From Actinobacteria bacterium IMCC26077 (lineage in GTDB: Bacteria > Actinomycetota > Actinomycetes > Nanopelagicales > Nanopelagicaceae): a stretch of 64,000 nucleotides of DNA. This document shows positions 1 to 64,000 of the stretch, in pieces. Numbering within the stretch: position 1 is the stretch's first letter; each line of letters begins with the position of its first letter. The translations under genes were made by a program, and so were the position numbers. The stretch is from assembly GCA_002284915.1 (NCBI GenBank), contig CP015606.1, positions 806,001 through 870,000 on the forward strand, in the 5' to 3' direction. The notes below the pieces were generated by a model. That model had not been told where the DNA came from, did not search any database, and saw only the letters and a list, made by a program, of their open reading frames with translations.

Positions 1-633
1 GGTGGCATCAAGAGCCTGGATCAACTCTTTGACAAGAAGAACAAAGGGCGCATCGAAGTTTTAAGCGAGATGCGCGACACGATGGGCATCATCCTTCAAT
101 ATCAAGGCGTTGACCCTTCGCAGCCCTTCACCGAAGATCAATTTATGAATGCAATTGCATTCCTGGAAAAACAAGTTGCCGATGGCATGATTCGCCAGGT
201 CAAGGGCAATGATTATCTCGAAGATATGGTCAATGGCGATGCAGTCGCGGTCATTGGTTGGTCGGGGGATATCTTCTCCCTCTCCAATGAGAACGATGGC
301 AAATTCGACTTTGCGATTCCAGAGTCCGGCGGAACATTATGGAGCGACAACACCATGATTCCGACAACATCGAATAATAAGAAGAACGCCCAAGCGGTGA
401 TCAACAACTATTACGATCCAGCGGTAGCTGCACAGGTCGCTGCGTATGTAAATTACGTATGTCCTGTAGTGGGAGCTCAAGCAGAGATGGAAAAGATAGA
501 TTCAAAACTTGCTAATAGCCCATTCATCTTCCCTGATGATGCCACTCTGGCGAAAGTTCGAGTATTCCGTCCACTCTCCCCAGAGGAAGAGACTACGTTC
601 GCCGAAGCTTTCGCGGCAGCCTCGGGCAATTAG
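1..633 (+). CDS. potD: polyamine-type ABC transporter substrate-binding protein, 3' part
   Basis: The frame is open at the left edge, so the N-terminus and signal peptide are missing; 210 residues up to a TAG remain. The protein would be the extracytoplasmic solute receptor of a spermidine/putrescine-type importer. The visible part has the family's C-terminal lobe pattern: a stretch naming the bound solute pocket (VIGWSGDIFSLSNEN), IPESGGTLWSDN, then an Asn-rich helix segment and a closing helix with YVNYVCPV. It is followed after two bases by the ATPase gene and then two permease genes, which fixes its role. The exact solute (putrescine, spermidine, agmatine or another cationic amine) cannot be read from the sequence. 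The downstream oxidase, ureohydrolase and aminotransferase make an amine substrate likely. Confidence 0.88.
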   Translation, partial: GGIKSLDQLFDKKNKGRIEVLSEMRDTMGIILQYQGVDPSQPFTEDQFMNAIAFLEKQVADGMIRQVKGNDYLEDMVNGDAVAVIGWSGDIFSLSNENDGKFDFAIPESGGTLWSDNTMIPTTSNNKKNAQAVINNYYDPAVAAQVAAYVNYVCPVVGAQAEMEKIDSKLANSPFIFPDDATLAKVRVFRPLSPEEETTFAEAFAAASGN

Positions 634-635
634 TA

Positions 636-1736
636 ATGGTAGATATGGCTTCATCTGCAACGGGTGACCTCAATCTTCGGAATATTACGAAGAGTTTTGG
701 TGATTTCGTCGCGGTGGATGACCTGACTCTTACTATCCCAAAAGGTTCCTTCTTTGCGCTTCTTGGCCCATCTGGCTGCGGCAAAACCACAACCTTGCGA
801 ATGATTGCAGGGTTGGAAGAGCCAACATCAGGTTCAATCTCCATTGGCGAGTCTGATATCACACATACCAAGCCATACAAGCGTCCAGTAAATACCGTCT
901 TCCAGAATTATGCGCTCTTTCCTCATCTAACTATCTTTGAGAACGTTGCATTTGGCCTTCGACGTCGGGGGCAAAAAGATGTGAAAGATGCGGTTGAGAA
1001 GGTGTTATCGCTTGTCGAGCTTGGGCATTTGAAAGATCGAAAGCCTGGCCAACTCTCGGGTGGTCAACAGCAGCGGATTGCCGTTGCCCGAGCCATAGTG
1101 AATCGGCCAGCTTTGCTCTTACTCGACGAACCACTTGGTGCGCTCGACTTAAAGCTTCGACGCCAGATGCAGATCGAGCTTAAATGGATTCAAACCGAGG
1201 TAGGAATCACATTCGTGCATGTCACACATGATCAAGAAGAAGCTATGACGATGGCGGACACCATCGCCGTCATGAATAAAGGGCGAATAGAGCAGATGGG
1301 TTCACCAGTCGAGTTGTATGAGAATCCTGAAACTGTCTTTGTCGCAAACTTCCTCGGGCAATCAAATCTGATTGAGGGACACGTTCAATCTGATAGCGGC
1401 GCTGAGACATCGGTAGATGTTCACGGTTCGCGAATCCTCTTGCCGAGTTCGCGGAATAGAGGAAAAGAGCAGAAAGTTCTCGTCGGAGTTCGCCCAGAGA
1501 AAATCAATATTCATACCTCATCTACGAGTGCCGGCAAAAATGCGCTTGAAGGTGGCGTCGTCACTGACATCTCTTTTGTTGGAGTGAGTACGCAATATCA
1601 AGTAGAGATGCCGTGGAAGCAAGAGATAATGGTTTTTGAACAGAATGATGGCGGCGCTCCAAATATCCGCAAGGGTGATCGAGTGACTCTGACTTGGGAA
1701 CCGCATTTCACATTTGCGCTAAGTCCTGAAAGCTAG
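636..1736 (+). CDS. potA: polyamine ABC transporter ATP-binding protein
   Basis: Cytoplasmic ATPase energising uptake through the PotB/PotC-like permeases. At 366 residues it is the usual length. Walker A is GPSGCGKTT near residue 44, the ABC signature is LSGGQQQR, Walker B is LLLLDEPLGALD, and the switch histidine follows in VTHDQEEAM. The C-terminal third holds a TOBE-type regulatory domain (GVRPEKINI). The ATG at 636 lies two bases after the potD stop, so the two are translationally coupled. A second in-frame ATG at 645 is possible. It belongs to the potD-potA-potB-potC operon. Family assignment is secure; substrate is inferred from context. Confidence 0.93.
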   Translation: MVDMASSATGDLNLRNITKSFGDFVAVDDLTLTIPKGSFFALLGPSGCGKTTTLRMIAGLEEPTSGSISIGESDITHTKPYKRPVNTVFQNYALFPHLTIFENVAFGLRRRGQKDVKDAVEKVLSLVELGHLKDRKPGQLSGGQQQRIAVARAIVNRPALLLLDEPLGALDLKLRRQMQIELKWIQTEVGITFVHVTHDQEEAMTMADTIAVMNKGRIEQMGSPVELYENPETVFVANFLGQSNLIEGHVQSDSGAETSVDVHGSRILLPSSRNRGKEQKVLVGVRPEKINIHTSSTSAGKNALEGGVVTDISFVGVSTQYQVEMPWKQEIMVFEQNDGGAPNIRKGDRVTLTWEPHFTFALSPES

Positions 1737-1748
1737 TCGGGTTTATTT

Positions 1749-2657
1749 ATGGCGATTGCCCACGTAGCACCGACCCCCGGCGGCAACTCCACTCCTGAGA
1801 GCGCGAATCGCTCGGGAAGGAAGATGCCATATTTACTCCTCTTGCCAGGAATGCTGTGGTTGATCATTTTCTTTATTTTGCCGCTCGTGAATTTGGCGGA
1901 AACTTCGACTAAGACTCGCGCTGCTTCGCAAGAGACTGGCGAGTTCATCCAAACGTGGCGGTTTGCAAACTACCTTGATGCCTTCAAGGAGTATCAACCT
2001 CAATTCACCAGATCATTTATCTATGCGTTGTTAGCAACGTTGCTTGCCTTGGCAATTGCCTATCCACTGGCCTATGCAATCGCATTCAAGTCAGGAAAAT
2101 ACAAGAACATATTGCTCATCCTGGTCATTGCCCCTTTCTTCACTTCATTCTTGTTACGAACAATCGCATGGAAGCAGATCCTTGGCGCTGAAGGTCCGGT
2201 AGTTTTCGTCCTGCGTTCCCTTCATCTCATTGGTCCAGATACGACAATCACAGCTACATCCTTTGCAGTAGTCATGGGCATGACTTACAACTTCTTGCCA
2301 TTTATGACCTTGCCTATATACGCCAGCTTGGACCGAATCGACCCGCGACTTCTTGAGGCATCAGGCGACTTGTATTCAAATGGTGTGACAACCTTCCGAA
2401 AAGTCACCTTTCCACTTTCCATGCCAGGAGTTGTGGCGGGAACTTTGCTCACCTTCATTCCAGCTGCCGGCGATTACGTTAACGCGGCAATCCTTGGCAA
2501 CCCCACTACGAAGATGATTGGCAATGTCATTGATTCGAGGTTCTTCCGAATCGTTGACTATCCAACAGCGGCTGCGCTCTCATTCACACTGATGGCCACG
2601 ATTCTTATTTTGGTTACTATCTATATCCGCCGTTCAGGAACGGATGAATTGGTATGA
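1749..2657 (+). CDS. potB: polyamine ABC transporter permease, PotB type
   Basis: Inner-membrane permease half, 302 residues with about six hydrophobic helices. The first helix is near residues 28-46 (LLLLPGMLWLIIFFILPL). The cytoplasmic EAA loop that docks on the ATPase is visible as EASGDLYSNGVTTFRKVTFP. The periplasmic loop after helix 1 is long, typical of PotB-like subunits. Its last codons overlap the start of the partner permease by four bases (ATGA). It should form a heterodimer with the next product. Residue-level substrate specificity cannot be judged. Confidence 0.92.
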   Translation: MAIAHVAPTPGGNSTPESANRSGRKMPYLLLLPGMLWLIIFFILPLVNLAETSTKTRAASQETGEFIQTWRFANYLDAFKEYQPQFTRSFIYALLATLLALAIAYPLAYAIAFKSGKYKNILLILVIAPFFTSFLLRTIAWKQILGAEGPVVFVLRSLHLIGPDTTITATSFAVVMGMTYNFLPFMTLPIYASLDRIDPRLLEASGDLYSNGVTTFRKVTFPLSMPGVVAGTLLTFIPAAGDYVNAAILGNPTTKMIGNVIDSRFFRIVDYPTAAALSFTLMATILILVTIYIRRSGTDELV

Positions 2658-3454
2658 GAGAGGTCTCTCGCTGGTTCTCTCGTAACTTAATCAGAATCTA
2701 TGCGGCTCTAGCTTTTATTTACCTCTTTATACCTGTCGCTTACACAATGGCTTTCTCTTTCAACGATTCTGGAAAGCGGAATCTGATTTGGCAAGGCTTC
2801 ACTTTGAAGAACTGGGCGAATCCGTGCGGAGCGCCAGAGGTTTGCACAGCTCTTGGGAATTCACTGAAAATCGGCGTGATCTCAACTCTCATTGCAACGA
2901 TTTTAGGAACGATGATTGCCTTCGCTTTAGGACGATATAACTTCCGCGGTCGGAGTTCAACAAATTTGATCATCTTCCTCCCGATGGCAACTCCAGAGAT
3001 TGTCCTGGGCGCTTCACTCCTGGCAATGTTCCTTAATTTGGGAATCAATCCAGGCTTCTGGCCAACTGTGATTGCGCACATCATGTTCTGCATCTCTTTT
3101 GTCGTAGTAACTGTAAAAGCTCGAGTGGCAAGTCTTGATCCAAAGTTGGAAGAAGCTGCCCGAGATCTGTACGCAAACGAATACCAGACCTTTAGGCGGG
3201 TAACATTTCCGCTTGTTTTGCCTGGTATCGCAGCAGCTGCACTTCTCGCCTTCTCACTCTCCTTCGATGACTTCATCATTACAAATTTCAATTCGGGAAC
3301 AGTCACCACTTTTCCAAAGTTTGTGTGGATCTCTTCGGCGCGCGGGGTTCCGGCCCAAGCAAACGTCATCGGGTCGGCAATGTTCCTCATTGCTTTAATC
3401 ATCGTGGTAGCTGGCCAATTCGCTGGAAATGCGCGAGCGAAGCGAAACCGCTAG
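2654..3454 (+). CDS. potC: polyamine ABC transporter permease, PotC type
   Basis: Second permease subunit, 266 residues with six predicted membrane helices. Its EAA loop is EAARDLYANEYQTFRRVTFP, nearly the same as in the preceding permease. The helix pair LIIFLPMATPEIVLGASLL is typical of PotC. It closes the transporter operon; 129 bp with strong RNA structure separate it from the FAD oxidase gene. A 220-codon open frame exists on the opposite strand inside this gene but has no family features and was not accepted. Confidence 0.92.
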   Translation: MREVSRWFSRNLIRIYAALAFIYLFIPVAYTMAFSFNDSGKRNLIWQGFTLKNWANPCGAPEVCTALGNSLKIGVISTLIATILGTMIAFALGRYNFRGRSSTNLIIFLPMATPEIVLGASLLAMFLNLGINPGFWPTVIAHIMFCISFVVVTVKARVASLDPKLEEAARDLYANEYQTFRRVTFPLVLPGIAAAALLAFSLSFDDFIITNFNSGTVTTFPKFVWISSARGVPAQANVIGSAMFLIALIIVVAGQFAGNARAKRNR

Positions 3455-3468
3455 ACTCTTGCTCGTAG

Positions 3469-3577
3469 CCATTACGAAGAACCAATCGAAACTGGTTGGG
3501 GTAATGGGGTAGGACTCCGGAGGACCCGGGCCCGCTGTAAGTAGAAGTTAAGGGGTGAATCCGGCTTGTAGCCGGAT
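3469..3577 (+). promoter_or_regulatory. structured RNA leader before the FAD oxidase gene
   Basis: Two clear helices are visible in this gap. First, CCATTAC (3469-3475) pairs with GTAATGG (3501-3507) and encloses AACCA (3480-3484) pairing with TGGTT (3493-3497). Second, ATCCGGC (3559-3565) pairs with GCCGGAT (3571-3577) over the loop TTGTA. The middle segment is G/C rich and can fold in more than one way. The Shine-Dalgarno AAGGGG (3550-3555) lies before the second hairpin and the ATG (3584) six bases after it. I could not match it to a riboswitch class I know. Confidence 0.5.
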
Positions 3578-3583
3578 ATATCG

Positions 3584-4996
3584 ATGGCCACCATCGACCC
3601 ACGAATCGTTCGCCACCTCAAAGATGCACAGCCTGATCTCTATTGGCTTGATGCTGATCCGCTGGAACCGAGCGCACACTCAGCTCTAGTTGGTGAAATT
3701 GAGGTAGACCTCGCAATTGTCGGCGCCGGATATACCGGTCTCTGGACTGCGCTCTTGGCGAAGGAGAAACATCCTGATTGGCGCGTAGTAATCATTGAAA
3801 TGCGTGAGACTGGCGCCGGTGCATCGGGACGTAATGGTGGTTTCTGCAACTATTCGTTGACACATGGTTGGACTAACGGCAAACGTCGTTTTCCCGATGA
3901 GATGGAAGTGATCTCTCGCCTCGGACGTGAGAATTTGGAAGCGATCGAAGAGACGATTAAGAAGTACAACATCCAATGTAACTGGGAGTGGACCGGTGAA
4001 TTGCGAGTTGCCATCGAGCCATGGCAGCTCGAAGGCATGCGCGAAGAGGCTGAGGAACGGAACCGAATCGGCGATGATGTTGAATTCCTCGACAAAGAAG
4101 CGATTCAAGCTCGAGTACATTCGCCAATCTACGAAGGTGGATTATTCGATCACGATGGCACTGCTTTAGTTGATCCTGCTCGTTTGGTCTGGGGATTAGA
4201 GAAAGCCTGCCTTTCGTTAGGCGTCGAAATTTATGAGAATTCTCAAGTGCAGTGGCTAGAAAATCTGCACGATGGAGTAGTGCTGCACACCGCATATGGA
4301 TTTGCGAAGGCAAAGAAAGTTGCGTTGGCTACAAACGTCTTTCCAACGCTTCAGAAGAATTTACGGAAATATGTAGTTCCAGTCTACGACTATCAAATTG
4401 TCACCGAGCCATTGACCCCTGAGCAGTTAAAGAGCATCGGTTGGAGTGAGCGTGAAGGTATCTCAGATTCTGGCCATCAATTCCACTATTACCGCCTGAC
4501 GGACGATAACTGCATCGTGTGGGGTGGATGGGATGCGATCTATAACTTCCGTGGTCGAGTTGCACGTGAATACGAGTTCCGTCCTGAGACATATGTGAAA
4601 TTAGTTGATCACTTCCTCAAAACATTCCCGCAATTAGAGGGAATCAAATTCACCCACGCATGGGGAGGCGCTATTGATACCTGCACTCGATTCTCGCCTT
4701 TCTGGAGCCTTTCGAAAGATAAACGAGTGGCGAGCGTTTTGGGATATACCGGACTTGGTGTGGCTTCCACGCGTTTCGGTGCACAAGTGATGCTCGATCT
4801 CTTGGATGGGGAAGATAATGAGCGGACCCGTTTGACGATGGTTAAGAGCAAGCCATTAGCCTTTCCGCCGGAACCATTCCGATTCTTTTTCATCCAGATC
4901 ACCCGCTGGTCTATCAATAAAGCTGATGAGAATGGCGGTAAACGAAATATCTGGCTACGTACCCTCGACCGTCTTGGCTTGGGCTTTGATTCATAA
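3584..4996 (+). CDS. FAD-dependent amine oxidoreductase (PuuB/OrdL-like, DAO family)
   Basis: Flavoenzyme of the D-amino-acid-oxidase superfamily, 470 residues. The dinucleotide-binding motif is AIVGAGYTGLWTALLAKE near residues 45-62, followed by the family's ASGRNGGFCNY motif. The C-terminal FAD-contact segment is GYTGLGVASTRFGAQVMLDL. Such proteins oxidise gamma-glutamylputrescine, related amines or N-methyl amino acids, giving an aldehyde, ammonia or amine, and peroxide. Placement after the potABCD-type importer and before an agmatinase-family gene suggests polyamine catabolism. No gamma-glutamylputrescine synthetase is in the window, so the exact substrate is open. The start is set by the conserved N-terminus; the ribosome-binding site is unusual (see the leader entry). 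Confidence 0.85.
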   Translation: MATIDPRIVRHLKDAQPDLYWLDADPLEPSAHSALVGEIEVDLAIVGAGYTGLWTALLAKEKHPDWRVVIIEMRETGAGASGRNGGFCNYSLTHGWTNGKRRFPDEMEVISRLGRENLEAIEETIKKYNIQCNWEWTGELRVAIEPWQLEGMREEAEERNRIGDDVEFLDKEAIQARVHSPIYEGGLFDHDGTALVDPARLVWGLEKACLSLGVEIYENSQVQWLENLHDGVVLHTAYGFAKAKKVALATNVFPTLQKNLRKYVVPVYDYQIVTEPLTPEQLKSIGWSEREGISDSGHQFHYYRLTDDNCIVWGGWDAIYNFRGRVAREYEFRPETYVKLVDHFLKTFPQLEGIKFTHAWGGAIDTCTRFSPFWSLSKDKRVASVLGYTGLGVASTRFGAQVMLDLLDGEDNERTRLTMVKSKPLAFPPEPFRFFFIQITRWSINKADENGGKRNIWLRTLDRLGLGFDS

Positions 4997-5009
4997 GTAC
5001 TCTTAAGCC

Positions 5010-6008
5010 ATGGCAAATCATGGAAATCTCTATGGACCAGATTTCACTTTCCTTGGGATTGCGCGCTGCGATCTTGACGATCCACAGAGTTACCAAGGAT
5101 TAGATGTCGTGATCGTGGGCGCGCCGGTTGATAGCGGCACCTCACATCGCTCAGGCGCAAAGTTCGGTCCCCAAGCGATTCGAATGGGCGACTACCTCCC
5201 GCATGATGGTGAGCGACCGCATTTAGCGCTGCGTGTTGATGCCTTGCAAGAGTTGAAGATTGCAGATGCCGGCGATCTGATGATGGCGCCAGGAAATCTC
5301 GAAGATTCATTGGCCTTACTCCGAAAAGCTACCGAAAAGATTTCCCGCGCAGGTGCAATCGCAGTAGTGCTCGGAGGAGATCACTCCATTGCATCTGCCG
5401 ACGTTGCTGGCATTGCCGATCATCGTGGTAAGGGCAAGATCTCGATGATTCACTTTGATGCCCACGCGGATACGGGAGATTTACAGATGGGTGCCCTCGT
5501 GGGCCATGGCACTCCGATGCGCCGGTTAATCGAGGCCGGTGCGGTTCGCGGTGATCGATTCCTGCAGTTGGGTTTACGTGGATACTGGCCCAATGGTGCG
5601 ACGCTCGATTGGATGCGCGATCAGGGAATGCGCTCATACGAGATGACTGAGATTCATCATCGCGGTTTAACTGCAGTCCTTGATGAATCCTTTGTCACGC
5701 TCACCGATGGTTGCGATGGCGTTTTCCTCTCAGTAGATATCGATGTCGTCGATCCTGGAATGGCTCCTGGCACCGGAACGCCAGAACCAGGTGGCATGAC
5801 TAGTAGGGAGTTGCTGGAAGCAGTTCGTCGCATCTGCCTAGAACTTCCGGTAGTTGGTATCGATGTCGTAGAGGTCGCGCCGCCCTTTGATTCTGCAGAT
5901 ATCACCGCGATTCTCGCTAACCGGGTCGTCTTGGAAGCGTTGAGCGCTATCGCCAAACGAAAGAGCGGCAAGCCCTATTCGCCAACGCAAAATCTTCTCG
6001 ATCGATAG
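5010..6008 (+). CDS. speB: agmatinase-family ureohydrolase
   Basis: Dinuclear-metal hydrolase of the arginase/agmatinase family, 332 residues. The metal-ligand motifs are all present: LGGDHSIA near residue 120, HFDAHADTG near 148, and SVDIDVVDPGMAPGTGTPEP near 240. These enzymes release urea from agmatine, guanidinobutyrate, guanidinopropionate or related compounds; a subgroup acts on free guanidine. The start ATG lies 13 bp after the oxidase stop, so the two genes are co-transcribed. The PGTGTPEPGG loop and the amine-uptake context fit agmatinase or guanidinobutyrase. The symbol is given for the family, not proven for the substrate. It converges on the aminotransferase gene with only six bases between stops. 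Confidence 0.85.
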   Translation: MANHGNLYGPDFTFLGIARCDLDDPQSYQGLDVVIVGAPVDSGTSHRSGAKFGPQAIRMGDYLPHDGERPHLALRVDALQELKIADAGDLMMAPGNLEDSLALLRKATEKISRAGAIAVVLGGDHSIASADVAGIADHRGKGKISMIHFDAHADTGDLQMGALVGHGTPMRRLIEAGAVRGDRFLQLGLRGYWPNGATLDWMRDQGMRSYEMTEIHHRGLTAVLDESFVTLTDGCDGVFLSVDIDVVDPGMAPGTGTPEPGGMTSRELLEAVRRICLELPVVGIDVVEVAPPFDSADITAILANRVVLEALSAIAKRKSGKPYSPTQNLLDR

Positions 6009-6014
6009 CGAGAT

Positions 6015-7352
6015 TTACAACGCTGCTAGCGCCTCATCAAGAATCGAGAGCGCTTCGCGAAGGAGCTGCTCTGGCATCACCAATGGTGGCAAGAATCTGA
6101 TTACATTGCTGTAAGTGCCTGCAGTCAGGAGTAATACCCCTTTGCTCTGGCAATACTTCACAATCGCCTGCATCGCCGCTGGATTTGGTTCGGTGGTACC
6201 CGGAATTACTAATTCAATCGCTTGCATAGCACCACGGCCACGAACCTCACCGATGACTGGATACTTAGCCGCCATCGCGCCCAGCTCTGCGACCATGATT
6301 GCGCCGATTTCACGAGCCCGCTCCACAAGATTCTCACGCTCAATCGTCTCAATCGCACCCAGTGCAGCGGCGCACGAGATTGGTGAACCGCCAAACGTGC
6401 CACCTAATCCACTTAAGTGGACGCTATCCATGACTTCTGCGCGCCCAGTGAGTCCAGCAAGCGGTAAGCCACCTGCAATTCCCTTTGCGGTCGTGATCAA
6501 ATCTGGGATTACCCCTTCATCGTCGCAACCGAACATCTCACCGGTGCGGGCGAAACCAGTCTGCACCTCATCGGCAACAAAGAGCGCACCATTATCTTTT
6601 GCTAACTTCGCTAACCCTGGGAGGAACCCCTTCGGCGGCACGATGAATCCACCTTCACCTTGGATTGGCTCAATGACAATCGCCGCGACATTCTGGAAGC
6701 CAATCTCTTTTTCAATCTTATGCGAGATGAGATCTAGCGCTTGCGCCGCGCACTCTGCAGGATCACCTAACCAACGAAATGGATAGGCCATAGGCATCCG
6801 ATAAATCTCGGGCGCAAAGGGTCCAAAGCCCTCTTTATATGGCATGTTCTTAGCAGTCATGCCCATGGTGAGATTGGTTCGACCGTGGTAACCGTGTTCG
6901 AAGACGATCACCGCGCTGCGCTTGGTGAAGACGCGCGCAACTTTAATGGCATTCTCAACTGCTTCAGCGCCAGAGTTGAAGAGCGCTGACTTCTTCTTAT
7001 GTTTACCTGGAGTGAGGCGATTGAGCGCCTCACACACATCGACATACCCTTGGTAAGGCGCGACCATGAAACAGGTATGGGTGAAAGCATGAACTTGTTC
7101 GACGACACGGTCAATCACTAGGTCTGCCGAGTTTCCCACGTTGACTACGGCAATTCCGGCGCCCATATCGATGATCGAGTTCCCATCAACATCGACGATC
7201 ACGCCACCGCCAGCTTCCTTCACGAAGACTGGGATAGCCATACCCAAAGCTGCGCTAACCGCATCGCTTCGTCGAGCGATTAATTCTTGGGACTTCGGTC
7301 CTGGAATAGCAGTTTTAACCACTCGTTGTTGCGGAATCTCTCTGCGAGGCAT
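6015..7352 (-). CDS. gabT: 4-aminobutyrate aminotransferase family, PLP enzyme
   Basis: Class-III pyridoxal-phosphate aminotransferase of 445 residues. Visible motifs are the phosphate-binding NSGAEAVENAIKVAR, the substrate-side HGYHGRTNLTMGMT, the PLP aspartate in LFVADEVQTGFARTG, and the Schiff-base lysine in TTAKGIAGGLPLAGL. GabT converts 4-aminobutyrate plus 2-oxoglutarate to succinate semialdehyde plus glutamate, the end step of putrescine and guanidinobutyrate breakdown. That matches the oxidase and ureohydrolase genes converging on it. Related enzymes act on 5-aminovalerate or putrescine, so the substrate is inferred. A TACCCT hexamer six bases before the ATG and no Shine-Dalgarno suggest a leaderless mRNA separate from the sugar kinase gene upstream. 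Confidence 0.9.
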   Translation of the reverse strand: MPRREIPQQRVVKTAIPGPKSQELIARRSDAVSAALGMAIPVFVKEAGGGVIVDVDGNSIIDMGAGIAVVNVGNSADLVIDRVVEQVHAFTHTCFMVAPYQGYVDVCEALNRLTPGKHKKKSALFNSGAEAVENAIKVARVFTKRSAVIVFEHGYHGRTNLTMGMTAKNMPYKEGFGPFAPEIYRMPMAYPFRWLGDPAECAAQALDLISHKIEKEIGFQNVAAIVIEPIQGEGGFIVPPKGFLPGLAKLAKDNGALFVADEVQTGFARTGEMFGCDDEGVIPDLITTAKGIAGGLPLAGLTGRAEVMDSVHLSGLGGTFGGSPISCAAALGAIETIERENLVERAREIGAIMVAELGAMAAKYPVIGEVRGRGAMQAIELVIPGTTEPNPAAMQAIVKYCQSKGVLLLTAGTYSNVIRFLPPLVMPEQLLREALSILDEALAAL

Positions 7353-7358
7353 ATCTCA

Positions 7359-7388
7359 AGGGTACTCAACAACCCAAGACCTTGCTAA
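7359..7388 (-). promoter_or_regulatory. candidate leaderless promoter of gabT
   Basis: Read on the minus strand, TTAGCA (7388-7383) and TACCCT (7364-7359) are separated by 18 bp, and the -10 hexamer ends six bases before the ATG at 7352. The region overlaps the end of the upstream kinase gene. Confidence 0.4.
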
Positions 7389-8854
7389 CTCTCCCGCTGT
7401 TTCGTAAGGAGCGCGCGTTGTTCTTCGATAAATAGCTGGTAATGACGTAGCCCATAATCAAGGTCGGCAGCGGTGGGGTGGTGTACCTCTCCAGAGACAG
7501 AGAGCTTCGCCGTGCTTTGCGAGATGCTTTGCGTGAGCATGGCATCGGCAAGAATTGCAGCTCCACGACAAGTGATCTCTGGATCGTCGACTATTCGTAA
7601 TGATTGCCCCATAGTTCGCAAGCGTGTGGCTAGCCAACGCGAGTCATTTCCCGCTTTGCCGCTCAATACGATCTCGCGAGCAGCAGCGCCAGTTCGCTCC
7701 TGGCTTAATTCGAGCACCTGTCGCTCGGCGAACGAGATTCCCTCCATCGTTGCGCGCGCAAAAGCTCCAGCGCCATGAGCGACGGAGATATTTGTGAAGC
7801 TTCCTCGAATATCACTTCGCCAGAGCGGCGCGCGCTCACCTGCGATGTATGGAAGATAGGTAGGAACGCTTGCGCTGGTATCTCCATCACCACGAGCAAT
7901 TAATTCATTCTCGGTCACTCCGAATAATTTCGCAGCCCATGAGATGGAACCGCCACTCATCTGCGTCGGACCAAAGGTAACTGGATAAGGTGCGCAACTC
8001 TCAGGAATTACATAGAGCGGTTGATCTTCATACGGCTCAGTTGCGCTCGAACTTCCAACGATGGCAGATGTCCCAGTGATGATAAAAGATGTCGGTTTGG
8101 TAAAGACACCGAGTGCGAGCATTCCGCACATGGCATCCGACCAACCGATGCTCACTGGTATCCCGTGCGGAATTCCAAATTTCGAAGCCGCCTCTCGAGT
8201 GGTTTTGCCCCTACTGGCGAAACCATCGCGAAGTTCCGGCACGACGTTGGTATCCCAACCGATGAAGCCGAGCAGGTTGCTCAGTGGTTGTTGGGTGCGC
8301 ACATTGCATAGGCCTTTCGTTGACCACGGATCTGAAAGCGCCACTCCGGTAAGAGCGAAGCCAAGAAAATCCTTTGGTTGCAGTAGCCAGCGCGTTCGCT
8401 CGGCAATATCTGGTCGATGACGTCGCAACCAGAACGCTTTCGCTGCGGTGGTCGATGGCGCCCATGGCAGTGAGGTGCCAACGATCTCCTGCGGATTCCC
8501 AAATCTCTCCGCTAATTGATCTGCTTCGACTCTTGCTCGATTGTCTTGCCAGATCATTACCGGCGCAGTTGGTAGACCATGGATGTCGATAGGAACCAGT
8601 GATGGCGTGTGGCCAGAGAGGCCAATTGCCTGCACGCGATGAATGAGTGCGCTCGATTGTAGGTCTGCTGCAATAAGTTCAATGAGCGCCGAGGAGTAGT
8701 CATTGGCATCTTGCTCAACATATTCGCCATTATTTCCATGGCGTGCAAGCGCGAGGGGAACTTCGTACTTTGCGAGAATCTCGCCACGTCCGCTGAGAAA
8801 TATCCCTTTAAGCGACGAGGTGCCGATATCTAAGCCCAGAATCACCTCGTCCAT
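7385..8854 (-). CDS. FGGY-family carbohydrate kinase (xylulokinase-like)
   Basis: ATP-dependent sugar or polyol kinase of 489 residues. The N-terminal ATPase fold begins with LGLDIGTSSLKGIFL; IWQDNRARVEA is the XylB-type substrate loop, and the second half has IITGTSAIVGS and LSGKAGNDSRWL. XylB-like enzymes phosphorylate D-xylulose, but FGGY kinases vary, so the sugar is not assigned. An upstream in-frame ATG at 8896 would add 14 residues with no family resemblance, so the ATG at 8854 was chosen. Transcribed divergently from dxr, with 59 bp between starts, and upstream of gabT on the same strand. Confidence 0.85.
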   Translation of the reverse strand: MDEVILGLDIGTSSLKGIFLSGRGEILAKYEVPLALARHGNNGEYVEQDANDYSSALIELIAADLQSSALIHRVQAIGLSGHTPSLVPIDIHGLPTAPVMIWQDNRARVEADQLAERFGNPQEIVGTSLPWAPSTTAAKAFWLRRHRPDIAERTRWLLQPKDFLGFALTGVALSDPWSTKGLCNVRTQQPLSNLLGFIGWDTNVVPELRDGFASRGKTTREAASKFGIPHGIPVSIGWSDAMCGMLALGVFTKPTSFIITGTSAIVGSSSATEPYEDQPLYVIPESCAPYPVTFGPTQMSGGSISWAAKLFGVTENELIARGDGDTSASVPTYLPYIAGERAPLWRSDIRGSFTNISVAHGAGAFARATMEGISFAERQVLELSQERTGAAAREIVLSGKAGNDSRWLATRLRTMGQSLRIVDDPEITCRGAAILADAMLTQSISQSTAKLSVSGEVHHPTAADLDYGLRHYQLFIEEQRALLTKQRES

Positions 8855-8913
8855 AGCTGAATACTGATGAATGCTGAGGTGATAAATCAACTGCAAACTG
8901 GGAAGATAGCGCC

Positions 8914-10092
8914 ATGGTCGCTAGCCCCCGCTCTGTGGTGATTCTGGGTTCGACCGGCTCAATTGGCAGGCAGGCCCTTGATGTGATCGGGCGCAATCCA
9001 GAGCTCTTCTCAGTCGCCGCATTAGCTGCGGGAGGCGCAAACGTGTCGCTACTGATTGAGCAGGCGCGACGATTCAAACCATCTGTTGTCGGTGTGGCCG
9101 CGGGAGATCGGGAGCAATTGGCAGCGGCATTGCCCGGCATCGAGGTAATCATCGCGCCGAACGCTGCCGAGGAGATTGCTGCAATCCCTGCCGATGTCAC
9201 GCTTAATGCGATCACTGGATCAATCGGATTACTCCCGACTATTGCTGCATTGAACGTTGGTAACGCTCTCGCGCTGGCGAATAAGGAATCGTTAGTCGCT
9301 GGTGGACCATTGGTTACCGCAAGGGCAAAGCCCGGGCAACTTATAGCAGTGGACTCTGAACATTCCGCGCTTGCACAGGCGATGCGAAGCGGTGCTACTA
9401 AAGAGATTGCTCGAATGATACTTACTGCTAGTGGTGGACCTTTTAGATTGCGTAGTGATCTTGGAGATATCACCGTTGCGCAAGCGCTCAATCATCCCAC
9501 CTGGAATATGGGGCCAGTAGTCACGGTAAATTCGGCGACGCTTGTTAACAAAGGGCTAGAGATTATCGAAGCCCATTTTCTCTTTGGAATTCCATATGCA
9601 GCGATCGAAGCTGTGATTCATCCGCAATCTATCGTTCATTCGATGGTGGAATTCGTTGATGGCTCGCTCATCGCGCAAGCGAGCCCGCCTGATATGACCT
9701 TGCCAATCTCACTCGCTCTCAACTGGCCAAATCGCGTATCAGCCGCTATCCCTCCTTTAGATTGGTCTATGCGTCACATCTGGGAATTCGAACCGATTGA
9801 TAGCCAACGTTTTCCAGCGGTAGACCTTGCTCGAAGATGCGGTGAAGTCGGTGGGGGAGCGCCAGCGGCATTTAACGCTGCCAATGAAGAGGCAGTCGAA
9901 GCCTTCATCAGAGAGCGAATCACATTTACCGATATCGTCGAGATTGTCGATGAAGTCTTGATTCAGATTGGCGGCGATGTAAGCGCTGAACTTCGCGATG
10001 TCGATGATGTCAGTGCTGTCGAAGAGAATGCGCGCGCAGTCGCAAATGAATTGATTCGAGGGCGCGAACTGCGAAAGCGAGGATCAGCATGA
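8914..10092 (+). CDS. dxr: 1-deoxy-D-xylulose 5-phosphate reductoisomerase
   Basis: Cytoplasmic NADPH enzyme making 2-C-methyl-D-erythritol 4-phosphate, the first committed step of the MEP isoprenoid pathway. It has 392 residues, normal for the family. The NADPH-binding start is VVILGSTGSIGRQALDVI; NKESLVAGG and VDSEHSAL hold catalytic metal-site residues, followed by SGGPFR and HPTWNMG. The stop overlaps the start of the site-2 protease gene (ATGA). The order dxr-rseP-ispG-GNAT-proS is the standard actinobacterial arrangement. Confidence 0.97.
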   Translation: MVASPRSVVILGSTGSIGRQALDVIGRNPELFSVAALAAGGANVSLLIEQARRFKPSVVGVAAGDREQLAAALPGIEVIIAPNAAEEIAAIPADVTLNAITGSIGLLPTIAALNVGNALALANKESLVAGGPLVTARAKPGQLIAVDSEHSALAQAMRSGATKEIARMILTASGGPFRLRSDLGDITVAQALNHPTWNMGPVVTVNSATLVNKGLEIIEAHFLFGIPYAAIEAVIHPQSIVHSMVEFVDGSLIAQASPPDMTLPISLALNWPNRVSAAIPPLDWSMRHIWEFEPIDSQRFPAVDLARRCGEVGGGAPAAFNAANEEAVEAFIRERITFTDIVEIVDEVLIQIGGDVSAELRDVDDVSAVEENARAVANELIRGRELRKRGSA

Positions 10093-11285
10093 GCGGAGCA
10101 GGAGCAATCGGCATTCTCGTCTTCATCGTGGCCATGCTCTTGTCGATCATGATCCACGAGTGGGGTCACTACATCACTGCACGGAAATTCGGAATGAAAG
10201 TCACTGAATTCTTCCTCGGATTCGGGCCGCGGCTCTGGTCGACTCAACGAGGTGAGACTGAGTTTGGTATCAAGGCGATTCCCGCGGGAGGTTATTGCCG
10301 AATCGTTGGTATGACACCAGCTGAACCGCTCGCCGAGGGAGATGGCGCACGGGCATTTTATAAATCGAGCACCGCTCGACGGTTAGTCGTTCTCGGCGCC
10401 GGTTCGTTCCTCCACTTTGTTATAGCCTTTTTTATTCTGCTCCTATTCTTTGCTGCAGTTGGCGTGCCCCAGCAATCCACTCGACTTGATCAAGTGCTTC
10501 CATGTATAACGAGTGGAAGAGCAGAGTGCACTGACGCTGACCCCATCTCGCCCGCAGCGAGGGCTGGTTTACAGAGTGGCGATGATATTCGCGCTATTGA
10601 TGGGAAGAAGATCAACTCGTGGGAAGAGGTAGGGGCAGCCATTCGCTCCGGCGTCAACAAGGAATTGACCTTTACCATCCTTCGCGCCGGCGATGAGCTC
10701 GAGCTCGTGGTAACGCCTACCCGCTTTTCCAGTGAAGGGAAAACTTTTGGAATCATCGGGGTTACCAGTGAGCGCGAAGTAAAGCGATATCCGATTCATT
10801 CGGCGGTAGCACAATCGGGGAGCGAGATTAATAACCTCCTCAAAGGTAGCGTCCGAGCGCTCGTTGCTTTACCGAGCAAGATTCCCGCGCTCTTTGGGGC
10901 GACCTTCAATGGCAGCGAACGCGATCCAGAGGGGCTCGTTGGCGTAGTGGGTGTTGCACGAGTAAGCGGTGAAGCAGCATCCAGTACGAGCGGTTCGCTC
11001 GCTGAGAAGATCGGGTTCTTCCTACTCATTATCGCGAGCCTTAACGTCTTTGTTGGAATATTCAATCTCATTCCATTATTGCCACTCGATGGTGGCCATA
11101 TGGCGGTAGCGATTTTCGATGGATATCGCTCCACACGAGCGAGGCGAAAAGGCCTTCCTGCGCCAACACCATTTGATGTCACAAAGCTGATGCCCATCAC
11201 CTTGGTCGTCATCGCCGTGCTCGCTAGCCTTTCGCTCCTGCTTTTATTTGCAGACATCGTCAACCCGCTCACCCTCAATCAATAG
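10089..11285 (+). CDS. rseP: site-2 intramembrane metalloprotease (RseP/Rip1 family)
   Basis: Membrane zinc protease of the M50 family, 398 residues, which cuts membrane-embedded substrates such as anti-sigma factors in actinobacteria. The zinc motif HEWGH lies in the first membrane helix near residue 19, and the third zinc ligand is in the late helix motif LPLDGGH. A PDZ domain spans about residues 140-215 (AARAGLQSGDDIRAIDGKKI). Hydrophobic helices are at the N-terminus, near residues 100-120, near 310-335, and at the C-terminus. It is translationally coupled to dxr and followed 33 bp later by ispG, as in mycobacteria, where the homologue is Rip1. Confidence 0.95.
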   Translation: MSGAGAIGILVFIVAMLLSIMIHEWGHYITARKFGMKVTEFFLGFGPRLWSTQRGETEFGIKAIPAGGYCRIVGMTPAEPLAEGDGARAFYKSSTARRLVVLGAGSFLHFVIAFFILLLFFAAVGVPQQSTRLDQVLPCITSGRAECTDADPISPAARAGLQSGDDIRAIDGKKINSWEEVGAAIRSGVNKELTFTILRAGDELELVVTPTRFSSEGKTFGIIGVTSEREVKRYPIHSAVAQSGSEINNLLKGSVRALVALPSKIPALFGATFNGSERDPEGLVGVVGVARVSGEAASSTSGSLAEKIGFFLLIIASLNVFVGIFNLIPLLPLDGGHMAVAIFDGYRSTRARRKGLPAPTPFDVTKLMPITLVVIAVLASLSLLLLFADIVNPLTLNQ

Positions 11286-11318
11286 GCAGATCCCTCGAGT
11301 TTCGGGCAAGATAGAGCC

Positions 11319-12458
11319 ATGGTCGACCTAGGAATGCCGGCACCGTTGCCCGCCCCACTTGCTCCGCGCAGAGTTAGTCGACAGATAAAGCTCGGTTCCG
11401 TCCTCGTTGGTGGTGGCGCCCCGGTGAGCGTGCAGTCGATGGCAACCACTCTCACTGCAGATGTGAATTCCACCCTCCAACAGATTGCCGAACTCACAGC
11501 ATCTGGATGTCAGATTGTTCGAGTTGCTGTTCCAAGTCAGGATGATGCCGATGCGCTCGCCGCAATTGCAAAGAAGTCACAGATTCCTGTGGTGGCCGAT
11601 ATTCATTTTCAACCAAAGTACATTTTCGCAGCAATTGATGCTGGTTGCGCGGGAGTGCGAGTCAATCCGGGGAATATCAAACAATTCGATGACAAAGTTA
11701 AAGAGGTAGCGAAAGCTGCTGGAGATGCTGGTATTCCGATACGCATTGGCGTCAATGCTGGCTCACTCGATCCACGATTGCTGAAGAAATACGGCAAGGC
11801 AACTCCAGAGGCGCTCGTGGAGTCAGCGCTCTGGGAGTGCTCGCTTTTCGAAGAGCACGGGTTCACCGATATTAAGATTTCGGTGAAGCATCATGATCCG
11901 GTGACGATGGTTCAGGCATATCGACTCTTGGCGAGTAAATGTGATTACCCATTGCACCTTGGCGTGACTGAGGCCGGACCACTCTTTCAGGGAACGATTA
12001 AATCCGCCGTAGCCTTTGGGATCCTTCTCGCCGAAGGTATCGGAGATACGATCCGCGTCTCGCTCTCTGCTCCACCAGTTGAAGAGGTGAAAGTCGGAAT
12101 CTCTATCCTGGAATCGCTCAACTTACGCCAACGTAAATTAGAAATCGTCTCCTGTCCTTCATGCGGCCGCGCACAAGTAGATGTCTACACATTGGCCGAG
12201 CGAGTGCAAGCAGGATTAGAAGGAATGACCGTTCCGCTTCGAGTGGCAGTCATGGGATGTGTTGTGAATGGACCAGGCGAGGCGCGTGAAGCAGATCTTG
12301 GTGTTGCCTCGGGTAATGGCAAAGGTCAGATTTTCGTTAAGGGAGAGGTAATCAAGACTGTTCCTGAAGCGCAAATTGTCGAAGTGCTCATCGAAGAAGC
12401 GATGCGACTTGCTGAAGAGATGGAGAGTTCCGGAGCGCCAGTAGTCGAAGTTCGATAA
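11319..12458 (+). CDS. ispG: 4-hydroxy-3-methylbut-2-enyl diphosphate synthase
   Basis: Iron-sulfur enzyme of the MEP pathway (GcpE), 379 residues. The TIM-barrel half contains [25 protein letters not shown] and ADIHFQPKY. The C-terminal cluster-binding half has [11 protein letters not shown] and the later Cys in [11 protein letters not shown]. It converts methylerythritol cyclodiphosphate to HMBPP. The ATG at 11319 gives a normal-length N-terminus. Gene order with dxr and rseP is typical of actinobacteria. Confidence 0.97.
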
Positions 12459-12460
12459 TT

Positions 12461-13267
12461 GTGCTGCAGACTCTTCGAACGAGCGGTTATCCGAGTGATG
12501 TTGATGATTTCCTTCAATCAAAGCCTGAGGCGCATTCGTTTTTAGCTTCACGACTGCACTCTCTCCATGAGCCCTCTCGAAGCATCGCTCTTATTTATCG
12601 AAGCCAAGGAAGAGTCGAAGGTGTTACTTATTTAGGCGCCAATCTCCTGCCAAGCTTTAGCTCACCTGCTGCACTTTTCGCTACCGTCGACTATCTAAAG
12701 TCTCATGCAATAACTTTCTCTTCAATAGTTGGGGAGAGCTACAGCGTCTTTGCCCTGTGGGATCTCCTTAAACCATACATTCCACCGGCCCGCTTGATTC
12801 GCCAGCGACAACCACTCCTTTCAATATCTCGTGAGCCATTGATTGCCTCCGACCTTTTAGTCCGTGCTGCCACTTTGGCAGATCTTGAATTGGTGATCAC
12901 TGCCGGTACTGCGATGTTTATTGGTGAAGTGGGCGAGCCGCCACACGCCAATGATTTTCGAGCTCGAGCGATTGAGTTGATTAATGAGGAGCGCACCTTC
13001 ATTCATCGCGCCGGCGACGAGATCCTGTTTAAGGCAGATATTGGAGCGATTGGTGCAGGTGCGTTCCAGATTCACGGCGTGTGGGTTCCACCGAATCATC
13101 GCGGACGCGGAATTGGTTCGCATGGGATGGCGAGCGTGCTGAGGTTGTCTAAGGGCTTTGCACCTAGGGCCTGTCTCTACGTAAATGATTTCAACCTTGC
13201 AGCCCGCGCCAGCTATAAAAAAGTGGGATTTACCGAAGTGGGAGAGTTCGCCTCAATATTTCTCTGA
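12461..13267 (+). CDS. GNAT acetyltransferase with N-terminal DUF4081 domain
   Basis: Two-domain protein of 268 residues. The first half is the DUF4081-type region and the second a GCN5-type acetyltransferase. Its acetyl-CoA loop is VPPNHRGRGIGSHGMASVL, followed by VNDFNLAARASYKKVGF, which is the typical final strand and helix. The GTG start at 12461 lies two bases after the ispG stop, so it is coupled. Proteins of this build follow ispG in many actinobacteria (Rv2867c in M. tuberculosis); their acceptor substrate is unknown. Function beyond N-acetyl transfer is not assigned. Confidence 0.88.
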   Translation: MLQTLRTSGYPSDVDDFLQSKPEAHSFLASRLHSLHEPSRSIALIYRSQGRVEGVTYLGANLLPSFSSPAALFATVDYLKSHAITFSSIVGESYSVFALWDLLKPYIPPARLIRQRQPLLSISREPLIASDLLVRAATLADLELVITAGTAMFIGEVGEPPHANDFRARAIELINEERTFIHRAGDEILFKADIGAIGAGAFQIHGVWVPPNHRGRGIGSHGMASVLRLSKGFAPRACLYVNDFNLAARASYKKVGFTEVGEFASIFL

Positions 13268-13269
13268 AG

Positions 13270-13275
13270 TAGGCT
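13270..13275 (+). promoter_or_regulatory. candidate -10 element of proS (leaderless)
   Basis: TAGGCT lies six bases before the proS ATG, and no purine-rich Shine-Dalgarno precedes the start. TTCGCC 17 bp upstream (13247-13252) is a weak -35 candidate inside the end of the GNAT gene. Confidence 0.35.
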
Positions 13276-13281
13276 TGCGCC

Positions 13282-15012
13282 ATGCTTCGAATGTCTCAGT
13301 TATTCCTGCGCACGCTTCGCGATGACCCTGCCGATGCTGAGGTTGCCAGTCATAAACTTCTTGTTCGAGCTGGATACATTCGCCGAATTGCCGCTGGAAT
13401 CTACTCGTGGCTCCCATTGGGGTACATCACTCTTCGAAATATTGAACGAATCGTTCGCGAAGAGATGGATAGCGCTGGATTCCAAGAGGTGCACTTCCCA
13501 GCGCTCTTACCGAAAGAACCCTATGAGGCAACCAACCGGTGGAGCGAGTACGGTCCGGATCTCTTTCGCCTTCAAGATCGCCGCGGCGGTGATTATCTTC
13601 TCGGACCGACTCACGAAGAGATGTTCACACTAATGGTCAAAGGGGAGTACTCCTCTTATAAGGATCTCCCGCTAACCATTTATCAAATCCAAACCAAGTA
13701 CCGCGACGAGACCAGACCCCGCAGTGGAATCATTCGCGGCCGTGAATTCGTGATGAAAGATTCCTATTCATTCGATGTCGATGACTCTGGTCTCCAAAAG
13801 TCCTATGACGCACATCGCGATGCCTACATCAAGACTTTCGACCGACTTGGTCTGAAATACTCAATTGTGTCGGCAGTATCGGGTGCAATGGGCGGCTCTG
13901 CCTCTGAAGAGTTTCTCGCCCCATGCGATACCGGCGAAGACACTTATGTGCTCTGCCCCGATTGTGGTTTCGCGGCTAACGTGGAGGCAGTCTCGACAAA
14001 GGTAATCCCTCAAAAGTTTGATGTCGCACCTCCGATTGAAGTTCTTGATACCCCAAATACTCCGACCATTGATTCATTAGTCGAAGTGATGAACTCGAAA
14101 TACCAGGCGAATATCACCGCTGCCAACACGCTAAAAAACATCCTGTTGATTGCAGATGGCGAGGCGATTTGTGTACTTGTTCCTGGAGATCGCGAAGTTG
14201 ATTTAAAGCGGTTGCAGGCCAACCTCGCCGGAGTCCAAGAATTGCGACTCTTTGATGATGATGATTTCGCTAAACGGAAAGATTTCGTCAAGGGTTATGT
14301 TGGTCCGCAAGATGCGAAGCGCTTTGGCATCACACTTTATGCAGACCCACGAATCCAACCAGGGTCCAACTGGATAACCGGAGCGAATCAGCTCAACAAG
14401 CATGCTCGCTATGTCACAGAGGGTCGCGATTTTACGATTGATAAATATGTGGAAGCAGCAGAGGTACGCGCAGGGGATCTTTGTCCACGATGCGATACGC
14501 CAGTGGTCATCGATCGCGCAATCGAAATTGGCCACATCTTCCAGTTGGGTCGTAAGTATGCGCAAAGTCTCGACCTCACGGTCCTCGATAAAGATGGCAA
14601 GCCAGTCGTAGTCACTATGGGCTCATACGGAATCGGAATATCTCGCGCAGTAGCAGCAATCGCTGAACAGACCCATGATGAGTTGGGCTTACGTTGGCCG
14701 CGTGAAGTTGCACCTGCCGATGTGCATATCGTCGCCACTGGCAAAGAGGATGCACCATTTAATAAGGCGCTTGAGCTTGCACAGCAACTTGAAGATGCAG
14801 GCGTCCGAACTCTTGTCGATGATCGAAGAGACCCAAGCGCTGGCGTGAAGTTTAAAGATGCAGAGCTCATTGGAATTCCGGTGGTAGTCGTGGTCGGTAA
14901 AGGTCTAGCCAACGGTGTCATTGAAGTTCGCAACCGGTGGAATAACGAGAAGAATGAAGTGCCTGTCCAGCGGGCGCATTCTGAAATCTTGGCGGTAGTT
15001 AACTCACTCTGA
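13282..15012 (+). CDS. proS: prolyl-tRNA synthetase
   Basis: Class-II aminoacyl-tRNA synthetase, 576 residues, the bacterial type with an editing insertion. Motif 2 is [20 protein letters not shown] near residue 135-154, motif 3 is [14 protein letters not shown] near 445, and the INS editing domain occupies roughly 225-400. It charges tRNA-Pro in the cytoplasm. The start ATG is supported by the conserved [15 protein letters not shown]-terminus. The rimP-nusA operon follows after 41 bp that hold a strong hairpin. Confidence 0.97.
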
Positions 15013-15022
15013 GTTGCGGTAG

Positions 15023-15050
15023 ACTTTCCCTATAACTTCATAGGGAGAGT
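15023..15050 (+). promoter_or_regulatory. 11-bp hairpin covering the rimP ribosome-binding site
   Basis: Bases 15023-15033 pair with 15040-15050 over the loop AACTTC: ten Watson-Crick pairs and one G-U. The 3' arm contains the Shine-Dalgarno GGGAGAG, three bases before the rimP ATG at 15054. The hairpin would hide the ribosome-binding site of the first gene in the rimP-nusA-infB operon. No T-run follows, so it is not an intrinsic terminator. Confidence 0.6.
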
Positions 15051-15053
15051 GCA

Positions 15054-15515
15054 ATGACATCAGTCGAAGGTGCAATTAGAGAAGCGATTTCACCGTTCAT
15101 TACCGATGCGAACCTCTTCCTCGAAGCGTTACAGATTTCCTCGGCAGGAAAACATCGTCTCATTCGAATTCTCGTCGATCGACTAGATCCGCAGACTCCA
15201 CTCTCACTCGATGAAGTTACTGCTATCACAAAACCCATCTCTGAGCGTTTAGATTCATTGACCGAACTCGGTGAGCGACCTTTCACACTTGAGGTTTCTT
15301 CTCCTGGGGTCGATTTCCCACTTACTTTGCCGCGACATTGGGCAAAGAACGTTGGTCGACTTGTCATCGTAACTCTCAAGTCGGGGGAGCAGGCCACCGG
15401 GAGAATCAGTAGCGCCGATGAAGAAGGTGCAACGATCGAGAGTAAAAAAGGTGTTGCCCAGAAGGTTCTGCTAGCAGAGATTGCACAGGCGAATATTGAG
15501 ATTGAATTCAAATGA
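15054..15515 (+). CDS. rimP: ribosome maturation factor RimP
   Basis: Cytoplasmic 30S assembly factor, 153 residues, the usual size. The N-terminal alpha/beta domain contains GKHRLIRILVDR and VTAITKPISERLD. The strand TLEVSSPGVDFPL is the family hallmark, and a Sm-like C-terminal domain follows. It heads the operon rimP-nusA-infB-rbfA-truB-ribF and overlaps nusA by four bases. Its ribosome-binding site lies in a hairpin. Confidence 0.95.
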   Translation: MTSVEGAIREAISPFITDANLFLEALQISSAGKHRLIRILVDRLDPQTPLSLDEVTAITKPISERLDSLTELGERPFTLEVSSPGVDFPLTLPRHWAKNVGRLVIVTLKSGEQATGRISSADEEGATIESKKGVAQKVLLAEIAQANIEIEFK

Positions 15516-16465
15516 CAGTTGATATTCCCTCATTAACAATTCTTGCCCAATCGAATGGCTTAGCTCTAGAAGAGTTGATCCGAAACCTCGAAGTAGCCAT
15601 CAATGAGCGTTACAGCGAGTTACAGGAAGCTGAGCCTGGGGTCCTCTCGCGGATGGATCGGAGTACTGGAGCGGTAACGCTCTACAAAATTGTTGATGGC
15701 GAAGAGGTGGCGGTTGAAGGCCCACCAGAGTTCCCACGGATTGCCACTGGTGTTATTCGAAAGACGCTTAAAGGCAAACTTCGTGAGGTTAAAGATGCCG
15801 AGATAGTTCAAGAGTTCTCCACAACGATTGGTGACTTAGTCTCCGGAGTGGTGCAGCAAGGACGCGACAACAAAGTGATCCTGGTGAACATCGGTCCAGT
15901 AGAGGGGAAGATTCCTCTTCAAGAACAGGTGCCCACCGAGAGTTTTGTTCACGGCGATCGAATTAAGGCGCTAATCGTTGATGTGCGTCAAGGAAATAAA
16001 GGTCCGGAGATCGTCTTATCCCGCACCCATCCCAATCTCATCAAGAAACTCTTCGCGCTCGAAGTTCCAGAGTTAGTCAATGGCGTCGTCGAGATTATGG
16101 GTATTGCTCGCGAAGCTGGTGCGCGGACAAAGATGGCTGTTCGCGCTCATCGCGCCGGGGTTAATCCGAAGGGTTCGTGTATCGGTCCGATGGGAGCTCG
16201 AGTACAAGCGGTGATGAATGAACTCCATGGCGAGAAGATCGACATCGTCGATTGGTCGGAGGATCCGACAACTTTTATCGCTGCCGCTTTGGCGCCATCG
16301 CGAGTGATTAGCTGCGAAGTAGTCGACCCAGAGCGCAAACAGGCAAGGGTGGTGGTTCCTGATTTCCAGCTCTCGCTGGCAATCGGAAAAGATGGCCAAA
16401 ATGCGCGTTTAGCGGCTCGATTAACGGGCTGGCGGATTGATATCCACCCAGATGAGGTAGGCTAA
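15512..16465 (+). CDS. nusA: transcription termination/antitermination protein NusA
   Basis: RNA-polymerase-associated elongation factor, 317 residues: NusA N-terminal domain, S1 domain (about 105-180, [19 protein letters not shown]), then two KH domains ([18 protein letters not shown] and [19 protein letters not shown]). It lacks the acidic repeats of the E. coli protein, as is normal in actinobacteria. The ATG overlaps the rimP stop. In most actinobacteria the next gene is ylxR, but here only a 30-codon remnant-like frame is seen. Confidence 0.96.
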
Positions 16466-16469
16466 CGGT

Positions 16470-16562
16470 ATGAATTTCGTCGTGGCTTCGAACTTTTCGA
16501 GCGCTCAGCACCTCACCCGTGCTGCGGGCAGCTCGATCGTCGTTGACGTTCGACTGAAATGA
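16470..16562 (+). pseudogene. 30-codon ORF at the ylxR position, possible ylxR remnant
   Basis: A short frame with ATG at 16470 and TGA at 16560-16562 encodes 30 residues, just after nusA and before infB. This is where the RNA-binding protein gene ylxR (about 90 residues) usually sits. Its segment HLTRAAGSSIVVDVRLK resembles the L-x-R...IVVD-x-R core of YlxR, but the CxGCR motif and the GRGAYL end are missing. No longer frame in the gap restores them. It may be a decayed ylxR, a minimal form, or chance. Confidence 0.35.
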
Positions 16563-16580
16563 GAAAGCAATAGCGGCGAC

Positions 16581-16597
16581 GCGCGTTTAACACGCGC
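16581..16597 (+). promoter_or_regulatory. hairpin in the nusA-infB gap
   Basis: GCGCGT (16581-16586) pairs with ACGCGC (16592-16597) over TTAAC. It lies 26 bases before the infB start; the Shine-Dalgarno GAGGGAGA (16612-16619) stays free. No T-run follows. Confidence 0.35.
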
Positions 16598-16622
16598 CTA
16601 GCCACAAACTAGAGGGAGAAGT

Positions 16623-19400
16623 GTGGCTAAGGTCCGCGTATATGAGCTCGCTAAGGAGCTCGGGTTAGAGAGCAAAGCTCTACTCACTAAATTGCAAGAG
16701 CTTGGCGAGTTTGTTAAGTCTGCCTCCTCTACTTTGGAACCGCCGGTCGTCCGTCGAATGCGCGACCTCTATCCCAACGCGACCCCCGCAGTCGAGAGCG
16801 CAGCTCCAGCACCAGCGAAGAAAGCTGCTGCAAAAAAGAGCGCAAAGAAGTCCGCATCCTCTGCTGATAAAAGTGATGGCACACCAAGTGCAGAGGAAAT
16901 TTCTGCGCTCCTTGCTGAATTAGGTCCACTAGTTCCGCCACACCTGCAAGATTTAGCCCAGAGCGCAACGCGAGAGGGACAAGCGCCAACGGCGCCAATT
17001 GCGCCCACTACTCCGGCGGCACCAGCACCTTCTAGTGGTGCGGCTACTCCCACTCCACCAACAAATATTCCGCGGCCACCGCAATCGCGTCCAGGAAATA
17101 ATCCATTTACCTCCGCACCAGGTGGACCACGTCCGGCGCCACCTCGTCCAAGTCGCGGTGGAAACAATCCCTTTATGCCAACTGATGGTCGTGGCGCTGG
17201 AGCTCCGCGTCCCTCTGGCGCTCCGATTCGCCCCGGACAACCTGGCGGTGCACGCCCAGGATTTGGTCAACGTCCAGGATCAGTACCCAGCGGTCGCCCG
17301 TACCCACCTCGCGATGGTGGAGCCCCTCGTGGCGGCGGAAATTATGCTGGCGCCCCCGGACGAAGTAGCGCTGGTGGATTTAGTGGCGGAGCAGGGCGAG
17401 GGCCGGCTGGCGCTGGCGCACCTGGTGGCTCCGGTGGACCAGGTCGCGGTCCGGGAGGTCCGGGCCAAACTCGCGGCGCTTTTGGTCGTGGCGGTAAGGG
17501 TGGCAAGAGTAATCGCCAACAGAAGTCGCGAAAGACTCGTCGAGAAGAGATCGACAATTTACGCGCACCAACGCTTGGTGGCGCAGTCATCCCGCGCGGC
17601 GATGGCAACACAGTCGTTCGAATGCGTCGCGGTGCCACGCTTATGGATTTTGCGGAGAAGATCAATGCCGATGCTGCCGCGCTAGTTTCGGCGCTCTTTC
17701 ATCTTGGCGAGATGGTCACTGCAACGCAATCAGTCGATGATGACACCTTTGCCATCTTGGGTTCGGAATTGGGATATAACATTCAAATTGTTAGCCCAGA
17801 GGATGAAGATCGCGAGCTACTCGAAGATTTCGATATCGACCTTGAAGCTGAAGTTTCTGAGATTGACGAAGAACAATTAACCTCACGACCGCCTGTGGTA
17901 ACTGTGATGGGCCACGTTGACCACGGTAAAACGTTACTTCTCGATGCGTTACGAAAGAGCGAGGTCGCTAAGGGCGAGGCCGGTGGAATCACACAGCACA
18001 TCGGCGCCTATCAAATTCATCGCGAGCATGATGGCGCAGAACGTGCCATCACATTTATTGATACTCCTGGTCACGAGGCATTTACCGCAATGCGTGCTCG
18101 TGGTGCGAAAGTCACCGACATCGCTGTCTTGGTCGTTGCTGCCGACGATGGCGTGATGCCGCAAACAATCGAAGCGCTCAATCACGCTCAAGCGGCGAGC
18201 GTTCCAATTGTCGTGGCGGTTAACAAAATCGATAAAGAGGGAGCAAATCCTCAAAAGATTAGGCAACAGTTAACTGAATACAACTTGATTACCGAAGAAT
18301 ATGGCGGCACCACGCTTTTCGTTGACGTTTCAGCTAAAACTGGAAAGGGTCTGACTGAGCTTGTCGACGCCATTTTGCTCACCGCTGATGCGGCAATCGA
18401 TCTCCGTGCAGTGGCAGAGGGCGAAGCTCGAGGCGTTGCTATCGAAGCTCATCTCGATAAAGGCCGTGGCGCAGTTGCGACCGTGCTTGTCCAACGCGGC
18501 ACGCTCCATGTTGGTGATGCAATTGTCGCCGGTGGCGCGTTCGGCCGTGTTCGAGCGATGCTCGATGAGCATGGCGAGAACGTTTTGGCAGCCGGTCCAT
18601 CACGTCCAGTGCAAGTTTTAGGTTTCACCTCGGTTCCAGATGCCGGTGACTCTTTCCTTGTTGCTGACGAAGATCGAACAGCTCGCCAAATCGCTGAGAA
18701 GCGTCAAGCGGTAGAGCGACATGCAGCTCTTGCCAAGGCGCGAAAGAAAGTCTCTCTTGAAGACTTCCTCGAGCAATCCAAGGTCACCACGCTCAACCTC
18801 ATCATCAAGGGAGATGTCGCTGGTTCGGTAGAAGCTCTCGAAGATGCGTTGGTACAACTCGACGTTGGAGCTGAGGTTGATCTGCGAGTTATCCACCGCG
18901 GCGTTGGCGCTATCACGAAGAGCGATATCACTCTCGCTTCAGCATCGTCAGCGGTTGTCATTGGATTCAACGTGAAGCCAGAGCCGCAAACCGCGATATT
19001 TGCCGATCGAGAAGGGGTTGAAGTTCGCTTCTACTCAGTGATCTACGAAGCAATCGAAGAGGTCGAGAAGGCGCTTAAGGGCCTCCTCAAGCCAGAGTTC
19101 GAAGAGGTCGTTTTGGGCTCGGCCGAAGTGCGCGAAGTCTTCAAATCGAGCAAGTTCGGAAATATCGCCGGATCGATGGTCAAAGATGGTCTCATCCGCC
19201 GGAACGCGAAAGCGCGCGTCCTTCGTGAAGGAACGGTACATGGGAACAACCTCACCATCGCTTCGCTCAAACGCTTCAAAGATGATGCCACCGAAGTCAA
19301 AGAAGGTTTCGAGTGCGGTATCGGCCTTGGTTCCTATAACGACATCAAGAGCGGCGACATCATTGAGGTCTATGAGATGCGCGAGAAGAAGCGTGCCTGA
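16623..19400 (+). CDS. infB: translation initiation factor IF-2
   Basis: GTPase that places initiator tRNA on the ribosome, 925 residues. The N-terminus has the IF2_N motif [18 protein letters not shown]. Residues about 55-300 are a Pro/Gly/Ala/Arg-rich linker of the length usual in actinobacteria. A second IF2_N-like segment is [19 protein letters not shown]. The G-domain begins near 430 with GHVDHGKT, followed by DTPGHEAF and NKIDKE. Domains II, III and IV follow. The GTG start at 16623 has a Shine-Dalgarno GAGGGAGA. The stop overlaps the rbfA ATG by one base. Confidence 0.97.
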
Positions 19401-19831
19401 TGGTCAGAGCCACTCGTTCCTTTCGCACTCGTAAAGTCGCAGATCGAATCAAAGAAGTTGTTGCTGCAACCTGCGAGGGAAAGATCAAGGATCCGCGACT
19501 TGGTTTTGTAACGATCACCGATGTTCGCGTTACCGGCGATCTTCAGAATGCTTCAATCTTTTACACCGTATTAGGTGATGAGAAAGAGCGGAAGAATTCG
19601 GCGATTGCTCTTGAGAGCGCAAAAGGAATCATTCGAGCGACTCTTGGTCGAGAGCTCGGTTTACGAGTCGTGCCAACTGTTGAATTTCACCTTGATGCGC
19701 TCCCTGAGAGCGCGGCAACGCTTGAGAATTTGCTCGCCAAGAGCGCTGCTCGAGATCTCGAGCTTGACGCTCAGCGTTCGGGAGCAGATTACGCCGGCGA
19801 GAGTGACCCGTATCGCAAACCTAAGCAGTAA
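19400..19831 (+). CDS. rbfA: ribosome-binding factor A
   Basis: Small KH-fold protein binding the 5' helix of 16S rRNA during 30S maturation, 143 residues. Visible family features are [21 protein letters not shown] with [19 protein letters not shown]. The KH-type end is [18 protein letters not shown] polar tail of about 30 residues follows. The ATG shares a base with the infB stop. In many actinobacteria a DHH phosphoesterase gene comes next; here truB follows directly. Confidence 0.95.
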
Positions 19832-19840
19832 CCGATTTCG

Positions 19841-20725
19841 ATGAAATCGGGGTTTATTGTTGTCGACAAAGATTCTGGTTTCACTAGCCACGATGTAGTA
19901 GCAATTGCTCGCAAATCTCTCAGTGAACGCCGGGTGGGACATGCCGGGACTCTCGATCCATTTGCAACCGGGGTATTGGTGCTGGGCGTCGGAAACGGTA
20001 CCCGTTTACTGCAGTACATCACCGATGGCAAGAAGAGCTACGAAGGAGTTATTCGCCTTGGGAGTGCGACCACTACCGACGACCTAACTGGCGAGACCGT
20101 GAGTTCAAACCTCATTGGATTGAGCGAGATCACTGACGATGCAATCGTCTCTGCATTGGATCTCCAGGTTGGTGATATCTATCAAAGACCAAGTAGCTAC
20201 TCCGCTATAAAGATCGACGGCAAACGCGCTTATGAGCTCGCGCGCGCTGGGGTTGATATCGAATTAAAAGAGCGCCGAGTCTCTATTTATTCCTTGAAGG
20301 TTCTCCAGATCACGCGCCATGAATCTGGTATCGATATTGAGATTTCGGTCGATTGTTCTGCTGGTACCTATATTCGCTCGATAGCGCGCGATTTAGGGGA
20401 GCGCTTGGCCGTTGGCGGGCACCTCATCGCATTGCGTCGAACAGCTGTTATGCCCTTCACTCTTGCTGAGGCGATGAGTATCGACCAATTGCGAGCGACT
20501 CCACAGTTGCTTTCGGTCGATGGCGCAATCGAGCGAATCTTTCCACGAAGAACTCTTACTATTGAAGAGGTGGCAAGTGTTAGCCATGGGCGCTCTATCG
20601 AATTGGCGGCTGAGCGTGAGCGAAAGAGCGCAGCTTTCACGCCTGAAGGGACATTCATCGCGCTGCTGGCTGAAAAGGGCGGACGAGCACAACCTGTTTT
20701 AGTGATTAGTAGAATCGAACAATGA
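19841..20725 (+). CDS. truB: tRNA pseudouridine-55 synthase
   Basis: Makes pseudouridine 55 in the T-arm of tRNAs, 294 residues. The catalytic aspartate is in HAGTLDPFATGVL near residue 41. Further motifs are KSYEGVIRLG, QRPSSYSAIKIDGKRAYELAR and CSAGTYIRSIARDLGE. A short C-terminal domain follows. The start ATG at 19841 comes nine bases after rbfA. The stop overlaps ribF by four bases. Confidence 0.96.
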   Translation: MKSGFIVVDKDSGFTSHDVVAIARKSLSERRVGHAGTLDPFATGVLVLGVGNGTRLLQYITDGKKSYEGVIRLGSATTTDDLTGETVSSNLIGLSEITDDAIVSALDLQVGDIYQRPSSYSAIKIDGKRAYELARAGVDIELKERRVSIYSLKVLQITRHESGIDIEISVDCSAGTYIRSIARDLGERLAVGGHLIALRRTAVMPFTLAEAMSIDQLRATPQLLSVDGAIERIFPRRTLTIEEVASVSHGRSIELAAERERKSAAFTPEGTFIALLAEKGGRAQPVLVISRIEQ

Positions 20726-21639
20726 CGGGTCCAGGCAAGGCAGTTGTTGCGATTGGAATCTTCGATGGCGTCCATCGCGGTCACCAGCGAATCTTGGCCC
20801 GAGCGCGCGAAGTGGCAAATTCTCGCTCACTTCCCGTTCTGGCTCTGACTTTTCATCCTCATCCCACAGCGATCTTGGCGCCAGACCGACAACCAGCTCT
20901 GCTATTAAACATCCATAGCCGAGTGGAATTGCTTAAAAAGCATGGCGCTGATGATGTCGAGGTCCTCACCTTCAGCAAAGAATTTGCATCGCTATCGCCG
21001 AACGCATTTATCGAAGATATCTTGATAGAGCTCTTAGGCGCAGCTCATGTAGTCGTAGGCGAGAATTTCTCTTTCGGTTCGCGCGCTAGCGGAAGTATCG
21101 ATGACATCAAGCGATATATCGATGGCGAGGCGGTCGCTCTGCTACATGATGATGGCGGTCCCATCTCATCGACTCGAATTCGAGCACATGTGGCCAACGG
21201 CGAAATGGAGAGTGCGGAGAAACTTCTTGGACGTGCTCATTTCTTACAAGGTGGAGTAGTCCATGGAGAGAAACGCGGCAGGGAGATCGGGTATCCCACG
21301 GCAAACCTTGAGCAACTCTCCGGGATGGCAATTCCACCTGATGGAATCTATGCCGGATACCTTTATGTAGAGCGAGATCGCTTACCAGCGGCAATTTCGA
21401 TCGGAACCAATCCAACATTTCCTCCGAGCTATCCTGGTGAGCGACCACGACAGGTAGAGGCCTATGCGCTTGATCGTGATGATTTGGATTTATACGGCCA
21501 GCGCGCTTCGATTGAATTTCTCTCCTTCTTACGCCCAACTATCGCCTTCCCTGGGCTAGAACCGCTCCTTGCCCAAATGGCAGCTGATTGCGCCGAGGCC
21601 AAGCGGTTGATCGCTCAAAAATCGGGCGAATTGGGATGA
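20722..21639 (+). CDS. ribF: bifunctional riboflavin kinase / FAD synthetase
   Basis: Converts riboflavin to FMN and then FAD, 305 residues. The N-terminal nucleotidyltransferase domain has GIFDGVHRGHQRIL, TFHPHP and VVGENFSFGSRASG. The C-terminal kinase domain has GREIGYPTANLE and ISIGTNPTF. The ATG overlaps the truB stop (ATGA). The position truB-ribF-rpsO is standard in actinobacteria. Confidence 0.96.
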   Translation: MTGPGKAVVAIGIFDGVHRGHQRILARAREVANSRSLPVLALTFHPHPTAILAPDRQPALLLNIHSRVELLKKHGADDVEVLTFSKEFASLSPNAFIEDILIELLGAAHVVVGENFSFGSRASGSIDDIKRYIDGEAVALLHDDGGPISSTRIRAHVANGEMESAEKLLGRAHFLQGGVVHGEKRGREIGYPTANLEQLSGMAIPPDGIYAGYLYVERDRLPAAISIGTNPTFPPSYPGERPRQVEAYALDRDDLDLYGQRASIEFLSFLRPTIAFPGLEPLLAQMAADCAEAKRLIAQKSGELG

Positions 21640-21684
21640 TGGCAGGCCCGCTGGTAGCCTAGGCAGTCGGACAGGTAGGGATTA

Positions 21685-21701
21685 GGCCCGAAATACGGGC
21701 C
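21685..21701 (+). promoter_or_regulatory. hairpin in the rpsO leader
   Basis: GGCCCG (21685-21690) pairs with CGGGCC (21696-21701) over AAATA, flanked by GATT and AATC, which can extend the stem past a bulge. S15 commonly represses its own mRNA by binding a leader fold; this 129-nt leader may hold such a site. No T-run follows, so termination is not suggested. Confidence 0.4.
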
Positions 21702-21768
21702 CACCCCAATCTGGCAGTACGGCAATACGCAGCGTCAATTAAGTCAAAACGAAAGTGAGAACGACACC

Positions 21769-22038
21769 ATGGCTTTAGCTCCGGCAAAGAAGAAGGAGAT
21801 TATCTCCACCTACGGCAACTCTGCCGTGGACACCGGCAGCCCAGAATCGCAGATTGCGATGCTCTCACAACGCATCAATGACCTCACTGAGCATTTGAAG
21901 AGTAATGCCAACGACCACCATGGTCGTCGTGGACTTTTGCTTTTGGTTGGACGCCGTCGCCGCTTACTCCAATATTTGGAGAAGGTTGATATCGAGCGCT
22001 ATCGCTCGATCGTTGATCGACTCAGCCTGCGCCGATAA
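21769..22038 (+). CDS. rpsO: 30S ribosomal protein S15
   Basis: Primary 16S rRNA-binding protein, 89 residues, standard size. Conserved features include [20 protein letters not shown], the rRNA contact region [20 protein letters not shown] and [16 protein letters not shown]. Shine-Dalgarno AGTGAGAA precedes the ATG. It is followed by the pnp gene after a 138-bp structured gap. Confidence 0.97.
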
Positions 22039-22131
22039 CAAAAAAAACAACAAGCGCGAGAACTCCGCTCGATAGGTTGGGGTCCTCGGTAGTGGCTCTC
22101 GGATATTTATGCCGACAGCTTCGATCGATGA

Positions 22132-22186
22132 TCTCCATCGCAGATAGCTAACGCTCGCGAGATATGGAGACGACCCATGTCGGGTC
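22132..22186 (+). promoter_or_regulatory. structured pnp translation-initiation region
   Basis: TCTCCAT (22132-22138) is complementary to ATGGAGA (22164-22170), which contains the pnp Shine-Dalgarno. Next to it, GACCC (22172-22176) pairs with GGGTC (22182-22186), putting the start codon ATG (22177-22179) in a five-base loop. PNPase controls its own mRNA in other bacteria through leader cleavage; these helices are candidate targets. Confidence 0.45.
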
Positions 22187-24372
22187 ACGACACACAAGTT
22201 CATTCATCCGAAGCAATCATCGACAACGGAAAGTTTGGGAAGCGAATCATTCGCTTCGAGACCGGTCGGATTGCCCGTCAAGCAGCAGGTTCAGCAGTAG
22301 TCACTCTCGATGAGGACACCATGCTGCTCTCTGCGACAACAGCATCGAAGAACCCTAAAGATCAATTCGACTTCTTCCCATTAACGGTAGACGTCGAAGA
22401 GCGTATGTATGCAGTCGGACGGATTCCAGGTTCCTTCTTCCGTCGTGAAGGTCGACCAAGCGAGGATGCAATCCTCACCTGTCGCCTCATCGACCGCCCG
22501 TTGCGACCATCATTCGTCAAGGGGCTTCGTAATGAAGTTCAGATCGTGGTCACGGTTCTCTCGCTGAACCCAGCACATCTATATGACGTCGTTGCCATCA
22601 ACGCCTCTTCGATGTCAACGCAATTAGCGGGTCTGCCATTCTCTGGTCCAATTGGTGGCGTGCGAATCGCTCTCATCGATGGCCAATGGGTTGCATTCCC
22701 GACGCATTCAGAGTTAGAGCGCGCAGTATTCGATATGGTCGTTGCTGGCCGAATCGCAGGTAACGATGTTGCCATCATGATGGTCGAAGCTGAAGCAACC
22801 ACACACACCATCGATTTGATCAAGGGTGGCGCGCAAGCTCCAACCGAAGAGATCGTTGGCGCCGGCCTTGATGCTGCAAAGCCATTCATTAAGGTCCTTT
22901 GCGAAGCTCAACTCGAGCTGGCCAAAGTTGCTGCCAAGCCAACTGCAGAATTCCCGGTCTTCCTCGAGTATCAGAGCGATGCATCAGACGCAGTTGCAGC
23001 TAAGGTAAAAGCTGATACTGCGAAGGCGTTAACAATCGTCTCTAAGGCCGATCGTGAAGCTAAACTCGAAGAGATCGAAAAATCCCTTCTTGAATCTCTG
23101 GCAACTGAGTTTGAAGGTCGCGAGAAAGAAGTGAAGGCGGCATTTCGCTCATTGCAGAAGAAGTTAGTGCGCGAGCGCGTTCTTCGGGAAAAGGTTCGTA
23201 TCGATGGTCGCGGTCCACGAGATATCCGGCCAATCACCGCCGAGGTAGAGGTAGTGCCACGCGTCCACGGTTCCGCGCTCTTCGAACGCGGTGAAACCCA
23301 GATCATGGGAATTACCACCTTGAATATGCTCAAGATGGAGCAGCAGCTCGACACACTCAATCCTGAGACGACCAAGCGTTACATGCATAACTACAACTTC
23401 CCGCCATACTCAACGGGAGAGACTGGGCGCGTTGGTTCACCAAAGCGTCGCGAAATTGGCCATGGCGCTCTTGCTGAACGTGCACTTCTTCCAGTGCTGC
23501 CAACTCGCGAAGAATTCCCTTATGCAATTCGCCAAGTTTCAGAGGCATTCGGTTCGAATGGATCCACATCGATGGGTTCAGTCTGTGCTTCGACTCTGGC
23601 GCTACTCAATGCCGGTGTACCGCTCAAGGCGCCAGTTGCGGGTATTGCTATGGGCTTGATCTCCGATGAGGTTGATGGCAAGACTGAGTACGTCGCGATT
23701 ACCGATATCTTGGGAGCAGAAGATGCTTTCGGGGATATGGATTTCAAAGTCGCAGGTACTAAAGAATTCGTTACCGCGCTTCAACTAGATACCAAACTCG
23801 ACGGCATTCCCGCCTCAGTACTCGCTGGAGCGCTGCTCCAAGCGAAAGAGGCTCGTCTAACGATCTTGGGAATCATGAACAGCGCAATTGATACACCAGA
23901 TGAGATGAGCTTGCTCGCACCACGAATCATCACGGTGAAGATCAACCCAGATCAGATTGGTGCAGTCATAGGGCCAAAGGGCAAAGTCATCAATGAGATT
24001 CAGGATCAAACTGGTGCTGAGATCTCCATCGAGGATGATGGCACCATCTACATCGGTTCCACTGAAGGTGCAGCTGCCGAGGCAGCCAAGGCGCGCGTGA
24101 TGGCTATTGCCAACCCACACGTTCCTACTGTTGGCGAAAAGTACAACGGCACCGTAGTGAAAATCGCAAACTTTGGCGCATTCATCACCCTGTATCCAGG
24201 TAAGGATGGCTTGCTACATGTCTCGCAGATTCGCAAGATGCATGGCGGAAAGCGAATCGAGAACATCGAAGATGTCATGAAGGTTGGCGACCAAATCGAG
24301 GTCGTCATTGGTGAGATCGACGAGAAGGGCAAGCTCTCACTAGAGCCTGTCTTGGCTGATAAAGCTGAATAG
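22177..24372 (+). CDS. pnp: polyribonucleotide nucleotidyltransferase (PNPase)
   Basis: Phosphorolytic 3'-5' exoribonuclease, 731 residues. Two RNase PH-like domains are joined by a helical region. The second, catalytic one carries [32 protein letters not shown] and [20 protein letters not shown]. Then come the KH domain ([18 protein letters not shown]) and the S1 domain ([20 protein letters not shown]). The first ATG with Shine-Dalgarno GGAGA was taken. It trimerises in the cytoplasm for RNA decay. The gene follows rpsO, as in most bacteria. Confidence 0.97.
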
Positions 24373-24392
24373 CAAGTAACACCGATACATCT

Positions 24393-26422
<2,030 letters not shown>

Positions 26423-26428
26423 CTGATC

Positions 26429-26677
26429 ATGATCACTATGTATAGCGCAGATTGGTGCGGAGATTGCCGCAGATCCAAGCGGCTACTCAATGAGCTTAAT
26501 GTCCCTTACACGATCGTTGATGTCGATGCTGACGAGAGCGCTGCTGAAAAGGTCATTGAAATCAATGGTGGAATGCGTTCCATTCCAGTAATTCTCTTCG
26601 ATGATGGCACACATCTCACCGAGCCAAGCGATGCCTCTCTAAAAGAGAAATTGCAATCTCTCGGACTGATTAAGTAA
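26429..26677 (+). CDS. glutaredoxin-like / mycoredoxin protein
   Basis: Small thioredoxin-fold redox protein of 82 residues. The active site is CGDC in MYSADWCGDCRRSKRLLNEL near residue 10; the cis-proline loop is RSIPVILFDDG. Such proteins in actinobacteria use mycothiol (mycoredoxin-type) or act in general disulfide reduction. The first ATG of two (26429, 26438) has the better-placed GGAGGTAG. Ends four bases from the convergent azlD stop. Confidence 0.85.
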   Translation: MITMYSADWCGDCRRSKRLLNELNVPYTIVDVDADESAAEKVIEINGGMRSIPVILFDDGTHLTEPSDASLKEKLQSLGLIK

Positions 26678-26681
26678 TTAT

Positions 26682-26981
26682 TTAAATCTGGTGCAGTATC
26701 GCTGACGTTACCGTTGCTGCAATCAGCATTACGAGGAAGTTCGCTCGCAGATAAAGAGCGATGGCGGCAACCGCCAAACCGGCCAGTCGTTGGTCAACGA
26801 CAAGCTCACTTTTATTTGCAAATGTTTGTACGGCGACCAATCCAGCTAAGAGCGCAGTCGGAATCAAATCAGCGATCTTCGCGATTCGAGGATGCGCAAG
26901 AGCAGACTGAGGTATTGATTGACCCAGATACTTGAAAGCGAAGGCGAGCAGGCTCGCTCCAATAACAGCGCTCCAGATCAT
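26682..26981 (-). CDS. azlD: AzlD-family branched-chain amino acid exporter subunit
   Basis: Small membrane protein of 99 residues with three to four hydrophobic segments. These include MIWSAVIGASLLAFAFKYL, PTALLAGLVAVQTF and LAVAAIALYLRANFLVMLIA, as in AzlD. The frame stays open 84 codons further upstream, but that part overlaps azlC and is not membrane-like, so the ATG at 26981 was taken; it overlaps the azlC stop as ATGA. With AzlC it should export branched-chain or related amino acids. Confidence 0.85.
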   Translation of the reverse strand: MIWSAVIGASLLAFAFKYLGQSIPQSALAHPRIAKIADLIPTALLAGLVAVQTFANKSELVVDQRLAGLAVAAIALYLRANFLVMLIAATVTSAILHQI

Positions 26982-27637
26982 GAGCGCACCCGCCAACCAG
27001 CGATGATTGGGATGAGAACGCAGGCGATGATAGGTATGCCGGGGGAGAGTAGCGGTGTCAAGATCAGCGCCAATGCAACTGATCCGATTGCAACTAGACG
27101 TGCGCGAGTATTCGTTAGCCGCGGCCAGAGCAAGCCAAGAAATGCGGCGGGGATAGTCGCATCTAGCCCCCATTGAGCAGGATCTCCAAGCGCATTCGCG
27201 CCCAGCGCTCCGAGCAAGGTTGCCAGATTCCAAAAGAGATAGATGCCTCCTCCGGTCAACCAGAAACCTTTGCGTGCATCTTCTTTACTGCTCTGTTCAT
27301 GAGCCAAAGCGATTGCGGTCGATTCATCGATGGTGATTTGCGAGGCGAGCAAGCGCTTTACTCCGCGCACCTGGAGTAGTGGCGCCATTCGCGCCCCATA
27401 GAAACCATTTCGTAGCGCAAGCAACGCGCTAGCCATGATCGCGCTCACTGCGCTACCTCCGGCTCCTAAGACTCCGGCAACCGCGAATTGCGATGCGCCA
27501 CTGAAAAGCAGGAGCGATAGTGCGCAGGTCTGTAGCAGCGAGAGCCCTGCGGCGACACTTGCGACGCCAAATGCAGCGCCATAGGTTCCCACTGCAATCG
27601 AAATACTGAGTGAGTCACGAATCACCGCGCGAGACAT
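26978..27637 (-). CDS. azlC: AzlC-family branched-chain amino acid exporter subunit
   Basis: Membrane protein of 219 residues with the AzlC pattern. It has SLLLFSGASQFAVAGVLGAGG, LRNGFYGARMAPLL and DESTAIALAHEQ, and repeated hydrophobic helices. The ATG at 27637 was preferred to an upstream one at 27682, which would overlap the divergent thyX start and lacks family similarity; AGGATAGG lies a few bases before it. Operon azlC-azlD, opposite to its neighbours. Confidence 0.88.
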   Translation of the reverse strand: MSRAVIRDSLSISIAVGTYGAAFGVASVAAGLSLLQTCALSLLLFSGASQFAVAGVLGAGGSAVSAIMASALLALRNGFYGARMAPLLQVRGVKRLLASQITIDESTAIALAHEQSSKEDARKGFWLTGGGIYLFWNLATLLGALGANALGDPAQWGLDATIPAAFLGLLWPRLTNTRARLVAIGSVALALILTPLLSPGIPIIACVLIPIIAGWRVRS

Positions 27638-27662
27638 ATGCCTATCCTGCCCTATCTCAGGG

Positions 27663-27668
27663 TAGGGT
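27663..27668 (+). promoter_or_regulatory. candidate -10 element of thyX (leaderless)
   Basis: TAGGGT lies seven bases before the GTG at 27676. CCCTA (27650-27654) and TAGGG (27663-27667) are also complementary, so the site could instead be a hairpin. AGGGTAGGG could serve as a Shine-Dalgarno in a longer transcript. Confidence 0.3.
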
Positions 27669-27675
27669 CTGACGC

Positions 27676-28410
27676 GTGGCAAACGAAGAACGAGAGATGG
27701 AACCAGTATTCCTCGATGATGTAACGGTCGAATTGGTGAAAGCTAGCGCGAGCGATGCCGATGTGATTTGGGCTGCGCGAGTCTCGACATCTGGCGAGAC
27801 CTCACTTGATGAGATCGGTAAGGATCCTGAACGTTCGGCGGGTCTGATCAATTTTCTCGCCCGGGAACGTCATGGCACCCCGTTTGAGCACACCTCGATG
27901 ACCTTCTTCGTCTCCGCACCGATATTTGTCTTCCGTGAGTTCATGCGCCATCGAATCGCCTCGTATAACGAAGAGAGTGGACGGTATCGAGAACTTCGCC
28001 CCATCTTCTATATACCAGCGCGCAATCGACCACTAGTTCAAGTTGGCAAACCAGGTGCATACACCTATGTCGATGGCAGCGATGAACAGCATGCCCTTAC
28101 CGTGGCTTCCATGAAAGCGGCTTATCTTGCCGCATATGCCGAATATAAGAAGATGTTAGATGCGGGAGTGGCGCGCGAGGTTGCACGAGCCGTTCTTCCC
28201 GTCGGCCTCTTCTCCTCGATGTATGTCACGATGAATGCCCGAGCGTTGATGAATTTTCTTTCCTTACGCACCTCCCGCGAAGGTTCGCATTTCCCTAGTT
28301 ACCCGCAGCGCGAAATCGAGATGGTTGCCGAGAAGATGGAGGAGCATTTCGCTCGCCTGATGCCACTGACCCACGCAGCATTTGAGAAATCGGGGCGAGT
28401 AGCCCCCTAG
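27676..28410 (+). CDS. thyX: flavin-dependent thymidylate synthase
   Basis: FAD enzyme methylating dUMP to dTMP with methylene-tetrahydrofolate, 244 residues. The ThyX motif is RHRIASYNEESGRYRE near residues 96-111; HGTPFEHTSMTFFV precedes it and RAVLPVGLFSSMYVTMNARAL follows. GTG at 27676 was used; an ATG at 27697 is the alternative start and would remove seven residues. In mycobacteria thyX likewise lies next to dapA. No thyA is in the window. Confidence 0.95.
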   Translation: MANEEREMEPVFLDDVTVELVKASASDADVIWAARVSTSGETSLDEIGKDPERSAGLINFLARERHGTPFEHTSMTFFVSAPIFVFREFMRHRIASYNEESGRYRELRPIFYIPARNRPLVQVGKPGAYTYVDGSDEQHALTVASMKAAYLAAYAEYKKMLDAGVAREVARAVLPVGLFSSMYVTMNARALMNFLSLRTSREGSHFPSYPQREIEMVAEKMEEHFARLMPLTHAAFEKSGRVAP

Positions 28411-28434
28411 CCCTCAGCACGGGGCGCGGCGCGG

Positions 28435-28440
28435 TAGCCT
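28435..28440 (+). promoter_or_regulatory. candidate -10 element of dapA (leaderless)
   Basis: TAGCCT ends seven bases before the dapA ATG, and the intervening TGCCACC is not a Shine-Dalgarno. No convincing -35 is seen in the GC-rich gap after thyX. Confidence 0.35.
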
Positions 28441-28447
28441 TGCCACC

Positions 28448-29338
28448 ATGCAGAGCACGCCCCCCTTTGGTCGGTTGATTACCGCCATGATCACTCCTTT
28501 TACCAAGGAGCTGGAGATCAATTGGGCGGGAGTCGAAGAGATTGCTGCGCACCTGGTCGCCTCAGGTCATGATGGCATTGTCGTTAATGGGACTACTGGT
28601 GAAGCGCCAACCACAAGCGATGAAGAGAAAGTCGAAATCATCAAAGTAGTGAAGAGCGTTGTTGGGTCGAAGATTCATGTGATTGCTGGCGCAGGAAATA
28701 ATGAGACCTCGCATAGCGTGATTCAAGGCCAGCAAGCGCAGAGCGCAGGCGCCGATGGTTTACTTGTCGTGACTCCTTATTACAACAAGCCTCCTCAATC
28801 TGGAGTTGCCGCTCACTTCAAGGCGATTGCAGATGCCACAGATTTACCAGTCATGATGTATGACATCCCACATCGCACTGGAATCGCAATCGAGAGCGAC
28901 ACTATCGTCGCGCTATCCGAACATCCTCGGATTGTTGCGCTTAAAGATGCGAAGGGGAATGTCGCGGAAACCTCGTGGGTTATCAAACGCTCTGGCATTC
29001 CGGTTTATTCAGGAGATGACATTCTCAACCTGCCTTTGCTCTCAGTTGGCGCGGTCGGTTTCGTATCGGTCTGTGGCCATACAGTCGGTAGTAGATTGCG
29101 CGAAATGCTCGATGCCTGGTTCGCTGGAAAGAGTGAGCGAGCACTCGAGATTCACCAAGAGTTGCTTCCGGTATACACCGGAACATTCCGCACCCAAGGA
29201 GCAATCCTTACTAAAGCCGCACTAAATTTGATGGGTCTTCCAGGTGGTCACGTTCGATTACCACTTGTTGATGCGACTGCGGAGCAGATTGCGCAATTGC
29301 GGCGCGATCTCACCGATGGTCGCGTAAAGCTCGCATGA
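28448..29338 (+). CDS. dapA: 4-hydroxy-tetrahydrodipicolinate synthase
   Basis: Condenses pyruvate with aspartate semialdehyde, the entry to the diaminopimelate/lysine pathway; 296 residues. GTTGEAPTTSDEEK binds substrate, the tyrosine motif is YYNKPPQSGV, YDIPHRTGI follows, and the Schiff-base lysine is in ALKDAKGN near residue 171. Followed by the RNase J gene 16 bp later, as in mycobacteria. Confidence 0.96.
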   Translation: MQSTPPFGRLITAMITPFTKELEINWAGVEEIAAHLVASGHDGIVVNGTTGEAPTTSDEEKVEIIKVVKSVVGSKIHVIAGAGNNETSHSVIQGQQAQSAGADGLLVVTPYYNKPPQSGVAAHFKAIADATDLPVMMYDIPHRTGIAIESDTIVALSEHPRIVALKDAKGNVAETSWVIKRSGIPVYSGDDILNLPLLSVGAVGFVSVCGHTVGSRLREMLDAWFAGKSERALEIHQELLPVYTGTFRTQGAILTKAALNLMGLPGGHVRLPLVDATAEQIAQLRRDLTDGRVKLA

Positions 29339-29354
29339 GAGAGAGAAATACCTA

Positions 29355-31037
29355 ATGACGCACGCTCATCCTGAGTACTCGCTGCCGCCAGAACTTCCCA
29401 AAGATGGGATGCGCATCGTCGCACTTGGTGGACTTGGTGAAATTGGACGGAATATGACCGTCTTCGAGTTCAATGGCAAACTGCTGATTGTCGATGTCGG
29501 CGTGCTCTTCCCGGAAGAGAACCAACCTGGAATTGACTTAATCCTCCCTGATTTCTCTTACATCCGAGATCGACTTGGCGATGTCGAAGCCATAATTCTC
29601 ACGCACGGACATGAAGATCATATTGGCGCAGTGCCTTATCTACTTCGCGAGCGCGGTGATATCAAGATCATTGGTTCGAGGTTGACTCTCGCATTTATCT
29701 CCGAAAAACTTAAAGAACGTCGGATTACGCCAGTATCTCAAGAAGTTGTTGCAGGCGAGCGCGTGAAGATTGGCGAATTCAACTGCGAATTCGTCGCCGT
29801 AAACCACTCGATTCCAGATTCTCTTGCCGTTGCAATCTCGACTAAAGCAGGCACGATTTTGCACACTGGCGACTTCAAGATGGACCAATTGCCCCTCGAT
29901 GGTCGGCTCACCGATTTGCGAACCTTTGCGCGATTGGGGCAAGAGGGCGTCGACCTATTCATGGTCGATTCCACTAATGCAGATGTTCCAGGATTTGTAA
30001 CAAGCGAAGCAGAAATCATGCCAACGCTCGACCGCATCTTCGCATCGACTAACCGCCGAATTATCGTCGCCTCGTTCGCCTCGCATATCCATCGCATTCA
30101 ACAGGTGCTGGACACCGCGATGAATCATAATCGCAAGGTCGCATTTGTTGGTCGGTCGATGGTTCGCAATATGCGGGTTGCCGAAGAGCTTGGTTATCTC
30201 CACGTGCCTCCATCGCTCATTGTCGAGAGCAAAGAGGTCGAGAACCTTGGCGATAACGTTGTCCTCGTCTGCACTGGCTCACAAGGTGAACCACTAGCCG
30301 CGCTCTCGCGAATGGCCTACGGTGATCATCACATCAAAGTGGGTTATGGGGATACCGTAATCCTCGCTTCATCGTTGATTCCAGGTAATGAGAATGCCGT
30401 CTATCGTGTGATTAACGAGCTCACTCGACGTGGCGCCAAAGTGGTACATAAATCCAATGCGCTCGTGCACGTCTCTGGACATGCAGCTGCTGGAGAATTG
30501 CTTTACTGCTACAACATCGTGAAACCAAAACATGTAATGCCCATCCATGGCGAATGGCGTCATCTGCGTGCTAATGGCGCGATTGCAAAGTCATCTGGCG
30601 TGCGCAGCGAAAACGTCCTCTTGGCCGAAGATGGAGTTGTCGTAGATCTCGTCGATCACAAGGCTTCGATTGTTGGCGCTGTGCCCTGCGGATACGTCTA
30701 TGTCGATGGTTCGAGTATCGGTGATATCTCCGATGAATCGTTGAAAGATCGAAGAATCTTGGGAGAAGAAGGTTTTATCTCTGTAATTGTCGTTATTGAG
30801 GCGCAGACGGGCAAGATCGTTGCTGGTCCAGATATTCATGCGCGTGGATTCGCTGAAGATGAATCGCTATTTGATGAAGTACGTACCCGAATTGTGGAAT
30901 CACTCGTCGAGGCGATGGAAAGTGGCGTTACGGGTTCGCATCAACTCTCACAAAATGTTCGTCGAGTTGTTGGCAAATGGGTCGGTGGGGAACATCGCCG
31001 TCGCCCCATGATTGTTCCGGTGGTGATTGAGGTCTGA
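29355..31037 (+). CDS. rnj: ribonuclease J
   Basis: Metallo-beta-lactamase/beta-CASP ribonuclease with endo- and 5'-3' exonuclease activity, 560 residues. The zinc motif is THGHEDHIGA near residue 80, with HTGDFKMD and the beta-CASP histidines in SGHAAAGEL and MPIHGEWRHL. A C-terminal domain follows. The GAGAGAGAAA stretch before the ATG acts as Shine-Dalgarno. A perfect hairpin spans the stop codon. Confidence 0.96.
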   Translation: MTHAHPEYSLPPELPKDGMRIVALGGLGEIGRNMTVFEFNGKLLIVDVGVLFPEENQPGIDLILPDFSYIRDRLGDVEAIILTHGHEDHIGAVPYLLRERGDIKIIGSRLTLAFISEKLKERRITPVSQEVVAGERVKIGEFNCEFVAVNHSIPDSLAVAISTKAGTILHTGDFKMDQLPLDGRLTDLRTFARLGQEGVDLFMVDSTNADVPGFVTSEAEIMPTLDRIFASTNRRIIVASFASHIHRIQQVLDTAMNHNRKVAFVGRSMVRNMRVAEELGYLHVPPSLIVESKEVENLGDNVVLVCTGSQGEPLAALSRMAYGDHHIKVGYGDTVILASSLIPGNENAVYRVINELTRRGAKVVHKSNALVHVSGHAAAGELLYCYNIVKPKHVMPIHGEWRHLRANGAIAKSSGVRSENVLLAEDGVVVDLVDHKASIVGAVPCGYVYVDGSSIGDISDESLKDRRILGEEGFISVIVVIEAQTGKIVAGPDIHARGFAEDESLFDEVRTRIVESLVEAMESGVTGSHQLSQNVRRVVGKWVGGEHRRRPMIVPVVIEV

Positions 31038-31053
31038 GCTAGTTCACTAGCTC
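31036..31053 (+). terminator. hairpin overlapping the rnj stop, possible terminator or 3' stabiliser
   Basis: GAGCTAG (31036-31042) pairs with CTAGCTC (31047-31053) over TTCA. The helix begins inside the rnj stop codon. It lacks a U-run, so it may protect the 3' end or weakly terminate instead of acting as a classical terminator. Confidence 0.4.
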
Positions 31054-31094
31054 TCAGGTCGGCGCGCCTCACAGTCCGCTGTTTATCAAGGATT

Positions 31095-31100
31095 TACCCT
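31095..31100 (+). promoter_or_regulatory. candidate -10 element of ftsK (leaderless)
   Basis: TACCCT ends seven bases before the ftsK ATG. The spacer CTTCTTT is pyrimidine-rich and cannot be a Shine-Dalgarno. Confidence 0.4.
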
Positions 31101-31107
31101 CTTCTTT

Positions 31108-33507
31108 ATGGCGCGCCAGAAAAAATCGGGGAATTCCCCTGCCCGAACTAAGGGCGGAAAGAGCCGTGGCGTCCTTCGAACATTCTGGCTTGCTCTTGCC
31201 GGTGCAGTTGGTGGCGCAATTCGTTTTCTTCTCCGTGGCGCAAAAGATCTCGATCCTGCACATCGACGAGATGGTTTTGGTCTCTTTGTCGTAGTGCTCG
31301 CAATCGTATCTAGCGCAGGCATCTGGTTTCGTCTCGATAATCTCTTCGGGAACTTCATCTACTCGGTGGTCGCGGGTGCTTTTGGAAAATTAGGATTCAT
31401 AACGCCGGCGTTAGTTTTCTACTTAGGAATCCGATTACTGCGAACGCCACAAGAATCTGCAGCGACTGGCCGAATCACAATCGGAATTTCAACTATTGTC
31501 ATTGGGCTGACTGGATTACTTCACATCATTGCTCATTCACCGATTCCCTCTGATGGCGCGACCGATATGCGTGGTGGCGGTGGATGGCTTGGATACGGTG
31601 TCTCGGCGCCCTTAGTCGCACTAGTGACTACATGGGTAGCCGTTCCCATTCTCTTGATACTCATACTCTTTGGTCTGCTCGTGACTACTGCAACACCATT
31701 AAATGTCGCGGCCGCCAAGTTGATCTCACTATTTAGAGGAGCATCGTCAATCGCTGCTAACCAAATGGAAGCTCGCCGGGCTCGTCGCGAAGAGGAACGG
31801 GAAGCAGATTTCGAGATTAGCGAGAACCCGCCATTTGAATCTCCAGTCATCGCCTATCAAGACGAAGCCGAGCTCGATCTGGAGTCCGAAGATGAGGTTA
31901 TTGAAGAGGTCGATGGTGACGAGGATGCCGTCGAGCAGACGCAGCTATTAACGTCAATCACCGATCGCGTTTCCACCCCGTCGATTCCAGCTCCTGCAGC
32001 GGTGCCGCCGATGAGCGAAGCTGAACAATTAGAGCTAGCTGAGATGCTCGATTATCTTCTGCCCGCGCCAGAGCTTTTGCGGAGCTCGCCGGCGGCGAAA
32101 GGAAAGACCAAGGCGAACGAGACTGTTGTTGCTGCGCTACACGAAGTCTTTGCGCAATTTGATATCGATGCCGAAGTGACTGGCGTCATGCGCGGTCCCA
32201 CTGTTACTCGCTATGAAGTTGAATTGGGTAATGCGGTAAAGGTCGAAAAGATCACAGCGCTCAGTAAGAATATTGCGTATGCGGTCGCCAGTAGCGATGT
32301 TCGGATTCTCAGCCCGATTCCAGGTAAATCTGCGGTAGGAATCGAAATTCCCAATGCGGATCGTGAAGTCGTTGCCCTGGGTGACGTCCTGCGCTCTCAA
32401 GTAGCGGCGAACGAGCAGCATCCGCTCGTGATCGGCTTGGGCAAAGATGTCGAAGGTAATTTCATCTGTGCCAACTTGGCCAAGATGCCACACTTGCTTG
32501 TGGCGGGTGCCACCGGTTCTGGTAAGTCGAGCATGATCAATTCGCTTGTGACCTCCATCCTCATGCGCTCGACTCCCGATGAAGTACGGATGATTCTGGT
32601 CGATCCGAAGCGCGTGGAATTAAATGCCTACGAGGGGATTCCTCATCTGATCTCACCGATTATCACCAATCCTAAGAAGGCAGCAGATGCGCTCGCCTGG
32701 GTAGTTAAGGAGATGGATAACCGCTACGACGATCTCTCTAATTTCGGGTTTAGACATATTGATGACTTCAACAAAGCGGTAAAAGCCGGAAAGTTAAAGC
32801 CGTTACCTGGAAGTCAACGGAGATTGAAGCCGTATCCATATCTCCTTGTCATCGTCGATGAGTTGGCGGATTTGATGATGGTGGCTCCACGAGATGTCGA
32901 AGATTCGATTGTTCGCATTACTCAACTTGCCCGCGCAGCTGGCATCCACTTAGTCCTGGCAACGCAGCGACCAAGCGTGGATATCGTTACTGGTCTGATT
33001 AAAGCGAATGTGCCATCACGATTGGCATTTGCCACAAGTAGCCTCGCTGATAGTCGAGTAATCCTTGATGCATCCGGAGCCGAAAAGCTTGTTGGGCAAG
33101 GCGATGGTTTATTCATTCCGATGGGTGCAAGTCGGTCGATGCGGGTGCAGGGCGCATATGTATCCGAGCGTGAGATTGAATCGGTCGTCACCCATGTAAA
33201 AAATCAACGGGAAGCTCAATATCGTGAAGATGTCACTGCGCCAGTAAATAAACGGAGCGATATTGACTCGGATATTGGCGATGATCTCGATCTCTTTCTA
33301 CAAGCAGTGGAATTGGTGGTGTCGACTCAATTCGGCTCTACCTCGATGTTGCAGCGAAAGTTGCGAGTGGGTTTTGCAAAAGCTGGTCGCTTGATGGATT
33401 TGATGGAGAGTCGGGGAATCGTCGGACCAAGTGAAGGTTCCAAAGCCCGAGAAGTCCTTATTTCAGCGGAGGAACTCCCTGGGGTGCTCCTCTCGCTGCG
33501 GGGGTAA
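31108..33507 (+). CDS. ftsK: DNA translocase FtsK/SpoIIIE
   Basis: Septal DNA pump that clears chromosomes during division, 799 residues. Four N-terminal membrane helices (about 50-200) are followed by an acidic linker (EADFEISENP onward). The alpha/beta motor has Walker A GATGSGKSSMINSL near 467 and Walker B LLVIVDELADLMM. The C-terminal gamma winged helix has STSMLQRKLRVGFAKAGRLMDLME. Starting at ATG 31108 gives a basic N-terminus typical of the family. No Shine-Dalgarno is seen. Confidence 0.96.
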   Translation: MARQKKSGNSPARTKGGKSRGVLRTFWLALAGAVGGAIRFLLRGAKDLDPAHRRDGFGLFVVVLAIVSSAGIWFRLDNLFGNFIYSVVAGAFGKLGFITPALVFYLGIRLLRTPQESAATGRITIGISTIVIGLTGLLHIIAHSPIPSDGATDMRGGGGWLGYGVSAPLVALVTTWVAVPILLILILFGLLVTTATPLNVAAAKLISLFRGASSIAANQMEARRARREEEREADFEISENPPFESPVIAYQDEAELDLESEDEVIEEVDGDEDAVEQTQLLTSITDRVSTPSIPAPAAVPPMSEAEQLELAEMLDYLLPAPELLRSSPAAKGKTKANETVVAALHEVFAQFDIDAEVTGVMRGPTVTRYEVELGNAVKVEKITALSKNIAYAVASSDVRILSPIPGKSAVGIEIPNADREVVALGDVLRSQVAANEQHPLVIGLGKDVEGNFICANLAKMPHLLVAGATGSGKSSMINSLVTSILMRSTPDEVRMILVDPKRVELNAYEGIPHLISPIITNPKKAADALAWVVKEMDNRYDDLSNFGFRHIDDFNKAVKAGKLKPLPGSQRRLKPYPYLLVIVDELADLMMVAPRDVEDSIVRITQLARAAGIHLVLATQRPSVDIVTGLIKANVPSRLAFATSSLADSRVILDASGAEKLVGQGDGLFIPMGASRSMRVQGAYVSEREIESVVTHVKNQREAQYREDVTAPVNKRSDIDSDIGDDLDLFLQAVELVVSTQFGSTSMLQRKLRVGFAKAGRLMDLMESRGIVGPSEGSKAREVLISAEELPGVLLSLRG

Positions 33508-33520
33508 ATCTCGCGACGAC

Positions 33521-33550
33521 TTGTCCTCGCGCTCGTACTGGACCTACCCT
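33521..33550 (+). promoter_or_regulatory. candidate promoter of the RodZ-like gene
   Basis: TTGTCC (33521-33526) and TACCCT (33545-33550) are 18 bp apart in the gap after ftsK. The transcript would have a leader of about 35 nt with the Shine-Dalgarno GGGGAGGTGA (33576-33585). The Shine-Dalgarno forms half of the palindrome CCCCGGGG. Confidence 0.4.
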
Positions 33551-33590
33551 TATCTCCTAATCGTCCCAATTCCCCGGGGAGGTGACATCG

Positions 33591-34328
33591 ATGTCCATTG
33601 GCTCAGATTTGAAGTCCGCGCGTGAGGCAGCGGGTTTGACGCTTGATGAAGTCGCGGCGCGAACGAAGCTTCGCACCACACTAGTTGCAGCCATCGAACG
33701 AGATGATTTCTCACTCTGCGGTGGCGAGGTATATGCCCGGGGGCATATCCGAGTGTTGGCAAACCTTTACCGAATCGACAGCACCTATTTAGTGCAGCTC
33801 TTCGATAAATCCTTCGGAGTTGCTGAGACTGCGCTCGATGATTTGGCGCAAACCACAACAGAGAATTTGGAACGACAATTTAACCTTAGTTGGAAATCAC
33901 TATCTGGTATCGCTGCCGCAGCGCTCCTTGTTGCAGTCGTGGTTAGTAACCAACTTTCGTCGAATCAAGAGATCATCTCCGCCCCTGAGACGAAGACCAA
34001 GTCGCCTAGTTCGAGCGCATCGCCAAGTGAATCAAGCTCACTTCCTGCCGTAGCCACTGTTGATGAGGGTGTCACGGTTCGGCTCACTGTAGTTAAAAGT
34101 TATTCATGGATCTCAGTAACTTCTGCAGACGGAACCTCGCTCTTTACTGGACAGATTGAAAAAGGTCAGACGCGCGAATTCACAGATTCACAGGTGCTTC
34201 GCCTCGTCATTGGTAATGCCGGCGCAGTATCAATAAATGTTAACGGAGTCGATAAAGGAATTCCGGGCGCAATCGGAGAAGTTGTCCGTTTGGAATTCAC
34301 TCCAGATGCCGAGAATTCACAGGGGTAG
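33591..34328 (+). CDS. RodZ-like HTH membrane protein (DUF4115)
   Basis: Protein of 245 residues. It has an N-terminal Cro/C1-type helix-turn-helix (about 5-70, SAREAAGLTLDEVAARTKLR), a single membrane helix near 105-120 (LSGIAAAALLVAVVVSNQL), a Ser/Pro-rich linker, and a C-terminal DUF4115 beta domain (VRLTVVKSYSWISVTSADG). RodZ links MreB-type cell-shape machinery to the wall; many actinobacteria keep such a protein after ftsK. The ATG at 33591 was chosen over a GTG at 33582 because GGGGAGGTGA is correctly spaced only for the ATG. Confidence 0.85.
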   Translation: MSIGSDLKSAREAAGLTLDEVAARTKLRTTLVAAIERDDFSLCGGEVYARGHIRVLANLYRIDSTYLVQLFDKSFGVAETALDDLAQTTTENLERQFNLSWKSLSGIAAAALLVAVVVSNQLSSNQEIISAPETKTKSPSSSASPSESSSLPAVATVDEGVTVRLTVVKSYSWISVTSADGTSLFTGQIEKGQTREFTDSQVLRLVIGNAGAVSINVNGVDKGIPGAIGEVVRLEFTPDAENSQG

Positions 34329-34331
34329 TAG

Positions 34332-34337
34332 TACTTT
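34332..34337 (+). promoter_or_regulatory. candidate -10 element of rimO (leaderless)
   Basis: TACTTT ends six bases before the rimO ATG; the gap TAGCTT has no Shine-Dalgarno. Confidence 0.35.
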
Positions 34338-34343
34338 TAGCTT

Positions 34344-35720
34344 ATGAAGAAGGTAGCGCTAGTCACTTTGGGCTGCGCTCGTAATGAGGTCGACTCCGAA
34401 GAGGTTGCAGGTCGACTTGCTGCCGACGGTTGGCAACTAGTCGCCGATGCCGCTGAGGCAGATATTGCGGTGGTGAACACCTGCACCTTTGTCGAGAGCG
34501 CCAAAAAGGATTCCATTGATGCGCTACTAGAGGCGGATTCTTTGCGCGCTAAAGGTGTGCAGAAGGTTGTTGCTATTGGTTGCATGGCCGAGCGGTACGG
34601 GAAAGAGCTCGCCGCCTCACTTCCTGAAGCAGATGGAGTTTTAGGGTTCGATGAGTATGAGCGAATTTCATCTCGGTTACAGACAATTCTTGCTGGCGGC
34701 AGCGTTGAAGCCCATCACCCGAAGGATCGGCGAAGCCTACTTCCCATTGCTCCAGCCGCGCGTCAAGAAATTCGAAATAACTCTGGCGTTGGTGAACGAA
34801 CCTTGCGCAAGCGACTAGATAAATCTCCCGTAGCACCATTGAAGATTGCATCGGGTTGCGATCGTCGTTGTTCATTCTGCGCAATTCCATACTTCCGCGG
34901 CGCTTTCATATCGCGCCCTGCCGATGAGATTTATTCAGAGGCTCTCTGGTTGGCAAATGAAGGAGTTTCGGAACTCTTCTTAGTCAGCGAGAACACAACC
35001 TCGTATGGAAAAGATCTTGGCGACTTACAAGCTCTCGAAAAACTCTTACCAGAACTCGCAGCAATCGAGGGAGTTTCTCGGATCAGGGTCTCGTATCTAC
35101 AACCTGCTGAGATGCGGCCATCATTGATTGATGCGATAACTGGCACAGAGAAAGTTGCGCCCTATTTCGATCTCTCGTTCCAGCATGCGAGCGCTGCAAC
35201 GCTCCGTCGCATGCGACGCTTTGGCGATAAGGATAAGTTCCTCGAGTTGATTGAAGGAATTCGAAGTAAGTCTCCTCAAGCAGGGATTCGATCAAATTTC
35301 ATCGTCGGTTTTCCAGGGGAGAGCGAAGAAGATTTTCAAACGCTCCTGGATTTTCTTGGTAGCGCTCGCCTCGATGCGATTGGCATCTTTGGCTATAGCG
35401 ATGAAGATGGCACGCAGGCGCAGCAGCTCGATGGTCAGTTGAGCGCTCATGAAATCACAGCTCGGCTCGACACCGCTTCCGCGCTGGCAGATCAGATGCT
35501 CAGTGAGCGCGCTGCCGAGCGAATTGGCGAGGAGCTCCTGGTTCTCATTGAAGATACTGCAAATGGCGAGGGGCGGGCGGCACATCAAGGGCCAGAGGTC
35601 GATGGGAGTACGCGCTTTGCGCCAGAGAGCAATGCCCTTTCGGAGCTAGGTATGGGCAACTATATTCGCGGTCGAGTCATCGCATCGGATGGGGCTGATC
35701 TCATTGCTCAACTTGCCTAA
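34344..35720 (+). CDS. rimO: ribosomal protein S12 methylthiotransferase RimO
   Basis: Radical-SAM enzyme modifying an aspartate of ribosomal protein S12, 458 residues. UPF0004 N-terminal cysteines are in [18 protein letters not shown] and IGCMAERYG. The radical-SAM triad is CDRRCSFC near residue 172. A C-terminal TRAM domain closes the protein. The start motif [13 protein letters not shown] is typical of RimO. It overlaps pgsA by 32 bases. MiaB, the tRNA-modifying relative, is encoded separately in this window. Confidence 0.94.
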
Positions 35721-36252
35721 CGCGCTCACCATTCTTCGCATCGCACTCATTCCGCTCTGCTTCACCGCATTGATGTATGAATCTGGGAGTAATCCACAGT
35801 GGCGAATCATCGCGTGGTGGGGCTTTTTCATCGTTGGCATGACCGACATTCTCGATGGTCGATTGGCGAGGTCGCGAAAGCAGATTACCGAATTGGGGAA
35901 ATTTCTCGACCCGGTTGCAGACAAACTGTTGGTTGGCTCTGCACTGGTAGGACTCTCGCTACTCGGAGATTTACCGTGGTGGATTACCTTTGTCATTCTG
36001 GGGCGGGAATTGGCGGTCACGCTCCTTCGCCTTTTTGTCGTTCGCCTTGGTGGTCGAATAATTCCGGCGAGTCGAGGAGGAAAGCTAAAGACTTTTACTC
36101 AAGGGTTTGCCACCGGTTTCTATGTTCTTCCCTTGGTGCCATCGCTGCACACTGCGCGAGATATCTTTATGTATCTCGCAATCGCGATCACTATTCTTAC
36201 TGGCGCGGAATATTTCATTAAAGCGCTGAAGAGTCCGAAAGTCGCGGCGTGA
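35689..36252 (+). CDS. pgsA: CDP-diacylglycerol-glycerol-3-phosphate 3-phosphatidyltransferase
   Basis: Membrane enzyme of phosphatidylglycerol synthesis, 187 residues with several membrane helices. The CDP-alcohol phosphotransferase motif is [20 protein letters not shown] followed by LDPVADK near residue 70. The ATG at 35689 lies 32 bases inside rimO; a TTG shortly after is an alternative start. Gene order pgsA-cinA-clgR is standard in actinobacteria. Confidence 0.92.
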
Positions 36253-36256
36253 AATT

Positions 36257-36748
36257 GTGGCAACGGAAGAGTTCGCGACGGAGGTAGCGGAGATACTCGC
36301 GCTCCTTCGAGCAAGAGGCGAGAGTTTGAGCGTCGCCGAATCACTCACCGGCGGATTACTCGGCGGCGCACTTACCCAAGTCGCTGGATCATCCGATGTA
36401 TTTCTTGGTGGCGTAGTTGCATACAACGCTCGCATCAAAAGTGAGCTCCTCGACATTCCAGCAGAGCTGATCTCCGATTGCGGCGTCGTCAGCCGTGAGG
36501 TTGCCGTGGCAATGGCCTCGGCAGTGGCACGAATGATGGGTAGCGATTGGGCGATTGCTACGACTGGGGTAGCCGGCCCTGGAGCTAGCGAAGGGGTGGC
36601 AGCGGGAACGGTGTGGATTGCCATCGCTGGACCGGCGCCGGGTTTGCCATTAAGCCAACTCCTCACCCTTCATGGTGGGCGGCAGGAGATTCGGATCGCG
36701 ACCATTGCCCGCGCACTTGAGGCATTTACCCGTATCCTTAGGGGGTGA
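36257..36748 (+). CDS. pncC: CinA C-terminal domain protein, nicotinamide-nucleotide amidase
   Basis: Stand-alone CinA amidohydrolase domain of 163 residues, without the N-terminal molybdopterin-like domain of long CinA. Visible motifs are SVAESLTGGLLGGALTQVAGSSD, split over residues 24-46 with the catalytic serine, and the later ATTGVAGPGASEGVAAGT. It deamidates NMN to nicotinate mononucleotide for NAD recycling. GTG start five bases after pgsA; the stop overlaps the next GTG (GTGA). Confidence 0.9.
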   Translation: MATEEFATEVAEILALLRARGESLSVAESLTGGLLGGALTQVAGSSDVFLGGVVAYNARIKSELLDIPAELISDCGVVSREVAVAMASAVARMMGSDWAIATTGVAGPGASEGVAAGTVWIAIAGPAPGLPLSQLLTLHGGRQEIRIATIARALEAFTRILRG

Positions 36749-37095
36749 GTGAAATCTCTTCGAGCTTTGATAGTCCGCTGCTGCGCAGCCATATCGGCCG
36801 CGCGCTTCGCAGCGCCCGCATCGCACAAGGGCAGACTCTGCGCCAACTCTCCCGCGAAGCGAGCGTCTCATTGGGTTATCTAAGTGAGATCGAACGCGGA
36901 CAGAAGGAAGCCTCCTCCGAATTACTCTCGGCAATCTGCGACGCGCTCACCCTCTCAATCCCTAACCTTCTCCTTGAGGTTTCGCGTTCCATGCAGAATC
37001 AGATGTCGATCACATCGCCACGTCCTGCCTTAGCAGTTATTTCGCTCGACAACACGACTTGCGCAACTGCGGTAAATATCGAGGACGCAGCTTAA
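36745..37095 (+). CDS. clgR: XRE-family regulator, ClgR-like
   Basis: DNA-binding protein of 116 residues with one helix-turn-helix: IGRALRSARIAQGQTLRQLS, followed by SLGYLSEIERGQKEASSELL. This is the ClgR pattern. In actinobacteria ClgR activates clp protease genes and sits after pgsA/cinA, as here. The GTG start is coupled to pncC. TATCCT six bases before the GTG could also give an internal leaderless transcript. The C-terminal Ala-Ala end resembles a Clp-degradable tail; this is an inference. Confidence 0.85.
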   Translation: MSEISSSFDSPLLRSHIGRALRSARIAQGQTLRQLSREASVSLGYLSEIERGQKEASSELLSAICDALTLSIPNLLLEVSRSMQNQMSITSPRPALAVISLDNTTCATAVNIEDAA

Positions 37096-37114
37096 AAGCC
37101 TCAATACTGTCCCC

Positions 37115-37612
37115 GTGCAGAGCAACAAAACTCGAGTCGCTTTATTAGATGGCGCGCGTTCGCTCCTCTCTGAAGTTGGAGTTCGCGAAGCGAACATGAT
37201 CTCCATCGCTGATCGCTCACAGGTCGCTCGCGCCACGCTCTACAACCACTTCCGCGATAAGGAAGAGATCCTGCATGCGCTTGTAGATTCTGAAATTGCT
37301 CGGATGAGTGAGTTAGCCAAGAGCGCATCGCATCGAAGCGAGGTGCTCTACCTGCTCTCGCGAGATATCTTCGACAATGGCGCGCTACGGAAAGTTGCAG
37401 AGTTAGAACCGCACTTGATCGCACGGATGGTCACTATCTCTGAGAGTGCGAAGTGGGGCCAAGTTCGCGCCACTTTGCAATCGGTTCTTTATTGCTCGAA
37501 AGAGAGTGGTGAATTGGTCCTGCGCTGGCTTCTCTCGCAATTTTTCTCACCTATTCCAGAGAGCGCTCGCCGAGCAGCGGTGGAGAAAGTTGAAGCAAGT
37601 CTCTCGATATGA
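37115..37612 (+). CDS. TetR-family transcriptional regulator
   Basis: Helix-turn-helix repressor-type protein of 165 residues. The DNA-binding domain reads GARSLLSEVGVREANMISIA, then RSQVARATLYNHFRDKEEIL. The C-terminal ligand domain is short and has no recognisable family. GTG start; TACTGT lies four bases upstream, so a leaderless mRNA is possible. The stop overlaps the next gene by four bases (ATGA), so it very likely controls or accompanies the anchored nuclease-family protein. Confidence 0.82.
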   Translation: MQSNKTRVALLDGARSLLSEVGVREANMISIADRSQVARATLYNHFRDKEEILHALVDSEIARMSELAKSASHRSEVLYLLSRDIFDNGALRKVAELEPHLIARMVTISESAKWGQVRATLQSVLYCSKESGELVLRWLLSQFFSPIPESARRAAVEKVEASLSI

Positions 37613-39111
37613 GTTCGACTCGTAAGTTTCTATCCCACTTATTGGTACTTGCCTTACTCCCATTAGCGGGAGTCTTTCCTAGCTATCCCGCGCACGGGCA
37701 AGAGCCAGAGCGGGTGATTTTTGCGACGAGAAATATCTACCTTGGCGCCGATGTAGGAATCGCCATGAAGAAGCTCCCCAATTTTCCGGCCGCAGCACAA
37801 TTTATGTGGGATCAAGTCAGAGCCAATGATTTCTCTCAACGAGCGCCACTACTCGCACAAGAGTTGATCAATACCGGCGCGCAAGTAATTGGCATTCAAG
37901 AGGCGACGACGTGGCATTGCCGCACAGGTCTTTTCTCTAAAGAAGTTGTCGTTCATGATTTCCTCGGAGATCTCATCAAAGAATTGGGAAGTAGGGGAGC
38001 AAAGTTTTCTATCGCCGCAGTAGGGCAGGAGCGGGCGTTGAACCCAGGCTTTGAAATCGCGCCGATTCCGTACCTCACCATGGTCGAAGATCGCGATCGC
38101 TTTCCCGCACTCTTTGGAAAGGAGCGGGCAGCGTGTGGTTTTACAATCAGCGATGCGTTGCTAGTTCGTGATGATGTCGAAGTAATCGATGCGGGAACGT
38201 CCGAATATTCTGCGAAGTATTCGATTATTCCTACCCTGATGACCATATACCGCGGATATTCGTGGGCAGACCTCAAATTTGGAGCGAGCACTTTTCGAGC
38301 AATTACTACCCATTTGGAGTCGCTCTGGGATAGCAATGTCATCCCGAATGCTGCGTTGCAAGCGGATCAATTGATTGGCGATCTAAAGAATTCGAAAATG
38401 CCAGTGGTAATCCTCGGCGATTTCAACAGTGATCCACGAGACCCGCGCGCTGCAGACGATCTTCAAGTTAATCCAGGAGGGCAACCCGCAGCCAGTGAGG
38501 AGTGCGTGGCGCAGGTAGCGCAACCAACGCTCACAACAGCCATCGACCGATGTAACGCATATTGGAAGCTTCTTCGCGCGGGTTTTGTCGAACTCTCACC
38601 CGATGCGCTCGATCCCAAGAATTACACCTGGGGCGCTGATGCGCTCCTTGCTGGTCCAGCGCCCGATCGAATTAAGGCAAGTGTGGCGATGGGCGCTAAT
38701 GGAGTCTTCACCGATCGCTTGGATTACATAATGATTAAGAATGGAGCGAGCGCATTCAATGGCGCAATCTTCGGTGCTCAATGGCCGGAAGGGTTAGATA
38801 CCTGGAGTTGTTCGAGCCGCGAGCAAATTACGTTAACCAATGATGGCGCGAGCGCATTGGGTAGGAAGTTGCCTCCCGCTAAGAGCGAGGGTCGTTGCCT
38901 GCCCTCAGATCATGCAGGTATCGCCGGCGCCGCCGATCTACCTGCAAGCGAGATTCGCGACCCCCGACTACCCGAGCGAGCCCGCTCGCCCTTCACCTTT
39001 TGGCGAATAAGTGGGGTTCTTGTCCTGCTGTTGATAGCCGGTGGGGTTCGCTGGCGATGGCGTCGCCGCTCGCTTCGGAGAGGCCTCGGCGTGTCGAAGG
39101 CTGTGGAGTAG
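37609..39111 (+). CDS. secreted, membrane-anchored endonuclease/exonuclease/phosphatase-family protein
   Basis: Exported protein of 500 residues with an N-terminal signal peptide (about 1-30, ending PAHG). An EEP domain follows with all active-site pieces: ATRNIYLG near 40, the metal glutamate in IGIQEAT (E98), ITTHLES, ILGDFNSDP and SDHAGI near the end. A C-terminal membrane helix (FWRISGVLVLLLIAGG) and a very basic tail should anchor it with the enzyme outside. The family includes DNases, sphingomyelinases and inositol phosphatases; the substrate is not known. Five to six cysteines suggest disulfides. Coupled to a TetR gene, and just before the recA SOS box. Confidence 0.8.
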   Translation: MSSTRKFLSHLLVLALLPLAGVFPSYPAHGQEPERVIFATRNIYLGADVGIAMKKLPNFPAAAQFMWDQVRANDFSQRAPLLAQELINTGAQVIGIQEATTWHCRTGLFSKEVVVHDFLGDLIKELGSRGAKFSIAAVGQERALNPGFEIAPIPYLTMVEDRDRFPALFGKERAACGFTISDALLVRDDVEVIDAGTSEYSAKYSIIPTLMTIYRGYSWADLKFGASTFRAITTHLESLWDSNVIPNAALQADQLIGDLKNSKMPVVILGDFNSDPRDPRAADDLQVNPGGQPAASEECVAQVAQPTLTTAIDRCNAYWKLLRAGFVELSPDALDPKNYTWGADALLAGPAPDRIKASVAMGANGVFTDRLDYIMIKNGASAFNGAIFGAQWPEGLDTWSCSSREQITLTNDGASALGRKLPPAKSEGRCLPSDHAGIAGAADLPASEIRDPRLPERARSPFTFWRISGVLVLLLIAGGVRWRWRRRSLRRGLGVSKAVE

Positions 39112-39115
39112 TGTT

Positions 39116-39137
39116 CGAACATCTGTTCGGATACTCT
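39116..39137 (+). promoter_or_regulatory. LexA (SOS) box and -10 of recA
   Basis: CGAAC-ATCT-GTTCG at 39116-39129 is a perfect match to the Gram-positive/actinobacterial LexA operator CGAAC-N4-GTTCG. TACTCT at 39132-39137 follows it and can be the -10, so LexA would cover the promoter. The transcript leader to recA is about 80 nt. Confidence 0.85.
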
Positions 39138-39226
39138 GTTACCAGATTTACTGTCAGCGGCCCCCCGTACCGTCGGAGCCATTGATTAGGAGCAAGTTCA
39201 ATACGAGATGAGAGGCGGAGGGCCAA

Positions 39227-40345
39227 ATGGCTAAAGAGGCAAAAGAGGCCAAAGAGGGTTTTGACAGGGCTGGCGATAAGGCTGGCGACAAGGCGCGGGT
39301 AGAGAAGGCGAAAGCCCTCGATACTGCCCTGGCCCAGATTGAGCGCCAATATGGCAAGGGTTCAGTAATGCGGATGGGTGAGCGTCGCGCTGAGATCACC
39401 GAGGTAATTCCTACCGGTTCGATCGCGCTCGATATTGCATTGGGTATCGGTGGCCTTCCTCGAGGTCGCGTCGTAGAAATCTATGGTCCAGAGTCGAGCG
39501 GTAAGACAACGGTCGCGCTCCATGCAATTGCTAATGTGCAGCGCGCTGGTGGTATCGCAGCATTTATCGATGCTGAGCATGCGCTCGATCCCGAATATGC
39601 AAAGAAGCTTGGCGTCGATATCGATGCGCTCCTAGTCTCACAACCAGATACTGGTGAGCAAGCGCTCGAAATCATGGATATGTTGATTCGCTCTGGCGCA
39701 ATCGACATCGTGGTTATCGACTCAGTTGCTGCTCTCGTTCCACGCGCCGAAATCGAAGGCGAGATGGGCGACTCCCATGTTGGCCTACAAGCGCGATTGA
39801 TGTCCCAAGCTCTTCGTAAGATCACCGGCGCGCTCCATAGCTCCAACACCACGGCGATCTTCATCAATCAGCTTCGCGAAAAGATTGGCGTCTTCTTCGG
39901 ATCTCCCGAGACGACTACCGGCGGTAAAGCGCTTAAGTTCTATTCATCTATCCGCCTCGATGTCCGTCGCATCGAGACGTTAAAGGATGGACAAGAGGCG
40001 GTTGGAAACCGTACTCGTGTTAAGGTCGTCAAGAACAAGATGGCGCCACCATTTAAGCAAGCAGAGTTCGACATCATTTACGGTGTTGGTATCTCCCGTG
40101 AAGGGTCGTTGATCGACCTCGGCGTTGAAACTGGCATCGTCAAAAAGAGCGGCGCCTGGATTACCTACGAAGGCGATCAACTCGGACAAGGTAAAGAGAA
40201 TGCTCGCGCCTTCCTTCGCGATAATCCTGATCTCGCCGATGAGATCGAGAAGAAGATTCGCGGTCAATTCACCATCGGTCAGATTGATCCAGCGTTAGCA
40301 GCGGCGGTCGAAGAGGCTGTCTCCAACGCTGATATCGATTTCTAA
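39227..40345 (+). CDS. recA: recombinase RecA
   Basis: Strand-exchange ATPase and LexA co-protease, 372 residues. Walker A is GPESSGKTT, Walker B region [20 protein letters not shown], loop L2 [20 protein letters not shown]. The ATG at 39227 follows a good GGAGGG Shine-Dalgarno. It gives an unusual N-terminal tail of about 25 residues rich in Lys/Ala/Glu/Asp with two short duplications ([16 protein letters not shown]) before the conserved [20 protein letters not shown]-controlled through the box upstream. recX follows 24 bp later. Confidence 0.98.
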
Positions 40346-40369
40346 GAAAATCATCACCAAGCACGAGTT

Positions 40370-40849
40370 ATGGATTACGAGCCCGACCCTTACTCGGTCG
40401 CTACGAAGATCGCAGTTGATGCGCTCTCCCGTCGCGCCCGAAGTAGGGGAGAGCTCGCGGAGATATTGAAGAAGAAATTAGTTCCTGATGAGGTTATCGA
40501 CCGGCTACTTGATCGACTCGTGGCGCAGCGGTTGATTGATGATCGAACATTCGCTCACGAGTGGTCGCAGCTGCGCCATCGCAGTAAAGGCCTTTCGCGG
40601 CGAGTATTAGCCCAAGAGCTTCGAAAGAAAGCAATCTCGCAAGAGCTCATCGATGAGGTCTTAGCGGAAATCTCGCGCGAGGATGAAATTGTTGCGGCTC
40701 GCAACCTGGCGGCGAAGAAACTTCGCTCGCTCACTCGCTTCGATACCGATGTGCAATATCGTCGAGCCCACGCGCTCTTAGCGCGTAAGGGTTACTCCTC
40801 GAGCGTAATCTCCGAAGCGCTCCGAGCCGAACTGCTTACCGCTTCTTAA
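40370..40849 (+). CDS. recX: regulatory protein RecX
   Basis: RecA inhibitor of 159 residues made of three-helix repeats. Visible: ALSRRARSRGELAEILKKK, VIDRLLDRLVAQRLIDDRTF and GLSRRVLAQELRKKAISQEL. It binds the RecA filament groove. Transcribed with recA. Its last 14 bases overlap the end of the convergent secreted-protein gene. Confidence 0.92.
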   Translation: MDYEPDPYSVATKIAVDALSRRARSRGELAEILKKKLVPDEVIDRLLDRLVAQRLIDDRTFAHEWSQLRHRSKGLSRRVLAQELRKKAISQELIDEVLAEISREDEIVAARNLAAKKLRSLTRFDTDVQYRRAHALLARKGYSSSVISEALRAELLTAS

Positions 40850-42722
40850 ATCCTGCCGGACATTTTGGCGCGCTTCCAGTTACCTTCTTAGTGATCTTCC
40901 CTTTAACGCATGTGATGGAGATTCGAGGGGTAGCGGCTTTTGCTGGCGCTGCCGTTGTAGCGCTCTTCTCTGGGGTAGCTGCACTCGAAGAGCCTCCTGG
41001 GTTAGCGCTCTGGTTGAGTTTGATCTTCAAAGTGGGGGCTGAGAAGGTGAAATTATCTGCACTCAGATGAACCCATGCTCCCACTTGTTGCAGAGCCACT
41101 GTTGAAACTCGTTCTTTACCGTCACTTGAGGTTATCGAGATTGAGGCAGAACTAGGTAACTGGTCAACCCCATACAAGCATTTAATCAACGCGGTCGACA
41201 TCGATAAACCGTACGTACCTATATTTTCAGTTTTGCCATCTGGCGCAAAGTGAGGGGCAGCAACTTTGTAATTTAAGGTGCCGCTCTCTTTGTCATATGT
41301 AGGCGCTGTTGCTTCATAGGCGCTGGCATTAGTCGCAACAACGCCTTGGACCCCGCCTCCTTTTTTCACACAGGAGGATGGATTATCTACGCGGGCGTTG
41401 CTCAGAGTCCAGGTTTGATTGATTGCAAATGCTTTCTCTCCCATATAAGGAGACCAAGCGTCGTAGGCATCGAGAGCGCCATCTTCACCAGAATCTCTTA
41501 GGCTCATGGGGTTATCTCCGTTGGTCAGTCCGACAAACATCCGAGCCGCAGCGTCACTCTTAAACTTCATGACGGGTAATGAAGACTTCTTCATCCAATT
41601 ACCCGCAAAAATATTTTGTTCTGGACCAGCCTCTACGATGATGCGATCGGATGAAGGAGAAAATGGCGAGGACGTCACGCTAGGTTTATTAAGCCGCCCA
41701 TTGAGCCATCCCGAGATGAATTTAGGTAACTGCAGCGTGACCTTTAATCGAGAATCAGCGGGAAAATCACGGCGATGGAGGCAGATTCCAGTGTCGTTCG
41801 CCAAGCAGGAGGCTTCATAGTTGGTCGACATTACCTCGGAGTAATTCTTTCCTACCCGTTTCTGCGATATTTTCTCGGGAGCTTTCACAAGTGGAGATGT
41901 TTCGCGAACAATGGGAATGACCTCAAAGAAGAACTGAATCACATGAAGGTCGCTCCACGATTGCCGCATATTCTGCCCACCAGATTGAACATATCCGGTA
42001 AGCAAGTAATCGTGCTCCGAGCCAGGTGCGTCACCCTCGGCGCGCCAGATCCAACTGGCAAGTCCGGCGGCATATCCAGTTCCATCACTATTGACCTTGC
42101 CATCGAACTCTTTCGCATCTTTTGGAAATTTCGTAAGCGGAGTCGCCGTAATTACTTTTCCCTCTTTTGTAGTAATTGAGAACGATTCGACACAGGCCGT
42201 GTTTGGATTAGCCGCACAATTTCCGATGCCGCCTTCGATAAAAATTGTCTGCCAACCTTTTGTAGCTGCACAACTCGGATCGTCTAAACCAGTGCATAGA
42301 TTTTCGTCACGAAGCCCTTGGCCAATCTGATTTTCGACTTTGATGAATGGCGTGGTCTGTAACCTGGACGAAGAGTCGAATGAGACCCCGTAATACTCAG
42401 TCTGCATTGTTTTGCCAAGGTCGGGCTGCGCTGCGCTAAAAATGTCTACTGAACGATCCAGTGGATATCGCGAGGTAAAGCCAGAAAGTTTTGGCATCGT
42501 GCCCCCTCCCATCCCCGGTGCCGTGGCGCACGGCTGTCCCGCCGGTGTTCCCGGAGGGCATGGCGGCGGTGCTGGTTGTCCATTTCCAGGTTGCGGTGGG
42601 GTGCAGCCCTGTGGGGCAGGGGCAGGCGGGGGTGGACACACATCTGCGTGAGCAACAATCGAGGGCGCTACACAGAGTCCGAGCACCATTCCAACACTGA
42701 TGAGCGCAGCTCGGATTCGCAT
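40836..42722 (-). CDS. large secreted protein of unknown function with Pro-rich neck and basic CVKGK-type tail
   Basis: Protein of 628 residues, not recognised. A clear signal peptide begins at MRIRAALISVGMVLGL and ends near AHA; the frame is open to 42794, but the ATG at 42722 starts the signal. Next comes a Pro/Cys-rich neck (CPPPPAPAPQGCTPPQPG, about residues 28-70). A beta-rich middle with paired cysteines (CTGLDDPSC, CAANPNTAC) follows. An Ala/Thr/Pro linker precedes a short tail TCVKGKITKKV...PKCPAGFKKR. The tail resembles basic two-cysteine C-termini that I associate with surface proteins of aquatic actinobacteria; this is unverified. It sits alone, convergent with recX and divergent from miaB. 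Confidence 0.7.
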   Translation of the reverse strand: MRIRAALISVGMVLGLCVAPSIVAHADVCPPPPAPAPQGCTPPQPGNGQPAPPPCPPGTPAGQPCATAPGMGGGTMPKLSGFTSRYPLDRSVDIFSAAQPDLGKTMQTEYYGVSFDSSSRLQTTPFIKVENQIGQGLRDENLCTGLDDPSCAATKGWQTIFIEGGIGNCAANPNTACVESFSITTKEGKVITATPLTKFPKDAKEFDGKVNSDGTGYAAGLASWIWRAEGDAPGSEHDYLLTGYVQSGGQNMRQSWSDLHVIQFFFEVIPIVRETSPLVKAPEKISQKRVGKNYSEVMSTNYEASCLANDTGICLHRRDFPADSRLKVTLQLPKFISGWLNGRLNKPSVTSSPFSPSSDRIIVEAGPEQNIFAGNWMKKSSLPVMKFKSDAAARMFVGLTNGDNPMSLRDSGEDGALDAYDAWSPYMGEKAFAINQTWTLSNARVDNPSSCVKKGGGVQGVVATNASAYEATAPTYDKESGTLNYKVAAPHFAPDGKTENIGTYGLSMSTALIKCLYGVDQLPSSASISITSSDGKERVSTVALQQVGAWVHLSADNFTFSAPTLKIKLNQSANPGGSSSAATPEKSATTAAPAKAATPRISITCVKGKITKKVTGSAPKCPAGFKKR

Positions 42723-42770
42723 AAGGGAATAGTGGCATAGCTCGGTTCCGCCACGAAAGAGCGTGGCCGT

Positions 42771-42776
42771 TACCCT
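42771..42776 (+). promoter_or_regulatory. candidate -10 element of miaB (leaderless)
   Basis: TACCCT ends six bases before the miaB ATG; the spacer TTTCTC has no Shine-Dalgarno. The 60-bp divergent gap to the secreted-protein gene must hold both promoters. Confidence 0.4.
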
Positions 42777-42782
42777 TTTCTC

Positions 42783-44234
42783 ATGGACAGCCAATTAGCT
42801 CGCCGCCGCACCTATCTCGTGGAGACGCATGGCTGTCAGATGAATGTTCATGATTCGGAGCGAATCGGTGGCTTGCTCGAAGCGCAGGGATACCTTCCGG
42901 CAAGCGCTGGCACCGAACCCGATTTAGTTGTCTTCAATACCTGTGCAGTCCGAGAGAATGCCGACCAGAAACTCTATGGCTCGCTGACAAAATACATTTA
43001 TACAAAGGAATCGCGCCCTGATTTTCAAATAGCTGTTGGAGGGTGTCTTGCCCAGAAAGATAAGGGCGAGATCATCGCTAAGGCGCCATGGGTCGATGTG
43101 GTGTACGGGACTCACAACATCGGCGCGCTAGCAACCTTGCTCAAGCGAGCGCAAATCGAAAAGACAGCACAGGTTGAGATCAAAGAATCGCTCGAACATT
43201 TTCCATCAACCCTTCCGGTTCGTCGTGATTCGGCATTCTCCGCCTGGGTCTCCATCTCAGTTGGCTGTAACAACACTTGCACTTTCTGCATTGTGCCCGC
43301 TCTCCGTGGCGTGGAGAAAGATCGACCAGTATCGGAGATCCTCGACGAGATCCGAGCGCTGGTTGCACAAGGAGTCATTGAGATCACGCTGCTCGGACAG
43401 AACGTCAATGCATACGGAGTGGACTTTGGTGACCGCCAAGCGTTTGCCAAATTACTTCGTGCATGCGGCGAAGTTGAAGGTCTGCGACGGGTTCGATTTA
43501 TGAGCCCGCATCCACGTGACTTTACCGATGATGTCATCGAGGCTATGGCTCAAACGCATAATGTGATGCCGCATTTACACATGCCACTGCAATCTGGTTC
43601 GGACACGATTCTTCAGGCGATGCGCCGCTCCTACCGCGCGGATCGATACCTCGGAATCATCGATCGGGTGCGAAGTGCAATCCCAGATGCAGCAATCACC
43701 ACCGACATCATCGTTGGGTTTCCAGGCGAGAGCGAAAGTGACTTCCAGCAGACTCTCGATGTTATGGCGAAGGCTCGTTTCACCGCTGCATACACCTTTC
43801 AATATTCGAAGCGTCCTGGCACTCCCGCTGCAACGATGCCTAACCAGGTAGATCCTGAAGTGATTGGTAGGCGATATACCTACCTTCATCAATTCCAGGA
43901 GCAGATCTCGCTGGAAGAGAGCAAGAGATTGATTGGCAGGGAAGTTGAAGTACTCATCGGAGATCACGTTGGGCGGCGCGATGAAGAACGGGGCCGAGTC
44001 GCTGGACGATCAGAAGATTTCCATCTTGTGCATTTGAATTTCGACAGTAGCGCGCGACCTGCACCGGGAGATCTGGTGCGAACAGTCATTACCGAAGCCG
44101 CCCCACATCACCTGGTCGCGGAAGGTTTGCCGGTGTCGATTGAGAAGACTGCGGGTAGCTACGCTGCAGTGGAGCGAACAAGTGCAATCTCGCTCGGGAT
44201 GCCAACCTTTAAGAGCACTGAACTCACCAAATGA
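42783..44234 (+). CDS. miaB: tRNA-2-methylthio-N6-isopentenyladenosine synthase MiaB
   Basis: Radical-SAM methylthiotransferase acting on A37 of tRNAs, 483 residues. UPF0004 cysteines are in [25 protein letters not shown] and [10 protein letters not shown]. The radical-SAM triad is CNNTCTFC near 158. A TRAM domain follows ([14 protein letters not shown]), plus a tail of about 40 residues. It works after MiaA, whose gene overlaps by four bases. Confidence 0.97.
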
Positions 44235-45151
44235 CTTTAATCGTTATCGGTGGCGCTACCGCTACTGGAAAGAGCTCACTAGCTCTCGATGTGGCAGAGC
44301 GGTTAGGTGGCGAAATCGTCAACGCCGACTCGATGCAGCTCTATCGGGGAATGGATATCGGCACTGCAAAGCTCGCTATCAACGAGCGTCGCGGTATTCC
44401 GCACCACATGCTAGATATCCTCGATATTAAAGAAGACGCAACGGTTGCTTATTACCAAAAAATGTCGCGAGAAATTATCGATGGATTGCTCGCTCGCAAT
44501 GTTCCGGTAATTGTCGTTGGTGGAACCGGCTTGTATATCAAAGCCCTTCTCGATGAATTGAATTTCCCAGAACGCAATCCGCAAGTGCGCGAACGACTCT
44601 TTGCAGAGTCAGATGAGCTCGGCGCTCAGGCAATGCATCAGCGACTGGCAACAGTTGACCCTGAAGCAGCATCACAAATTCCGGAACAAAATCTTCGACG
44701 AGTCATCAGAGCACTTGAAGTCATCGAAATTACCGGCGAGCCGTATGCCGCATCGCTGCCACGTGATGAACGCAGTTACTACCCACAAGCGAAACAATTT
44801 GCGATCACAGTCGATCGAGCGCTACTCAACAAGCGAATCGAGGAGCGAGTAGAGCAGATGTGGGCTACAGGTTTTCTCGAAGAGGTAACGCGTTTGGACT
44901 CGGAAGGTCTACGCGAAGGGCGGACGGCGCGAGCAGCTATCGGATACGCCCAAGTTCTCGATGCTCTCGATGGGCAGATTTCCATAGAGGTAGCGAAAGA
45001 AGAGACCATTGTGAGCACGCGACAATACGCCCGACGGCAGGGGACTTGGTTTACGCGAGATAGCCGGATTAGCTGGCTTGAGGGCCCCCATGAGCGACTT
45101 CTGGAAAGCATCCTCGCGAGTTCTGGTAATTCGGAAGTAACGAATTCATAA
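44231..45151 (+). CDS. miaA: tRNA dimethylallyltransferase MiaA
   Basis: Transfers the isopentenyl group from DMAPP to A37 of tRNAs, 306 residues. The P-loop is [20 protein letters not shown] at residue 6 on. [37 protein letters not shown] and [11 protein letters not shown] are standard motifs. DMAPP comes from the MEP pathway partly encoded in this window. Coupled to miaB. A structured 128-bp gap follows. Confidence 0.96.
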
Positions 45152-45200
45152 CGATACCGACACATACCCCCTAGCTCCTTGACCCTGTTATTGGGGGTGC

Positions 45201-45257
45201 GGTTGGGTTCTCCCAACCAACCCGGCGCGGCCCCGAACCTTTCGGAATCGTTGCCGG
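45201..45257 (+). promoter_or_regulatory. structured leader of the sugar ABC operon
   Basis: GGTTGGG (45201-45207) pairs with CCCAACC (45212-45218) over TTCT. Immediately after, CCGGC (45222-45226) pairs with GCCGG (45253-45257) and encloses CCGAA (45233-45237) pairing with TTCGG (45241-45245). The Shine-Dalgarno AAAGGGG (45267-45273) remains free. It may be a miaA terminator combined with a regulatory leader; I do not recognise a riboswitch class. Confidence 0.4.
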
Positions 45258-45279
45258 TTGTACTGAAAAGGGGTAATAC

Positions 45280-46290
45280 GTGAAAAGAACAGGATCAAAG
45301 AGCGTTCGCGTTCTTGCTGCTGTTGCCGCAATCGTTTCACTCTTCGCACTTCAGACCGTACCTGCTAGCGCAGCCGGTGTTGATTTCCGTAAGGCAGTGA
45401 AGAACAGCGGTAAAGGTATAACCATCGGACTTATCGGTCTCGACGATGCAATTGGATTCGGAAAAGATGTTCACGACTCCATCGCACGTGAGGCTAAGAA
45501 GGCCGGTGCAAAGTTGATCTTCTGCGATGGCAAGCTCAAGGCTGACCTCGCACTCGCATGCGCCAAGACCTTCAAGTTGAAGAAGGTTCAAGGCTATGCA
45601 AGCTTCAACGCTGTTGCAGATGCTGCTCCAGCGATTTGCAAAGCTGGACCACAAGTTCCAGTCATCGCAATCGACATCGAGCAGGATCCTTGCCAATCGG
45701 CATTCATGGGTGCTGACAACGCTAACGCTGGTGCAACCACCGGTAAGGCAATTGGTGAGTACTTCAAGAAGAACTTCAACTGCGAGTACGACGCATTCAT
45801 CTCACTTGAGGATTACGGTGTAGGTATTGCGAACGAACTCCGCATGGGTGGATACCGCTCTGGCTTTGCCAGCGTTTGCGGAGCAATCCCAGCAGATAAG
45901 TTGAAGAAGTACGATGCAGGTCGTTTGGATAAGGCCCTCGAGGTCATGCCAGCTGCACTTACAACCCTTCCTGGAAAGAACAAGATCATCGTTGTTGCTA
46001 TCAACGACCAAGGCATCCAGGGTGCATTCTCCGCTGCTAAGCAAGTTGGCCGCGAGAAGGACATCTACGCAGGAAGCCAAGGCGCTGAGAAGTCCGTTTG
46101 GTGCGACATCAAGAACAATCCAAACTGGCTAGGTGCAACCGCATACTTCCCAGAGCGTTATGGCGAGATCGTGGTTCCTTACCTCATTGATCTCATCAAG
46201 GGCAAGAAGGTTCCATTCCAGCTCAAGGTCAAGCACGTTGCTATCAACGGTGCAAATATCGAGAAGAACTTCGGAAAGGTCTCTTGCTAA
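45280..46290 (+). CDS. sugar ABC transporter substrate-binding protein (ribose/rhamnose type)
   Basis: Periplasmic-binding-protein-like receptor of 336 residues. The signal peptide is about residues 1-31 (VAAIVSLFALQTVPASAAG). The two-lobe type-1 fold shows ITIGLIGLDDAIGF, GAKLIFCDGKLKADLALACAK, a central VIAIDIEQDPCQSAFMGADN and KIIVVAINDQGIQGAFSAAK. Several cysteines could form a disulfide. GTG start with AAAGGGG. Codon use is strongly biased to C/G-ending codons compared with neighbours, suggesting high expression. The partner genes encode a two-domain ATPase, a permease and a rhamnose-mutarotase-like protein, so a deoxy-hexose such as rhamnose or fucose is a fair guess. Confidence 0.88.
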   Translation: MKRTGSKSVRVLAAVAAIVSLFALQTVPASAAGVDFRKAVKNSGKGITIGLIGLDDAIGFGKDVHDSIAREAKKAGAKLIFCDGKLKADLALACAKTFKLKKVQGYASFNAVADAAPAICKAGPQVPVIAIDIEQDPCQSAFMGADNANAGATTGKAIGEYFKKNFNCEYDAFISLEDYGVGIANELRMGGYRSGFASVCGAIPADKLKKYDAGRLDKALEVMPAALTTLPGKNKIIVVAINDQGIQGAFSAAKQVGREKDIYAGSQGAEKSVWCDIKNNPNWLGATAYFPERYGEIVVPYLIDLIKGKKVPFQLKVKHVAINGANIEKNFGKVSC

Positions 46291-46303
46291 TTAATTAGCT
46301 AAG

Positions 46304-46320
46304 AGATCGACCGTCGATCT
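46304..46320 (+). terminator. hairpin between the binding-protein and ATPase genes
   Basis: AGATCGA (46304-46310) pairs with TCGATCT (46314-46320) over CCG, followed by TTAAT. It can act as a partial terminator or 3' stabiliser and so raise binding-protein mRNA above the ATPase and permease messages, as is common in such operons. Confidence 0.5.
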
Positions 46321-46356
46321 TTAATCACTAGAGCAGGGAAATGGAGCGAGAGGAGA

Positions 46357-47838
46357 ATGAGTAACGAACTCGTATCGTTGCAGGACATCCGTAAATCCTT
46401 CAGTGGAGTGGAAGTCCTTCACGGAGTCGACCTCACCCTAGGCGCCGGAGAAGTGCTCGCACTTCTTGGTGAGAACGGTGCAGGAAAATCGACCCTCGTG
46501 AAGATTCTCGCTGGTGACATCGAACCAACTAGTGGCTCGATCGATATTCGAGGAACCAAGGTGGCGAAGCTTGATGTTTATCAAGCTCGCCAACTTGGCG
46601 TCCGAATGATTTTCCAGGAGCTCAATGATGCTCCTGCACTTACTGTTGCCGAGAACATATTTCTTGGGCAGTGGCCACACTCCGGCCCATTTGTCGGTTG
46701 GAATGAAATGGCTGAAAAAGCAAAGGCTGTTCTCGACCGGCTCGAAGTGGACATTCCGGTAGATGCAATCGCTGGACAGCTCCGAGTAGGTGAGCGCCAG
46801 TTACTAGAAATTGCACGCGCCCTCACTCAAGATACAAAAGTTTTAGTACTCGATGAGCCGACCGCTGCGCTATCCAATGTGGAAGTAGAGCGTCTCTTCT
46901 CAGTAATGGATCAATTGCGCGAAGAGGGCGTAGGGATGATTTACATTACCCACCGACTCGATGAGGTAGCTCGAGTTGCTGATCGCGTTCAGGTGCTCCG
47001 AGATGGTTCTTCAGTGCTTACTGTCGATGCCAAGAAGGCAAGTCGCGAAGACCTGGTCTCGGCGATGCTCGGTCATGCGTCCGAGAAGAATGCTCGCCCA
47101 GAATTGGCGCAGACCAGCGAGACTGCAGTGCAGGTCTCCGGCTTAACAAGTTTTGCAGAATTTCAGAATGTGAGTTTTACCGTCAATCGAGGAGAGGTGC
47201 TCGCCCTCTTCGGAAAAATCGGTTCGGGAACGTCGGAGATTTGCGAATCACTCTTCGGATTACGCGCAATCACCGCAGGTTCGGTAGAGGTCTTTGGAAA
47301 GGAATATAAGACCAAGGGACCAGCGCACTCTGCTGATCAGGGGATTGGTTACTTGCCGGCTGATCGTCAGCGACTTGGCTCATTCCCAGTCCGATCCGTT
47401 GCAGAGAATCTCGCGGTTCGATCCTGGAAGCGAATGGGTAAATTTGGTTTCGTCAATCGACTTCTTGAGCATCAGGCATTTAATCGATGGGCAGAAGCCC
47501 TGCGCATCGTCTCGCGAGGCTCCACCCAGAACATCTCGACGCTCTCCGGCGGAAACCAGCAGAAAGTTCTCCTTGCTCGCTGGTTCGAAGCTGGCGTCAA
47601 CATTCTTTTGCTCGTTGAACCAACACGTGGCGTCGATGTCGGCGCTCGTCGCGACATTTACGAAATCATCCGCAAGCAGGCGAAAGAGAGCGGCATGGCA
47701 GTGATTGTCGCAACCTCTGATTATGAGGAGGTCGTACTTCTTGCTGACCGAGCATTTGTCATGTCGCGAGGCGAAGTTGTTTCAGAGCTCACCGGAAATT
47801 CCGTTGAAGCTAGTAAGTTGATTGCAGCAGCGAGTTAG
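46357..47838 (+). CDS. sugar ABC transporter ATP-binding protein (RbsA/MglA type)
   Basis: Tandem ATPase of 493 residues. The first domain has Walker A GENGAGKSTLVKIL near 37, an LRVGERQLLEIARAL signature and Walker B VLVLDEPTAAL. The second has GKIGSGTSEICESLFGL, a degenerate P-loop, and LSGGNQQKVLLARW with ILLLVEPTRGVDVGAR. In LLLVEPTRG the usual D of Walker B is V. This asymmetry is typical of carbohydrate CUT2 ATPases, with one strong site. ATG after GGAGAGGAG-like Shine-Dalgarno. Confidence 0.93.
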   Translation: MSNELVSLQDIRKSFSGVEVLHGVDLTLGAGEVLALLGENGAGKSTLVKILAGDIEPTSGSIDIRGTKVAKLDVYQARQLGVRMIFQELNDAPALTVAENIFLGQWPHSGPFVGWNEMAEKAKAVLDRLEVDIPVDAIAGQLRVGERQLLEIARALTQDTKVLVLDEPTAALSNVEVERLFSVMDQLREEGVGMIYITHRLDEVARVADRVQVLRDGSSVLTVDAKKASREDLVSAMLGHASEKNARPELAQTSETAVQVSGLTSFAEFQNVSFTVNRGEVLALFGKIGSGTSEICESLFGLRAITAGSVEVFGKEYKTKGPAHSADQGIGYLPADRQRLGSFPVRSVAENLAVRSWKRMGKFGFVNRLLEHQAFNRWAEALRIVSRGSTQNISTLSGGNQQKVLLARWFEAGVNILLLVEPTRGVDVGARRDIYEIIRKQAKESGMAVIVATSDYEEVVLLADRAFVMSRGEVVSELTGNSVEASKLIAAAS

Positions 47839-47852
47839 GAGCTAAGTACCTT

Positions 47853-48827
47853 ATGAGCAATAGCAAAAATGAAGTTGCAGAGTCAGGAGCCAAAGTACGA
47901 CGTCGGATGCCTGATGTAGCACCACTTCTTGGCTTCCTCATTCTGCTCACCATCTTCTTTACCGTCACCAGCGAGTACTTCTTAGATGTCGATAACTTCA
48001 AAAACATCTTCGTGGCGCTAGCGGTCACGGGAGTGGTTTGCGTGCCCGGGACGATGTTGATGATCGCAGGGCAGGTAGATCTCTCCGTGGGTTCAGCGGC
48101 TGCAGTTTCAGGAATGATTCTTGGCAATGTGGTCAACAGCTACGGAATTGCCAATGGTCTACTCGCAGTGCTCGTCTTTGGTTTAGTAATCGGTGCGGTG
48201 AACGGTTTCTTTGTGACTGTAATTGGAGTTAACTCTCTTATCACCACTTTGGGAACGTTGGCAACGCTCTATGGTATCGCGCTTCTCATTGGTAACGGTC
48301 AAACATTGATGATGAAGAACTTCGAGTGGCTCGGTACGGCACAACCTGCAGGTATCCCACTGCCCATCATCATCTTCTTTGTGATTGCAGTCGTTGGCAT
48401 CGTGGTGCTCCGTCGCACCCGATTCGGACGCTCCCTTTATGCGATCGGCTCCAACCCCAATGCCGCGCGCGTAGTCGGTATCCGAAGTAACCGGATCCTC
48501 TTCGCCACCTTCGTGCTCTCAGGTCTCTCCTCGGCCCTGGCTGGGGCAATCCTCTGTTCACAACTCTCTGCTGGCGACCCCAATGCCGCTCGCGGACTTG
48601 AACTCGAGGTCATCACCGCAATCGTCTTGGGAGGTGCGAGCCTCGCCGGTGGCCGCGGCACGATGTGGGGAACAATCATTGGTCTAACCACTATCGGAGT
48701 CTTGAATAACGGCCTTATCCTTCTCGATGTTCCAACGTTCTGGCAGCGCGTGGCTCAAGGCCTGATGTTGATCTTGGCAGTCTCCTTCGATGCAACTCGA
48801 GAGCGACTGGCAGCTAAACGAAGGTGA
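47853..48827 (+). CDS. sugar ABC transporter permease (RbsC type)
   Basis: CUT2-family permease of 324 residues with eight to ten hydrophobic helices. Family motifs are AGQVDLSVGSAAAVSGMI near 68, VIGVNSLITTLGTLATLYG, and the cytoplasmic NPNAARVVGIRSNRILFATF. EVITAIVLGGASLAGGRGT is the conserved late loop. The ATG at 47853 follows AGGAGCTAAG. Last transporter gene of the operon; the mutarotase-like gene is 30 bp on. Confidence 0.93.
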   Translation: MSNSKNEVAESGAKVRRRMPDVAPLLGFLILLTIFFTVTSEYFLDVDNFKNIFVALAVTGVVCVPGTMLMIAGQVDLSVGSAAAVSGMILGNVVNSYGIANGLLAVLVFGLVIGAVNGFFVTVIGVNSLITTLGTLATLYGIALLIGNGQTLMMKNFEWLGTAQPAGIPLPIIIFFVIAVVGIVVLRRTRFGRSLYAIGSNPNAARVVGIRSNRILFATFVLSGLSSALAGAILCSQLSAGDPNAARGLELEVITAIVLGGASLAGGRGTMWGTIIGLTTIGVLNNGLILLDVPTFWQRVAQGLMLILAVSFDATRERLAAKRR

Positions 48828-48857
48828 CGAGCACGCCCACGAGTTAAGGAGAGCACT

Positions 48858-49172
48858 ATGGAGCGCTTACTATTTTTCATTTACCTTTACGAAGGCAAAG
48901 AGGCGGAGTACGACAAACGCCACGATGAATTGTGGCCGGATATGAAACAAGCGCTGACAGATAGCGGTTGGACCAACTACACCCTCTTTCGTAATGGCAC
49001 CACCGTGGTGGGGTATTGCGAAGCAGTTCCCGATGTTGCTACGGCGTCAAAGAAGATGGGCGCCACTGAGGTCAACGCCCGCTGGCAGGAGTCCTTTAAA
49101 GACATCATTCGCAACATCACAGATCGCAATGGCAACCTCCTTACCTATCGAGAGATGTGGCACCACGACTAA
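48858..49172 (+). CDS. L-rhamnose mutarotase family protein (RhaM/DUF718)
   Basis: Small protein of 104 residues. The family pattern is visible: a Tyr/His-rich start (YEGKEAEYDKRHDELWPDM), GWTNYTLFRNGTTVVGYCEA, then VNARWQESFKDIIR. RhaM interconverts alpha and beta anomers of L-rhamnose; relatives act on L-fucose. Its place after a sugar importer supports a role with the imported sugar. Good Shine-Dalgarno AAGGAGAG. No isomerase, kinase or aldolase for rhamnose lies nearby. Confidence 0.82.
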   Translation: MERLLFFIYLYEGKEAEYDKRHDELWPDMKQALTDSGWTNYTLFRNGTTVVGYCEAVPDVATASKKMGATEVNARWQESFKDIIRNITDRNGNLLTYREMWHHD

Positions 49173-49207
49173 TCAAATAGCTTGATTAACAGATTGGATG
49201 AAGCAAC

Positions 49208-50260
49208 ATGGCAAAGTTACGCTCAGGATTTATCGGAGCAGGATCATGGGCAACGATGGCTCACCTACCAGCAATCTCGAAACGAGATGAGGTAGAGATC
49301 GTTGCGATCTGCCGAAAAGGCGATGATCTCCTCAAGAAACTTGCCAATCAATATGGTGCGTCGATTGCGACTGAGGATTACCTCGATGTCATCAAGCAAG
49401 ATCTTGACATCATTGTAGTTTCGTCGCCATCTGGTCTTCATCACGAGCATTCAAAGGCAGCTTTAAATGCTGGAGCACATGTTCTTTGTGAGAAGCCAAT
49501 GACAATTACCAGCGCCGATGCGTGGGACCTTGTAGATACTGCCAAGAAGAATGATCGGGAGCTACTTTTGAGCTTCGGGTGGAATTATCAAAAGATGATT
49601 CAAGATATGTATCTCCAACTTCAAAAGCGTGGCATCGGCCAGCTCGAATCGATGTCGATCCAAATGGCATCGCAGACTCGCGAATTACTCAGCAATACCG
49701 GCGCCTATCCTGATGCCTCTCCAGAGCAGATTCCTGAGCAGAGCACCTGGACCGATCCAAAGGTTTCTGGTGGCGGCTATGGTCAAGCCCAGCTCACACA
49801 CGCGCTCGGATTGGCATTCCGGCTTTACCCAGCCCGGGTCAAAGAGGCGATGGCCTTTATGTCTGCTCCACTCAAAGCGCCAGTGGATCTCCATGATGCC
49901 GTGATTTATAAGTTTGATGGTGGCGGTATCGGCACGATGTCTGGTGCATCGGCCCATCTTGGCGCCAATAAGAACATCCATGAAGTTGTCGTTCATGCTG
50001 TAGGTAGTGAGGGCCAATTCCTCATCGACCTCAATCGTTCGTATGTGTACATCTATTACAACGATGGCACGATCTATCAGCCCAATGTCGCTCCAGATGC
50101 CGGCCACTACATCTTCTTTGGCCCAGCAAATGCGTTGGTCGATGTCGCGCTCGGCAATAAGGAAGCGAACATGGCTCCAGGCGAGCTTGGTGCGATTACT
50201 GTCGACGCCCTTGAGCTTGCCTACAAGAGCGCTGCCACGGGAGCTATCGCCAAGCGTTAA
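49208..50260 (+). CDS. Gfo/Idh/MocA-family oxidoreductase
   Basis: NAD(P)-dependent sugar dehydrogenase-like protein, 350 residues. The Rossmann start is GFIGAGSWATMAHLPAI. The EKP motif is in GAHVLCEKPMTI near residue 97, and a C-terminal alpha/beta domain carries GGGYGQAQLTHALGLAFRLY with a likely catalytic His. It could oxidise the imported sugar, but members of this family have many substrates. It ends the importer-mutarotase operon. 49 bp separate it from dapF. Confidence 0.88.
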   Translation: MAKLRSGFIGAGSWATMAHLPAISKRDEVEIVAICRKGDDLLKKLANQYGASIATEDYLDVIKQDLDIIVVSSPSGLHHEHSKAALNAGAHVLCEKPMTITSADAWDLVDTAKKNDRELLLSFGWNYQKMIQDMYLQLQKRGIGQLESMSIQMASQTRELLSNTGAYPDASPEQIPEQSTWTDPKVSGGGYGQAQLTHALGLAFRLYPARVKEAMAFMSAPLKAPVDLHDAVIYKFDGGGIGTMSGASAHLGANKNIHEVVVHAVGSEGQFLIDLNRSYVYIYYNDGTIYQPNVAPDAGHYIFFGPANALVDVALGNKEANMAPGELGAITVDALELAYKSAATGAIAKR

Positions 50261-50309
50261 CCGCGCTAACACTCGCCCTGCCGTCGAAAACCTCTAGTAT
50301 CTGGAGATA

Positions 50310-51104
50310 ATGGCGACGGTAACTCTTACTTATGGACATGGCACGGAGAATGATTTTCTCCTCCTGCTCGATGAGGCTGACCAGATCGAAGTCGACCCTG
50401 CCGCGGTCGCAAGACTATGCAATCGAGAAAATGGCATCGGGGCTGATGGCTTCATTCGAATGGTCAAACGTGATGGCCTCTGGTTTATGGATTATCGGAA
50501 TAGCGATGGTTCGCTCGCGGAGATGTGTGGCAACGGAATTCGAGTGATGGCTCGTTATCTCGTCAATCACCAATTACAGCAGAGCGGTCTCTTTCCCATT
50601 AATACTCGCGATGGAAAGAAGTTCTTGGCAGTGCCCGAGCAAGGTGAGATCTCGGTGAATATGGGCAAGGTCGAGGAGCTCGGCGATGAGGTCGATGTTG
50701 AGCAGAATGGCCATCGCTGGCCGGCGCTTCATATCAATGTCGGTAATCCACATGCAGTGGTCTTTGTTGAGTCGTTAGCAGAAGTTGGTTCGCTCACGAA
50801 TGCGCCTCGGGTAAGCCCAGATGATGTCTATCCCGATGGCACGAACGTTGAGTTTGTCGAGGTGATCAGTGATCGCGAGGTACGGATGCGAGTACATGAG
50901 CGAGGTTCTGGCGAGACTCGTTCATGTGGCACAGGAGTATGTGCGGTTGCGCTAGCTACAGTCATTCATACTGGTAAACGTTTACCGGCAACATTGACGG
51001 TCCATGTTCCTGGTGGCACGTTGAAGGTGGAGTTCGACGGACACTCAAATGCGGTCCTCACCGGCCCTGCGCTCTTACTTCGCGATTATGAGGTCACGTT
51101 GTGA
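50310..51104 (+). CDS. dapF: diaminopimelate epimerase
   Basis: Cofactor-free epimerase making meso-diaminopimelate for peptidoglycan and lysine, 264 residues. The two catalytic cysteines are in EMCGNGIRVMARYL near 72 and SCGTGVCAV near 210. The N-terminal GHGTENDFLLLLDEAD is typical. TAGTAT nine bases before the ATG with a small GGAG in between leaves the initiation mode unclear. The stop overlaps hflX (GTGA). In mycobacteria dapF also precedes hflX. Confidence 0.95.
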   Translation: MATVTLTYGHGTENDFLLLLDEADQIEVDPAAVARLCNRENGIGADGFIRMVKRDGLWFMDYRNSDGSLAEMCGNGIRVMARYLVNHQLQQSGLFPINTRDGKKFLAVPEQGEISVNMGKVEELGDEVDVEQNGHRWPALHINVGNPHAVVFVESLAEVGSLTNAPRVSPDDVYPDGTNVEFVEVISDREVRMRVHERGSGETRSCGTGVCAVALATVIHTGKRLPATLTVHVPGGTLKVEFDGHSNAVLTGPALLLRDYEVTL

Positions 51105-52549
51105 CATCAGAGGAATTATTCCAGCGATTACTTCAAGAGAACGCGCAGGCAACAGTCGACTTTGATTCAGAATCCGATCAGTTATCCAATGAATTGAGTG
51201 AGCGAAAAGCGCTGCGTCGCGTCGCTGGAATTTCTACGGAACTCGAGGACATCTCCGAAGCTGAATATCGCTCGTTACGTCTTGAGCGAGTAGTTCTCGT
51301 TGGAGTGTGGACCGAAGGCAGCGCCGAACACGCTGAAAATTCGCTCAAAGAACTTGCTGCGCTTGCTGAAACTGCCGGCTCGCAAGTTCTTGAAGGGATG
51401 ATTCAACGGCGCGAAAAACCAGACCCCGCGACATTTATCGGTTCCGGAAAGGTGAGTGAACTCAGATTCGTTGTCGCGGCAACCAAGGCAGATACTGTGA
51501 TTTGCGATGGCGAATTATCACCCGGCCAACTCCGACAGTTAGAGGATCGAGTAAAAGTTAAAGTCGTCGATCGCACCGCTTTGATCCTCGATATCTTCGC
51601 GCAACATGCGAAGAGTCGTGAGGGTAAGGCGCAGGTGGAGTTAGCTCAGATCTCCTACCTCTTACCGCGCTTACGTGGTTGGGGTGAATCGCTCTCACGT
51701 CAGGTTGGCGGTCGCGCTGGTGCCGGTGGCGCTGGCGGTGTCGGTATCGGTGGACGTGGCCCTGGCGAGACGAAGATCGAAATCGATCGGCGCCGAATTC
51801 GTGACCGGATGGCGAAGCTACGCCGCGAGATTGCCGAGATGAAGGTCGCTCGCGATACCAAACGACAGGAGCGAGTTCGCCACCGAATTCCATCGGTAGC
51901 AATCGTGGGTTACACCAATGCTGGCAAGTCTTCGCTACTCAATCGATTAACGGGAGCAGGAGTTCTTGTCGAGAACGCGCTCTTTGCCACTCTCGACCCA
52001 ACTACTCGTCGCGTAGAGGGCAGCGATGGACGCGTCTACACGCTCACCGACACTGTCGGTTTCGTCAGCCATCTTCCGCACCAACTTGTAGATGCCTTTA
52101 AATCGACGCTGGAGGAGGTTTCAGGAGCAGATCTCATCGTCCATGTTGTCGATGGATCCCATCCAGAACCGTTAGAACAGGTTAGAGCAGTTCACCAAGT
52201 AATCGATGAGATTGGCGGCGCAGCGATTCGCGAACTCATCGTTATAAATAAAGTAGATATCTCTGACCCCCATCGAATAGTTGAGCTGGTCAATCAATTG
52301 CCGGGCAGTATCCCGATCTCAGCCCATACCGGTTTTGGAATCCCAGAGTTACTGCATGCTATCGAGAATGCGCTACCGCATCCGGAAGTTGAAGTGGAAG
52401 CGGTGATTCCGTATACCCGTGGAGATTTGCTCCATGAGATCCATGAACGTGGTGAGATTTTTACCGAAGAACATCGCGCAGATGGCACACATGTCCGCGC
52501 GTTAGTTGATGCGCGACTTGCCTCTGCCTTAGAGCGCTTTAGCGCGTGA
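51101..52549 (+). CDS. hflX: ribosome-associated GTPase HflX
   Basis: Ribosome-splitting or rescue GTPase of 482 residues. The N-terminal domain contains GSQVLEGMIQRREKPDPATF and the Gly-rich GGRAGAGGAGGVGIGGRGPG. The G-domain begins near 265 with GYTNAGKSSLLNRLTGAG, then DTVGFVSHLPHQLVDAF and NKVD. The GTG start is coupled to dapF. Converges on lexA four bases away. Confidence 0.95.
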   Translation: MTSEELFQRLLQENAQATVDFDSESDQLSNELSERKALRRVAGISTELEDISEAEYRSLRLERVVLVGVWTEGSAEHAENSLKELAALAETAGSQVLEGMIQRREKPDPATFIGSGKVSELRFVVAATKADTVICDGELSPGQLRQLEDRVKVKVVDRTALILDIFAQHAKSREGKAQVELAQISYLLPRLRGWGESLSRQVGGRAGAGGAGGVGIGGRGPGETKIEIDRRRIRDRMAKLRREIAEMKVARDTKRQERVRHRIPSVAIVGYTNAGKSSLLNRLTGAGVLVENALFATLDPTTRRVEGSDGRVYTLTDTVGFVSHLPHQLVDAFKSTLEEVSGADLIVHVVDGSHPEPLEQVRAVHQVIDEIGGAAIRELIVINKVDISDPHRIVELVNQLPGSIPISAHTGFGIPELLHAIENALPHPEVEVEAVIPYTRGDLLHEIHERGEIFTEEHRADGTHVRALVDARLASALERFSA

Positions 52550-52553
52550 GAAT

Positions 52554-53234
52554 TTAGCGAACTGAGCGAAGAACTGCCGTTACTTTGCCAAGAATTTCTG
52601 CATTATCCCCCGGGATAGGAGAGAAATTGGGATTAGCAGGAAGGAGCCAGATCTTTCCATCTCGCCTGGAGAATGTTTTCACCGTTGCTTCGCCATCGAT
52701 CATCGCTGCGACGATCTCACCTTTCTCACAAGTCTTCTGCGCGCGAATGACAACGTAATCACCATCGCAAATTGCGGCATCGATCATCGATTCACCAACA
52801 ACTTTTAGCATGAAGAGTTCACCCTGACCAACAAGTGATGCTGGAAGTGGAAAGGTCTCTTCAATGGATTGTTCGGCAAGGATCGGTCCGCCAGCGGCGA
52901 TGCGACCAACTAGTGGAACTGCGCGCATCTGATCCATTTCAATCTCACCACGGTCGCTCTCTCCTTCGGGAAGGAGAATCTCGAGCGCGCGTCCGCGAGT
53001 GGGATCGCGACGGATCCATCCCTTCTCTTCGAGTACTTCGAGCTGGTACTTGACGCTCGAAGGGGAGGAGAGGCCGGCAGCGATACCAATCTCGCGCATC
53101 GACGGCGGATACCCCTGGGAATCGAGGGCGCTTTGAATGACTTCGAGGATCTTGAGCTGACGGGGGGTCAGACCCTCCTCATTGGCGGGGCCATCAGGGA
53201 GCTCGGTGACGGAGGGGGCGGTTTTCTTAGCCAT
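52554..53234 (-). CDS. lexA: LexA repressor
   Basis: SOS repressor with self-cleavage, 226 residues. The N-terminal winged helix has [16 protein letters not shown] and [20 protein letters not shown]. The cleavage bond Ala-Gly is in [15 protein letters not shown] near 120. The catalytic serine is in [11 protein letters not shown] and the lysine in GEATVKTF. The frame is open to 53327, but the ATG at 53234 begins the normal MAKKTAP N-terminus. No Shine-Dalgarno; a -10 ends seven bases before the ATG. One LexA box overlaps its promoter, so it should be self-regulated. Confidence 0.97.
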
Positions 53235-53241
53235 GAGAGAG

Positions 53242-53281
53242 AAGGTAGCGCGAAAAGCGAAAATATTCAAACACCTGTTCG
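53242..53281 (-). promoter_or_regulatory. lexA promoter with overlapping LexA box
   Basis: On the minus strand, TTGAAT (53270-53265) and TACCTT (53247-53242) are 17 bp apart and the latter ends seven bases before the lexA ATG, the leaderless layout. CAAAC-ACCT-GTTCG (53268-53281, written on the plus strand) differs from the LexA consensus at one base and overlaps the -35. Confidence 0.7.
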
Positions 53282-53289
53282 AAAATCTC

Positions 53290-53334
53290 TTGACAAAGGG
53301 GGGTGGGCTAGGGTTTACTTCGAACATCCGTTCT
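53290..53334 (+). promoter_or_regulatory. promoter of the LysM gene with LexA box
   Basis: TTGACA (53290-53295) is a perfect -35; TTTACT (53314-53319), 18 bp on, is a fair -10. CGAAC-ATCC-GTTCT (53321-53334) is a LexA box with one mismatch, placed over the likely transcription start. The ATG is at 53351 behind AAAGAAAGAG. Confidence 0.7.
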
Positions 53335-53350
53335 AAAGAAAGAGCAACTG

Positions 53351-53677
53351 ATGGCTACTTCCCCAGTCACCACCCGCTTGACCGCCCGTGGGCGCCTTCT
53401 CCTGGGCGCCTCAGGGCTGGTCGTCCTCCTCTCACTCATCTCCGCCAATACCGCCCTAGGTAGCGCTCAAGGGGGAGCCGCTCGCAGCGCAGCGCTCTCG
53501 CAGGGGTACGAGAGCATCACGGTGTTGCCAGGGGAGAGCCTCTGGTCAATCGCACGGGAGATAGCACCCGATTTCTCGCTCAGTACCGGCGATATCGTGG
53601 GAATTATCATTGAGATCAATAACCTTCCCTCCTCTGAGTTAGCCAGCGGCCAGGAGTTACTCATCCCCGTGGCGTAA
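53351..53677 (+). CDS. SOS-induced LysM-domain membrane protein (YneA/DivS/ChiZ-like position)
   Basis: Protein of 108 residues. A short basic start is followed by one membrane helix (about 13-33, [20 protein letters not shown]), then an external LysM domain with [18 protein letters not shown] and [17 protein letters not shown]. Divergent from lexA and controlled by a LexA box. In Bacillus, Corynebacterium and Mycobacterium the gene at this place (yneA, divS, Rv2719c) encodes an SOS-induced division inhibitor or wall hydrolase. No separate hydrolase domain is visible here, so a YneA-like division brake is more likely. Confidence 0.85.
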
Positions 53678-53717
53678 GCGGATCGAAAAAAAATGTTGCG
53701 ACACACCGAAACTCCTC

Positions 53718-53765
53718 TTGCGAACCCTCGACCATTCCTCTACTGTTCTCACTAGATGTAGTAGT
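53718..53765 (+). promoter_or_regulatory. nrdR-nrdJ promoter and NrdR-like box 1
   Basis: TTGCGA (53718-53723) and TACTGT (53741-53746) are 17 bp apart. An imperfect palindrome CACTAGATGTAGTAGT (53750-53765) lies over the expected transcription start. It reads like an NrdR operator, which in actinobacteria has a core resembling CTACATCTAGTG on one strand. Confidence 0.55.
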
Positions 53766-53783
53766 AACAACGGTGTAGTTATT

Positions 53784-53797
53784 CCACAGGTTGTGCC
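53784..53797 (+). promoter_or_regulatory. possible NrdR box 2
   Basis: CCACAGGTTGTGCC is a weaker palindrome whose centre is 33 bp from that of box 1, about three helical turns, the usual spacing of paired NrdR boxes. The core is less like the consensus, so this is tentative. Confidence 0.35.
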
Positions 53798-53874
53798 TAC
53801 TACTCCCCAGGTCCTCCACAGCCTTATCCTCAAGGCAGCGCGATTCTGGCTCCAAGTGAGGACACCTGAGTAGG
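53796..53874 (+). ncRNA. structured RNA in the nrdR-nrdJ leader
   Basis: Nested helices are visible over 79 nt. CCTACT (53796-53801) pairs with AGTAGG (53869-53874), CAGG (53808-53811) with CCTG (53865-53868), and TCCTC (53812-53816) with GAGGA (53858-53862). That is 15 pairs with one internal loop and a two-base bulge. Inside, GCCTT (53821-53825) pairs with AAGGC (53832-53836) over ATCCTC. The element ends 60 nt before the nrdR start. It lacks the B12-box, so it is not a standard cobalamin riboswitch. It could be a cis-regulator of ribonucleotide reductase. Confidence 0.5.
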
Positions 53875-53934
53875 GATTAACGAGTAAGTCGAGAAGTTTT
53901 TAGCGTCACATCAGCATCAAAACAGGGGGTGTCC

Positions 53935-54435
53935 ATGAACTGTCCATATTGCCGTCAGGCCGATAGCCGGGTCGTGGATTCACGCCCTATCGACGAGGGC
54001 AGCTCAATCCGCCGCCGTCGCGAATGTGCAACCTGCGGCAAACGCTTTACCACCCAGGAGATGGCGATCCTCTCGGTAATCAAAAGGAGCGGGGCGACTG
54101 AACCATTTAGCCGCGAGAAGGTCATCGCTGGCGTTCGGAAAGCCTGTCAAGGACGTCCAGTCAACGATGATGATCTCGCGCTCTTGGCGCAACGGGTTGA
54201 AGAGAACCTCCGTGGAACTGGTCAAGCAGAGATTGAAGCTCAAGAGGTAGGTATGGCAATTCTCGCGCCGCTTCGCGAGCTCGATGAAGTTGCTTACCTT
54301 CGCTACGCATCGGTCTATCGCAACTTTAATTCACTCGATGATTTCGAGGGAGAGATTGCTCTCCTTCGCGCATTGCCATTTGAAAAGAACGAGAGCGACA
54401 CGTCCGAAGATGAACGTGAGCTAAGTAAGAGTTAA
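53935..54435 (+). CDS. nrdR: transcriptional repressor NrdR
   Basis: ATP/dATP-sensing repressor of ribonucleotide reductase genes, 166 residues. The N-terminal zinc ribbon has [18 protein letters not shown] and [11 protein letters not shown]. An ATP-cone follows with [19 protein letters not shown]. The ATG at 53935 was preferred to the GTG at 53929, because AGGGGG (53924-53929) is properly spaced only for the ATG. Upstream are NrdR-like boxes and a structured leader; downstream is its probable target nrdJ. Confidence 0.95.
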
Positions 54436-54472
54436 CAATAAGCACGATCAAGAGGAGAAAGAGGAAACGAAA

Positions 54473-57298
54473 ATGTCAGACACAGTCGTAAACCGGGCCG
54501 GGAGCAAGCGTGGCGCTGGACTTAAGGTGGAACGGATCTACACCACTGCGGGAGTCCATCCATACGATGAGGTGACCTGGGAGCGACGCGATGTCGTACA
54601 GAACAATTGGAAGACCGGCGAGGTTGTTTTCGAGCAACGCGGAGTCGAATTCCCTGATTTCTGGTCGGTCAACGCCTCGACGATCGTCACCACGAAGTAC
54701 TTCCGTGGCGCAGTAGGTTATGAGAACCGCGAGTGGTCATTGAAGCAAGTGATTGATCGCGTAGTGCTCACCTACACCAAAGCAGGAAAAGAATTTGGTT
54801 ACTTTGCTAGTGATGCAGATGCCGAGATTTTCGAGCATGAATTAACGTGGATGCTCCTGCACCAGGTCTTCTCCTTTAACTCTCCAGTTTGGTTCAATGT
54901 CGGAACTGCAGCGCCACAACAGGTGAGCGCATGCTTCATCCTCTCGGTCGATGACACGATGGATTCGATCCTCAACTGGTACCGCGAGGAGGGCATGATC
55001 TTCAAAGGCGGCTCGGGTGCAGGTTTGAACCTCTCCCGAATCCGTTCATCGAAGGAGCTCCTCAAGTCTGGCGGCACCGCATCCGGACCGGTCTCCTTCA
55101 TGCGTGGGGCCGATGCCTCTGCAGGAACCATCAAATCTGGTGGCGCAACTCGTCGCGCTGCGAAGATGGTCGTCCTCGATGTCGATCATCCAGATATCGA
55201 AGAGTTCATCGAAACCAAGGTGAGCGAAGAAGAGAAGATCCGCGTACTTCGCGATGCTGGTTTCGATATGGATCTCGGCGGCAAGGACATCATCTCGGTC
55301 CAATATCAAAATGCCAATAACTCCGTTCGTGTGAGCGATGACTTCATGCGCGCATATGAAGAAGGAAAAGAATTCGGCCTTCGCGCTCGTTCCACCGGTG
55401 AGATTATCGAGCATGTAAATTCCCGCTCACTCTTCCGCAAAATGGCAGAGGCGGCATGGGCATGCGCTGACCCAGGCATCCAATATGACGACACCATCAA
55501 TGATTGGCATACCAATCCAGAGACGGGTCGAATCAATGCCTCGAACCCATGCTCTGAGTACATGTCACTCGATAACTCTTCGTGCAACCTTGCCTCACTG
55601 AACCTGATGAAGTTCCTCAAGGCTGATGGTTCATTCGACGCCAAGACCTTCGTCAAAGCAACCGAGATGATCATCACCGCAATGGATATCTCGATCTGCT
55701 TCGCTGATTTCCCCACCGAAGCAATCGGCGATACCACTCGTAAATATCGCCAACTCGGAATTGGCTTTGCCAACATCGGCGCGCTCTTAATGGCATCGGG
55801 TCTGCCATATGACAGCGAAGGCGGTCGCGCTCTCGCTGGTGCAATCACCTCACTAATGACTGGCACCTCGTACCGCCGCTCCGCAGAAATCGCGGGAATC
55901 GTCGGCGCTTATGAGGGATATGCCCGTAACCAAGCAGCGCACACTCGAATCATGCGCAAACATGCAGCAGCATCCGCTGCTGCTCGCTCAGTGACCACTC
56001 TTGATCGCGATGTTTGGACTGAGGCGAATAAGCAGTGGGATGAAGGTTTGAAGATTGGCGAGAAGAATGGCTGGCGCAACGCGCAAGCATCAGTTCTCGC
56101 ACCAACCGGAACCATTGGCTTGATGATGGATTGTGATACCACCGGTATCGAGCCTGACTTCTCACTAGTGAAGTTCAAGAAACTTGTTGGCGGCGGATCG
56201 ATGCAGATCGTCAACCAAACTGTGCCAGCAGCTCTCCGTAAGCTCGGATACACCGAAGAAACGATCGAAGCGATTGTCGAATATATCCAAGCAAATGGCC
56301 ATGTGATTGATGCTCCGGGCCTTAAGCAGGAGCACTACGACGTCTTCGATTGCGCGCTCGGCGCTCGTTCGATTGCGCCGATGGGCCACGTTCGAATGAT
56401 GGCTGCATGTCAACCATTCCTCTCGGGCGCGATCTCCAAGACGGTCAACCTTCCTGAAGAGGCAACGGTCGAAGAGGTAGAAGAGGTCTACTACGAGGGC
56501 TGGAAGCTTGGTCTTAAGGCGCTCGCGGTCTATCGCGATAACTGCAAAGTTGGCCAACCACTCTCTGATGGCAAGGCGAAGAAGAAGGATGAGCCTGTTG
56601 TCGAGAGCGCAGCTCCGGCACGTGCCACCCGTAAGCGCTTGCCAAAGTCACGACCATCTCGCACCACCTCCTTTAACGTTGGTGGCGCAGAGGGTTATAT
56701 GACTGCAGGCGCATATGACGATGGCGCCCTCGGTGAAGTCTTCTTAAAGCTCGGCAAGCAGGGTTCGACCCTTGCTGGCGTGATGGATGCCTTCTCTATC
56801 GCAGTCTCGATTGGTCTCCAATACGGTGTCCCGCTCGAGACGTATGTGCAGAAGTTCACCAACTTGCGCTTCGAGCCAGCAGGCATGACTGACGATGCTG
56901 ATATCCGCATGGCGCAGTCGATGATGGATTACATCTTCCGTCGTCTTGCTCTCGATTATCTGCCAGCAGATGAGCGAGCTGCCCTAGGTATCTTCTCGGC
57001 AGCAGAGCGCGCACGCGCCCTTGATTCAGGTAGCTATAGCGCCACTGAGGTAGCGCCAGCGATGGATGAGGTAGCGATCGACACACCACCAGCAGCGCCA
57101 GCGGCTAAAGCGCAAGATATTGCGATTACGCCAGCGCCAGTTGCTCCAGCGCAGATCGGTTCCTCAACGGAATTGCTTGAAGCAATGATGGGTCGAAGCG
57201 CAGATGCGCCGATGTGTATGACCTGCGGCGTGAAGATGCGCGCAGCGGGTGCGTGCTACGTCTGCGAAGGTTGCGGTTCAACTTCAGGATGCAGCTAA
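54473..57298 (+). CDS. nrdJ: adenosylcobalamin-dependent ribonucleoside-diphosphate reductase (class II)
   Basis: B12-dependent ribonucleotide reductase of 941 residues. Substrate and active-site motifs include FNSPVWFNVGTAAPQQVSAC, FKGGSGAGLNLSRIRS and NPCSEYMSLDNSSCNLASLN, the last with the catalytic Asn-Cys-Glu set. LAPTGTIGLMMDCDTTGIEP and GYMTAGAYDDGALGEVF follow. The C-terminus carries a Cys-rich zinc-ribbon-like end (MCMTCGVKMRAAG, CYVCEGCG) that passes electrons. Needs imported or made cobalamin. It likely forms an operon with nrdR. No class I reductase lies in the window. Confidence 0.96.
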   Translation: MSDTVVNRAGSKRGAGLKVERIYTTAGVHPYDEVTWERRDVVQNNWKTGEVVFEQRGVEFPDFWSVNASTIVTTKYFRGAVGYENREWSLKQVIDRVVLTYTKAGKEFGYFASDADAEIFEHELTWMLLHQVFSFNSPVWFNVGTAAPQQVSACFILSVDDTMDSILNWYREEGMIFKGGSGAGLNLSRIRSSKELLKSGGTASGPVSFMRGADASAGTIKSGGATRRAAKMVVLDVDHPDIEEFIETKVSEEEKIRVLRDAGFDMDLGGKDIISVQYQNANNSVRVSDDFMRAYEEGKEFGLRARSTGEIIEHVNSRSLFRKMAEAAWACADPGIQYDDTINDWHTNPETGRINASNPCSEYMSLDNSSCNLASLNLMKFLKADGSFDAKTFVKATEMIITAMDISICFADFPTEAIGDTTRKYRQLGIGFANIGALLMASGLPYDSEGGRALAGAITSLMTGTSYRRSAEIAGIVGAYEGYARNQAAHTRIMRKHAAASAAARSVTTLDRDVWTEANKQWDEGLKIGEKNGWRNAQASVLAPTGTIGLMMDCDTTGIEPDFSLVKFKKLVGGGSMQIVNQTVPAALRKLGYTEETIEAIVEYIQANGHVIDAPGLKQEHYDVFDCALGARSIAPMGHVRMMAACQPFLSGAISKTVNLPEEATVEEVEEVYYEGWKLGLKALAVYRDNCKVGQPLSDGKAKKKDEPVVESAAPARATRKRLPKSRPSRTTSFNVGGAEGYMTAGAYDDGALGEVFLKLGKQGSTLAGVMDAFSIAVSIGLQYGVPLETYVQKFTNLRFEPAGMTDDADIRMAQSMMDYIFRRLALDYLPADERAALGIFSAAERARALDSGSYSATEVAPAMDEVAIDTPPAAPAAKAQDIAITPAPVAPAQIGSSTELLEAMMGRSADAPMCMTCGVKMRAAGACYVCEGCGSTSGCS

Positions 57299-57308
57299 TT
57301 CTGAAAAA

Positions 57309-58424
57309 GTGAGTAAACGTTTCTCGATAGGGGCCGAGCGCGCGCTTATCAATGGCGAGATCACCTCAGCCTCTATCGAGATAACCGATGGTTTTATCAC
57401 CGCCGTTGAAAGCGCCTTACCTGTTACAGCCGCTGATATCCACGTGCCAGAGGGCGTCCTTTCACCAGGATTTATCGATTGCCAGATCAATGGCATCGCC
57501 GACATCAATTTCGTCGATGCCGATAAAGAGCAGATGGAAGAGGCGCTCGCGCTCTTGGCTTCGCATGGAGTCACCGCATGTACCCCTTCAATGATCTCAG
57601 CCCCCATTGGTGAATTGGTAGCTGCAATCAACACCAGCGATTGTGGCGAGGCAAGTAGCGCAAACGCTCCACGCGCGCTCCACCTCGGTTATCACATCGA
57701 GGGCCCATTCCTCTCTGATCAATTCGCTCGAGCGCATAACGCACGATATTTCCATGATCCCAGTCGAGAGAATCTTCAGCCGATATTAGAGAGTGGCCGG
57801 GTTGCAATCGTCACTCTTGCCCCGGAGCGCCCTGGCGCCCTCGAAGCGATAGCGTCGATTCGCAGCGCCGGCGCCATCGCAAGCGTTGGCCACTCCGCTG
57901 CCACATACGATCAAATGAGTGAAGCGATCTCAGCTGGTTTAAATATGGTCACTCATCTCTTCAATGGGATGGATAAAGATGTCGCGAACGGAATCATTCG
58001 CGCAGCGTGCGAAAGTGAAGAGCTCACCGTCGGGTTTATCGCCGATGGTATTCATAATGATCGAGAAAAAGTCGAGTGGGCATTTGCACACATGGGGGAG
58101 CGAATCGCGCTCGTCACCGATGCCCTCGGCTCGATGCTCGGTGATGAACCGGTCCGCGTAACAGGGCAATCACCTGGTGGCGCTTATCGCAACGATGGCA
58201 CGCTCGCTGGCTCCACTCTCACTCTCGATCAAGTTCTCCTGCGCGCCATCTCGATGGGGGTCCCACTGGCGCAGGCGTTAACTAGCGCTACCCGAACTCC
58301 CGCTCGCGCACTTGGGCGGCGCGACGTGGGCGAGATTCGCGTGGGGGCGCGGGCAGATCTCACCATCTTCGGTGAAGGTGGGAGTATTCGTACCTGGGTC
58401 GGCGGAGTAGAGGTGAAGAAATGA
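57309..58424 (+). CDS. nagA: N-acetylglucosamine-6-phosphate deacetylase
   Basis: Amidohydrolase of 371 residues giving glucosamine-6-phosphate plus acetate. SPGFIDCQINGI, HIEGPFLSDQFARAHN, VGHSAATYDQM and THLFNGM hold metal ligands, and LVTDALGSML carries the catalytic aspartate. The frame runs upstream into nrdJ to 57249; the GTG at 57309, behind GAAAAA, begins normal family sequence. First gene of an amino-sugar operon with a SIS enzyme and a ROK kinase. The stop overlaps the next ATG. Confidence 0.93.
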   Translation: MSKRFSIGAERALINGEITSASIEITDGFITAVESALPVTAADIHVPEGVLSPGFIDCQINGIADINFVDADKEQMEEALALLASHGVTACTPSMISAPIGELVAAINTSDCGEASSANAPRALHLGYHIEGPFLSDQFARAHNARYFHDPSRENLQPILESGRVAIVTLAPERPGALEAIASIRSAGAIASVGHSAATYDQMSEAISAGLNMVTHLFNGMDKDVANGIIRAACESEELTVGFIADGIHNDREKVEWAFAHMGERIALVTDALGSMLGDEPVRVTGQSPGGAYRNDGTLAGSTLTLDQVLLRAISMGVPLAQALTSATRTPARALGRRDVGEIRVGARADLTIFGEGGSIRTWVGGVEVKK

Positions 58425-59458
58425 GCGGAACGAGCGTGATGAGCGCGGAGATTCAGGAGCAAGCTGATGCAATCGCGGCAACGCTCCGATCGCTGCAACC
58501 ATCGCGAAGCGAGCTTTGCGCATTCTTCGACGGTGCGCGCTCAGTTCTCTTCATGGCTCGCGGCACAAGTGACAATGTCGCTGATTATGGTCAATATCTG
58601 ATCTCCACTAAAGCAGGAATTTTGGCAAGTAGCGGTAGCCCATCGTTGGCGACTGCATTTGCTGCTCGCGTCAATCTCGAAGGTCAGATTGTCATCGGTA
58701 TAAGCCAGTCAGGTGCCACAGCCGAAATTGTGCAATCACTCGAGTGGGCCAAGCGATCGGGTGCAAAAACGCTGGCGCTCACCAATGTCGCCAATAGTCC
58801 AATCACCACCGTTGCCGACCTCACCCTGGTGACAGTTGCTGGGATGGAGCGAGCAGTTCCGGCAACAAAGAGCTTCTCTAGCGCAATGGTGGCGATGGCC
58901 TGGATTGCATCGAGCTTGAGCGGTGGTTCGCTCGATGAAGAATTGGCAGAGATTGCCACGCAAGTCCGCGATGTGCTCGCCCAGCCATTTGACCTTGCTG
59001 CTATCGAAGCCTTAATTGGCGCAGCGAATACTTTGGTGGTCTCTGGCAGAGGTTTCGGACAATCGGTTGCAAAAGAGATCGCGCTGAAATTGAAGGAGTG
59101 TGCATTGATCAATGCCTCTGGGCTCTCGTTCGCTGACTTGCGTCACGGCCCAGTAGCTGTATTTAGCCAAGGTTTTCCCCTTATCTCACTCGGATTGAGC
59201 GCGCGCTCGCCGCTGCTCTCTGGTCTCCACGATTTACAGCGCGCCGCCCATCAGGCTGGAGCTCCCATCATCAATATTGGTGGAGTAAGCGCTGAAGGAG
59301 TTCCAGTGCATGCAATTGCCTTGCCAGAGCTCTCTGACGAATTACTCCCCATCCTTCAGGTAATCCCTGGCCAAATACTTGCCGAACACATTGCTCGGAA
59401 ACGTGGCTTTAACCCCGATCAACCACGCGGTCTTAATAAAGTGACGCAGACGCTCTAA
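58421..59458 (+). CDS. SIS-domain glucosamine-6-phosphate deaminase/isomerase-like protein
   Basis: Double-SIS protein of 345 residues like the isomerase half of GlmS but without the glutaminase domain. Motifs are ARGTSDNVADYGQYL, GISQSGATAEIVQSL, SGRGFGQSVAKEIALKLKE and the GlmS-type LSFADLRHGPVAVF. Such enzymes (NagB-II/AgaS type) deaminate glucosamine-6-phosphate to fructose-6-phosphate. Placement right after nagA supports that reaction. Coupled to nagA by a four-base overlap. Confidence 0.87.
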   Translation: MSGTSVMSAEIQEQADAIAATLRSLQPSRSELCAFFDGARSVLFMARGTSDNVADYGQYLISTKAGILASSGSPSLATAFAARVNLEGQIVIGISQSGATAEIVQSLEWAKRSGAKTLALTNVANSPITTVADLTLVTVAGMERAVPATKSFSSAMVAMAWIASSLSGGSLDEELAEIATQVRDVLAQPFDLAAIEALIGAANTLVVSGRGFGQSVAKEIALKLKECALINASGLSFADLRHGPVAVFSQGFPLISLGLSARSPLLSGLHDLQRAAHQAGAPIINIGGVSAEGVPVHAIALPELSDELLPILQVIPGQILAEHIARKRGFNPDQPRGLNKVTQTL

Positions 59459-59489
59459 CGCCATGAGAATTCGATAACAAAGGAAAACA

Positions 59490-60368
59490 ATGGCGCTCGC
59501 ACTAGGGATAGATATTGGTGGTACGAAGATTTCGGCCGCCCTCGTCCGCTATGGCGAGATTGTCAAGAAGATTGAAATTCCATTTGTCCGCGAGGGAATT
59601 GTTGATGAGCTAGCGCGAGCGATTGCAGAGATTGATCCCGACCAGAGCACAGAGAGCGTGGGCATTGCGTGTGCTGGATTAATCGATTCTGAACGCGGGT
59701 TGATTACCTTCGCGGGAAATCTCGACTTTGAAAATTTCCCACTTCGAGATCTCTTAGCACCAAAGATCAAACGCGAGATTGCATTGACCAATGATGCAAG
59801 CGCTGCCGGGTGGGGTGAATTTCGCTATGGCGCCGGAAAAGAATTTAGCCACATGGCATTACTCGCCGTGGGTACCGGAATTGGTGGTGCGCTAATTCTC
59901 AATCGCTCGCTCGTATTAGGAGCGCATGGATTAGGGGCCGAACTTGGCCATCTCAACGTCCCTGGCGCGAACGCCACCTGTCCCTGCGGCCTAGTGGGAT
60001 GCGTAGAAGCGGTTGCAAGCGGCCGTGCGATGGAGCGAAAAGCGCAGGAGTTGGGATTTGCACACACTCAAGCGCTCGCGGATGCTGCTCGAGCTGGAGA
60101 TGCGAAAGCGCGTCAACTCTTTGACGAGATGGGCTGGGCGATAGGCGCGATTTCGGGTCGATTAACCAACGTCGTTGATCTTGAGGCGCTCATCATTGGG
60201 GGCGGCTTTGGCGCGACCTTCGATCTCTGGGAATCAGGTGCGCAACGAGGATTGCGCGAGAATATCGTGGTCCCTGCATTACGAACCGTGCCGATCTTCA
60301 AGCGGGCGCAACTAGGAAATGATGCTGGCGTAATTGGCGTTGCAGATTTCGCCTATGGCAAGCGCTGA
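59490..60368 (+). CDS. ROK-family sugar kinase, probable N-acetylglucosamine kinase
   Basis: ATP-dependent kinase of 292 residues. The phosphate loop is GIDIGGTKISAALVR, the catalytic Asp is in LTNDASAAGWGE, and the zinc site is CPCGLVGCVEAVASGRAM. GAELGHLNV is the ROK sugar-binding motif. With nagA and the SIS deaminase it would make N-acetylglucosamine-6-phosphate from the free sugar; glucokinase is the alternative. No transporter for the sugar is adjacent. Its end overlaps the NUDIX gene tail-to-tail by 16 bases. Confidence 0.88.
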   Translation: MALALGIDIGGTKISAALVRYGEIVKKIEIPFVREGIVDELARAIAEIDPDQSTESVGIACAGLIDSERGLITFAGNLDFENFPLRDLLAPKIKREIALTNDASAAGWGEFRYGAGKEFSHMALLAVGTGIGGALILNRSLVLGAHGLGAELGHLNVPGANATCPCGLVGCVEAVASGRAMERKAQELGFAHTQALADAARAGDAKARQLFDEMGWAIGAISGRLTNVVDLEALIIGGGFGATFDLWESGAQRGLRENIVVPALRTVPIFKRAQLGNDAGVIGVADFAYGKR

Positions 60369-60826
60369 ATAATCTCGCGTAACTTCTCCCAATTTCTGCC
60401 AAATGCTGGATGAAGAGTCAATGTGGTGACATCTGCTATCTCAATCCAACGCACTTCAATCGACTCCTGATTTGCCGCGATTGGTTCGCATGGAGCAAGA
60501 GCCGTTGCGATGATGGTGTGGTAACTCCACTGGCCATGACTCTCAGAGCTCTCATTGAGTATTTCAATCTCATCTGCAGTGATGCCTACCTCTTCATGCG
60601 CTTCGCGTATCGCCGCTTCAATAAAGCTCTCGTGAGAATCGCGGGCGCCTCCAGGAATTCCCCAGGTGTCACCGTTATGGACCCACGGCGCACGGTGTTG
60701 CAGCAGCACGCTCTGATCACGGAGTAGGAGCAAACCTGCGGCGCCGTATTTTCCCCAATGTTTACCGCCGCAGGGACAATCCACCCACCCGTCACCATCT
60801 CTTGCGGCCATGGCCATTGGTACCAC
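60353..60826 (-). CDS. NUDIX hydrolase
   Basis: Nucleotide-pyrophosphatase-type protein of 157 residues. The Nudix box is spread over GGARDSHESFIEAAIREAHE plus EVGI, near residues 59-82. A short Cys/His-bearing leader (DCPCGGKHWG) precedes the domain. The GTG at 60826 follows GGGAGAAGGAAGA; ATGs at 60817 and 60811 are alternatives. The substrate is not predictable. It stands alone on the minus strand. Confidence 0.85.
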   Translation of the reverse strand: MVPMAMAARDGDGWVDCPCGGKHWGKYGAAGLLLLRDQSVLLQHRAPWVHNGDTWGIPGGARDSHESFIEAAIREAHEEVGITADEIEILNESSESHGQWSYHTIIATALAPCEPIAANQESIEVRWIEIADVTTLTLHPAFGRNWEKLREIIQRLP

Positions 60827-60903
60827 AGGAGTCTTCCTTCTCCCACTTGAACCTTCATCGATAGTTCAATTCACAGGGGGTAAATTCCTCTTTTTTCATC
60901 ATC

Positions 60904-60909
60904 TACGCT
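60904..60909 (+). promoter_or_regulatory. candidate -10 element of the lipoprotein gene (leaderless)
   Basis: TACGCT ends seven bases before the ATG at 60917; CGCGCCA in between is no Shine-Dalgarno. Confidence 0.35.
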
Positions 60910-60916
60910 CGCGCCA

Positions 60917-61270
60917 ATGTTCAGTTCCCATAGGTTGCCCAGACTTCAATCCGTTCGATTATTTATGGCATTAGCGCTCCTCACGATGGCTAGCTGCGCG
61001 AAGCCTGTGCAGCTTGAGCAAGCTCCTACCGGAGAGAGCTCGCTCTCCGTAGTTCGCGAGAGCTACTTGATTCCACCAGAAATCCCCGCAACGCTCCTTG
61101 ATTATCTCTTCAGAAAAATACCGGGCGAGAGCGAGATTGTCTCGATAACTGTCACCGATCACTCCACGGATAGTTGGACGTTAGAGATCACCCGCGAAGA
61201 ATTGCCCAATCGCTCGATTGTGGAACGGCGACGATTCTTGATGATTGATGGAGAGTGGTTCGAGCGATGA
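60917..61270 (+). CDS. small putative lipoprotein of unknown function
   Basis: Protein of 117 residues, not recognised. The N-terminus is a signal peptide with lipobox LTMASC, so cleavage before Cys27 and lipid anchoring are likely. The mature part is about 90 residues with SYLIPPEIPATLLDYLF and a beta-like SIVERRRFLMIDGEWFER end. It is coupled (ATGA) to a secreted PKD-like protein, and the two probably work together at the cell surface. Confidence 0.65.
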   Translation: MFSSHRLPRLQSVRLFMALALLTMASCAKPVQLEQAPTGESSLSVVRESYLIPPEIPATLLDYLFRKIPGESEIVSITVTDHSTDSWTLEITREELPNRSIVERRRFLMIDGEWFER

Positions 61271-61911
61271 AAGCGCACCGGTTGGTTCTCGCTAGCACTG
61301 CGCTCGCACTCTTACTGTCGTTGATGCTAGCGCCAGAGGCGCAGAGCGCTGATTGCAGTAAAACGTGCGTTGAAGTTCGCCGAGAAGGTAGTGAGCTGGT
61401 GATTACAGCGCGGCGCGACCCCATTAGAGCCGTTCGACCATCGATATCTCCGAGCCCCACTCCAACTCGACGTGCGCAACCACGAACCACTGCTCGCCCC
61501 GTAAGGCGGCGGAATTTCTCCGACCATATTCGAGAGCTCTTGCCTACGGGGAGTTTTCGTACCTTGCCGAATGGGGGAGCGCTCATCAATGAGCCGCTTC
61601 TCGTTCATTCGATGGGGTGCGTAGATCTTCGAAAGTCGCTGCCCATCCTCGACACCACGGTCGAACTTCAGTTACACCCAGAGATCACCTGGTCGTGGGG
61701 CGATGGCCAGCGCGAGAGCTGGTCGGGCAGCGCCACTCGAGGAGCGCACATCTACCGGCGCGCCGGGCGCTACCACATAGAGATGCGCTGCCAGTGGCGC
61801 GGTTGGTTTCGCACCCCGCATTCATCGTGGGCGCCGATTCCGGAGGGGATTTACTCCACAGCTGTCGAGCGAGTTGAGCTCTTTCGCGCACATGTCTTCT
61901 TCACCGAATGA
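61267..61911 (+). CDS. secreted protein with PKD-like fold
   Basis: Protein of 214 residues with a signal peptide (about 1-27, ending AQSA). A short Cys-containing beta segment (CSKTCVEVRREG) and a Pro/Arg/Thr-rich linker (about 55-80) follow. A C-terminal domain with ITWSWGDGQRESWSGSA and HIYRRAGRYHIEMRCQW resembles the W-x-W/F-GDG ... H-x-Y-x-x-x-G-x-Y pattern of PKD domains. The ATG at 61267 overlaps the lipoprotein stop; an in-frame GTG 12 bases upstream is less likely. Function unknown; surface or envelope role inferred. Confidence 0.65.
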   Translation: MKAHRLVLASTALALLLSLMLAPEAQSADCSKTCVEVRREGSELVITARRDPIRAVRPSISPSPTPTRRAQPRTTARPVRRRNFSDHIRELLPTGSFRTLPNGGALINEPLLVHSMGCVDLRKSLPILDTTVELQLHPEITWSWGDGQRESWSGSATRGAHIYRRAGRYHIEMRCQWRGWFRTPHSSWAPIPEGIYSTAVERVELFRAHVFFTE

Positions 61912-61917
61912 GCCTGC

Positions 61918-61929
61918 CCACAATTGTGG
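61918..61929. promoter_or_regulatory. perfect 12-bp palindrome upstream of the DUF4192 gene
   Basis: CCACAATTGTGG lies in the 65-bp gap between the PKD-like and DUF4192 genes. It could be an operator for a dimeric regulator. A perfect palindrome of this length in so short a gap is uncommon, but no regulator is identified. Confidence 0.3.
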
Positions 61930-61976
61930 TGGATAAGTAAATTCTTCGTCAGAGATTGGCAGCACCCTTTGGCGCT

Positions 61977-62942
61977 ATGACAACTATCTCGACACCAACC
62001 GAACTCATCACTGCCGTTCCCTTCCTCCTTCATTCTCAACCAGAGAGCGCACTTGTTCTGATTGCGCTCTCTGAAGGAGTTGTTGAACTTGCTATCGAAG
62101 TGCAATTACCAACAGCCGCTCCATCCGAACTTGGCGAAGAATTCCTTGCGCCGCTTCGGGCAACATCGGTAGATCAACTACTCCTGCTCGCTTATCTACC
62201 AACCGACTATGAACGGGAGCAGGGCGTGGCAATCGCCGAGCAGCTCCTTGGCCACTGCGAAGAAATCGCTCCAGTAAAGGATTTTCTTATCATCCATCGT
62301 GGCAGGTGGCGTTCCTTCCTCTGCAAAGATGAGGAGTGTTGCGACCCAGCGGGGCAGGCGTTGCCAGATATCGCCTCGAGCCAGATTGCTGCCGAGCATG
62401 TCTTTCAAGGGCTCGTTATGCCTCCGCTGAGCGAGCAGAGTAAAGAGCCGCCACGACTAGATCAGTTGATCGAAGAGGCACAGAGTGAATTTCAGCGGTG
62501 CGAAGTAACGCTTCGCTCTAAGCGTGGCGTGATTGCGCTCCTTCGATTGATCACTCACTTCACCATTCATGGAGCGATTGAAGATGAGCGAATTGCAGCT
62601 GATGCGCTCGTCGGGTTGAGCGATATCCAAGTTCGAGATTTCGCAATTGGTTCCCATGGTGATGAGAACCTCGAGCTGCACCAAAAGTTATGGCAGGCGC
62701 TCCTGGATATCGCTCCACCAGGTTTTCGCGCACCTGTTGCCACGCTCTTAGCGCTCGTCCACTACGAGGGGCGAGATAGCCAGGCTGCACAATCAGCATT
62801 GGAGCGCTCGCTCTGCGATGACCCGCATTACTCTCTTGCACATCTTTTGCAGAAGACCTTCGCTGCCGGGTGGCCACCTGAGGCCTTCACCACAATGCGC
62901 CATGAGCTCCATCCCAAATTACGCGCTGAGCTGCTCAGTTAG
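61977..62942 (+). CDS. DUF4192 family protein
   Basis: Cytoplasmic protein of 321 residues. The N-terminal DUF4192 signature is STPTELITAVPFLLHSQPES with ALVLIALSEG. A helical C-terminal half follows with tandem helices (LLALVHYEGRDSQAAQSALE, YSLAHLLQKTFAAGW) that look TPR-like. The family is found almost only in actinobacteria and has no established function. The ATG at 61977 was chosen; a TTG at 61956 is upstream. Confidence 0.85.
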   Translation: MTTISTPTELITAVPFLLHSQPESALVLIALSEGVVELAIEVQLPTAAPSELGEEFLAPLRATSVDQLLLLAYLPTDYEREQGVAIAEQLLGHCEEIAPVKDFLIIHRGRWRSFLCKDEECCDPAGQALPDIASSQIAAEHVFQGLVMPPLSEQSKEPPRLDQLIEEAQSEFQRCEVTLRSKRGVIALLRLITHFTIHGAIEDERIAADALVGLSDIQVRDFAIGSHGDENLELHQKLWQALLDIAPPGFRAPVATLLALVHYEGRDSQAAQSALERSLCDDPHYSLAHLLQKTFAAGWPPEAFTTMRHELHPKLRAELLS

Positions 62943-62961
62943 TCAGCGTTCACCCCTGCCA

Positions 62962-62991
62962 TTGGACATTTAGCCGATATTTACCTATCTT
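62962..62991 (+). promoter_or_regulatory. promoter of the SAM-IV riboswitch / metY transcript
   Basis: TTGGAC (62962-62967) and TATCTT (62986-62991) are 18 bp apart. Transcription would start near 62998-63000, exactly at the first paired bases of the riboswitch. Confidence 0.6.
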
Positions 62992-62999
62992 TTCTCTTA

Positions 63000-63115
63000 G
63001 GTCATGAGTTCCAGTTGTAAGCCCCGGCTAACTGGACGGCAACCCTCCGCCGCGGTGGGGTGCTCCGGGTGAAGACCAGGTCGTTACGAAAGTCGTAGCG
63101 GCAAGCGCGGGTATC
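63000..63115 (+). ncRNA. SAM-IV riboswitch
   Basis: S-adenosylmethionine-sensing leader of the actinobacterial SAM-IV class. P1 pairs GGTC (63000-63003) with GACC (63074-63077). P2 pairs CCAGTT (63011-63016) with AACTGG (63030-63035). The internal loop GCCCCGG (63021-63027) can form the pseudoknot with CTCCGGG (63063-63069), and the core ACGGCAACCCTCC and GGTGGGGTGCTCC segments are present. Downstream bases to about 63115 would form the extra SAM-IV helices. It sits before metY, its known target class. High SAM should lower metY expression. Confidence 0.88.
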
Positions 63116-63134
63116 TCACCGAAAGGTAATACCC
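63109..63134 (+). promoter_or_regulatory. hairpin after the SAM-IV aptamer
   Basis: GGGTAT (63109-63114) pairs with ATACCC (63129-63134), with CACC/GGT pairs inside. It lacks a U-run, so it may be the expression platform acting otherwise, or part of the aptamer's 3' helices. Confidence 0.4.
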
Positions 63135-63165
63135 CCTTATACGAAGCTATGAAGGGATAACTCTC

Positions 63166-64000
63166 ATGTCAGCTAACTGGTCATTCGATACGCAGCAAAT
63201 CCACGCTGGACAAGTGCCAGATCCAACAACAGGCGCTCGCGCGTTGCCGATCTATCAAACAACTGCATATCAATTCCGCGATACCACGCACGCAGCAAAC
63301 CTCTTTGGTCTAGCGGAGCTTGGAAATATTTACACCCGCATCATGAATCCCACTCAAGATGCAGTCGAGCAACGACTCGCAGCTCTTGAAGGAGGAGTAG
63401 CCGCGCTACTAGTTGCCTCTGGATCGGCAGCTACCTTCTATGCGATTCTCAATGTCGCCGAGGCTGGCGATCACATCGTCTCCTCGCCATCGCTCTACGG
63501 TGGTACCTACAACCTCTTCCATTACACCTTGCCGAAGTTTGGCGTCGAGGTCACTTTCGTCGACAACCCTGAAGACCCCGAGTCATGGAAGCGCGCAATT
63601 CGCCCCAATACCAAGGCCTTTTTCGGTGAGACGATCGCTAACCCGAAGAATGATCTCCTTGATATCGCGGCGGTGGCGAAGGTTGCCCACGAAGCAGGCG
63701 TGCCGCTCATTGTCGATAACACCGTGGCAACTCCTTACTTAATCAAACCAATCGAGCATGGCGCAGATGTCGTCGTCCACTCAGCAACGAAGTTCCTTTC
63801 GGGCCATGGCAACTCCGTCGTCGGCGCGATTATCGATGCGGGCAAATTCGACTACGCCAAGTACCCCGATCGCTTCACGAACTTCAATCAACCTGACCCG
63901 AGCTATCACGGCTTGGTCTATGCGGTGAATCTCGGTGTTGGTTCGCCATTTGGAGCAAACCTCTCCTACATCTTCAAAATCCGCCTCACCCTCCTTCGCG
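63166..64000 (+). CDS. metY: O-acetylhomoserine aminocarboxypropyltransferase, 5' part
   Basis: PLP enzyme of the Cys/Met-metabolism family making homocysteine from O-acetylhomoserine and sulfide; 278 codons are present and the gene runs off the right edge. Visible are FDTQQIHAGQVPDPTTGARA, YTRIMNPTQDAVEQRLAALE, GETIANPKNDLLDIAAVAKV, VDNTVATPY, and the PLP lysine in HSATKFLSGHGNSVVGA. The start motif and GAAGGGAT Shine-Dalgarno set the ATG at 63166. Control by the SAM-IV riboswitch supports MetY over cystathionine gamma-synthase. Confidence 0.95.
   Translation, partial: MSANWSFDTQQIHAGQVPDPTTGARALPIYQTTAYQFRDTTHAANLFGLAELGNIYTRIMNPTQDAVEQRLAALEGGVAALLVASGSAATFYAILNVAEAGDHIVSSPSLYGGTYNLFHYTLPKFGVEVTFVDNPEDPESWKRAIRPNTKAFFGETIANPKNDLLDIAAVAKVAHEAGVPLIVDNTVATPYLIKPIEHGADVVVHSATKFLSGHGNSVVGAIIDAGKFDYAKYPDRFTNFNQPDPSYHGLVYAVNLGVGSPFGANLSYIFKIRLTLLR

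Follow-up and report, generated by a model that had tools for sequence, protein, structure and literature searches.

The window analysed here is the whole 64-kb stretch, and its forward strand carries genes for a polyamine-type ABC transporter (potA, potB and potC-like; 636-3454), a gene for a FAD-dependent oxidoreductase (3584-4996) and, downstream in the same direction, a gene for an agmatinase/ureohydrolase (5010-6008). The last of these scores above the cut-off of TIGR01230 and matches Pfam Arginase. Among the transporter proteins, the potA subfamily model is above its NCBIfam cut-off, while PotB and PotC are the best NCBIfam matches of their genes, below their cut-offs. The oxidoreductase, the putative target of the leader described below, is a DAO-family protein by Pfam, falls below every NCBIfam cut-off and resembles L-amino acid deaminase structures only at a distance. 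Its substrate is probably an amine; a polyamine role is suggested because of the neighbouring genes. Polyamine use has been predicted in this freshwater lineage, as described in parts of PMC5574706.

Upstream of the oxidase gene, the initial annotation had pointed to an AAGGGG at 3550-3555, a perfect hairpin at 3559-3577 (ATCCGGC-TTGTA-GCCGGAT, seven base pairs and a 5-nt loop, here termed P4) and an ATG at 3584, all on the forward strand. These features can be read directly in the sequence exactly as described, and the distances also hold, namely 28 nt from AAGGGG to the ATG and 9 nt when the hairpin is left out. The annotation had missed the larger conserved RNA around the hairpin. As the 16S gene in this genome has GGATCACCTCCTTTCT at its 3' end, the Shine-Dalgarno sequence is better read as GGGGUGA(U), with GGGGUGA (3552-3558) complementary to UCACCUC of the 16S 3' end. 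This amounts to seven contiguous pairs in the window and to eight in relatives carrying GGGGUGAU or GAGGUGAU. ATG 3584 is the right start codon: among 97 rows of related leaders, 94 have at this place an ATG (in one case a GTG) that is in frame with the first residue of the homologue, and of the three remaining rows two reach the contig end and the third shows an altered N-terminus. An in-frame TTG inside the hairpin (3566) was rejected as a start, as a TAG follows at once and the N-terminus is conserved.

Perfect 7-bp hairpins such as the P4 stem are not rare in the window (35 in 64 kb, the range in five shuffles being 19-42). Over 464 kb of the genome, 778 candidate ATG/GTG starts were counted, only 63 of which have a Shine-Dalgarno-like motif nearby; six have G[GA]GGTG 22-32 nt upstream, and the start studied here is the only one with both the distant motif and an intervening hairpin. 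It should be considered that these counts are crude, since several candidate starts per reading frame were included. The arrangement is backed chiefly by its conservation in relatives, described below.

The region of 130 nt upstream of the gene is conserved across many relatives of the downstream gene. Helices were set by hand on 17 sequences, followed by a covariance model and then by whole-genome searches. The structured RNA spans about 130 nt in all (3469-3600), with P4 as its 3' part. At its 5' end, P1 (3469-3475 with 3501-3507) encloses P2 (3482-3487 with 3494-3499), with an internal loop of 6 nt and 1 nt (GAAGAA/G) between them, within 3469-3507. P3 (3508-3536) includes the nearly invariant UCCGGAGGACCCGGG and is made up of an outer helix (3508-3513 with 3531-3536) and an inner helix (CCGG 3517-3520 with CCGG 3526-3529) capped by the loop AGGAC, in which one substitution was seen (L051). 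In the alignment of related leaders, a variable linker (3537-3551) leads from P3 to the Shine-Dalgarno sequence, after which comes P4. Two further pairings involve the coding sequence. In P5, CGAUGG (3582-3587) pairs with CCAUCG (3591-3596) and the start codon lies inside the 5' arm, while in P6, GGGU of the Shine-Dalgarno sequence (3553-3556) pairs with ACCC in codons 5-6 (3597-3600), closing a three-way junction with P4 and P5.

Covariation in P1-P3 was measured in 42 sequences, after removal of rows more than 93% identical, in a MAFFT alignment that was not fitted to the structure. Changes on both sides were found in 15 of the 23 pairs (mean in shuffles, 11.1; 2 of 500 reach 15), and 93.3% of cells are paired. 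The covariation score is 0.455, compared with 0.207 in shuffles (none of 500 comes up to it) and with no more than 0.112 in slid controls. By helix, both sides change in six of seven pairs in P1 (96.3% of cells paired) and in all six pairs in P2 (94.4%). Similar covariation of P1 and P2 was seen in two other alignments. The outer helix of P3 covaries in part, with double changes in three of six pairs, 84.1% of cells paired and one pair open in 25 of the 42 sequences, while the inner helix is silent in terms of covariation because it never varies. The CCGG/CCGG core of P4 is likewise invariant, and covariation therefore backs P4 only at its edge, where the loop-closing pair is UG, CG, UA or GC; the P4 loops vary and the stem is kept. 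When the alignment was fitted to the whole model (88 distinct rows), 16 of 29 pairs showed double changes.

Ensemble folding of whole leaders considered 85 distinct rows, including 30 nt of coding sequence (L126, L127 and L128 were dropped). P1 and P2 are each the main state in 65 of the 85, the inner and outer helices of P3 in 67 and 28, respectively, and P4 in 68. In the window itself, P2 is a weak single-sequence prediction (0.26). We conclude that 3469-3600 is a conserved structured RNA with a nearly invariant core in P3. A conserved, covarying structure that has a conserved core and stands in a metabolic gene's leader, as would be expected of a riboswitch, is found here.

No known Rfam riboswitch accounts for the element, as no family reaches its gathering threshold there. 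With the window searched against Rfam 15, the families that pass are SAM-IV (at 63000) and Actino-pnp (at 22078) alone, and none does so at the element. In the region 3400-3700, with E up to 10, only gut-2 and an snoRNA were listed; the gut-2 match overlaps P1-P2 and scores 12.7 bits against a threshold of 39.8. Ten relatives searched with E up to 0.5 gave three matches, all in L099 and all outside the element. As for the literature, the acI genome paper names only thiamine, FMN, cobalamin and AdoCbl riboswitch models as having been searched (PMC5301498), and a term search of the main text of a large survey (PMC11109978) gave neither the lineage nor the pathway words. The element was also not recognised in the titles and abstract openings of the open-access work listed on Planktophila/Nanopelagicales riboswitches and acI polyamines, of structured-RNA surveys and of the literature on hairpins between Shine-Dalgarno and start, nor in those on riboswitch start sequestration. 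The element is apparently uncatalogued.

In a sample of the family, the model matches 87 of 201 genomes from 10 of 17 genera (E up to 0.1), including two weak matches (G217, with its upstream part masked, and G365, a shortened form). The oxidase gene was found by protein search in 99 of the 201; element and gene occur together in 85, the gene only in 14 and the element only in two (G237 and G271), where the contig breaks off within the element or a little beyond its start codon. An order sample gave matches in 90 of 201 genomes, the listed ones being of the same family and overlapping the first sample, and in a class sample 15 of 296 genomes matched, every one from the same family. In the phylum sample, the full model matched two of 396 genomes, this one and another at 25 bits, and from a reading of its stretch we judge the latter to be a probable chance match. 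A second model, built on P1-P3 alone, matched 64 of 151 family genomes, and all 66 of its places were also found by the full model. In the phylum, it matched five of 336 genomes, this one and, at 24-31 bits, four others; the highest-scoring of the four lies inside a reading frame and was rejected, and the other three were set aside on their alignments alone. Extra copies at other genes were not seen in these 151 genomes of the family: two of them show two places apiece, which lie on separate contigs and were both found by the full model as well. An early pattern search had given 8 of 197 genomes, of which L033 and L040 were unlike the element and were dropped. Viral contigs held no relative of the oxidase gene. 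Among the names of the relatives are Candidatus Nanopelagicaceae and Candidatus Planktophila, which denote the acI lineage. As far as sampled, the element is seen in one freshwater actinobacterial family only.

The leader alignment of 97 rows was drawn from 98 sources, ten of which are the window and contigs from the relatives search, some being the same contigs as later loci; L129 (G365) was left out, having no match at 0.01. In 94 of the 97 rows, the leader lies directly upstream of an oxidase homologue, the model itself ending at the start codon. potC is upstream in 71 rows, as in the window, and was not found within the DNA examined in the other 26, at least two of which are explained by a contig end; in the few neighbourhoods of this kind that were scanned, the neighbours are unrelated genes. 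As potC was not found near some elements and the oxidase is constant, the element goes with the oxidase gene rather than with the transporter.

In all 96 rows that reach the start (L127, which ends at a contig end, was left out), G[GA]GGTG lies 25-29 nt before the start, at 27 nt in 70 of them, and a hairpin of 13-23 nt stands in between. It should be noted that this agreement for Shine-Dalgarno and P4 is partly by construction, the search model having contained both. Excluding the hairpin, the spacing is 8-13 nt in 86 rows and 4 nt in ten, the latter because the script ran the stem on through weak pairs. The raw spacing is thus at least as constant as the hairpin-excluded one, and conserved spacing does not discriminate between the two and was rejected as proof of bridging. 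The proposal of the initial annotation that the hairpin sets the effective spacing gains from the presence of P4 in 96 of 96 rows and from the natural variants described below, and not from the spacing. Folding alone, the stretch between Shine-Dalgarno and AUG is stable in 85 of 85 leaders (-7.7 to -12.9 kcal/mol), which, together with P4 being the main state in most whole leaders, makes P4 look like a fixed spacer; the proposal that its folding serves as a switch is not supported.

Homologues without the full element provide a natural comparison. Seven shortened leaders (L010-L013, L200, L201 and L208) are without P1-P3 and keep the Shine-Dalgarno sequence and P4: they carry GAGGUGAU, which matches the 16S end perfectly, and a P4 of 7 bp with the form TTTCCGG..CCGGAAA, with P6 weakened. 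The genus is known for three of them and is the same one. Conservation of the stem in homologous leaders, which had been named as a check, is thus seen in these seven as well as in the 96 rows. Elsewhere, L198 keeps GGGGTG and P6 with a weakened P4, and L202 keeps P4 with a degraded Shine-Dalgarno sequence. Eight homologue leaders have neither P1-P3 nor P4. Four of these carry a motif 5-8 nt before the start (L195 GGAG, L197 GGGG, L206 AAGGA and L207 GGAG), L203, L204 and L205 have no evident Shine-Dalgarno sequence near the start, and in L196 the position of the start is uncertain. As read from sequence, these variants match what would be predicted of a bridging hairpin, with the events being few and the species related, and some element-free leaders may never have had the element. 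L198, L202 and L203-L205 count against the explanation given below, as does one genus (CAGCCC) that has no P5 and carries a GGAG in the 3' arm of P4, 7 nt from the AUG.

The description of the hairpin as the reverse of the usual sequestration proved incomplete, as the conserved sequence also allows the AUG to be held in P5 and the Shine-Dalgarno sequence in P6. In the whole-leader ensembles of the 85 distinct leaders, the mean unpaired value is 0.19 for the Shine-Dalgarno sequence and 0.05 for the AUG. The main partners of the former are the bases just after P4 (in up to 36 of 85 leaders) and nt +14 to +18 of the gene (in up to 31), and P6 is a main partner in about a third of the 85. When the start of the window gene (3550-3606) is folded alone, the P4-P5-P6 junction forms with a minimum energy of -24.3 kcal/mol. 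P5 and P6 were counted in 77 distinct sequences, with the six of the CAGCCC genus taken apart. Among the other 71, the first five pairs of P5 (CGAUG with CAUCG) are complete in 70, and the sixth is G-C in 43, U-A in 12, G-U in one and non-standard in 15. A P6 of at least four contiguous pairs is possible in 68 of the 71, and in all six of the genus without P5, with ACCC, AUCC or ACUC in codons 5-6 as partner of GGGU. Covariation of P5/P6 is weak because the letters hardly vary: with P4 included, the score is 0.107 compared with 0.094 in shuffles (5/500 reach it), and double-change pairs number two, fewer than the 2.8 of the shuffles.

That the P5/P6 pairing is selected can instead be argued from codon bias, taken from a table of 86 distinct starts. 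At codon 3, ACC is used in 37/37, GAC in 17/17 and AAC in 15/15, compared with backgrounds in the same genes of 28%, 21% and 33%, respectively. Ile at codon 4 is ATC in 78 of 85 (background in the same genes, 30%) and Asp at codon 5 is GAC in 69 of 78 (21%). In the separate count outside the CAGCCC genus, the third base of codon 3 is C in 71 of 71 distinct starts, whatever the amino acid. Native starts are also more stable than their synonymous recodings, with a mean z of -2.42 and z < -1 in 66 of 67 rows (the CAGCCC rows, L126, L127, L128 and duplicates were dropped). In comparison with 14 element-free leaders, from gene-only genomes and the relatives search, codon 3 ends in C in 71/71 with the element and in 10/14 without (Fisher p 0.0005), where it should be considered that the rows are phylogenetically nested (10 genera) and that p-values ignore kinship. 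A P6 of at least four pairs is possible in 68/71 with the element and in 1/10 element-free leaders holding the motif, among which the motif sites of L195 and L204 need not be Shine-Dalgarno sequences. The first five pairs of P5 are also present in 6/14 element-free homologues, and P5 can thus serve only in part as element-specific proof. Left out of the element-free comparison were L196 and L207 (divergent N-termini), L202 (N-terminal insertion and degraded Shine-Dalgarno), L199 (where, as in L014, the contig end cuts off the element), L209-L212 (paralogues, about 43% identical), L008 and L017 (on the contigs already represented by L197 and L208) and G266 (with a partial gene).

A pairing of P3 with the Shine-Dalgarno sequence was also considered, in which ACUCC or ACCC would act on GGGGU as an anti-Shine-Dalgarno. 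It can form in nearly all leaders, with letters that hardly vary, and was not retained beyond a possibility; the ensemble favours pairing with coding-sequence bases or with those that directly follow P4. Neither the inspection of pairings nor the ensemble of 85 leaders revealed a conserved pairing in which P1-P3 compete with the start, and how P1-P3 would act on the start is not visible in the sequence, which is the main gap in the explanation below.

Taken jointly, these observations are best explained by a riboswitch-like orphan leader in which the ribosome-binding site is split, with a P5/P6 clamp over the start and P1-P3 as a putative sensor, an explanation in which we have moderate confidence. 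P4 would be a spacer that stays folded and is looped out, such that the Shine-Dalgarno sequence 27 nt upstream would act at an ordinary distance. P5 and P6 together would form a closed state hiding both the start codon and the Shine-Dalgarno sequence. P1-P3, a candidate sensor and most likely a riboswitch aptamer for an amine-pathway metabolite, may tip the start region towards either the closed junction or the open split site. The more specific proposal, that this is a new lineage-specific riboswitch class for a polyamine-pathway metabolite, with a split-site platform and a coding-sequence clamp, is less likely than not and can be put forward only tentatively as a model. In it, P4 would be the fixed hinge that lets P5 and P6 hide both the AUG and the Shine-Dalgarno sequence, and their opening would give a correctly spaced site instantly.

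Several known systems can be compared with this leader. Hairpin-bridged split sites are proven in phage T4, where the spacing is brought from 27 to 11 nt in gene 25 and from 22 to 5 nt in gene 38, as given in parts of PMC3014915. The distant Shine-Dalgarno sequence and the stable hairpin between it and the start are also found here, while the leader differs in lying on a bacterial chromosome, in its large upstream RNA domain and in the possible clamps over AUG and Shine-Dalgarno. The T4 cases are, moreover, backed by stem-mutation data, whereas our leader is known from sequence comparison and folding. In the E. coli thrS leader, control is exerted by the binding of threonyl-tRNA synthetase and the hairpin is upstream of the Shine-Dalgarno sequence, unlike in the leader described here. 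Compared by description, the two share a split ribosome-binding site with a hairpin, which in thrS is accommodated without unfolding, according to sections of PMC3936740. With translational riboswitches, our leader has in common a covarying domain, a nearly invariant core, a metabolic gene and a start that can be closed, and it differs from them in that sequestration would use the coding sequence and in that a spacer hairpin separates Shine-Dalgarno and AUG. The spermidine riboswitch, in the portions of PMC10853860 considered, is a four-stem SAM-I variant triggered by spermidine and acting by transcription termination. The polyamine-related context is shared by members of our element with pot genes upstream; the order of helices is different, and neither the window nor the ten relatives searched gave a SAM-I match in Rfam.

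Among other explanations, autogenous control, in which the FAD oxidase or another protein would bind P1-P3 and set translation, is one that we think rather unlikely. The element is tied to one gene in varied neighbourhoods and within one family, as would suit such control, but a nearly invariant core is equally expected of an aptamer and oxidase homologues without the element exist. The DAO family is, moreover, not known to bind RNA.

P4 might, alternatively, be merely repressive, hiding a weak Shine-Dalgarno sequence in its own 3' arm, with the GGGGUGA upstream being a standby or regulatory site. Many leaders do have a GGA 7 nt from the AUG, in addition to the GGAG of the CAGCCC group. The L015, L004 and L110 groups, however, have only GG(C/U) there, and the upstream 16S match is kept in 96 of 96 rows, including as the perfect GAGGUGAU, such that this reading appears improbable. 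We give similarly little credence to a constitutive or temperature-sensing start, at which P5/P6 would melt and P1-P3 would protect the message or be a ribosome standby site. P5 and P6 are indeed short clamps over the AUG and the Shine-Dalgarno sequence, and the GGAGG in P3 matches CCUCC of the 16S. Thermometers or mRNA protectors, however, usually need less conservation and covariation than P1-P3 shows. That P4 is a chance hairpin of no function has next to no probability and was rejected on conservation, as, in spite of the chance frequency of such hairpins in the window, it is kept in all rows reaching the start and in the seven shortened leaders.

The structured RNA with a split ribosome-binding site, if our explanation is correct, has implications beyond this gene. 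Annotation tools that expect a near Shine-Dalgarno sequence may overlook structured spacers, as this leader suggests. The synonymous-codon signature would be a clean case of a coding sequence held by RNA structure, and a hairpin-bridged split site of the T4 type would be seen to work on a bacterial chromosome as an expression platform that is conserved. For the family itself, an orphan riboswitch-like class would be added to an abundant lineage of freshwater bacteria.

The almost invariant P3 helix of the leader contains a GGAGG motif (window positions 3519-3523), which lies about 60 nt 5' of the oxidase start codon and matches the CCUCC of the 16S rRNA perfectly. It may serve ribosomes as a standby site or as a decoy.

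Two leaders of oxidase relatives, L093 and L094, retain P1-P3, while their Shine-Dalgarno sequence is already GAGGUGAU and their P4 is of the TTTCCGG..CCGGAAA type, as in the shortened leaders that lack P1-P3. These two could represent intermediates toward the shortened form. For another leader (L128, genome G217), the database sequence consists of Ns throughout P1-P3, which left this genome unjudged. The element was also present, together with a 93% identical oxidase gene, on a contig labelled Bifidobacterium breve (L009), which is probably an acI genome under a wrong label. Four genomes carry a second oxidase (L209-L212; 42-44% identical), the start codon of which abuts the stop codon of the preceding gene, and no element-type leader was seen upstream of this copy in any of the four.

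When the whole window was searched against Rfam at the gathering threshold, the only matches were a SAM-IV riboswitch (63000-63113; 111.6 bits) and an Actino-pnp RNA (22078-22136; 57.8 bits). Convergent with the oxidase-agmatinase pair is a 4-aminobutyrate transaminase gene (6015-7352, minus strand), a neighbourhood that would fit an amine-to-GABA catabolic cluster.

Across 464 kb of the genome that holds the window, 778 candidate ATG/GTG starts were counted, and a Shine-Dalgarno-like motif lies close to only 63 of them; the tally is crude in that each frame contributes several candidates. This low count suggests that the lineage often initiates translation without a Shine-Dalgarno sequence.
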